Part shown: positions 1-32,165 of the stretch, piece by piece | Position numbering within the stretch: the stretch's first letter is position 1 | Layout: every line of letters begins with the position of its first letter | Assembly (NCBI GenBank): GCA_903912795.1 | Contig: CAIWIS010000793.1 | Location: 1-32,165, forward strand | Source: an uncultured Bacteroidales bacterium | Lineage (GTDB): Bacteria; Bacteroidota; Bacteroidia; Bacteroidales; Paludibacteraceae | Length of the DNA stretch: 32,165 bases | Direction: 5' to 3' | The notes under the pieces: generated by a model | What the model was told of the DNA's origin: nothing | Seen by the model: only the letters and a program-made list of their open reading frames with translations | Database searches by the model: none | Translations under genes and position numbers: made by a program

Positions 1-107
1 GCTATAAATTCAAAAATAAATATTTATCTTTGCATCGGATATAAGATTGCAAGTTTGTCGGATTGAAAATCCTTATAATACAGCATGTTGGGATTGAAAA
101 TCCCAAC

Positions 108-500
108 GACGGTGCGCAAATTCCTATATCCGGTGAGACGGGATTAGAACAGGCTGTTCCTGCCAAACCAGGAGCTAAAACTGAACTCGGGACAGGAGTT
201 TATGCCACTGTTGATGTTGGAAATAAAGCAAATCCAAATTCTCCGATGATAATAACTAAAGGTACATATCATGTACATCCAAGTGGTTCTATAAGACCTG
301 AAGCAAATACAATAGGTGGAATGAGTGCGTCATTTAACCAATATCCAACACCTGAATTCGATTATGCTGTAGCTGGAAATTATTTAGGAAACTCTTATGT
401 TTTAGGAGCTGGAAATAATACAGTATCAATATTCAATGGTTCTAAAGATATTGCTTTGATTAAAAACCTTCCAAAATTTGTTACATATAAAGCAAAATAA
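108..500 (+). CDS. Orphan RHS-type C-terminal toxin tip, JAB-like (HVHPSG motif), 5'-truncated; the N-terminus of the tracked ORF (63-107) reads through a palindrome
   Basis: ORF 63..500. The YHVHPSG...FNQYPTPEFDYAVAGNYLGNSYVLGAGNNTVSIFNGSK region resembles JAB-like toxin tips of Bacteroidota RHS proteins. No RHS core precedes it, and no ATG start is evident. Confidence 0.6.
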   Translation, partial: DGAQIPISGETGLEQAVPAKPGAKTELGTGVYATVDVGNKANPNSPMIITKGTYHVHPSGSIRPEANTIGGMSASFNQYPTPEFDYAVAGNYLGNSYVLGAGNNTVSIFNGSKDIALIKNLPKFVTYKAK

Positions 501-501
501 T

Positions 502-999
502 ATGCGTAATTTTATTAGATTATTTATTTTAGGATTATTTTTATTTGGACAAAATCAAAGCACCTATTCCAAATCTTTTACGGTTAAAGTTAAATTTTAT
601 TATAAGGATAGTTTAGTTCTGCTTAATGACAATTTCTCTATTAATTTCCTTACAAATAATGACACAATAGCCACAAGAATATCTAAAGATACATTCTATG
701 TCGAAAAGTTCAATGTATCCAATTTTAGTTCTGTAGTATTTAAATATAACAATATTGTTTTATGTTACAATAATATTAAATTAAACAAAGCTGATTTGGG
801 CAAATGTTGGACTTTTAAGTTGCACTCAAAACCTTTCGTTGAACAAGATTATTGGTATTTGAAAGATGTCTTAGAGAAAATTGAATGGCTTTATACCTTA
901 AATACTGGTCAAGGAATAATTTTAACAGCATATCGCTTTTCCCCCTGCCCGGTAATGGATAATGTAGATAATGAATCAGATTTGGCGTTACCAAAGTAA
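502..999 (+). CDS. Putative secreted/periplasmic immunity protein paired with the upstream toxin tip
   Basis: ATG at 502, directly after the toxin stop codon; N-terminal signal-like MRNFIRLFILGLFLFGQNQSTYS. The tracked start at 478 is a TTG. Product inferred from position only. Confidence 0.45.
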   Translation: MRNFIRLFILGLFLFGQNQSTYSKSFTVKVKFYYKDSLVLLNDNFSINFLTNNDTIATRISKDTFYVEKFNVSNFSSVVFKYNNIVLCYNNIKLNKADLGKCWTFKLHSKPFVEQDYWYLKDVLEKIEWLYTLNTGQGIILTAYRFSPCPVMDNVDNESDLALPK

Positions 1000-1034
1000 C
1001 CATTTGTGAATCAAACTATATTTACAATCAATAG

Positions 1035-1070
1035 ATAGAAAATGATGGGTGTATGCCTGTCATTTTCTAT
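1035..1070 (+). terminator. Hairpin ATAGAAAATGATGGG-TGTATG-CCTGTCATTTTCTAT after the first toxin/immunity pair
   Basis: 15-bp stem (two G-T wobbles) with a 6-nt loop; homologous hairpin at 3099-3124. Confidence 0.6.
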
Positions 1071-1108
1071 AGTTACTAAAAAAACATATTTAAGGAGTTT
1101 TCGATGAA

Positions 1109-2575
1109 ATGTCCTACGATGCCAACGGTAACTTAACAAAAGATTTAGACCGCGATATTGTAACTATTAAATATAATTTACTAAATTTGCCGGAGATTAT
1201 TCAGTTTAAAAATGGTAATCAAATCCGAAACCTGTACGATGCCAGCGGGCAGAAATTGTCAATGCATTATAAAACAATGCGGAATGAATTGCTACAACCT
1301 TTGAACGTAGGTGAAATACTTGATGAAGAAATTGGGAACACTTATGATGATTTAGAATATGTAGTAGAAATAAGCGGAGTTGATTACATTGGCAATTTAG
1401 AATACTTATATTATAGATTTTGGGACATTGCAGAAGGTGTTATAATGGATACATATTCGTTCGACAAACTACACAACCCTGAAGGCTATTGCCAGTCGTT
1501 GAATCCTGTAATCTTGAATTACTTCCGCCGTGACCATTTAGGCAATTATCGCGAAGTTTGGAGAGCACCTTACACGAGCCCGAGAGGCTCAACTGTAGCT
1601 GCCACAACTATTCAACACACCCAATATTACCCAAGTGGTTTACCATGGGAAAGTAATAGTGGCGATGATCCGTGGACGCAGAATAAGAAGTATAATGGTA
1701 AGGAGTTTGTGGAAATGCATGGGTTGGATGAGTACGATAGTGAGGCAAGATGGATGTATCCTGCTATTATGCGTACAACTACCATTGACCCACTGGCAGA
1801 GAAGTATTATAGCATTAGCCCGTATGCGTGGTGTGGGAATAATCCGGTGAGAATGGTGGATCCAAGTGGTATGGCAGTTGAAGACCCTAAAGAAATACAA
1901 TGGTTGGGAGCATCTGGATATACTAGATTAGATAATCTTGAAAACTTTGACAATTCAACACATAATGTTGATTATAATAATACACCCGACTATTCAAAAA
2001 ATCTGAAAGAAAGTTGGTTTGGGGTAATATCTGGTGATATTAGTAAAAAAAAGAATATGAAAGAGTCTGGTGGTGGCTCTGGTGGAATTAAAACAAACTC
2101 AAAAACAAAGCATCAAATTGAACTAGAGAAATATGGTGTGATTCAAAGTAATGTCAACCTATCTGGAACATTATCACTTGGTGGCGGTGGCGCAATTGAA
2201 TTTGGATATGTTGTTTCAAGCAAAGGATATGCTCAGTATTATTTCACATTATATACAGCGGCTACAATTGCAGCAGGAGTAAGTGGTAATTTCACTGTAA
2301 TTAAAGGACTTAAAGGTTATCAACCGACTTTCTCTAATTGGGAAGGAAAATGCGCTGAGGGTGGTGGGAATTACGGCCCTGTAAATTTTCAAATAGGTGG
2401 TGATTTAACAAATAAATATATTACATATACTGGAGGTTTAGGTATTGGGGCAACTCATCCTGCATCTGGAACAGGTGGTGCATTTGGTGGTACAACTTAT
2501 TTAATTGGAAAACCATTAAATATGAACTCTAAAGGTTTTGGAACAAGAAGTTATGAAATAACTCATGGGTATTAA
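1109..2575 (+). CDS. Truncated RHS repeat-associated core protein with C-terminal Gly-rich variable (toxin?) domain
   Basis: MSYDANGNLTKD YD-repeat-like start; RHS core DPLAEKYYSISPYAWCGNNPVRMVDPSGM; unrelated C-terminal domain after the core. In-frame TAA at 1091 caps the 5' extent. Confidence 0.8.
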   Translation: MSYDANGNLTKDLDRDIVTIKYNLLNLPEIIQFKNGNQIRNLYDASGQKLSMHYKTMRNELLQPLNVGEILDEEIGNTYDDLEYVVEISGVDYIGNLEYLYYRFWDIAEGVIMDTYSFDKLHNPEGYCQSLNPVILNYFRRDHLGNYREVWRAPYTSPRGSTVAATTIQHTQYYPSGLPWESNSGDDPWTQNKKYNGKEFVEMHGLDEYDSEARWMYPAIMRTTTIDPLAEKYYSISPYAWCGNNPVRMVDPSGMAVEDPKEIQWLGASGYTRLDNLENFDNSTHNVDYNNTPDYSKNLKESWFGVISGDISKKKNMKESGGGSGGIKTNSKTKHQIELEKYGVIQSNVNLSGTLSLGGGGAIEFGYVVSSKGYAQYYFTLYTAATIAAGVSGNFTVIKGLKGYQPTFSNWEGKCAEGGGNYGPVNFQIGGDLTNKYITYTGGLGIGATHPASGTGGAFGGTTYLIGKPLNMNSKGFGTRSYEITHGY

Positions 2576-2595
2576 AATAATTAAATAGTTTTATT

Positions 2596-3012
2596 ATGAA
2601 TCATATTTTTAAAAAAACATTTTATTCTATCAATAGTAGAGAATTCTTAATTAAAGAAATTGAAAAAGAACTTACTAGGTGGCAGGTTGATAACGTAGTT
2701 TATAGGAATAATCTAATTGAATTCTCTTTTAATACTTTAAAGTTCGGTTCAACAACAACTATATATAGAAAAATTAATCATGGTTATTTTGAAATTAATG
2801 AAGACTTAAATAAACTTGTTATTAAATATAAAGGTTACAATTCTATAAATTTCGATATTTTTGCAATTGCTTTCTGCGTAATAATGAGTATTGTTACTAC
2901 TTGGTTCTTCCTATTTATGTTAATTATGTTTTCTATCCAATTAATAAGCCGAATAAATAATTTAAATACTATTCAGAACGAAATGATAAAAAGATTATCT
3001 GAAGTTGAATAA
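2596..3012 (+). CDS. Putative membrane immunity protein for the preceding RHS C-terminal domain
   Basis: Small gene 20 bp after the RHS stop; hydrophobic segment FDIFAIAFCVIMSIVTTWFFLFMLIMFSIQLI. Confidence 0.45.
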   Translation: MNHIFKKTFYSINSREFLIKEIEKELTRWQVDNVVYRNNLIEFSFNTLKFGSTTTIYRKINHGYFEINEDLNKLVIKYKGYNSINFDIFAIAFCVIMSIVTTWFFLFMLIMFSIQLISRINNLNTIQNEMIKRLSEVE

Positions 3013-3098
3013 TATCTCAGCTCGCGGTAATGTATCAGATTTGACGATAAATGAATAATCTATTGAAAATCAATGCAGACAATTTTAATATAACTAAT

Positions 3099-3124
3099 AA
3101 ATGGTGGGTATATGCTCACCATTT
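3099..3124 (+). terminator. Hairpin AAATGGTGGG-TATATG-CTCACCATTT followed by TT, after the second toxin/immunity pair
   Basis: 10-bp stem, 6-nt loop, T-run; covaries with 1040-1065. Confidence 0.6.
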
Positions 3125-3132
3125 TTCCCTCT

Positions 3133-3188
3133 GCTGGTCGTAGTTTGTAAAATACGCTATCGCTGGTCGAAGTCTCTTTAGCTACGCT
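3133..3188 (+). repeat. Two imperfect direct copies of GCTGGTCGwAGTy...TACGCT
   Basis: gctggtcgtagtttgtaaaatacgct (3133) and gctggtcgaagtctctttagctacgct (3162). Confidence 0.55.
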
Positions 3189-3217
3189 GATTTCCAATTG
3201 ACTTCGTCCGGTGGGAA

Positions 3218-3235
3218 GCAAGTCTCCTGACTTGC
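3218..3235. repeat. Palindrome GCAAGTC-TCCT-GACTTGC
   Basis: Perfect 7-bp inverted repeat. Confidence 0.6.
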
Positions 3236-3465
3236 ATATTTGAATGCAATATAATATTAAAAGCGGGTGGTACACGCCGCTCTGCGGTGAGCTTTTATTT
3301 TAACCGAGCGTAGGCTGGAACGTTCAGCGTCTGTTTTAGGTACGGGGAGCGGGGGATACGACATAGTTGTATTCTGGTTTTATTTGTATTGTTGGTAATA
3401 ATACCTATATGTGACTTGTTCTTAGGTTATTGTTAAGCGTAAAAATATAATTTTAAGTAATATGC

Positions 3466-3495
3466 TTGTTTTATAATAAAAAAATTATAACTTTG
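3466..3495 (+). promoter_or_regulatory. Bacteroidota-type promoter for the TetR gene (TTG, 19 bp, TAACTTTG)
   Basis: TAACTTTG at 3488-3495 matches TAnnTTTG; TTG at 3466-3468 with 19-bp spacing. Confidence 0.55.
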
Positions 3496-3535
3496 CGGCA
3501 ATCAATTCGAGTTCTGTTTTAATCATTGTATAAAT

Positions 3536-4186
3536 ATGTCGGTACCCGCAAAAACCCCTCGTAAGCCTCGTAGAACCAAGGCAGCAATTGAAGTAGCTGT
3601 AATGGATGCTGTTAATGCATTAATCGAAGAAGTTGGATTTACAAAAGTTACACTTACCGGCATAGCTGCCCGCGCAAAAATTGAACCAACTGTTTTTTAT
3701 CGTCGTTATTCTAACCTCGATGAATTATTTGAAGTATATACCCACAAGTACGATTATTGGCTAGCAGGTGTTACGGCACTTATGCCCGAAGATTTGAGCG
3801 ACGAAGAAAGCATGAAGTGGATTCTGCTAAATTTGACACGTGCACTTCACAAAAACCGGGGCATGCAGCAAATGCTCATTTGGGAATTATCGGACGATAA
3901 TCCTGTAACACGCCGCACATCCTATTTACGCGAAAAAATTAACGAGGAGTTAATTAGAGCTTTGGAACTTAAGTTCAAAGATACGGGAGTAGATATGAGC
4001 GTGTTAGCAGCTTTGATTATTTCAGGCATCTATTATCTTATTCTGCACCGCAATATGTCCACTTTCTGCAATGTGGATTTCTCAACAAAATCGGGTCGCG
4101 ATAGGCTTGAAAAAACAATTGATCAGTTAGTTTCCATTCTTTTTGCTACCATACGTATACAACAAGAACAGGCTAAAACCGTTTAA
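3536..4186 (+). CDS. TetR/AcrR family transcriptional regulator
   Basis: N-terminal HTH: AAIEVAVMDAVNALIEEVGFTKVTLTGIAARAKIEPTVFYRRYSNLDELFE. Confidence 0.88.
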   Translation: MSVPAKTPRKPRRTKAAIEVAVMDAVNALIEEVGFTKVTLTGIAARAKIEPTVFYRRYSNLDELFEVYTHKYDYWLAGVTALMPEDLSDEESMKWILLNLTRALHKNRGMQQMLIWELSDDNPVTRRTSYLREKINEELIRALELKFKDTGVDMSVLAALIISGIYYLILHRNMSTFCNVDFSTKSGRDRLEKTIDQLVSILFATIRIQQEQAKTV

Positions 4187-5168
4187 AACCAATTATTTCA
4201 CGCACTTCGCGAATGGTTTTGGCAGCGCTTTCTTGTGCTTTTTCCTTGCCTAATTGTGCTACGCGCGATACATACGCTTGGTCGGACGAAATGGCTTTAA
4301 TCCGCTCGCGCATTGGCTCCGTGAATGCTATCATATCTAGAGCCAATTGTTTTTTCATGTCGCCATAGCGAATTTGGCAAGTGTTGTATTGCTCCTCAAA
4401 AAACGACAGTGTATCTGTTGCCGATACCACTTTCATAAGCTGAAATATATTCTGGATGGCATCGGGTTTTGGCTGATTAGGTTCTGTTGGTCCGCTATCG
4501 GTGACAGCTTTCATAACCTTTTTGCGTATAGCTTCAGGCTCGTCGGCAAAATAAATTGCATTGCCTTCGCCTTCGGATTTTCCCATTTTGCCACTACCAT
4601 TTAATCCAGGTATTTTTACCAATTCGTTTCCGAAATTAAATGCTTGGGGTTCTGGAAAATAATCTACATTAAACATTCGGTTAAATCGATTTCCAAATGT
4701 GCGTGTCATTTCCAAATGTTGTTCCTGATCCTTGCCTACAGGTACTTTTGATGCTTTGTGTATCAAAATATCGGCAGCCATAAGCGTAGGATAAGTCAAC
4801 AAGCCTGCATTTACATTTTGTGGTTGCTGGCGAATTTTATCTTTAAACGAGGTGCAACGCTCCAACTCACCAATATAAGCATTCATATTGAGAAACAAAT
4901 ATAATTCAGCCACTTCGGGCACATCACTTTGTATATAAAGTGTCGCTTTTTCGGGGTCAAGACCAGCAGCAAGGTATTCAACCAAAATCTGTTTTACATT
5001 TCCATGCAAATCTTGGGGTGTAGGATGTGTGGTAAGCGAATGATAATCGGCTATAAAAAAATAGCAATTATGCTCGTTTTGCATGGTTAAGAAATTGCGC
5101 AACGCGCCAAAATAATTTCCGAGATGTAAATTCCCGGTTGGGCGAATGCCGCTTACTACTGTTTCCAT
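4173..5168 (-). CDS. trpS: Tryptophanyl-tRNA synthetase
   Basis: SGIRPTGNLHLGNYFGALRN and GSGKMGKSEGEGNAIYFADEPEAIRKKV (KMSKS-like). Confidence 0.96.
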   Translation of the reverse strand: METVVSGIRPTGNLHLGNYFGALRNFLTMQNEHNCYFFIADYHSLTTHPTPQDLHGNVKQILVEYLAAGLDPEKATLYIQSDVPEVAELYLFLNMNAYIGELERCTSFKDKIRQQPQNVNAGLLTYPTLMAADILIHKASKVPVGKDQEQHLEMTRTFGNRFNRMFNVDYFPEPQAFNFGNELVKIPGLNGSGKMGKSEGEGNAIYFADEPEAIRKKVMKAVTDSGPTEPNQPKPDAIQNIFQLMKVVSATDTLSFFEEQYNTCQIRYGDMKKQLALDMIAFTEPMRERIKAISSDQAYVSRVAQLGKEKAQESAAKTIREVREIIGFKRF

Positions 5169-5174
5169 TAAAAG

Positions 5175-5202
5175 TTAGAAATTGGAAATTAGAAATTAGA
5201 AA
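5175..5202 (+). repeat. 4 x 7-nt tandem repeat (TTAGAAA/TTGGAAA) next to the trpS start
   Basis: TTAGAAA TTGGAAA TTAGAAA TTAGAAA. Confidence 0.75.
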
Positions 5203-5220
5203 AATAAGAAATTTAATAAC

Positions 5221-5354
5221 GTACGAAGCACCTAACAACGCACGAAGTGCTAATAACACGAAGCTAATAACGGCGAAGCCCAATTAACGCACGAAGTGCA
5301 AAATAACGGCGAAGCCCCATTAACGCACGAAGTGCAAAATAAAGTGCGAAGCAC
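5221..5354 (+). repeat. GAA-triloop mini-hairpin array A (8 units)
   Basis: gtacgaagcac, gcacgaagtgc, cacgaagc, ggcgaagcc, gcacgaagtgc, ggcgaagcc, gcacgaagtgc, gtgcgaagcac, separated by AT-rich (n)TAA-containing spacers. Confidence 0.9.
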
Positions 5355-5810
5355 CTATTCAATAGGTACGGTGCGTTTAATACGTTGGTCGAGTGAGGTA
5401 AGTGTCTCAGTGGAAGCAACACCAGGAATTTCCTGAATACGACCATTGAGAAGTTCCATAAGGTGCTCATCGTTTTTGGCATATAATTTTACCAAAATGG
5501 TGTAATGTCCCAACGTATATTGCGACTCAACAATTTCGGGGATTTGTTCCAACTGATTAACAACTTCCTTGTACATAGAACCACGCTCAAGCGTAATACC
5601 CACATAAACACACATTTGGAAGCCCAACATTTTAGGATTAACATTGTAGCCCGAACCTGTAATAACATCCAAATCAATAAGTCGCTGAACGCGTTGATGA
5701 ATAGCTGCACGCGAAACACCACACTCTTCGGCTACATCCTTAAAAGGCATGCGTGCATTTTGAGTGATAATACGTAATATTTTACGATCTAGTTGATCAA
5801 TCTTTTCCAT
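5355..5810 (-). CDS. Lrp/AsnC family transcriptional regulator
   Basis: LDRKILRIITQNARMPFKDVAEECGVSRAAIHQRVQRLIDLDVITGSGYNVNPKMLG plus an RAM-like C-terminal domain. Confidence 0.93.
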   Translation of the reverse strand: MEKIDQLDRKILRIITQNARMPFKDVAEECGVSRAAIHQRVQRLIDLDVITGSGYNVNPKMLGFQMCVYVGITLERGSMYKEVVNQLEQIPEIVESQYTLGHYTILVKLYAKNDEHLMELLNGRIQEIPGVASTETLTSLDQRIKRTVPIE

Positions 5811-5827
5811 AATATTTTTTTTAAATT

Positions 5828-5855
5828 GTCAGAAGTCGAGAGTCTGAGGTCAAAT
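5828..5855 (+). repeat. 4 x 7-nt GTC-initiated microrepeat upstream of the AsnC-family gene
   Basis: GTCAGAA GTCGAGA GTCTGAG GTCAAAT. Confidence 0.6.
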
Positions 5856-6022
5856 GACCATGGCCGTCAAAAACAAAACCATTATCTCGAATTTAGACAT
5901 TATCCATTTGTCTTTTCTTTCATTTCGGCAGCAAAAATACTGAAAAATACGAAATAGTGAAAGCTATTACACACAAAATAACTATTTAACCATGCATTTT
6001 GCTATAAATATGACTTTAATTG

Positions 6023-7192
6023 TCAATTTCGGGGAGGATTTTTCTTTAAAGTTACAAAATCGTTTCGTTTTCCTGCAAAAATATCATAACAATTGTACCA
6101 ACATTCAAGAGTGCCATTTAGTAAATTAATACGACTGGATGATTTTAGTCCAATTTTATCCAGACATTCGATGTGCGAGCTAATTAACCAACACTTTGAA
6201 CCCTGAAATTTATGTTTAAAGGTAGAGCCTATTGAGGCATATAATCCTAAAATATCATCGGAAGTGATACGTTCGCCATAAGGAGGGTTAGTAACCAACA
6301 AGCATCCTTCGGATGGAGTTACAACATATTTGATGCCTTTTACTTCCAAACTAATGTATTTGGTTAAACCAGCACTTTTCACATTCTGCTCGCTAATACC
6401 GATGGCACGTTGCGAAATATCCGAACCATATATTTTGAAATTGAAAGGACGTTCGTTGGAATCGTCGTGATATATTTCGTCGAAAAGCTCTTGATCAAAA
6501 TCGAGCCATTTTTCGAAACCAAACGATGACCGATACAAGCCAGGAGGAATATTTAATGCAATTAATGCCGCTTCGATCAACAAAGTTCCAGAGCCACACA
6601 TTGGATCAATAAAATCGCTTTTCCCATCCCATCCAGCCATGAGCAACATACCAGCAGCCAAAGCTTCGTTGAGTGGAGCTTCGTTTTGCGAAATACGATA
6701 GCCACGTTTATGAAGCGAGTCGCCTGAGCTATCGAGCAATACAGTACAACGTGTACCCGCAATGTGAATGTGGATGGTGAGGTGTGGATTGTCTAATTTT
6801 ACCGAAGGACGGTCGCCGGTTTTATCGCGAAACCAATCAACAATTGCATCTTTTACACGATAGGACACAAATTTTGAATGCTTAAACTCTTCCGAATAAA
6901 CGGTGGCTTCGATAGCAAAAGTTGTTTTCAACGACATAAAGTCGAGCCAATTAATGTCTTTCACCTTATCGTACACTTCATCGGCATCTTTAGCCGTAAA
7001 TGTAGTAATGGTTTTAAGCACACGCGATGCAGTACGCAAATGCATGTTGGCTTTGTACATCAAGGCTTTATCACCTGTAAAACTAACAGCTCTGCGCTGT
7101 AATTCTACATTATTAGCACCTAATTTTACCAACTCTGTAGCCAGTACTTCTTCCAAACCCATAAAGGTTTTGGCAATCATTTCGTATTCCAT
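6023..7192 (-). CDS. THUMP-domain class I SAM-dependent RNA methyltransferase (RlmL/YpsC-like)
   Basis: GWDGKSDFIDPMCGSGTLLIEAALIALNIPPG and LLVTNPPYGER (NPPY) motifs; N-terminal THUMP-like region. Confidence 0.92.
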   Translation of the reverse strand: MEYEMIAKTFMGLEEVLATELVKLGANNVELQRRAVSFTGDKALMYKANMHLRTASRVLKTITTFTAKDADEVYDKVKDINWLDFMSLKTTFAIEATVYSEEFKHSKFVSYRVKDAIVDWFRDKTGDRPSVKLDNPHLTIHIHIAGTRCTVLLDSSGDSLHKRGYRISQNEAPLNEALAAGMLLMAGWDGKSDFIDPMCGSGTLLIEAALIALNIPPGLYRSSFGFEKWLDFDQELFDEIYHDDSNERPFNFKIYGSDISQRAIGISEQNVKSAGLTKYISLEVKGIKYVVTPSEGCLLVTNPPYGERITSDDILGLYASIGSTFKHKFQGSKCWLISSHIECLDKIGLKSSSRINLLNGTLECWYNCYDIFAGKRNDFVTLKKNPPRN

Positions 7193-7212
7193 CTATTTTT
7201 TTTTGTTATTTG

Positions 7213-7393
7213 GGCTTCGCCGTTATTTGGCACTTCGTGCGTTAATATAGGCTTCGCCGTTAATAGTGCTTTGCACGTTAATTGGCACTTCGTGCGTTAA
7301 TATAGGCTTCGCCGTTATTAGCTTCGCGTTATTTGGCACTTCGTGCGTTATTTGCATTGCGTTATTAGGTGCTTCGCACGTTAATAGCTTCGC
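7213..7393 (-). repeat. GAA-triloop mini-hairpin array B (11 units; GAA on the minus, coding strand)
   Basis: Plus strand shows ggcttcgcc, gcacttcgtgc, ggcttcgcc, gtgctttgcac, gcacttcgtgc, ggcttcgcc, gcttcgc, gcacttcgtgc, gcattgc, gtgcttcgcac, gcttcgc. Confidence 0.9.
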
Positions 7394-7425
7394 ATTATTT
7401 AATTTCTAATATCTTCATGTTTTCT

Positions 7426-7465
7426 TCTCATCATCACATTACCATATCATCACATTATCTCATCA
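7426..7465 (-). repeat. 5 x 8-nt tandem repeat overlapping the cysE stop codon
   Basis: Minus strand: TGATGAGA TAATGTGA TGATATGG TAATGTGA TGATGAGA. Confidence 0.85.
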
Positions 7466-8335
7466 CTTCCTCTGCACAATCTTAGCTCCGGGAGCCACAT
7501 CGGTATCAACCCAGATATTACCTCCAATAATAGCACCTTCGCCTACGGTAATTGTACCCAATATGGTTGAATTAGAGTAAATAACTACATTATCGTTGAT
7601 ACGAGGATGGCGTTGAATGCCTTTTATAGGGTTTCCATTTTCGTCCAGCGGAAAACTTTTAGCACCCAAGGTAACGCCCTGATACATTTTTACATTTTCA
7701 CCAATAATAGCTGTTTCGCCTATAACTACACCTGTACCATGGTCAATAGTAAAATAATTACCAATGGTTGCTCCGGGATGTATATCTATGCCCGTTTCGG
7801 AATGTGCAATTTCGGTAATAATGCGTGGGATAAGTGGTACGTTGAGTTTCAAAAGCTCATTAGCAATACGATAGCTACTTATTGCGCGTAAACCAGGATA
7901 GCAAAAAATTACTTCACCAAAACTTTTGGCTGCGGGATCGCCATTAAATGCGGCAATAACATCAGTATGTAATTTCTCACGAATAATTGGTAATTGCGAA
8001 ATAAATTCGATGGCTTTTTCTTTGGATTGACGTTCAATTTCGGGACAAGGCTGCTCGTCGGCTCCTTTGTCGAACGATAAACCAGCTTTGATTTGCGAAG
8101 TTAGTAAAAACTGTAACCTATCAACATTAACACCAATGTGATACAACATGGTTTTGGAATTAACGGCAGCATTTCCAAAATATCCCGGAAACAGTATTGA
8201 ACGAATGAGTTTTACAATTTCGTTGAGTACATCAACCGATGGCATTGGTGTAAGCTCATTATGCTGATGACAAACATCTTTGAATCCGTTAATGTCGGAT
8301 AAAGTTTTTACTATGTCTAAAAGTTTCTTATTCAT
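7463..8335 (-). CDS. cysE: Serine O-acetyltransferase (start trimmed to MNKKLLDIVKTL)
   Basis: Left-handed beta-helix hexapeptide pattern: TGIDIHPGATIGNYFTIDHGTGVVIGETAIIGENVKMYQGVTLGAKSF. The longer tracked start translates the tandem repeat at 8343-8370. Confidence 0.93.
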   Translation of the reverse strand: MNKKLLDIVKTLSDINGFKDVCHQHNELTPMPSVDVLNEIVKLIRSILFPGYFGNAAVNSKTMLYHIGVNVDRLQFLLTSQIKAGLSFDKGADEQPCPEIERQSKEKAIEFISQLPIIREKLHTDVIAAFNGDPAAKSFGEVIFCYPGLRAISSYRIANELLKLNVPLIPRIITEIAHSETGIDIHPGATIGNYFTIDHGTGVVIGETAIIGENVKMYQGVTLGAKSFPLDENGNPIKGIQRHPRINDNVVIYSNSTILGTITVGEGAIIGGNIWVDTDVAPGAKIVQRK

Positions 8336-8342
8336 TAATAAC

Positions 8343-8370
8343 GAGTTATGAGTTATGAGTTTCGAGTTAT
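8343..8370 (+). repeat. 4 x 7-nt GAGTTAT tandem repeat between cysE and the NadR-like gene
   Basis: GAGTTAT GAGTTAT GAGTTTC GAGTTAT. Confidence 0.8.
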
Positions 8371-8885
8371 GAATTAAAATGCATGATTGCTTTAATTGCA
8401 TTTTCAGTTCGCACATTGCCAACTCCCTGAATTATAGCATAAGGTATTCCTGTTTTTTCAATTTCACGTTTGTACCATTCGAAAAAAAACATGCGTTCGC
8501 CGCCTCCATGTTCACGTACATTATCGGGCACCCATGGCAAATCGGGGTAACAAAGCAAGTAAAAATCAAAAAAGTTATTGCTCATACGCTTCTGAACAAA
8601 ACCGGGCACTTGCTGATAACAATACTCAAACCATACTTTGGTAATTATCAGATCTGTATCGAAAAAAACGGGTTTTAAACTATCGCTTTGAGTACAAACA
8701 TCTTGCTCTTCAATTTGTTTACGGGCAATGTTGCAAACATCGTCCATAGTGTAATCACGGTTGAGTTGTTCAATATATGTACGGGCAAATTCAGGCACAA
8801 ACTCACCTTTAAAAAAATCTGCAAGTGCAACCGACAATTCCGATTTTCCGGTTGATTCCGGACCAACAAGGGCAATTTTCAACAT
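8367..8885 (-). CDS. NadR-like/AAA ATP-binding protein
   Basis: P-loop GPESTGKSEL plus FVPEFARTYIEQL, typical of NadR-type nicotinamide ribonucleotide kinase-like ATPases. Confidence 0.8.
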   Translation of the reverse strand: MLKIALVGPESTGKSELSVALADFFKGEFVPEFARTYIEQLNRDYTMDDVCNIARKQIEEQDVCTQSDSLKPVFFDTDLIITKVWFEYCYQQVPGFVQKRMSNNFFDFYLLCYPDLPWVPDNVREHGGGERMFFFEWYKREIEKTGIPYAIIQGVGNVRTENAIKAIMHFNS

Positions 8886-8950
8886 ATTGTCAGCTATAAA
8901 TTACGGCATTTTCACAATTTTCCGTACCTTTGGATTTTTAAAATAAAATT

Positions 8951-9592
8951 ATGTGCAAATTTACGACAATTATTCTGCTTTTCAACCTATTTTTGGTGTC
9001 TACTTTTGAAATTAAGGCTCAAAATGTAGATTTGGAACTTTTACATAAAGTTTATAGCGTAAAAGAAACAGTTGGTTTATCACGCGCAATATCCTATACT
9101 ACCACCATTACAGCCTTTGGTGTACCAGCTACTATGGCTACAATTGCATTGATAAGTAAAGATGATGATTTATTTAAAAGCGCCATTTATACCACAGCAG
9201 CTTTGGGAGTTAATTCGGTACTTACCTACTCCTTAAAACACAGCATTGACCGAAAACGTCCTTACATTGCATATCCAACCGATTTTGTACGCCTGGATGA
9301 ATACTCAGGTGGCTCGCCATCGTTTCCATCCGGACATACCTCACTTGCATTTACTACGGCAACAGCATTGAGTCTGAAATTTCCAAAATGGTATGTAATA
9401 GCACCTTCGTTTGCATGGGCTGGCTATGTGGGCTATTCGCGCATGAATTTGGGTGTGCATTATCCGTCGGACGTAATGGCTGGAGCTATTTTAGGAGCTG
9501 GAAGTGCCTACCTAACCTACAAAATAAACCAATGGTATTGGAAAAAAAACGATAATAAAAAACTTATTGGACTTGAAGCTTTTAAATTATAA
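8951..9592 (+). CDS. PAP2 superfamily phosphatase
   Basis: KHSIDRKRPY, PSFPSGHTSLAF and SRMNLGVHYPSDVMAGAILG motifs. Confidence 0.92.
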   Translation: MCKFTTIILLFNLFLVSTFEIKAQNVDLELLHKVYSVKETVGLSRAISYTTTITAFGVPATMATIALISKDDDLFKSAIYTTAALGVNSVLTYSLKHSIDRKRPYIAYPTDFVRLDEYSGGSPSFPSGHTSLAFTTATALSLKFPKWYVIAPSFAWAGYVGYSRMNLGVHYPSDVMAGAILGAGSAYLTYKINQWYWKKNDNKKLIGLEAFKL

Positions 9593-9595
9593 GGT

Positions 9596-10606
9596 TTAAA
9601 TAAAATTGACTTCGGGTGTAAGTTGTATTCCAAATTTTTCGAATACAGATTTCTGAATTAATGTGGCTAAATGGGCAATTTCGGCACCTGTAGCACCTCC
9701 TTTGTTTACCAATACAAGAGCCTGATTGTGATGAACACCCGCATTGCCAACCGTTTTTCCTTTCCATCCACATTGGTCGATAAGCCATGCCGCCGGAATT
9801 TTTTCCAATTCGGTTGAAACATAATAATGCGGTATTTCGGGGTAGTTAGATTGTATGTTTTCGAATTGTATACGGCTAACAACAGGATTCATAAAAAAAC
9901 TTCCTGCGTTTCCAACCAGTTTAGGATCAGGTAATTTGCTTTCGCGTATTGCTATTATGGTGTTGCGAATATTGCTTAAAGTTAGCGCACCATTTTGTAA
10001 TACTTGCGACTCAAGGTGTTGGTAATTGAGTTTGAAAGCAGGATTTTTCTGTAGTTCAAAAATCACCGACGTTATAGCAAATTGACCATTCAGCTCTAGC
10101 TTAAAAACACTTTCGCGGTATGCATACTTACAATCGTGAATATTGAAAATTTCTTTAACTCTCGTTTTTAAGTTTATGGCATGTACCTCTTTAATCACAT
10201 CGCACACTTCTACTCCATAAGCACCAATATTCTGAATGGCCGATGCACCCACTTCACCTGGAATAAGCGATAAGTTTTCAATTCCTCCCCAGCCATTTTC
10301 CACAGCATAAGCCACAAAATCGTCCCAAACTACACCTGCTCCTACTTGAACAGCTACAGTTGAATCGTTTTCGCTAACAATGTTAATAAATTTAATTTCA
10401 GAGTGTAGAATTGTTCCGTCATAATCATTCAAAAAGAGCAAATTACTACCGCCACCAATATGCAATACTTTATTGTTGACCATTATATCCGATTCAATTA
10501 ACTGCATTAATTCTTCTTCAGTTTTATAATGTATCAGCAATTTTGCTTTTGCTTCAATTCCAAAAGTATTTAAATCAATCAACGATGCACTTTCAATTTT
10601 TTTCAT
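9596..10606 (-). CDS. murB: UDP-N-acetylenolpyruvoylglucosamine reductase
   Basis: LHIGGGSNLLF, IPGEVGASAIQNIGAYG, LVGNAGSFFMNP motifs. Confidence 0.95.
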   Translation of the reverse strand: MKKIESASLIDLNTFGIEAKAKLLIHYKTEEELMQLIESDIMVNNKVLHIGGGSNLLFLNDYDGTILHSEIKFINIVSENDSTVAVQVGAGVVWDDFVAYAVENGWGGIENLSLIPGEVGASAIQNIGAYGVEVCDVIKEVHAINLKTRVKEIFNIHDCKYAYRESVFKLELNGQFAITSVIFELQKNPAFKLNYQHLESQVLQNGALTLSNIRNTIIAIRESKLPDPKLVGNAGSFFMNPVVSRIQFENIQSNYPEIPHYYVSTELEKIPAAWLIDQCGWKGKTVGNAGVHHNQALVLVNKGGATGAEIAHLATLIQKSVFEKFGIQLTPEVNFI

Positions 10607-10708
10607 TTACTGTTGTTTTTTACACTATAAAACTGCATGGAGTTATATTGTAATATATTATACCAACAGTACATATATTTCGCAAATACTCCATTTTACA
10701 AAGAAGTA

Positions 10709-10738
10709 CAAAGTTAAGCTTTTTTCGTGAAAATACAA
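10709..10738 (-). promoter_or_regulatory. Promoter for murB (TTG, 19 bp, TAACTTTG on the minus strand)
   Basis: CAAAGTTA at 10709-10716; CAA at 10736-10738. Confidence 0.45.
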
Positions 10739-10771
10739 CGGATGTTTCTTTAAGTATAGCTGTACTTGATT

Positions 10772-12823
10772 TTATCTGAAAATCTTAATAATTTCGCTAC
10801 TATTGTTGTCTGCTACTTTTAAAAAGTAAAATCCTGGTTTTGTGAGATGAATTGAAGCTACAGGTGAGTTGTGTTGGCCAGCCTGAATTACTTGACCACT
10901 GGCATTGAATAAAGTCAAATATGCATTTTTTGGTATATTTTGAACATTCAGCGTGCTAAATTGTACATTCCATGCAACTTTTCGTTTCACATTTCGAGCC
11001 GTATTTGTAGTGATATCGGTATGTGCTTTAATCTGATTCGACTCAGTTGGATTAGTAATTCCTTGTGGTTTAACGGTGAAATAATAGGTTGAGTCAGTGT
11101 TTAGTCCTGTTATTGTATAGGTTGTGGTATTTCCAACTGGTTTAGGAAAGGTGTTTTCAACAACACGATACATAATGGGGATAAGCTCTTCCACTTTTAG
11201 GTAGTCAATATATACCCTTTTGCCAGCTATGGCCGAAAATGCTAGCACAGTGTTGGCGGTTTTGGGAGATATATCAATTGTAAATGTTTGGTTAGCAACA
11301 GCTGTTGTCCATACGGTTTGTTCAATATTATTAGCAGTAAAAGTAAGTTTTGCTCCAGTGTCAGATGAATACTGACGTGCTTTTACAGTAATGCGCGCTC
11401 CATTTTCGCTCAGATTCATAGGTTCTATACTCAATTTGCCGTAGGTGCTTGTTGACCCTAACTTAAAATTGCTTGCTGTGGCTTGGTCGGTATAACCTTC
11501 GCGCGACCAAGTGTTCGAAATGGTGAATATAAATTCCTCGTCCACTTTGGTTACCGCATTAAATGTACCCGTGGGTCGAAGTGAAAACACATTCAGTTCA
11601 TAGCTTGTAGCGCCATTAGCAATAGTCCAATTGGCATCAAAACCTGTAGAACGTATGTTGGTTGCTGGTAATGCAACAAAGGCATCTGATATTTCTGTTT
11701 TCAGTTTTACCGAAAGTGCATTTATACCGCCTCCGGACACATTTAGAAATGCAGATTTCATTCCAGCTTGCTGTCCGCTTACAGTTATTATAAGTTCGGT
11801 ACCCGCTTCAGCCTCCGCTTTCGGAATACTATTGCGCGACAAAGTATAATTTGCTGCATTTGTGCCACTCAACGAAAAATTTAATTGTCCAGTCAGGTTA
11901 TTGGCTTTAATTGGGATATTAAATGTAATTGGCTTTTGAACGTAAACTAAAGGTGTAGTTACACTATCGTTGTTATCGGGATAATTGAGATAAGGGAAAC
12001 TGACTGATCCGTTCTCGGTAAAGGGCATCGTTATGCGGTTTCCCCAAACATATTCGGCCATAAGCGGAAAATCGATGTATGGATTTCGATTACCTTGAAT
12101 ACTGTAGATTATGTTGTTTCGATTAGTTTCTTTTGTGCTCACAGGATCTTGTCTACTCCATTGCAACAATAAATCCATAGCCCATTTTTCAAAAACAGGG
12201 TAGGTGTTATTGTCCAATTGATGTTCCGAATCTGCTGTCCAAAGTGGGGCGTAATCTTCGTAAGCCGTTACCATATACATATAAACACGTGCAAAATCGC
12301 CTTTGTATTCATCGGTCGGCTCCCATGCCGATAGTAAATAGCCTGCTTTTTGTTTGGTTTTGCCCACTTTTATCACGCCATTGGTATAGGTAAGGGTTGA
12401 GTCAATAACCGACATAACAAAAGCACTTTTGCGCTGGTTAGCAGTAGCGTCGGACGGGTTGAGATGGTGTAAGTCTTTATAGGCTTGTGTTTCGGTGCCG
12501 CCCCACCAACTTTTGGCAAACGAATGTTCGATGTTCATACCTGTAACAGCCAAATTGCCATTGAAAACACGAACCACATCCGAATACATATCCCAAATTG
12601 AGCCATCGGTAGGACGTACATCTGTTTGCACAAAACCCGACCATGTTTTCCCATCGCCACCACCGTAACTGAGCACTGTGGCTGTTTTAATTTTTTGGTG
12701 TAATGCCGTTTTTAGAGATGACTTTTTAAGTCCCACTGCAGTGCTGTAATAGCCTAATGGGATTTGAGAATAGCTTGTAATCGAAATTACAAGTAAGAAT
12801 ACAAGATTCTTAAATTTAAACAT
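10772..12823 (-). CDS. Secreted endonuclease I family protein with accessory domains and T9SS-like C-terminal sorting tail
   Basis: Signal peptide; NIEHSFAKSWWGG...DLHHLNPSDATANQRKS...QGNRNPYIDFP; C-terminal GFYFLKVADNNSSEIIKIFR. Confidence 0.88.
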   Translation of the reverse strand: MFKFKNLVFLLVISITSYSQIPLGYYSTAVGLKKSSLKTALHQKIKTATVLSYGGGDGKTWSGFVQTDVRPTDGSIWDMYSDVVRVFNGNLAVTGMNIEHSFAKSWWGGTETQAYKDLHHLNPSDATANQRKSAFVMSVIDSTLTYTNGVIKVGKTKQKAGYLLSAWEPTDEYKGDFARVYMYMVTAYEDYAPLWTADSEHQLDNNTYPVFEKWAMDLLLQWSRQDPVSTKETNRNNIIYSIQGNRNPYIDFPLMAEYVWGNRITMPFTENGSVSFPYLNYPDNNDSVTTPLVYVQKPITFNIPIKANNLTGQLNFSLSGTNAANYTLSRNSIPKAEAEAGTELIITVSGQQAGMKSAFLNVSGGGINALSVKLKTEISDAFVALPATNIRSTGFDANWTIANGATSYELNVFSLRPTGTFNAVTKVDEEFIFTISNTWSREGYTDQATASNFKLGSTSTYGKLSIEPMNLSENGARITVKARQYSSDTGAKLTFTANNIEQTVWTTAVANQTFTIDISPKTANTVLAFSAIAGKRVYIDYLKVEELIPIMYRVVENTFPKPVGNTTTYTITGLNTDSTYYFTVKPQGITNPTESNQIKAHTDITTNTARNVKRKVAWNVQFSTLNVQNIPKNAYLTLFNASGQVIQAGQHNSPVASIHLTKPGFYFLKVADNNSSEIIKIFR

Positions 12824-13008
12824 TTTGTTTCAGTTATTACAGCTTTTCACACTGCCATTCTTTTTATTATTCTGAAACAAATAAAAAATCAAGCAAGATA
12901 TAGTGGTGTATGTATTTTCAAGATAAAAAGAGCAAAGACAAAAGACAAAAAACAAGTACTCGAAACCTTTTTTGTTATTACAAATAACAAATCCATATGC
13001 AGAAAGTT

Positions 13009-15054
13009 TTAGTAAACTACTTTTAGACTGACCGTATAACTACTTGTCATAATTTGAATAAAATAAACTCCTTTTGTTGTAAGACTTAGAATTGTATTTT
13101 CATTGTTACATATAATTGTATTAATTCGTTTTCCGGAAATATCCGAAACTAAAATTTTGCAACTGTGCGGAAGCCCTGTTAAAAACACTCCATTGGACGA
13201 TTTACTCCAGCTTATTGTATTGCCATTCAAATTAGGTAATGCGTTAGCGAGCAATGTTTTAACCAGAACCGGATCGGTTTTAATACTTGAATTATTTTGC
13301 GGACTTACAGTATAATAATAACTTGAGTCGGGTAGCAAACCTAAAACATCGTATTGCAAAATATTACCTACATTTTTGGGGTAGCCACTTACAGATATTT
13401 CAGTTTGAACGGCTCCAACTGTTTCCACTTTTACATTGTCCAAATAAACTCTACTGCTTGCATTGGCGGCAAATGCGATTTTGGAATTGGCTGTTGCCTT
13501 TGGTATATTTACTGTATAGGTTTGGGCGGTGCTGCTAGTATTCCATAAAGCTAACGGATTTCCATCTAAAGTTACTGTGAGTGGAGCACCTGTATCCGTA
13601 TTGTATTGTTTTGCACGTACGGTGAGTAAATTTCCATCCGTAGCCAAATTAAGTGCAGGTGTAGTTAATTTTCCATTTGAACTCGACGAGGCAATACGCA
13701 TAAAACCTGTTGTCTGATTATCGGTATAGCCTTCGCTCAGCCAGCTAGTTGGTAATCCAGAAGCAAACTCTTCTTCGAGTAGGGTTTTGGTCTGAGTTGA
13801 ACCGGAGCTTTTCAGCGAGTAAACATTTAAATCATACCCAGTAGCCGTTGCCGAGCTGGTCCATTTGGCAGTAAAGCTATTTGAAGTTATATTCGTAGCA
13901 GCTAAAGCCATAAAATTATCGGTAGTTTGTGCTGTTAAATTAAGTGTAGTAGGACTAATTCCGCCACCCGAAATTAATAATTGCGCAGTATGTGTTCCTA
14001 TTGTTTGAGTGTTATAAGTTAGGGTGAGAACATAGCCTGTTTCAGCTTCGGTTTTAGTAAGTGTAGTTTTAGAAATACTAAAAAGGGATGCGTTAGTTCC
14101 TGAAATTGAAAGTGATAGTTCTCCTGTTAGGTTTGCTCCTTTAATTGTAACTTCAATGTTCTTAGTTTGTTGATATGCCATTTTTCCTAAATCAAGAGTT
14201 GTAGCATTAATAGGACTTGTCAGATAGGGCGTAGTGGTATTTCCATTCGGATCAAATGGTAGATTTGTGAATTTCCCCCAAATATATTCGCCCAAAATTG
14301 GATAATCAATATAGGGATTGCGGTTTCCTTGTACTTTATAAACTTCGTTGTGACGTGTAATTTCTTTTTGACTTAATGGGTCTTGAGCGTTCCATTTTAG
14401 CAATAAATCTACCGTCCATTGTTCAAAAACCGGATATGTATTATTATTTAGTTGATTTACCGAATTTCCTGTCCAAAGTGTAGCATAATCTTCGTAAGCA
14501 GTAACCATATACATATACATACGTGCAAAATCACCTTTATAATCGTCGGCTGGTTCCCACGCATCAATAACACCACCTGGCCTACTGCTCGATTTGCCAA
14601 CTTTAATAACTCCATTACTGTATGTGGTAGAGCCATCAACTACGGCCATAGGCCAACTCCCTTTTGCACTGTTTGCTGTTGTGTTAGATGGGCACAAATG
14701 CTGCACATCCTGAGCGGCCTGACGGCCATCGCCCCACCAACTTTTAGCAAACGAATGTTCAATATTCATACCGCTTGCAGCCGAATTGCCATTAAAAGCC
14801 ACGTGATTATTCGAATACATATCCCAAACAGTGCCATCCTCGGGGCGTACATCCGATTTAGCAAATACCGACCAAGTGCTACCGGAGCCACTACCATAAC
14901 TCGGAACATTGGCAGTTTTGATTTTTAAATGCAAAGCAGTTTTAAGTTCAGCCTGCTTTTTACCAATTGCAGAGTCGTAATATCCAGTAGGGATTTGCGC
15001 CAGTACAGTAAACACCAGCAGCATGTAAAGTTGAAAAAAGAAAAGTCGTTTCAT
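13009..15054 (-). CDS. Secreted endonuclease I family protein, paralog 2, T9SS-like C-terminal tail
   Basis: NIEHSFAKSWWGDGRQAAQDVQHLCPSNTTANSAKG...VQGNRNPYIDYP; same layout as 10772..12823. Confidence 0.88.
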   Translation of the reverse strand: MKRLFFFQLYMLLVFTVLAQIPTGYYDSAIGKKQAELKTALHLKIKTANVPSYGSGSGSTWSVFAKSDVRPEDGTVWDMYSNNHVAFNGNSAASGMNIEHSFAKSWWGDGRQAAQDVQHLCPSNTTANSAKGSWPMAVVDGSTTYSNGVIKVGKSSSRPGGVIDAWEPADDYKGDFARMYMYMVTAYEDYATLWTGNSVNQLNNNTYPVFEQWTVDLLLKWNAQDPLSQKEITRHNEVYKVQGNRNPYIDYPILGEYIWGKFTNLPFDPNGNTTTPYLTSPINATTLDLGKMAYQQTKNIEVTIKGANLTGELSLSISGTNASLFSISKTTLTKTEAETGYVLTLTYNTQTIGTHTAQLLISGGGISPTTLNLTAQTTDNFMALAATNITSNSFTAKWTSSATATGYDLNVYSLKSSGSTQTKTLLEEEFASGLPTSWLSEGYTDNQTTGFMRIASSSSNGKLTTPALNLATDGNLLTVRAKQYNTDTGAPLTVTLDGNPLALWNTSSTAQTYTVNIPKATANSKIAFAANASSRVYLDNVKVETVGAVQTEISVSGYPKNVGNILQYDVLGLLPDSSYYYTVSPQNNSSIKTDPVLVKTLLANALPNLNGNTISWSKSSNGVFLTGLPHSCKILVSDISGKRINTIICNNENTILSLTTKGVYFIQIMTSSYTVSLKVVY

Positions 15055-15132
15055 ATAAAACTATTATGCATTAAAAAAGAGAAAAAGCAACTCAATTTGC
15101 AATTTCTCTTTCCTTATTCTAATTGCTGATTA

Positions 15133-16185
15133 TTAATTATTTACCACAAATTTTTTAATCGATTTTCGATTGCCCATTTGTAGTTCAATAAAATACATAC
15201 CATCGTTGAGTTGTTCAATAGAAATGGTACCCGAAGTATTTAATTTTTTGCTCTCAACCAACATGCCATTGAGCGAAATTATGCGGTAAGTTGTATTTTG
15301 TTCGTCGGTTTTTACATTCAGAAATTTCGATGCAGGATTAGGCGAAACACTAAATTCAATTTTCAAATCATTTATGCCCGAGGTGATTGACCATGGAGTT
15401 CCTTTTTTGGTTCCCCAAATATGCTCTGCAAGCATTGGGTAGTCAATAAATGGGTTACGGTTTCCTTGGACACCCTGAGAAGCATTATTTCTATTTGTTT
15501 CTTTGCTGCTGACAGGGTCTTGTCTATGCCATTTTAGAAAAAGGGCTACGGAATATGTTGACAATCCGTTGTTAGGCCCATAAACAACATTTGCTCCAGA
15601 ACCCCAATTTTGACAAACACTGGCATAGCATGTTGCCATATATAAACAAGTTCTGGCTAGGTCACCTTTAAACTCATTTATAGGCTCAAATACTGTTCCG
15701 CTATATTCGGGCATACTTGAAGTTCCTAATTTTGAACCATTACCTGATGTGTAATTTGCCGATGCAACTTCACCATATGGATAATTTCCTCGCATGCCAT
15801 TTACTTTAGTGTCAGTGGGATATACATTAAAAATATCACTCACCATTGGAGACGCTTCTCCGAACCAACTTTGAGGCGTCGTGTGTTCCCGATTGTAATT
15901 TGTACATTCAGCACCTGTTGTACCATGGTTTTCATCAGTGCCATACGTGAAATTACAATTTGAATACATATCCCAAATTTTACCATTTGATGGGTTGATA
16001 TCTGTTTTGTTATATGCAGAATATAATCCTGAGTATGATGTGACGTTTGGATTTCCAATTATCGATGACAATGTTGTTCTAAGTAAATTGTCAGATTTTC
16101 CCACTGCATTATTGTAATAAGTTGGACTTGGTTGAGCAAATGCTAGAACTGGATATAGAATTAATAAAAGTAACAATTTACGCAT
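15133..16185 (-). CDS. Secreted endonuclease I family protein, short paralog 3, T9SS-like C-terminal tail
   Basis: NREHTTPQSWFGEASPMVSDIFNVYPTDTKVNGMRGNYPYGEV...QGNRNPFIDYP; C-terminal GMYFIELQMGNRKSIKKFVV. Confidence 0.92.
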   Translation of the reverse strand: MRKLLLLLILYPVLAFAQPSPTYYNNAVGKSDNLLRTTLSSIIGNPNVTSYSGLYSAYNKTDINPSNGKIWDMYSNCNFTYGTDENHGTTGAECTNYNREHTTPQSWFGEASPMVSDIFNVYPTDTKVNGMRGNYPYGEVASANYTSGNGSKLGTSSMPEYSGTVFEPINEFKGDLARTCLYMATCYASVCQNWGSGANVVYGPNNGLSTYSVALFLKWHRQDPVSSKETNRNNASQGVQGNRNPFIDYPMLAEHIWGTKKGTPWSITSGINDLKIEFSVSPNPASKFLNVKTDEQNTTYRIISLNGMLVESKKLNTSGTISIEQLNDGMYFIELQMGNRKSIKKFVVNN

Positions 16186-16519
16186 ATCGTTTTGTTTTTA
16201 AATAAAGGGCGACAAATGTAGTTAATATGTTTCTAATTTCAATCACATTTATGTGAAATGTTTATTAAAATGGAATAATTATACTTTTTTGAGAGATAAA
16301 TATCGATGTTTAAAGAAAGTATAAGCAATGTAGCTCTATATGTATGAATTTTTCCCCCACTTTACTTTGTAATTCAATAAAATTTTCCACTATTAATCTA
16401 TTTATTTTAATATCTGATATTTAAACAAAATGTATTAGAACTAAAAGTGTTGATAACTTGTTGAAAAACCTGTCGAAAACAGCGAAAATAGAGCTAAAAA
16501 GCTGTTGATAAATTTTTTG

Positions 16520-16534
16520 TGGGTGAATGTGGGG
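16520..16534 (+). promoter_or_regulatory. Candidate MraZ operator: TGGGT-N5-TGGGG
   Basis: TGGGN repeats with 10-nt start-to-start spacing, 53 bp before the mraZ ATG. Confidence 0.6.
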
Positions 16535-16552
16535 AATATGAAAAACTTTTTA

Positions 16553-16560
16553 TACTTTTA
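16553..16560 (+). promoter_or_regulatory. Candidate -7 element of the mraZ/dcw promoter (TACTTTTA)
   Basis: 7 of 8 match to TAnnTTTG, 27 bp before the ATG. Confidence 0.4.
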
Positions 16561-16586
16561 CCGATGAATATTAAAGTACAAAAACA

Positions 16587-17063
16587 ATGTCGAATTTTAT
16601 AGGTAAATATGAAGCAAAAGCCGATGTAAAGGGAAGAGTATTCGTTCCATCGACGTATCGCAAACAATTGGCCGAAGGCGAAAAGGAGCGCATTGTGATG
16701 CGAAGAGATCCTGAAAACGACTATTTAGTGCTTTATCCGGTAGAAGTTTGGACTAAAATGGTGCAGGATTTAAAATCAAACCTCGACGATTGGAATCCGG
16801 AAGATCAATTGCTACTTATGCAATTTGTATCGGATGCCGAATGGCTGGATATCGACTCGCAAGGACGTATTTTACTGTCGAAACGTCACTTGCAAAGTAT
16901 TGCAGTTGAAGGAAATGACATGTTATTTGTAGGTTTATTGGATAAAATAGCGGTATGGAGTAAAGCACGCTACGAACAGTCGATGCAAGCCAAAACTGAT
17001 TTTGCTGCACGGTTAAAAAGTAAAATGATGAAAAAAGAGCACCTAACCTCTAAAGGGGAATAA
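16587..17063 (+). CDS. mraZ: Division/cell wall cluster transcriptional repressor MraZ
   Basis: FIGKYEAKADVKGRVFVPSTYRKQL and IDSQGRILLSKRHL AbrB-like repeats; head of the dcw cluster. Confidence 0.95.
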   Translation: MSNFIGKYEAKADVKGRVFVPSTYRKQLAEGEKERIVMRRDPENDYLVLYPVEVWTKMVQDLKSNLDDWNPEDQLLLMQFVSDAEWLDIDSQGRILLSKRHLQSIAVEGNDMLFVGLLDKIAVWSKARYEQSMQAKTDFAARLKSKMMKKEHLTSKGE

Positions 17064-17083
17064 ATCCCGATAAGCAACACATA

Positions 17084-18052
17084 ATGAGTAAGTCAAAAAA
17101 GAAAACAAATAAAATCATACAGCCTCCAGTTTTAGCAGGAGACACTATGACTGAGCTTGCTTATCATGTTCCAGCTTTATTAAGTCAGACTATCGAAGGT
17201 TTAGCTATTAAACCCGATGGGGTCTATGTGGATGTGACATTTGGTGGCGGCGGTCATTCCAAAGAAATTTTGAATCACTTAGGTCCTAAGGGCAAATTGT
17301 TTGGTTTTGATCAGGACTTAGATGCTATTGAAAATATAATTGATGATAAGCGCTTTACATTTGTTCGAAGTAATTTTAGATACTTGGTTAATTTTTTGAA
17401 ATATCATGGAGTTGAAAAAGTGGATGGCATTTTAGCCGATTTGGGGGTGTCGTCGCACCATTTTGATGAAGCTGAGCGCGGTTTTTCGTTCCGATTTGAT
17501 GGTGACTTGGATATGCGCATGAATACCGAATCGAAAATTACAGCTTCAACCATATTAAATACTTACGCAGAAGAAGACTTGGCAACCGTTTTTTATTTGT
17601 ATGGCGAGCTACACAATTCGCGCAAGATAGCCCGAACAATAGTTCAAAGTAGAGCAAATGAGCCTATTACGCGTATTTTTCAATTTATTGAAATTTTGAA
17701 ACCATATTTTGGACGCGAGAAAGAGAAAAAAGATATGGCACGCGTTTTTCAAGCTTTACGTATCGAGGTAAACAAAGAAATGGAAGTACTCGAAGAGTTA
17801 TTGATACAAAGCTTGGAAGTGCTTAATCCGGGTGGACGTATTGCCATATTAACGTATCATTCGCTCGAAGATAGGTTGGTGAAAAACTATTTCCGTAGCG
17901 GAAATTTTGAAGGAAAATTGGAAAAAGACTTTTACGGCAATATCATTGCTCCACTAAAACAAGTGAATACCAAAGTGATTGTTGCCACCGAAGATGAAAT
18001 AAATAGAAATCCACGTGCACGTAGTGCTAAATTGAGAGTTGCAGAAAGATAA
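17084..18052 (+). CDS. rsmH: 16S rRNA (cytosine(1402)-N(4))-methyltransferase
   Basis: YVDVTFGGGGHSKEIL, GILADLGVSSHHFDEAERGFSFRFDGDLDMRM, ILTYHSLEDRLVKNYF. Confidence 0.97.
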   Translation: MSKSKKKTNKIIQPPVLAGDTMTELAYHVPALLSQTIEGLAIKPDGVYVDVTFGGGGHSKEILNHLGPKGKLFGFDQDLDAIENIIDDKRFTFVRSNFRYLVNFLKYHGVEKVDGILADLGVSSHHFDEAERGFSFRFDGDLDMRMNTESKITASTILNTYAEEDLATVFYLYGELHNSRKIARTIVQSRANEPITRIFQFIEILKPYFGREKEKKDMARVFQALRIEVNKEMEVLEELLIQSLEVLNPGGRIAILTYHSLEDRLVKNYFRSGNFEGKLEKDFYGNIIAPLKQVNTKVIVATEDEINRNPRARSAKLRVAER

Positions 18053-18082
18053 TGTGCCAATGTGATAATATGGTGATGTGGA
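18051..18082 (+). repeat. 4 x 8-nt tandem repeat starting within the rsmH stop codon
   Basis: AATGTGCC AATGTGAT AATATGGT GATGTGGA. Confidence 0.8.
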
Positions 18083-18110
18083 GATAAAAGAAATTAAACA
18101 ATAAACTAAC

Positions 18111-18178
18111 GCACGAAGTGCCCTTTAGCGGCGAAGCCCAAGTAAACGGCATAGCCCAAATAAAAACGCACGAAGTGC
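18111..18178 (+). repeat. GAA-triloop mini-hairpin array C (4 units) between rsmH and the ftsL-like gene
   Basis: gcacgaagtgc, ggcgaagcc, ggcatagcc, gcacgaagtgc. Confidence 0.88.
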
Positions 18179-18188
18179 CTACAAAAAA

Positions 18189-18578
18189 ATGAGTTGGATA
18201 CGTAAAATAGCGGAGGCCATTAAAGGCAATGAAGATTTCAATGATTTGAAATCGAGCACGTTGCGCGACATAATCAATGGTAATATTCTAACAAAAAAGT
18301 TTTTACAAAAACAATATCCATTTCTTATTATGTTGGCTTTTATTGCTTTTTTGTATGTTGATAATCGGTATTATTGCGAAACACAATTATCAAAAGCATT
18401 GAAATTAAAACGCGAAATACAAGACATAAAATACGAATCGCTCACAATCTCGGCCGAGCTGATGGAAATTAGCCGACAATCGAATGTTCGTAAAATGATA
18501 TATGATAGAGGATTAACGCTTTCGGAATCGAATACACCACCGATTGTTTTAGAGGTGAAAGTAGCAGAAGAAAAATAA
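18189..18578 (+). CDS. FtsL-like cell division protein
   Basis: Single TM (PFLIMLAFIAFLYVDNRYY) plus short coiled region; position between rsmH and ftsI. Confidence 0.75.
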   Translation: MSWIRKIAEAIKGNEDFNDLKSSTLRDIINGNILTKKFLQKQYPFLIMLAFIAFLYVDNRYYCETQLSKALKLKREIQDIKYESLTISAELMEISRQSNVRKMIYDRGLTLSESNTPPIVLEVKVAEEK

Positions 18579-18588
18579 TTTACTAAAA

Positions 18589-20724
18589 ATGGCTGGCAAA
18601 CGCGATAGCATAGTTTTACGATTTGGAGTAGTATACTTTGGTATAGTACTTCTTTTTGTGGCTGTATTGGGACGTATTATCTATTTACAAACTGCCGAAA
18701 AAAAAGCTTGGATGGCCGTAGCTGCCAAAAGCAAAAAAACTGACATCCTGGTAAAACCAAGCCGCGGGAATATTTATGCGTGCGATGGTCGATTAATGGC
18801 AAGCACCATTCCAACGTACTATGTTTATATGGATACGCGCGTACCCGCTCTGCGCGAAGATGATGGTAAATTATTCAAAGATAAAGTGGATTCTCTGGCT
18901 ACAAGTTTAGCCACTTATTTTGCCGATCGCACTGCAAATGACTATAAAATAATGCTCAAAAGAGCTTATCGTGAACGTAAAGGCGAAGTGCAAATATATC
19001 CCAAACGCATTACTTATGCTCAACTGAAAGTGCTAAAAAAAATGCCTTTATTCCGAATGGGGCGAATTAAAAGTGGACTAATAACCAAAGAAATGCTTCG
19101 GCGCGAAAAGCCATTTGGGTCGTTGGCATCGCGCACCATAGGCGACATTTACGCAGAGGATTCGAAAGGTGGTAAAAACGGCTTGGAATTGTATTTCAAC
19201 AAAGAACTGATTGGAACCCCAGGCATTTCGATAATGCAGAAAGTGGCTAATAGGTTGGAAGAAACCATTCAGGTTGAACCAATCAACGGTTTGGATATTC
19301 TGACTACCATAGATTTAAACATGCAAGATATTGCCGAAAAGGCTTTGGTTGATAGTATGCGTTCGTTCGATGCTTCTACAGGTTATGCCCTTGTAATGGA
19401 GGTAAAGACAGGCGAAATGAAAGCTATCGTAAACATGTACCAAAATCCGGATGGCACATTTACCGAAAATAAAAACGGTGCTGTTTCGGATCAGGTTGAA
19501 CCAGGCTCAACATTTAAAACATTCTCGCTCATTGCATTACTCGACGAGGATAAAGCTAAAATTACAGACGTAATGCATACCGGTGGTGGCGTACATGCAT
19601 TTGCAGGTAGAAATATGAACGACCACAATGCTAAAAAAGGAGGTTTTGGTAGTATTACACTTGCTGAAGCAATGCATGGATCATCAAACGTTGCTATTTC
19701 AATGGCAGTGGTAAATGCATGGGGCGACAACCCTTCGGGATATGTTGAAAAATTGTACGAAATGGGCATGAATGAGAAATTTGATTTGGAAATACCAGGA
19801 AATTCAGGCCCTAAAATTCGCCACCCGAAAGACAAAGCGCAATACTGGTCGGCTACAAAATTACCTTGGATGTCAATAGGTTACGAATCGCAAATTCCAC
19901 CCATTTACACGCTAGCCTATTACAATGCTATAGCAAACAAAGGTAAATTAATTCGTCCATTCTTTGTTAAGGCCATCATGCGAAATGGGTTGAAAATTAA
20001 AGAATTTGCTACCGAAACTGTACGTGAGCAAATATGTAAGCCAACAACATTACAAATTGTGCACGAAGCCTTATTGGGTGTTATGGAAGCACCCAAAGGA
20101 ACTGCTCATAATGTACGGTCGAAACATGTACGCATTGCAGGTAAAACAGGAACTGCTCAAATATCGAAAGGCGCAGCAGGATATAAAGCTGGTGGCACAA
20201 GTCATCAGGTGTCATTTTGTGGCTATTTTCCGGCCGACGATCCGCTTTATACCTGTATTGTTGTAATACGTGAACCTAAGAAAGGATATCCATCGGGAGG
20301 TAAAATGGCTGGCTCGGTTTTCAAAAGTATTGCCGAAGAAATAATGGCTCTAAAATCAAATTTAAAACCAGAACATTTAAAACTCGACTCTACAGCTATT
20401 TATCCATATTTTCCACAAGCTAAAGGGGGTTATGCACGGGCTTTAAATTCGGTAATGTCTAATTTAAATTTGAATATCAGAACTACAAACACAAACTGGA
20501 TAAGCACAAACACAACTGATAGTGTGCTGGATATTAAACCGTTGAAGGTTTTCAAAAACAAAATGCCTGATTTGCAAGGAATGGGAGCCAAAGATGCTAT
20601 GTATTTACTTGGTCAAATGGGCTTACGTGTGCAGGTAAATGGTCGTGGTAAAGTTGTTTCGCAAAATATATCGGTCGGAAATCAAGTCACAAAAGGACAA
20701 TTGGTGCGTATACAGTTAAATTAG
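18589..20724 (+). CDS. ftsI: Penicillin-binding protein (FtsI-type transpeptidase) with C-terminal PASTA domain
   Basis: EPGSTFKTFS (SxxK), HGSSN (SxN), AGKTGTAQ (KTG); C-terminal MPDLQGMGAKDAMYLLGQMGLRVQV. Confidence 0.94.
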   Translation: MAGKRDSIVLRFGVVYFGIVLLFVAVLGRIIYLQTAEKKAWMAVAAKSKKTDILVKPSRGNIYACDGRLMASTIPTYYVYMDTRVPALREDDGKLFKDKVDSLATSLATYFADRTANDYKIMLKRAYRERKGEVQIYPKRITYAQLKVLKKMPLFRMGRIKSGLITKEMLRREKPFGSLASRTIGDIYAEDSKGGKNGLELYFNKELIGTPGISIMQKVANRLEETIQVEPINGLDILTTIDLNMQDIAEKALVDSMRSFDASTGYALVMEVKTGEMKAIVNMYQNPDGTFTENKNGAVSDQVEPGSTFKTFSLIALLDEDKAKITDVMHTGGGVHAFAGRNMNDHNAKKGGFGSITLAEAMHGSSNVAISMAVVNAWGDNPSGYVEKLYEMGMNEKFDLEIPGNSGPKIRHPKDKAQYWSATKLPWMSIGYESQIPPIYTLAYYNAIANKGKLIRPFFVKAIMRNGLKIKEFATETVREQICKPTTLQIVHEALLGVMEAPKGTAHNVRSKHVRIAGKTGTAQISKGAAGYKAGGTSHQVSFCGYFPADDPLYTCIVVIREPKKGYPSGGKMAGSVFKSIAEEIMALKSNLKPEHLKLDSTAIYPYFPQAKGGYARALNSVMSNLNLNIRTTNTNWISTNTTDSVLDIKPLKVFKNKMPDLQGMGAKDAMYLLGQMGLRVQVNGRGKVVSQNISVGNQVTKGQLVRIQLN

Positions 20725-20766
20725 AACAAAGAGTTATAAGGAAAAATCAATTGCAATATCAAGCGT

Positions 20767-22212
20767 ATGAATTTAGATAATTTGCTTCAAAACATAAAAA
20801 TAATTTCAGTATCAGGAAATACCGAAATTGATGTTACTGCGGTGCAATTCGATTCTCGAAAGGCGACTGCAAATTCATTATTTGTGGCTACTTGTGGTTC
20901 GGCTGTTGATGGACATGATTTTATTAATATGGCCATCGAAAATGGTGCTTCGGCTGTAGTTTGCGAAAAAATGCCAAACGAAAAATCACCAAATATTACA
21001 TATATTCAGGTCGAAAATAGTTCAGATGCTTTAGGTAAATTGGCTTCGACCTGGTTCGATTTTCCATCCTCCAAACTTACATTGGTTGGTGTAACAGGTA
21101 CAAACGGAAAAACTACTATTGCCACATTGCTTTACAAACTGTTTAGTGAGTTGGGTTATAAAGTAGGTTTGCTATCAACAGTTTGCAATTATATTGACAA
21201 AAATGCTATTGAGGCAACACATACAACTCCTGATTCCCTGGCATTGAACGAATTACTTGCCAACATGGTTGATGCTGGCTGCGAATATGCATTTATGGAA
21301 GTAAGTTCACACTCGGTGGATCAACGGCGCATTGCCGGACTTGAATTTGATGGTGGAATTTTTACCAATATTACTCGCGACCACATTGATTATCATTTGA
21401 CTTTTGAAAATTACTTAAAAGCAAAAAAAGGATTTTTCGACGCACTTTCGGCCGATTCTTTTGCACTTACCAATGCTGATGACAAAAACGGATTGGTGAT
21501 GCTTCAGAATTCGAAAGCACGTAAATATACCTACTCGCTAAGAGGGATGGCCGACTTTAAAACCAAAATTTTGGAACATGGTTTTGATGGTATGTTGCTG
21601 GATATGAACGACCGCGAAGTAAACGTATCGTTTATTGGTAAGTTTAATGCGAGCAATTTGTCGGCTGTATTTGGAGCGGCTGTACTTCTGGGGCAGGATG
21701 AAATGGAAGTGCTTCGTATTATCAGTTCGTTGAGTTCGGTATCGGGACGATTTGAAACCCTACGTGCCCCACAAGGATTTACAGCTATTGTGGATTATGC
21801 ACATACGCCCGATGCTTTGAACAATGTTATTTCCACCATAAACCAAATTTTAGAAGGCAACGGTCGGTTAATTACAGTTGTGGGTTGCGGAGGAAATCGC
21901 GACAAAGGCAAACGCCCCATGATGGCTCGAGAAGCTGTGGATGGTAGTTGGAAAACGATTTTAACATCGGACAATCCGCGCAACGAAGAGCCACAGGATA
22001 TTTTGAATGATATGCTTGCAGGTTTGGATGTGATTCAAAAATCGAAAAGCATAACTATAGTTGACCGCCGCGAAGCCATAAAAACAGCATGCGCTTTAGC
22101 ACAAGTTGGCGATGTGGTGCTTGTTGCAGGTAAAGGACACGAAGATTATCAAATTATACAAGGCGTAAAACATCATTTCGACGACAGAGAAGAGGTGAAG
22201 AAATGCTTTTGA
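20767..22212 (+). CDS. murE: UDP-N-acetylmuramoyl-L-alanyl-D-glutamate--2,6-diaminopimelate ligase
   Basis: [28 protein letters not shown] motif, [12 protein letters not shown]. Confidence 0.96.
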
Positions 22213-22281
22213 TGTAAAGATGAATGAATTTTTGAATCGTAAATTGTTAATTATCAATTATTAAATATTAATTATAAAGAT

Positions 22282-23547
22282 ATGCTATACCACTTATTTA
22301 CCTACTTAGACAAGTATTTTGACATTCCAGGAACAGGGATGTTCAACTTTATTTCGTTTCGCACGGGATTGGCTTTTATCTTGGCACTGTTGTTATCAAC
22401 TTTGTTCGGACGACGAATAATTGATTATTTGCAAAAAAAACAAATAGGCGAAACAATCCGCGATTTGGGTCTCGAAGGCCAAATGAGCAAAAAAGGAACG
22501 CCTACAATGGGTGGTGTCATTATCATTATTGCCATACTTATTCCTACATTACTATTGGCAGCGCTCAACAATGTTTACATTATAATGATGTTAGTTGCAA
22601 CCGTATGGTTAGGTTTAATAGGCTTTGTCGACGATTATATTAAAGTATTTCGCAAAAACAAAGAAGGACTAAAAGGCAAATTCAAAATTGTTGGTCAAGT
22701 GGGTTTGGGTCTTATTGTAGGATTAATTATGTATTTAAGTCCCGATATAGTGATACGTGAAAACACAGAGATAAAAGGAAAAAACACTCGCGTAGAAGGA
22801 GTTACTTATGCCAAACACGATATAAAATCGACCAATACTACCATTCCATTTTTCAAGAACAACAACCTCGATTATGCCGATGCTTTTGCTTGGGCAGGCC
22901 ATAAAGCACAGGATTATGGATGGATATTGTTTATTTTGGTTGTAATTTTTATTGTTACAGCCATTTCGAATGGTGCCAATATGACCGATGGACTGGATGG
23001 ACTGGCAACAGGCTCTTCGGCCATTATAGGCGTGATACTTGGTATTTTGGCTTATGTGTCGGGTAATGTGAATTATGCTGGCTATTTGAATATTATGTAT
23101 CTTCCTGGCACAGGTGAGTTGTTGATTTTTGCAGGTGCCTTTATTGGATCTACCATCGGCTTTTTGTGGTACAACGCCTTTCCTGCTCAGGTTTTTATGG
23201 GCGACACAGGCAGCCTAACCCTTGGTGGCATTATTGCCGTATTTGCCATTGCCATTCATAAAGAATTATTAATTCCAATACTTTGCGGCATATTTATCAT
23301 CGAAAACCTATCGGTAATGATGCAAGTTGGCTATTTTAAATATACAAAAAAACGTTTTGGCGAGGGCCGTCGCATTTTTAAAATGGCGCCCTTACATCAT
23401 CATTTTCAGAAACCTGGAAATGCAGGCATTCAAGCCTATTTTCAAAGTCCATTGCAAGCCATGCCCGAATCAAAAATTGTAATTCGTTTTTGGATTGTAG
23501 GAATTATTTTGGCTGCTGTAACAATAATAACGCTGAAAATAAGATAA
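22282..23547 (+). CDS. mraY: Phospho-N-acetylmuramoyl-pentapeptide transferase
   Basis: [52 protein letters not shown]. Confidence 0.97.
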
Positions 23548-24881
23548 TGAATAGAATTGTAATTTTAGGTGGAGGCGAAAGTGGTGCAGGCGCTGCGGTA
23601 CTTGCAAAACTGAAAGGATTCGATGTTTTTTTGTCGGATTTATCCGAAATTAAACCCAATTACAAAAACCTACTTAATGAGTACGGCATTGAATGGGAAG
23701 AAAAACAACATACCGAAGAAAAGATTTTAAATGCAGCTGAAATAATTAAAAGCCCAGGAATTCCTGATAAAGCGCCACTAATTAAAAAATTACATGCGCA
23801 AGGGACGCCCGTAATTTCTGAAATTGAATTTGCAGGACGATATACCAATGCCAAAATGATATGCATTACAGGTAGTAATGGAAAAACAACAACTACCATG
23901 CTTACATATCATATATTAAAAAATTCGGGCCTGCGAGTGGGACTCGCTGGCAATGTTGGCAATAGTTTGGCATTGCAAGTGGCAACTGAGAATTTCGAAT
24001 ATTATGTTGTGGAACTCAGTAGTTTTCAGCTCGATGGCATGACCGAATTTAAAGCTGATATTGCCGTATTACTAAACATTACACCAGATCATTTAGATAG
24101 GTACGATTATAATTTTCAGAATTATGTGGATTCGAAATTCCGAATTACACAGAATCAAACCAAGGACGATACATTTATTTTTTGGGAAAACGACCCTGTC
24201 ATTAAAGCTGAATTGGCAAAACGCAACATTCAATCAACCATGTATCCTTTTGCAATTGAACGCAACGAAAAAACAAAAGCATTTATCGAAAACGACGAAT
24301 TAATTATAAATACACTTAAAACAATTTTTACTATGCCACAAACCGAATTAGCAATTCAAGGACTGCACAATACTTATAACTCAATGGCCGCAGGGCTTAC
24401 AGCAACTGTTTTAAATGTAAAAAAAGAAAGTATCCGTGCTTCGCTTATGGATTTTCAGGGCGTGGAACACCGCTTGGAATATGTGGCAACTGTGCGTAAT
24501 GTGCGTTATATTAACGACTCCAAAGCTACCAATGTAAATTCGTGCTGGTATGCATTGCAAAGCATAAAAACTCCTACGGTGCTCATTTTAGGTGGTACCG
24601 ACAAGGGAAATGACTATAGCGAAATTGAAGAATTGGTAAACGAAAAAGTGACAAGTTTAATTTTTATGGGTGTTGACAATACTGCTCTTATGGCCTTTTT
24701 CAAAGATAAAGTTGCCAATATTGTAGAAGTTAAATCAATGGAAGATGCAGTAGCCGAAGCTTATAAAATTGCAAAATCAGGCGAAACCGTTTTGCTGTCG
24801 CCTTGCTGTGCTAGCTTCGATTTGTTTAAAAACTACGAAGATCGTGGTCGTCAGTTTAAAACCTGTGTTCGAAATTTGTAA
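23547..24881 (+). CDS. murD: UDP-N-acetylmuramoylalanine--D-glutamate ligase (start trimmed to [10 protein letters not shown])
   Basis: ITGSNGKTTTTMLTYHIL, YINDSKATNVNSCWYAL, LLSPCCASFDLFKNYEDRG; ATG overlaps the mraY stop (TAATG). Confidence 0.96.
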   Translation: MNRIVILGGGESGAGAAVLAKLKGFDVFLSDLSEIKPNYKNLLNEYGIEWEEKQHTEEKILNAAEIIKSPGIPDKAPLIKKLHAQGTPVISEIEFAGRYTNAKMICITGSNGKTTTTMLTYHILKNSGLRVGLAGNVGNSLALQVATENFEYYVVELSSFQLDGMTEFKADIAVLLNITPDHLDRYDYNFQNYVDSKFRITQNQTKDDTFIFWENDPVIKAELAKRNIQSTMYPFAIERNEKTKAFIENDELIINTLKTIFTMPQTELAIQGLHNTYNSMAAGLTATVLNVKKESIRASLMDFQGVEHRLEYVATVRNVRYINDSKATNVNSCWYALQSIKTPTVLILGGTDKGNDYSEIEELVNEKVTSLIFMGVDNTALMAFFKDKVANIVEVKSMEDAVAEAYKIAKSGETVLLSPCCASFDLFKNYEDRGRQFKTCVRNL

Positions 24882-24884
24882 TAA

Positions 24885-26120
24885 ATGGACAGTTTATTAA
24901 AAAAATATTTACGCGGCGATGCTACACTTTGGATAGCGTTTATCATGCTATGTGTGGTATCCATTATCGAAATGTATAGTGCTTCGAGCACACTCGCATA
25001 CAAAGCAGCTAACCATACTACGCCTATGCTGCGTCACGTTGGATTTTTGGCAGGCGGTGCTTTAATTGCTATTATTGTTCATCTTGTACCCTACCGCTTC
25101 ATACGTTTATTGTCGTATGTGGGCTTGTTGTTGTCGGTTTTTTTATTAATTTTGGTGCAATTTAAAGGACAAAGCGAAAACGATGCAACTCGCTGGTTAG
25201 TAATAGGTGGCGTACAATTTCAACCTTCGGAATTGGCTAAACTGTCTGTTATTATTGTGGCTGCCGATTTTATTTCGCGCATTAAAAATCCCGAAACCGA
25301 CGAAAAACGATATTTCTGGAGTATAATGATTATGCTCGCAATTATTTGTCCACTTATACTTATCGAAAACTTTTCCACAGCGGGTATCCTTTTTGGAGTA
25401 GTTTTTATAATGATGTTTATTGGAAAAATTTCATTAAAAAAATTAGGTTCTATTGCTGGACTTATTATTTTGGCTGCCATTCTGGGCTATGGTGCAATAA
25501 AAGCAATTCCCAGAGATAGCATGCCTTCGGCTTTCAAAAGAGCATATACTTGGACTAGTCGTATTGATAAATTTTTTGTATCGGACGATAAAAAAGAAGA
25601 TAAATACGCCATTACCGACGAAAACCTACAAGTACAACATGGCAAAATAGCCATTGCAAGAGGTGGGTTTTTTGGAGTAATGCCCGGAAATAGTATTGAA
25701 CGCGATTTTTTGCCACAGGCTTATTCAGATTTCATTTACGCTATCATTGTTGAGGAAACAGGCATGCTAGGTGGAGTAGTGGTGATGCTTTTGTATTTAA
25801 TTTTGCTCTATCGAGCTGGTCGTATTGCTACCGAAAGCCCAACGGTTTTTCCGGCTGTGGTGGTAATTGGATTATCGTTAATGATAGTAATTCAGGCATT
25901 TGTAAATATGGCTGTAGCCACCAGTTTAGGACCAGTTACGGGGCAACCATTGCCGCTAATTAGTCGCGGTGGAACATCCATATTGATTACTTGCATTTAT
26001 TTTGGAGTGATTCTGGGTGTTACACGTCAGATAAAAGAAGAAGGGCACCCCGAAGACAAAGAAATGGTGGAAGCACCTGAAGAAGCCATTCCGGTTGTGA
26101 GTTTGGAAGAGTTAAGCTAA
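24885..26120 (+). CDS. ftsW: Lipid II polymerase / SEDS-family division protein
   Basis: Multiple TMs; FQPSELAKLSVII and PVTGQPLPLISRGGTSIL. Confidence 0.94.
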   Translation: MDSLLKKYLRGDATLWIAFIMLCVVSIIEMYSASSTLAYKAANHTTPMLRHVGFLAGGALIAIIVHLVPYRFIRLLSYVGLLLSVFLLILVQFKGQSENDATRWLVIGGVQFQPSELAKLSVIIVAADFISRIKNPETDEKRYFWSIMIMLAIICPLILIENFSTAGILFGVVFIMMFIGKISLKKLGSIAGLIILAAILGYGAIKAIPRDSMPSAFKRAYTWTSRIDKFFVSDDKKEDKYAITDENLQVQHGKIAIARGGFFGVMPGNSIERDFLPQAYSDFIYAIIVEETGMLGGVVVMLLYLILLYRAGRIATESPTVFPAVVVIGLSLMIVIQAFVNMAVATSLGPVTGQPLPLISRGGTSILITCIYFGVILGVTRQIKEEGHPEDKEMVEAPEEAIPVVSLEELS

Positions 26121-26126
26121 TGTGCC

Positions 26127-26156
26127 CGCTCGGCTTTGCCGCTTGGCGCAGCCAAG
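26127..26156 (+). repeat. 30-nt hairpin pair CGGC-TTT-GCCG and CTTGGC-GCA-GCCAAG within the octamer array
   Basis: Two perfect stems (26131-26141, 26142-26156) flanked by AATGTGCC and AATGTGAA. Confidence 0.8.
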
Positions 26157-26188
26157 AATGTGAAAATGTGCCAATTTGAAAATTAGGA
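26157..26188 (+). repeat. 4 x 8-nt tandem repeat downstream of ftsW; a further AATGTGCC at 26119-26126 overlaps the ftsW stop
   Basis: AATGTGAA AATGTGCC AATTTGAA AATTAGGA. Confidence 0.75.
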
Positions 26189-26195
26189 ATATAAC

Positions 26196-26297
26196 GGCAA
26201 AGCTTAATAACAATTAATAACGCACGAAGTGCAAATAACGGCGAAGCCCAACTAACGCACGAAGTGCCAAAATAACGTGAAGCTAATAACGCGAAGC
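26196..26297 (+). repeat. GAA-triloop mini-hairpin array D (6 units) between ftsW and murG
   Basis: ggcaaagct, gcacgaagtgc, ggcgaagcc, gcacgaagtgc, cgtgaagc, gcgaagc. Confidence 0.88.
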
Positions 26298-26303
26298 AAA
26301 AAA

Positions 26304-27413
26304 ATGAAACATAAATTTATAGTAAGTGGAGGCGGTACAGGCGGACATATTTTTCCAGCTATAAGTATTGCTAATGAATTAAAAAGCCGATTTTCCGATT
26401 CCGAAATACTTTTTGTTGGTGCAAAAGGTCGTATGGAAATGGAACGCGTTCCAGCAGCAGGTTATCGTATAGAAGGATTGCCTGTAAGCGGTTTCGATCG
26501 AAAAAACATGTTGCGCAATATTAAAGTGCTGATAAATCTATCTAAAAGCATTTTGAAAGCCCGAAAAATCATTCGTACTTTTCGTCCTGATATTGCTATT
26601 GGTGTAGGCGGCTATGCAAGCGGACCTTTATTAAAAGCTGCTTCGGGCTTTGGAGTGCCGACTTTATTGCAGGAACAAAATTCGTATGCTGGTGTAACCA
26701 ATAAATTATTGGCCCAGAAAGCATCTAAAATATGTGTGGCTTACGATAATATGGATAAGTTTTTCCCGAAAGATAAAATTGTAAAAACTGGGAATCCTGT
26801 ACGTCAGGATTTGTTTGAAGTGCAATCAAAAGCGGCTGAAGCCTATACGTTTTTTGGATTTACACCAGCAAAAAAAACACTGCTTATTGTAGGCGGAAGC
26901 TTGGGAGCCCGTACCATTAATCAAAGTATAATTGCTGAACTCGATGCATTGACTAAAGCTGGTATACAAGTTATTTGGCAAACGGGGAGATTTTATATTG
27001 CCGATGCTCGTCAGGCGGCCGAAGCGTATAAATCGGACAGTCTGCTGGTAACTGATTTTGTGTCGCGTATGGATTATGCATATAGCATTGCCGATTTGGT
27101 TGTTTCGAGAGCTGGTGCAAGTTCAATTTCGGAGCTTTGTTTGTTGGCAAAACCAACCATATTAGTGCCGTCGCCTAATGTAGCCGAGGACCATCAAACA
27201 CAAAATGCCTTGGCTTTGGTTACTAAAAATGCCGCCGTTATGATTAAGGATGTAGAAGCAAAAGATAATTTAATACCAACGGCATTGCAATTAATTTTGA
27301 ACGACGATGCGTTATCAAAACTAGCTGAAAATATTTTAAAATTAGCCGAAAAAGATTCTGCTAAACGCATTGTAGACGAAGTAGAGAAGATAATAGGAAG
27401 CAAGAAGTTATGA
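26304..27413 (+). CDS. murG: UDP-N-acetylglucosamine--N-acetylmuramyl-(pentapeptide) pyrophosphoryl-undecaprenol GlcNAc transferase
   Basis: FIVSGGGTGGHIFPAISIANEL, GGSLGAR, SRAGASSISEL. Start trimmed from 26277, since the extra residues read through hairpin units. Confidence 0.96.
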   Translation: MKHKFIVSGGGTGGHIFPAISIANELKSRFSDSEILFVGAKGRMEMERVPAAGYRIEGLPVSGFDRKNMLRNIKVLINLSKSILKARKIIRTFRPDIAIGVGGYASGPLLKAASGFGVPTLLQEQNSYAGVTNKLLAQKASKICVAYDNMDKFFPKDKIVKTGNPVRQDLFEVQSKAAEAYTFFGFTPAKKTLLIVGGSLGARTINQSIIAELDALTKAGIQVIWQTGRFYIADARQAAEAYKSDSLLVTDFVSRMDYAYSIADLVVSRAGASSISELCLLAKPTILVPSPNVAEDHQTQNALALVTKNAAVMIKDVEAKDNLIPTALQLILNDDALSKLAENILKLAEKDSAKRIVDEVEKIIGSKKL

Positions 27414-27462
27414 ATTTTGAATCAACCAAGCAACTGAAAAACAAATTAACTAACAACCCAAA

Positions 27463-28836
27463 ATGAACAAATACAATCGATATTTTTTTCTAGGAATAGG
27501 CGGCATAGGCATGAGTGCCTTGGCACGTTATTTTAAAACCAAAGGTTTTGAAGTGGCAGGTTATGACCGTTCCGAAACAAAATTAACACAGGATTTGGTA
27601 ACAGAAGGAATTCAAGTTATTTACAACCAAGAGGTAAATCATATTCCGGCTGAATACATGAATCCTAAAAGTACTTTGATAATTGTAACACCTGCTATTC
27701 CAGAAGAGCACAATCAGTTACAGTACTTTAAAGAAAATAACTTTATAATTCAGAAACGCGCTCAAGTGCTGGGCGATATCACACGCCAAAGCAAAGGAAT
27801 ATGTGTGGCTGGCACGCATGGCAAAACTACAACTTCGACCATTGCTGCACACTTACTTTACCAATCGCAGGTTACATGTAGTGCATTTTTGGGCGGCATT
27901 TCCAATAATTACAATACCAATTTATTGCTTTCCAAGGACAGTAATTATGTTGTAATTGAGGCAGATGAATACGACCGATCGTTTCACCAACTGTCGCCAT
28001 ACATGGCTGTAATTACCTCAGCCGATGCCGACCATTTGGATATTTACGAAACAGCAGATGCTTTTCGCGAGAGTTTCGAACATTTCACTTCGCTCATCCG
28101 CCCTGGTGGTGCGCTTATTATGCGCAAAGGCATTGATATTAAGCCAAGACTTCAAAAAGGAGTTAAAGTATATACCTATTCGATGAATGATGGAGGCGAT
28201 TTTAGTGCCGAAAACATAAAAGTTGGAAAAGGCGAAATCAAATTTGATTTTGTAACACCTACCGATCGCATTAATGACGTTCGCTTGGGCGTACCAGTAA
28301 TGATTAATGTGGAAAATAGCGTAGCTGCTATGGCTTTAGCATGGCTAAATGGTGTAACAGCAGAAGAACTACGAGTTGGAATTTCTTCGTTCTCAGGCAT
28401 TTATCGCCGTTTCAATATTGTTTATAAATCTGATAGCGTTGTGTATATGGACGATTATGCCCATCACCCAAGTGAGTTAAATGCCAGCATTTCATCCATT
28501 CGTGCCTTGTACCCCGACCGTAAAATTACAGGCATTTTTCAACCGCACTTGTATACCCGTACGCGCGATTTTGCAGCCGATTTTGCCAGTGCCCTTTCTA
28601 AGCTAGACGAGTTAATTCTACTCGACATTTATCCGGCACGTGAATTACCCATCGAAGGCGTAAGTTCCGATATTATATTATGCAATGTAACTTTGGAGCA
28701 CAAAACATTGTGTTCCAAAGAAAACTTACTGACATTGCTAAAAGAGAAGGACCTTGATGTTTTAGTTACTTTTGGTGCAGGTGATATTGATAAATTTGTG
28801 CCGCTTATAAAAAAACAATTGAAAAGCGGGAATTGA
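27463..28836 (+). CDS. murC: UDP-N-acetylmuramate--L-alanine ligase
   Basis: FLGIGGIGMSALARYF, VAGTHGKTTTSTIAAHLL, DDYAHHPSELNASI. Confidence 0.97.
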   Translation: MNKYNRYFFLGIGGIGMSALARYFKTKGFEVAGYDRSETKLTQDLVTEGIQVIYNQEVNHIPAEYMNPKSTLIIVTPAIPEEHNQLQYFKENNFIIQKRAQVLGDITRQSKGICVAGTHGKTTTSTIAAHLLYQSQVTCSAFLGGISNNYNTNLLLSKDSNYVVIEADEYDRSFHQLSPYMAVITSADADHLDIYETADAFRESFEHFTSLIRPGGALIMRKGIDIKPRLQKGVKVYTYSMNDGGDFSAENIKVGKGEIKFDFVTPTDRINDVRLGVPVMINVENSVAAMALAWLNGVTAEELRVGISSFSGIYRRFNIVYKSDSVVYMDDYAHHPSELNASISSIRALYPDRKITGIFQPHLYTRTRDFAADFASALSKLDELILLDIYPARELPIEGVSSDIILCNVTLEHKTLCSKENLLTLLKEKDLDVLVTFGAGDIDKFVPLIKKQLKSGN

Positions 28837-28912
28837 TAATTAAGTTACAGCAACATAACGTAATATCAAATATCGTTTACTTTTATTCAAAACCAAAATT
28901 CTAATTAACTTA

Positions 28913-29494
28913 ATGTCTGAAAATTTACAGCTCCAACCCACTGAAATTCAAGATAAAATCTTTACAATTCGTGGACAACGTGTTATGATTGACCGTGATT
29001 TAGCCGAAATTTATGGTGTAGAGACACGAGTTTTAAATCAGGCAGTTAAACGAAACATGGAGCGATTCCCCGAAGATTTCATGTTTCAGCTTACTGAAAT
29101 TGAATGGCAATATATGTCGTCACAATTTGTGATGACATCAAAATCAAAACGTCCTAAATCTGCTTTACCTTTAGTTTTTACCGAACATGGCGTTACAATG
29201 TTATCAAGCGTACTAAGAAGCAATACAGCAATTCAGATTAATATTCAGATTGTGCGTGCATTTGTAGCTATTCGTAACTTGTTGCCAGTTAAACCTGCTG
29301 ATAAGGTTATTGAACTTCAATCTGAACTCAAGGAGTTAAAAGCCTATATCGAAGATGTTTTTACGGATTACAACGACATTAACGAAGATACCCGAGTTCA
29401 AATTGAACTCATTAATCAATCTTTAGCTGAGTTGCATACCGACAGAAAGCGAACAGATAAGCCTCGAAATAGAATTGGGTTTATTAAGGAATGA
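28913..29494 (+). CDS. ORF6N domain-containing protein (phage/mobile-element-associated DNA-binding family)
   Basis: IFTIRGQRVMIDRDLAEIYGVETRVLNQAVKRNMERFPEDFMFQLTEIE and PLVFTEHGVTMLSSVLRS. Confidence 0.9.
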   Translation: MSENLQLQPTEIQDKIFTIRGQRVMIDRDLAEIYGVETRVLNQAVKRNMERFPEDFMFQLTEIEWQYMSSQFVMTSKSKRPKSALPLVFTEHGVTMLSSVLRSNTAIQINIQIVRAFVAIRNLLPVKPADKVIELQSELKELKAYIEDVFTDYNDINEDTRVQIELINQSLAELHTDRKRTDKPRNRIGFIKE

Positions 29495-29550
29495 ATTCCG
29501 TGTTCAAATTTCAAATATAAAGATTAAATCTATATTTGTGAACGGTATGT

Positions 29551-30609
29551 TTAGTTGTTAATAAATTTCCTCCACTTATCAACCAAATCAAGTATATCCT
29601 GTGGTAAATCGGAGTTAAACATCATATATTCGCCAGTACGTGGATGCACAAACCCAAGTTCCTTAGCATGTAAAGCCTGACGGGGGCACATAAAAAAGCA
29701 ATTTTTTACAAATGCTTTGTACATAGCTGTTGTGTTTCCTTTTAAAATAATATGCCCACCATAGCGTTCATCGTTGAATAGCGTATGGCCAATATGCTTC
29801 ATGTGAACACGTATTTGATGCGTACGACCTGTTTCCAATCTGCATTCTACCAGGCTGGTGTACCCAAATCGTTCCAACACTTTGTAATGCGTTACGGCGT
29901 GTTTTGCAATTGGATTTTCGCCTTCCGGAAAAACCATAAACTGCATTCGGTCTTGCGGATTACGTGCTAGAGAGCCAATAATTGTCCCTTCGTCTTGTTT
30001 TATATTGCCCCAAACAAGTGCTTGGTACCTACGGTGAGTTGTTTTCAAAAAGAATTGCTTGCCTAAATGGGCTTTAGCATGTTCCGTTTTGGCTATCAGC
30101 AATAAGCCCGAAGTGTCTTTGTCGATGCGATGAACCAACCCAATGCGTGAATCATTAATGTCGTATTCAGGGTGGTCTTTTAGATGCCACGCAATGGCAT
30201 TGAGCAAAGTACCATCGAAATTTCCAAATCCTGGATGTACCACAAGGCCTGGTTGTTTGTTTACCAGAATAATATCATCATCTTCGTAAACAATGTCAAT
30301 AGGAATGTCTTGTGGGTAAATTTTAAATTCGGTAGGAGGGTATTCCAAATGGATGGTAATAATGTCAAAAGGTTTTATCCGATAGTTGGACTTAACACTT
30401 TTATCATTCACCCTGATATTTCCTGCGTCAGCAGCTTCTTGAATTCGATTACGCGATATGCCCGACATGCAATTTACCAAATGCTTGTCGATGCGAACCA
30501 TATTCTGACCTTTGTCAACTACAAAACGGAAATGCTCGTAAACTTCCCTATCGGGAATTTCACTTTCAATATCATCATCAATTATATCTTCTAAGTATTC
30601 GTCAATCAC
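29551..30609 (-). CDS. rluD: RluA/RluD family 23S rRNA pseudouridine synthase
   Basis: S4-like N-terminus; IGLVHRIDKDTSGLLLIAKT; RLETGRTHQIRVHMKHIGH. Confidence 0.93.
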   Translation of the reverse strand: MIDEYLEDIIDDDIESEIPDREVYEHFRFVVDKGQNMVRIDKHLVNCMSGISRNRIQEAADAGNIRVNDKSVKSNYRIKPFDIITIHLEYPPTEFKIYPQDIPIDIVYEDDDIILVNKQPGLVVHPGFGNFDGTLLNAIAWHLKDHPEYDINDSRIGLVHRIDKDTSGLLLIAKTEHAKAHLGKQFFLKTTHRRYQALVWGNIKQDEGTIIGSLARNPQDRMQFMVFPEGENPIAKHAVTHYKVLERFGYTSLVECRLETGRTHQIRVHMKHIGHTLFNDERYGGHIILKGNTTAMYKAFVKNCFFMCPRQALHAKELGFVHPRTGEYMMFNSDLPQDILDLVDKWRKFINN

Positions 30610-30632
30610 GTTTTGTAATTTTTTCTTTGAAA

Positions 30633-31466
30633 TTAAAAGAATTCCTCTTCACCCTCTTTGTCGGCTTCATCTTCTTCAAAAACCTTATCGAGCATCGTTT
30701 TGTCTTTCGATAGCCAAACATCAATACGAGTGCCTGCAGGCACTAACTTTCCTGCTGCAGGACGTTGACGGTAAATGATATAGGCATTTTCGTTGCCACG
30801 TGGTGCCACATCGTAGTCAATAGCACCAACTACAATCGAAGCTGTAATAGCTTGTTGACGAGCAACTTCCAATGACAAACCTTTTAGCGATGGAATTAAA
30901 ATATCTTCGCCACCAAGTCCACTACCAACAACCAAAGTAACGTAAGCACCTTCCGGAATTCTAAATCCTGATGAAATGCTCCTTCCGCCATATTTTACAT
31001 CAATTACCAAATCTTTGTATTCCGATGGCGAATACTCAACATTACTCACATTTATTCCCACAGCACGAAGCATGGCATCGGCTTGTCGGTACGAAATATC
31101 ATTCACTTCGGGTAGAGGAGTATGATGTACTTGTTTTGAATTGATAATTAAATAAACAGGTCGGTTGGTTTTTACATTGGAATTAGCTGCGGGAATTTGA
31201 TCTATAATTGTTCCCAATTTCTTGTTCCGAACATATACCGAGTCAATTATTTGTGGATAAAGGCTGTGGTTTTTCAACATAACTTCCGCTTCTTCCATAT
31301 ACATGCCACGTAAATCGGGCACTTTTTCTGTCTGTCCATGTTGTGTGTAAATATCAACCAGATAGAGTGTTATCCACGACAAAGCCACTAAGATTATAGT
31401 TGCTAGCAATAACCGCTTTAAAATAAAACCACCTAATGATTCGGACCAAAATTTCTTAAAATCCAT
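30633..31466 (-). CDS. Membrane-anchored PASTA domain protein
   Basis: N-terminal TM then about three PASTA-like repeats (VPDLRGMYMEEAEVMLKNHSLYPQI..., LPEVNDISYRQADAMLRAVGI..., IPSLKGLSLEVARQQAITASI...). Confidence 0.88.
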   Translation of the reverse strand: MDFKKFWSESLGGFILKRLLLATIILVALSWITLYLVDIYTQHGQTEKVPDLRGMYMEEAEVMLKNHSLYPQIIDSVYVRNKKLGTIIDQIPAANSNVKTNRPVYLIINSKQVHHTPLPEVNDISYRQADAMLRAVGINVSNVEYSPSEYKDLVIDVKYGGRSISSGFRIPEGAYVTLVVGSGLGGEDILIPSLKGLSLEVARQQAITASIVVGAIDYDVAPRGNENAYIIYRQRPAAGKLVPAGTRIDVWLSKDKTMLDKVFEEDEADKEGEEEFF

Positions 31467-31575
31467 GCTTGTGAATTAATAATTTGAAATTAATAATTTA
31501 GAAACGCTCAATCGAAGTCGAAACTAGCTTCAAAAGTAATTAAATTATTGGAAATTGTAATGTATTGAAATAAAA

Positions 31576-31607
31576 AAAGTAAAAACTTCAGTTGAGGTCT
31601 TTACTTT
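31576..31607 (-). terminator. Probable rpmH terminator hairpin (AAAGTAAAGAC...GTTTTTACTTT on the minus strand)
   Basis: 11-bp stem with one G-U wobble on the minus-strand RNA, just downstream of the rpmH stop. Confidence 0.5.
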
Positions 31608-31632
31608 CTTTATATTCGTTTGAGCTTAAATG

Positions 31633-31791
31633 TTACGCTTTGTGGCGTCCTTCATCTGCTACTGTAAGTTTTGCTCTACCTTTAGCACGACGAGATGCTA
31701 GTACGCGACGTCCATTGGCAGTTGCCATTCTTTCGCGGAAACCATGTTTGTTTCTTCTTTTTCTTTGTGAAGGTTGGAATGTCCTTTTCAT
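31633..31791 (-). CDS. rpmH: 50S ribosomal protein L34 (52 aa, absent from the ORF track)
   Basis: Minus-strand translation [52 protein letters not shown]. Confidence 0.97.
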
Positions 31792-31840
31792 TGCTTATAA
31801 TATTATTTTGTTGATTTCTATCGGATTCAAATTCGGACTG

Positions 31841-31871
31841 CAAAAATAGTATTTTTTTTTGAATTGACAAA
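31841..31871 (-). promoter_or_regulatory. rpmH promoter: TTTG-N19-TATTTTTG (minus strand)
   Basis: CAAAAATA 31841-31848 and CAAA 31868-31871 on the plus strand; matches TTTG/TAnnTTTG with 19-bp spacing. Confidence 0.65.
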
Positions 31872-32078
31872 CTGCAAATAGGTATTTGTTTTATTTTTGA
31901 TTATTTTTTTGCTATGTACAGTAGTTTTATGCTGCTTTGTAATAAAAAAGGTGGTTGATGGCTGCCCATAATTGTGTTGAGAAACTACAGCAAGCGGTAA
32001 ATTTCTAATCTGAAATTGTAACGTAATTTGTTGTAATATAAACCAACGTATGCTGTCATTTTGTCACCAAGTTTGTTT

Positions 32079-32094
32079 TGGCACTTAATTTGAC
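32079..32094 (+). promoter_or_regulatory. Candidate sigma-54 promoter TGGCAC-N5-TTGAC pointing out of the window
   Basis: Matches TGGCAC-N5-TTGCW except GC to GA at -12. Confidence 0.35.
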
Positions 32095-32165
32095 TATTAG
32101 GGATAGATTTAATTTTAGACTTAATCTTATTTTTTAAATTTAAAAAGCAATTAAATAACTAATAA

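Follow-up and report, generated by a model that had tools for sequence, protein, structure and literature searches.

Tandem arrays of C-GNA-G mini-hairpins with alternating stems in operon gaps of Paludibacteraceae, a putative REP-like DNA repeat

The stretch of DNA analysed here (the window) comprises 32,165 nucleotides from an uncultured Bacteroidales bacterium. In this window a row of very short hairpins lies between trpS (PF00579) and an AsnC/Lrp gene (PF13404/PF01037), both located on the - strand. Is such a row a constrained structure, does the constraint act on DNA or on RNA, and to which kind of element does it belong?

Hairpin arrays of the window

Array A (5215–5354, + strand) consists of eight TAAC/AAC-linked C-GAA-G units, which direct reading and a hairpin scan placed at 5221–5231, 5240–5250, 5258–5264, 5272–5280, 5289–5299, 5308–5316, 5325–5335 and 5344–5354. 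From 5' to 3' their stems are GTAC (with one mismatch), GCAC, a closing pair only, GGC, GCAC, GGC, GCAC and GTGC. Thus, the tandem array described by the sequence-only reading was recovered: six of the eight CGAAG units are perfect hairpins (GCAC three times, GGC twice and GTGC once), while unit 5221–5231 (GTAC-GAA-GCAC) carries a single A.C mismatch and unit 5258–5264 retains the closing pair alone. When C-RNA-G hairpins (R = purine, N = any) with a stem of at least 3 were counted, the array contained six, compared with 0.11 on average and never more than 2 in 2000 dinucleotide shuffles. A covariance model of two units matched it at 5215–5250, 5252–5281, 5283–5317 and 5319–5354.

Being located on the + strand, array A is antisense to both trpS and asnC, and its last hairpin ends at 5354, directly against the asnC stop codon (asnC ORF, 5355–5810). 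On its 5' side there is a leader of tandem TTAGAAA-like heptamers (5168–5214, + strand) that starts from the trpS start codon; TRF placed the repeat, with a period of 7, at 5167–5202. On the - strand one terminator-like consensus match was found at the edge of the array, and the promoter and terminator scans revealed nothing useful. The Rfam search of positions 5100–7500, including arrays A and B, matched no family at E<=1, and no description of the array family was found in the literature searched, in agreement with the initial impression that this is not a named element.

Array A is one of four arrays of the C-GNA-G-type hairpin family in the window. Array B (7205–7399, - strand) has about 12 units, is oriented like the downstream gene of a THUMP/RlmL-type methyltransferase (6023–7192, - strand) and is preceded by a 5' leader (7400–7475, - strand) in which repeats of the GATAATGTG/GATGATATG type, each about 8 bases long, follow one another; its ortholog with other units was found in genome G004 (L335). 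Array C (18105–18187, + strand), between mraW and ftsL, contains three perfect C-GAA-G units and a variant unit, CGGCATAGCC. Array D (26195–26299, + strand), between ftsW and murG, ends about 10 nt 5' of the murG ATG (26310) and is absent from the ftsW-murG gap of G020, G004, G067 and G065 (L125–L127, L129). All 20 TAAC/AAAC-linked units of the window are intergenic, although its coding share is 88.6%.

It should be mentioned that the window also contains three adjacent ORFs of 683, 681 and 350 aa (10772–16185, - strand) which, judged by eye, have in common a secreted, endonuclease-I-like N-terminal part.

Covariation and alternation of stems

Throughout the arrays, a unit starts with a linker whose last three bases are AAC (usually CAAATAAC or CTAATAAC, of the form (C)AAATAAC) and continues with a stem of 2–4 bp, closed by a C-G pair around a triloop; the repeat period is mostly 14–19 nt. 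Stems are perfect in 332 of 417 units and belong to 16 types (GGC 100, GCAC 74, GTGC 68, GCCC 36, AGC 24, others rarer). The loops of these 417 units are mostly of the GNA type (GAA 258, GCA 42, GTA 36, GGA 2), and AAA (57) and ATA (14) are also present. Three elements are fixed: the linker with its AAC, the C-G pair that closes the stem, and the final A of the loop. Hence only a part of the supposedly invariant C-GAA-G core stood, namely the closing pair and the last loop base, while GAA itself is replaced by GCA, GTA, AAA and ATA.

Two variants were observed on this background. In L348 and L349 (G034) the period is about 25 nt and an additional AACTTCAAT linker lies between the hairpins. In L175, L176, L179, L158, L204 and L212, from several genomes, the palindrome CCTGCCTGCGGCAGGCAGG directly follows GGCGAA or GCACGAA within array hairpins, as though the loop had received an insertion.

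According to the published rule, DNA mini-hairpins of the d(GCGNAGC) type are extraordinarily stable if they have the form C-GNA-G and contain two or more G-C pairs (PMC4686876, which cites Hirao 1994 and Yoshizawa 1997). The array units follow this rule, apart from a minority with AAA/ATA loops or with a single G-C pair in the stem, and the sequence GGCGAAGCC includes GCGAAGC, which the sequence-only reading had rightly taken for a stable DNA mini-hairpin. The DNA parameters of ViennaRNA contain no GNA bonus, and the extra stability of the array hairpins is therefore based on the literature.

Comparison of 29 distinct units with 500 shuffles revealed strong covariation of the stems: paired cells amounted to 89.7% (67.3% in shuffles), the covariation score was 0.582 (0.170) and the number of double-change cells was 30 (9.2). 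No shuffle out of 500 was as high in any of these three values, and slid-structure controls were at most 40% paired. Therefore, the constraint is on the hairpin and not on the primary sequence, as had been supposed. Of the single stem mismatches in the 417 units, 8 were G.T and 11 were A.C. Since selection on an RNA copied from the array strand should favour G.U and G.T is not the commoner mismatch, nothing here points to RNA, and the data, in small numbers, fit a constraint at the DNA level.

The alternation of unit types noticed in array A proved to be highly significant and part of a general rule. Neighbours with the same stem occurred 10 times in the source genome G000, compared with 31.5 after permutation, 8 times in G067 (18.7), and not at all in G064 (7.2), G034 (4.6) and the other genomes (5.6); at the same time, units two apart were identical more often than in permuted arrays in all five genome sets. 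When distinct adjacent pairs were counted once, 13 out of 200 had the same stem, with 49.5 expected by permutation. This avoidance of identical neighbours is a new finding. It persists in 42 arrays without a repeated dimer (6 of 116 adjacent pairs, 16.9 permuted), so that duplication of dimers alone is not its obvious explanation. With DNA parameters, 34 of 43 arrays had less off-design pairing in the real than in the permuted unit order; with RNA parameters, 24 of 43 did. In our reading, either neighbours avoid exchanging arms or identical neighbours are unstable; instead of selection for folding, the alternation could reflect dimer-wise duplication or loss of identical neighbours.

Distribution, genomic context and turnover

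The source genome G000 is a metagenome-assembled genome of 4.66 Mb in 926 contigs, and dozens of arrays were found in it. The pattern TAACGCACGAAGTGC at no more than one mismatch gave 65 matches, TAACGGCGAAGCC gave 34 and AATAACGNNCGAAGNNC gave 70, with no match to any of the reversed patterns; this large genome-wide excess supports the sequence-only reading. The covariance model matched G000 131 times and was positive in 26 of 48 genomes of the genus, with 66 matches in G067, 31 in G064, 23 in G034, 17 in G004 and 15 in G020. Most database records in which these arrays occur bear the label Paludibacter or Porphyromonadaceae, and the two-unit pattern in GTDB also catches Proteiniphilum and rumen Clostridia. 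Two viral contigs matched this pattern, L221 without a surrounding array and L220 with few units only. Among 398 sampled genomes of other Bacteroidota, 31 contained one or few exact-unit matches, roughly as many as for the reversed control and mostly with unpaired stems; with counts at background level, the idea that the exact unit is widespread in Bacteroidota was rejected. The exact array family is essentially restricted to this genus and a few others.

Arrays of like architecture with ATATAAC linkers were revealed in one genome of Clostridia (Bacillota), G073. All 12 matches have perfect stems and GNA loops, the control gave no matches, 42 relatives contained no ATATAAC-linked arrays, and no Y1_Tnp gene was found in G073 itself. 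Several of its C-GNA-G arrays stand head-to-head, about 100 bp apart, in a REPIN-like manner (L402–L413). It is conceivable, though less likely than not, that the units are mutually orthogonal single-stranded DNA mini-hairpins selected for folding, each one following the C-GNA-G stability rule and differing from its neighbour so that no arms can be exchanged, that this design arose or spread in both Bacteroidota and Bacillota, and that it serves a single-strand-binding or HUH enzyme as a landing or processing site.

To describe the genomic context we used simple ORF calls in stretches of 12 genomes with 85 arrays in total; orthologous arrays among them are non-independent, which makes the p-value of this comparison optimistic. 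Seventy-eight arrays are located between co-directional genes, six between divergent genes and one between convergent genes; with a single convergent case in 85, they differ from intrinsic terminators, in which a GC-rich stem and a T run mark operon ends. In the co-directional gaps, 57 arrays are in sense and 21 in antisense orientation. The 3' end of sense arrays is located at a median distance of 19 nt from the start codon, and that of antisense arrays at a median of 6 nt from the stop codon. Strict polarity relative to the replication strand was rejected, as arrays A and B have opposite orientation only 2 kb apart. Many arrays have 7- or 8-base tandem repeats on the 5' side, almost never on the 3' side, with motifs such as TTAGAAA, AGTCAAA, GACAACR and GATRATGT (5167–5202 and 7426–7475 in the window; L047, L055, L059, L196).

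In the trp operon of G064 (L382) arrays occupy several gaps, before trpE- and trpG-like genes (names by eye), and the counterpart in G061 (L384) contains one array, at a different place.

These positions raise the possibility of intercistronic RNA elements, i.e., rows of hairpins with UAA-bearing A-rich linkers that would tune ribosome read-through, the start of translation or mRNA decay for the gene downstream. Such a role agrees with the concentration in co-directional gaps (78/85), with the sense majority (57/78) ending a median of 19 nt before start codons, with the repeated occupation of one trp operon in G064 and with the similar position near starts of TAACTGA heptamers, which were proposed to be translational (PMC4679880). 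However, 21 of the 78 arrays, including array A, are antisense to both genes and lie against a stop codon, G.T wobble pairs have no advantage over A.C, the same gap lacks an array in close relatives, and the unit order has no clear effect under RNA parameters (24/43). We consider RNA elements unlikely. The sense bias (57 vs 21), which they would also predict, counts against the REP-like interpretation given below.

Comparison of orthologous gaps revealed rapid turnover. In G065 the leader in the trpS-asnC gap is nearly identical to that of array A and the units are different; in G020, whose TrpS is 96% identical, the gap is about one base long, compared with 186 bp in the window; in G004 it contains unrelated sequence. 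More than 10 further gaps contain orthologous arrays with altered unit number and stems, flanked by coding DNA of roughly 74–87% identity. Perfect stems despite sequence change between such flanks indicate that the hairpins are maintained or renewed. Thus, it was shown that the arrays are inherited at orthologous gaps while their units change fast.

Renewal might require neither selection nor function nor an enzyme, if slippage produced the repeats and template switching at quasi-palindromes perfected their stems. Perfect stems without a wobble bias, local higher-order dimers with identity at lag 2, the rapid turnover of units at orthologous gaps and the confinement to gaps would all be expected from such a mutational by-product. 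Taken alone, however, it leaves unexplained why the linker and the C-GNA-G rule are kept across genomes, why identical neighbours are avoided even in arrays without repeated dimers and why leaders are placed 5', and in our opinion this origin is improbable.

Relation to Y1 transposases and to known repeats

Y1_Tnp (RAYT-like) genes are present in 40 of 48 genomes of the genus, four of them in G000. The density of C-GNA-G hairpins was 0.876 per kb at 111 non-redundant Y1 loci and 0.100 per kb at trpS/murG controls. One loop type occurred at least three times at 43 of the 111 loci, often with several compensated stems; examples of Y1 loci with C-GNA-G flanks are L069, L070, L073, L091, L263, L284, L298 and L310. 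Judging from these flanking sequences, C-GNA-G with compensated stems is a candidate rule for the recognition hairpins of the RAYT group of the genus.

By coordinates, no Y1_Tnp gene adjoins an array in G000, G002, G004, G012, G034, G060, G061, G064 and G067, and in G020 and G065, both incomplete metagenome-assembled genomes, arrays are present and Y1_Tnp was not detected. The Pfam model Y1_Tnp was used to look for a cognate transposase beside the arrays in the 48 genomes of the genus and in 13 more (partly overlapping sets; 111 non-redundant loci), and none was found. The link between arrays and RAYT is thus one of structural class. A TAAC-like tag precedes the hairpin at a few Y1 loci (L087, L226, L086, L032, L244). 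A 5' NAC tag as a general feature of Y1-flanking hairpins was rejected, as it is not enriched (4.4% vs 3.9%).

The hairpins of L032, L226, L086, L093, L236 and L244 have AATAT[ATC]AC-like tags, which would suit a MITE/REPIN-type element, decayed or mobile, in which leader and array were moved as a whole by a RAYT of the L032/L226 type. The precise filled and empty gaps (the asnC stop and the trpS start are 186 bp apart in the window and one base apart in G020) and the position of the leader on the 5' side also speak for it. Against it, the tag and the GNA loop are on the same strand in the arrays and on opposite strands in most of these tagged RAYT hairpins, no array adjoins any Y1 gene and the leaders are of several unrelated kinds. 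Transfer of this kind appears very unlikely.

We give about even chances to the interpretation of the arrays as selfish or semi-selfish DNA repeats of a REP-like kind, which consist of C-GNA-G mini-hairpins with an AAATAAC linker and would act by a putative ssDNA/HUH mechanism. According to this REP-like model, the hairpins would matter as single-stranded DNA, exposed in replication or repair, and in this form the array would grow and shrink largely as dimers of two different hairpins. A trans-acting HUH (Y1) nuclease, present or past, may recognise the 5' linker together with the hairpin. Alternating stems would allow each hairpin to fold alone, without arm exchange with its neighbour, and gaps between co-directional genes may be the sites where damage is least. 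For a retro-type intermediate, also suggested by the sequence-only reading, no evidence was found. The data point to an undescribed relative of the small palindromic repeats, in which ssDNA structure may be actively maintained.

Among known systems, the arrays behave most like a DNA repeat of the REP/BIME type, although two marks of membership, the tag and a linked transposase, are missing. Like GTAG-/CGTC-tagged REPs, they are high-copy, intergenic and palindromic; instead of the GT[AG]G/CGTC foot tag, all array loci examined have (A)TAAC at the foot. In RAYT-associated REPs (REPtrons) the copies flank the Y1/HUH gene, which the arrays do not. With REP/BIME (PMC2817692) they have in common mosaic arrays and alternating units; however, BIME units alternate in orientation, while array units face one way and alternate in stem sequence, with occasional head-to-head pairs only (L162, L164), and array stems are of 2–4 bp without a GTAG foot. 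TAACTGA heptamers, which were described in Beggiatoaceae, Cyanobacteria and Bacteroidetes and proposed to be translational elements near start codons (PMC4679880), are likewise intergenic and tandem, contain TAA in the unit, are mostly directed forward just upstream of starts and, as with the arrays, are in some cases reversed against a stop codon. They are seven-base direct repeats without hairpin units or covarying or alternating stems, and thus closer to the heptamer leaders than to the arrays.

Bacteroidetes TnpA_Y1 genes of subclass 2.6 are flanked by atypical secondary structures (PMC6006769), namely short intergenic hairpins without GT[AG]G, with weak stems and several variants per genome. 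The Y1 genes of the genus resemble this subclass in that their flanks contain C-GNA-G mini-hairpins whose stems vary with compensation, and the arrays also consist of short C-GNA-G hairpins with variable stems; they differ in being tandem, with a period of 14–19 nt and AAATAAC linkers, and in occupying dozens of operon gaps away from Y1 genes. By structural class, the 'atypical' structures of this Bacteroidetes RAYT subclass thereby receive a concrete rule at the sequence level.

Finally, the d(GCGNAGC) hairpins (PMC4686876) obey the same loop and closing rule, C-GNA-G, as a biophysical motif and not a genomic element; d(GCGAAGC) has until now belonged mainly to test-tube biophysics and aptamer design. 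Here the rule forms the conserved core both of a genomic element with many copies and, genus-wide, of Y1-flanking hairpins. The arrays are thus a natural system for asking whether such ssDNA hairpins form and serve in cells, and the avoidance of identical neighbours provides a quantitative, testable sign of folding independence or of dimer-wise amplification.

Follow-up and report, generated by a model that had tools for sequence, protein, structure and literature searches.

The window, a stretch of 32,165 nt, belongs to a draft Paludibacter-type Bacteroidota MAG of 926 contigs (G000) and carries four arrays of short hairpin units. Our subject, array B, occupies the spacer between a cysE-like gene and rlmL on the minus strand. 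The relevant features are as follows.

5221–5354, plus strand: array A, 8 units of the same family as array B, between trpS and an Lrp-like gene
6023–7192, minus strand: RlmL/THUMP-type methyltransferase gene (rlmL; Pfam PF22020, PF02926, PF01170), at which array B points
7193–7212, minus strand: unpaired, A-rich gap of 20 nt between array B and the rlmL ATG (AAATAACAAAAAAAAATAG-ATG)
7213–7393, minus strand: array B, 11 mini-hairpin units, read from the sequence
7221–7321, minus strand: block duplication in array B (7221–7266 versus 7276–7321; 46 nt, 96% identical, 55 nt apart)
7354–7360, minus strand: clearest decayed unit of array B, GC-AAT-GC, with a non-GNA loop (GCATTGC on the plus strand)
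7394–7462, minus strand: leader 5′ of array B, low-complexity short tandem words (GATGTG.., ATTAGAA..) reaching the cysE-like stop codon
7463–8422, minus strand: serine acetyltransferase (cysE)-like gene behind array B (Pfam hexapeptide repeats); its synteny with rlmL is kept in the genus
18111–18178, plus strand: array C, 4 units immediately before an ftsL-like gene (ATG at 18189)
26197–26297, plus strand: array D, 6 units immediately before murG

For the cysE-like gene, an internal ATG is probably the true start. Array A is directed at the Lrp-like gene's stop codon (gene end at 5355), and its folding strand is antisense to both neighbors. Elsewhere in the window, positions 10772–16185 hold three tandem genes for putative secreted endonuclease I-like proteins, judged by the look of the sequence, and a gene with an ORF6N domain (PF10543), typical of phage or mobile DNA, lies at 28913–29494, directly after the division-wall gene cluster.

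Array B and its units

Recounting confirmed the sequence-only reading in its description of 11 units at 7213–7393 with a GAA loop on the coding strand, and of array B as the longest array in the window (the other three have 8, 4 and 6 units). Units 1–6 lie at 7213–7221, 7230–7240, 7250–7258, 7266–7276, 7285–7295 and 7305–7313, and units 7–11 at 7321–7327, 7336–7346, 7354–7360, 7369–7379 and 7387–7393. On the minus strand they read as stem-loops GGC-GAA-GCC, GCAC-GAA-GTGC and GTGC-GAA-GCAC, with one GTGC-AAA-GCAC, two GC-GAA-GC and one GC-AAT-GC among them, and the linker between units is (A)ATAAC or TTAAC. The reported loop variant GTGC-TTT-GCAC was found at 7266–7276 with its stem intact, and the last unit indeed ends 20 nt from the methyltransferase ATG at 7192. 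Shortened units (GCTTCGC) are present at 7321 and 7387 as described; they are not decayed long units, however, because the lengths of the domains between linkers peak strongly at 8, at 10 and at 12 nt, which makes the 7-nt GC-GAA-GC unit a regular class. Mutational decay, also proposed earlier, accounts for only part of the variation. In the tandem-repeat measure the duplicated block has a period of 55 and 2.6 copies, and the leader shows a 16-nt period at 7426–7465.

Taken by itself, array B exceeds chance only moderately: a generic hairpin count gave 8, against a mean of 1.7 and a maximum of 10 in dinucleotide shuffles. The proof rests on the family rather than on the single array. Its total folding energy is ordinary in DNA and RNA models on both strands, no better than shuffles for DNA and slightly better for RNA (z about −1.5); standard energy models may give GNA loops no credit. 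The words themselves are strongly over-represented, with 14 occurrences of GCTTCGC in the window (2.3 expected) and 10 of GCACTTCGTGC (0 expected). The window gave no Rfam match at the gathering threshold, and TAACTGA occurs in it as five single words, none inside arrays.

Genome-wide counts, obtained from pattern searches plus extracted stretches, revealed 47 matches to the unit core GCACTTCGTGC in the whole genome versus 1 in the reversed control, and 70 versus 1 for the tagged unit ATAACGNNCGNAGNNC. Among the 48 genomes of the genus in the collection, G443, G440, G455, G004 and others clearly exceeded their controls, and some other species had zero unit matches in the same pattern search; the named relatives are Paludibacter MAGs. 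Units were also present in MAGs labelled Prevotellaceae, Porphyromonas and Petrimonas, as well as Desulfobacterales, Ruminococcus and Clostridia, with binning errors possible for the last three. In the Desulfobacterales MAG (G460), which is thus open to such an error, there were 15 unit matches versus 3 in the control. Mini-hairpin units from this other phylum, subject to the same caveat, can be seen at loci L073 and L302, and one G460 array, read by eye, apparently faces the stop codon that ends an rpoB-like gene. A class-wide scan of 395 genomes with a two-unit pattern matched the own genome alone, indicating that the element is patchy, and the search of viral contigs for units returned 0 matches.

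Across this family the unit consists of AATAAC, a stem of 2–5 bp and a GNA triloop, giving hairpins of 7–15 nt. What is conserved is pairing: the free stem dinucleotides were complementary in 65 of the 70 listed matches of ATAACGNNCGNAGNNC in the own genome (hand count), and 37 of 65 distinct 11-nt domains across species, delimited solely by linkers, were fully paired, compared with a mean of 3.1 after shuffling of the 3′ letters. Array regions contained 130 triloop hairpins versus 18 after shuffling, a sevenfold enrichment, and no tetraloop hairpins versus 16 expected from shuffling. With any triloop permitted, the tag strand carried GAA 82 times, GTA 20 times and GCA 19 times. The tag is usually TAAC, and often TATC in one genome, G015, whose longer units (GCGAAC-GAA-GTGAGC, GCGACC-GCA-GGGAGC, ACGACC-GAA-GGGAGT, GTGAGC-GTA-GCGAAC) conserve a tandem G.A mismatch (5′-GA/GA-5′) between covarying Watson–Crick pairs under a GNA loop. 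Sites of such units on its contig C1 include 3312416–3312575, 364290–364409 and 927280–927355. The opposite strand would carry TC/TC in place of the tandem G.A mismatch and be destabilised by it, so that the tag strand is the one with structure. Units with a single mismatch had G.T in 8 cases and A.C in 13; with no G.T excess over A.C, no RNA-like tolerance of wobble pairs is seen.

Orientation and variation of the arrays, and a palindrome at their loops

With few exceptions, the arrays are oriented so that the tag strand heads for the closest gene end. With genes called by a simple ORF rule, the gene ahead of the tag strand was the nearer one in 30 of 31 arrays of the own genome (20 at a start and 10 at a stop codon) and in 102 of 113 arrays when eleven sets of loci are taken together; among the 11 exceptions, several lie at very large distances and probably reflect genes that the ORF rule missed. 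The 102 rule-following arrays comprise 61 before start codons and 41 adjoining stop codons, at distances of mostly 5–40 nt and 0–27 nt, respectively, and where two opposed arrays share one spacer, 21 pairs face outward and none inward. P values for this polarity are nominal, because the loci were picked for having arrays and some are orthologous. As start and stop codons are approached alike, the strand that folds is in many cases antisense, and the two kinds of array have tag-strand loops of the same types. With regard to a possible replication-strand origin of the polarity, minus-strand arrays prevail in both chromosome halves of G015, with the origin not fixed by local GC skew. We also observed heptamer-like low-complexity leaders (GATGTG, ATTAGAA and GACAACA types) 5′ of the arrays, at 5170–5215, 7426–7465, 18060–18100 and 26155–26195 in the window; they are purine-rich on the tag strand at starts and stops alike.

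The arrays are variable in length, in agreement with the expansion and contraction suggested earlier: besides the 55-bp block duplication in array B, one locus is represented on two contigs of the own MAG by alleles that have closely similar flanks but 4 units in one case and 8 in the other. Comparison with relatives had been proposed as the check on this idea, with identical units in all of them counting against it. The synteny of cysE and rlmL is kept in most of the genus, and the spacer between them carries arrays in G000, G004 and G443 and a short remnant in G020; in more distant species no array was found there, some having the GATGTG-type leader alone. Thus, orthologous spacers differ in unit number or are without an array, and the units are not identical in all relatives. 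More generally, related species carry arrays sporadically and with differing unit numbers. At the few loci available for comparison, the units nearest the start codon are alike between species and the leader side differs, which suggests that arrays grow away from the gene.

A palindrome is associated with the hairpins as well. The 19-nt palindrome CCTGCCTGC[C/G]GCAGGCAGG has 26 sites in the own genome and 0 in the reversed control, and in 17 of 23 scored copies it lies exactly between a [G/A]NA triloop and the complementary 3′ stem. The stems around it vary (GC, GGC, GGGC, GCAC, TTGGC), and one copy sits outside any array, in a TTGGC-GTA-GCCAA hairpin. Given a local rate of flanking complementarity of 7.4%, this placement at the loop has a nominal P of about 4e-15. 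Such precision suggests that the mini-hairpins are targets as folded structures, into whose loops the palindrome would have moved. Examples of a palindrome at the triloop are found at L142, L139, L351 and L360 in the own genome, L033 in G002 and L289 in G434. The polarity, the palindromes at the loops and the allelic difference in unit number are additions to the sequence-only reading, which had no way of detecting the linker rule, the polarity or the placement at loops. Near array D, at 26131–26156, the window also contains longer REP-like hairpins, CGGCTTTGCCG and CTTGGCGCAGCCAAG, and a hairpin resembling these, at L361, has the 19-nt palindrome within the loop.

What array B may be

We favor, with somewhat better than even confidence, the reading that array B is a single copy of a REP-like repeat that is dispersed among intergenic spacers, is composed of strand-specific ssDNA mini-hairpins and grows by block duplication. 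The arrays appear to be a kind of repetitive DNA not described before, and not a switch of the neighboring gene, and from array B we draw no specific regulation of rlmL. Such an element would act at the DNA level: whenever the tag strand becomes single-stranded, its units would fold, and DNA-processing machinery would recognize or tolerate them as hairpins. The array would lengthen by duplication from its gene-proximal end toward the middle of the spacer, gene ends would limit its extent, and the handling of hairpins would let the second palindrome insert into loops. Our best guess for the first placement of units at new loci is a Y1/HUH-type ssDNA transposase, present or past. Against this REP-like DNA reading, the arrays could be linked to no enzyme, the folding energy of array B is ordinary on both strands, GNA loops and tandem G.A pairs can form in RNA too, and a generic transposition model leaves the outward polarity unexplained.

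The sequence-only reading had implied an RNA or 5′UTR role, and an RNA element, that is, a string of hairpins with A-rich linkers in a 5′UTR (or 3′UTR) tuning translation or mRNA stability, would agree with the 61 of 102 rule-following arrays that end shortly before a start codon; this majority is compatible with a 5′UTR role and so also weighs against the REP-like DNA reading. A-rich linkers, moreover, suit SD-less initiation. A role of this kind has been argued for the similarly placed TAACTGA repeats of Beggiatoaceae (MacGregor 2015, PMC4679880). The main argument against a messenger-RNA role comes from the other 41 arrays, about 40%, which adjoin stop codons and show the same loop spectrum with the hairpin strand antisense. 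In addition, G.T wobble is not enriched, tetraloops are absent, the window is without an Rfam match, the named neighboring genes are unrelated housekeeping genes, and most species of the genus have rlmL orthologues without the array. We therefore regard an RNA element as unlikely, and a cis-regulatory RNA of rlmL as less likely than a REP-like DNA repeat. A plain minisatellite, in which GC-rich words slip neutrally in AT-rich spacers and the hairpins are recognized by nothing, would yield the block duplications and higher-order repeats, the strain-level length alleles and the heptamer-like leaders adjoining the arrays. Slippage copies sequence, however, and does not create different yet complementary stems at different loci; the fixed linkers, the GNA-only loops, the outward polarity and the palindromes placed in loops are likewise unaccounted for, and we consider this explanation very improbable.

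The units could also be true REPs, cognate to a TnpA_REP-like Y1 subfamily of Bacteroidota that cuts beside a TAAC guide. They share with REPs the layout of a 5′ tetranucleotide followed by a triloop hairpin on one strand. Three Y1 transposase genes of the genus (L160, L190, L347) are flanked by AAATATAAC-tagged triloop hairpins whose layout resembles that of array units, and one Y1 subfamily in other species (L182, L348, L339) is flanked by TAAC-GCCCT-GAA-AGGGC hairpins or close variants, a possible bridge to REPs. Y1 genes with atypical structures lacking GTAG are described in Bacteroidetes (Quentin 2018, PMC6006769). The TA[AT]C tag before hairpins at Y1 loci is, however, only two-fold enriched (59 versus 31), and dependence of the arrays on Y1/RAYT across the genus was rejected, as the number of arrays is not in step with Y1 content: in G020 arrays are present but no Y1 transposase was matched, the window's own three Y1 loci have no array units, and none of the Y1 loci examined across the genus is flanked by arrays. 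True REPs are accordingly a distinctly unlikely identity for the units, and we return to the broader REP-like DNA repeat. As a bolder and tentative extension, which we hold to be rather doubtful, the arrays may represent a new class of intergenic DNA element: tandem, strand-specific ssDNA mini-hairpins added outward from the middle of the spacer and capping gene ends at starts and stops alike. The process behind them would produce or preserve new complementary stems with GNA loops, and the element would occur in Bacteroidota and possibly beyond this phylum. If true, GNA DNA hairpins of extraordinary stability, so far studied mainly in test tubes, would have a natural place in a genome, and the orientation of the tag strand toward the closest gene end would constrain any model of intergenic repeats.

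Relation to known systems

In PMC4686876, GNA loops closed by G–C pairs are presented as extraordinarily stable DNA mini-hairpins, with GCGAAGC, a GNA loop on two G–C pairs, melting near 78 °C. Array units have the same features, a GNA loop and at least two G–C stem pairs, and share identical core sequences (GCGAAGC, GNA closed by G–C); the d(GNA) mini-hairpins are synthetic, in vitro objects, whereas those described here form natural genomic arrays, known from sequence alone. Long simple sequence repeats and phase-variation tracts (discussed in PMC4679880) likewise vary in copy number beside start codons, but array units are structured and heterogeneous and are not attached to a contingency-type gene set.

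The REP/BIME system with its TnpA_REP (RAYT) is similar in having short strand-specific hairpins that bear a fixed tetranucleotide on the 5′ side, lie mostly between genes and form clusters in many copies, and insertion sequences are known to target REPs (PMC1525189). The arrays depart from it in their tag (TAAC versus GTAG), in hairpin length (7–15 nt versus a palindrome of about 20–40 nt) and in their stems (2–5 bp versus 5–13 bp), as well as in their tandem same-direction arrangement and outward polarity, and no linked transposase was found. Because tag and length both differ from those of REPs and the arrays could not be linked to a transposase, we compare them to a REP cluster in the way they work but do not count them as REP members.

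Open-access PMC papers, with subscription literature outside the scope of the search, yielded no earlier description of the arrays. The nearest published thing is the family of TAACTGA heptamer direct repeats in Beggiatoaceae, Cyanobacteria and some Bacteroidetes, including P. propionicigenes (MacGregor 2015, PMC4679880), in which 147 of 170 sets are oriented toward a start codon and, less often, sets are reversed beside a stop codon. Both are intergenic tandem repeats that begin with TAAC, occur sporadically among relatives, are directed at start codons and are reversed at stop codons. The TAACTGA repeat is a fixed 7-mer with no hairpin; the arrays instead have a covarying stem-loop with a GNA triloop after each TAAC, frequently lie at stop codons and consist of units of varying length.
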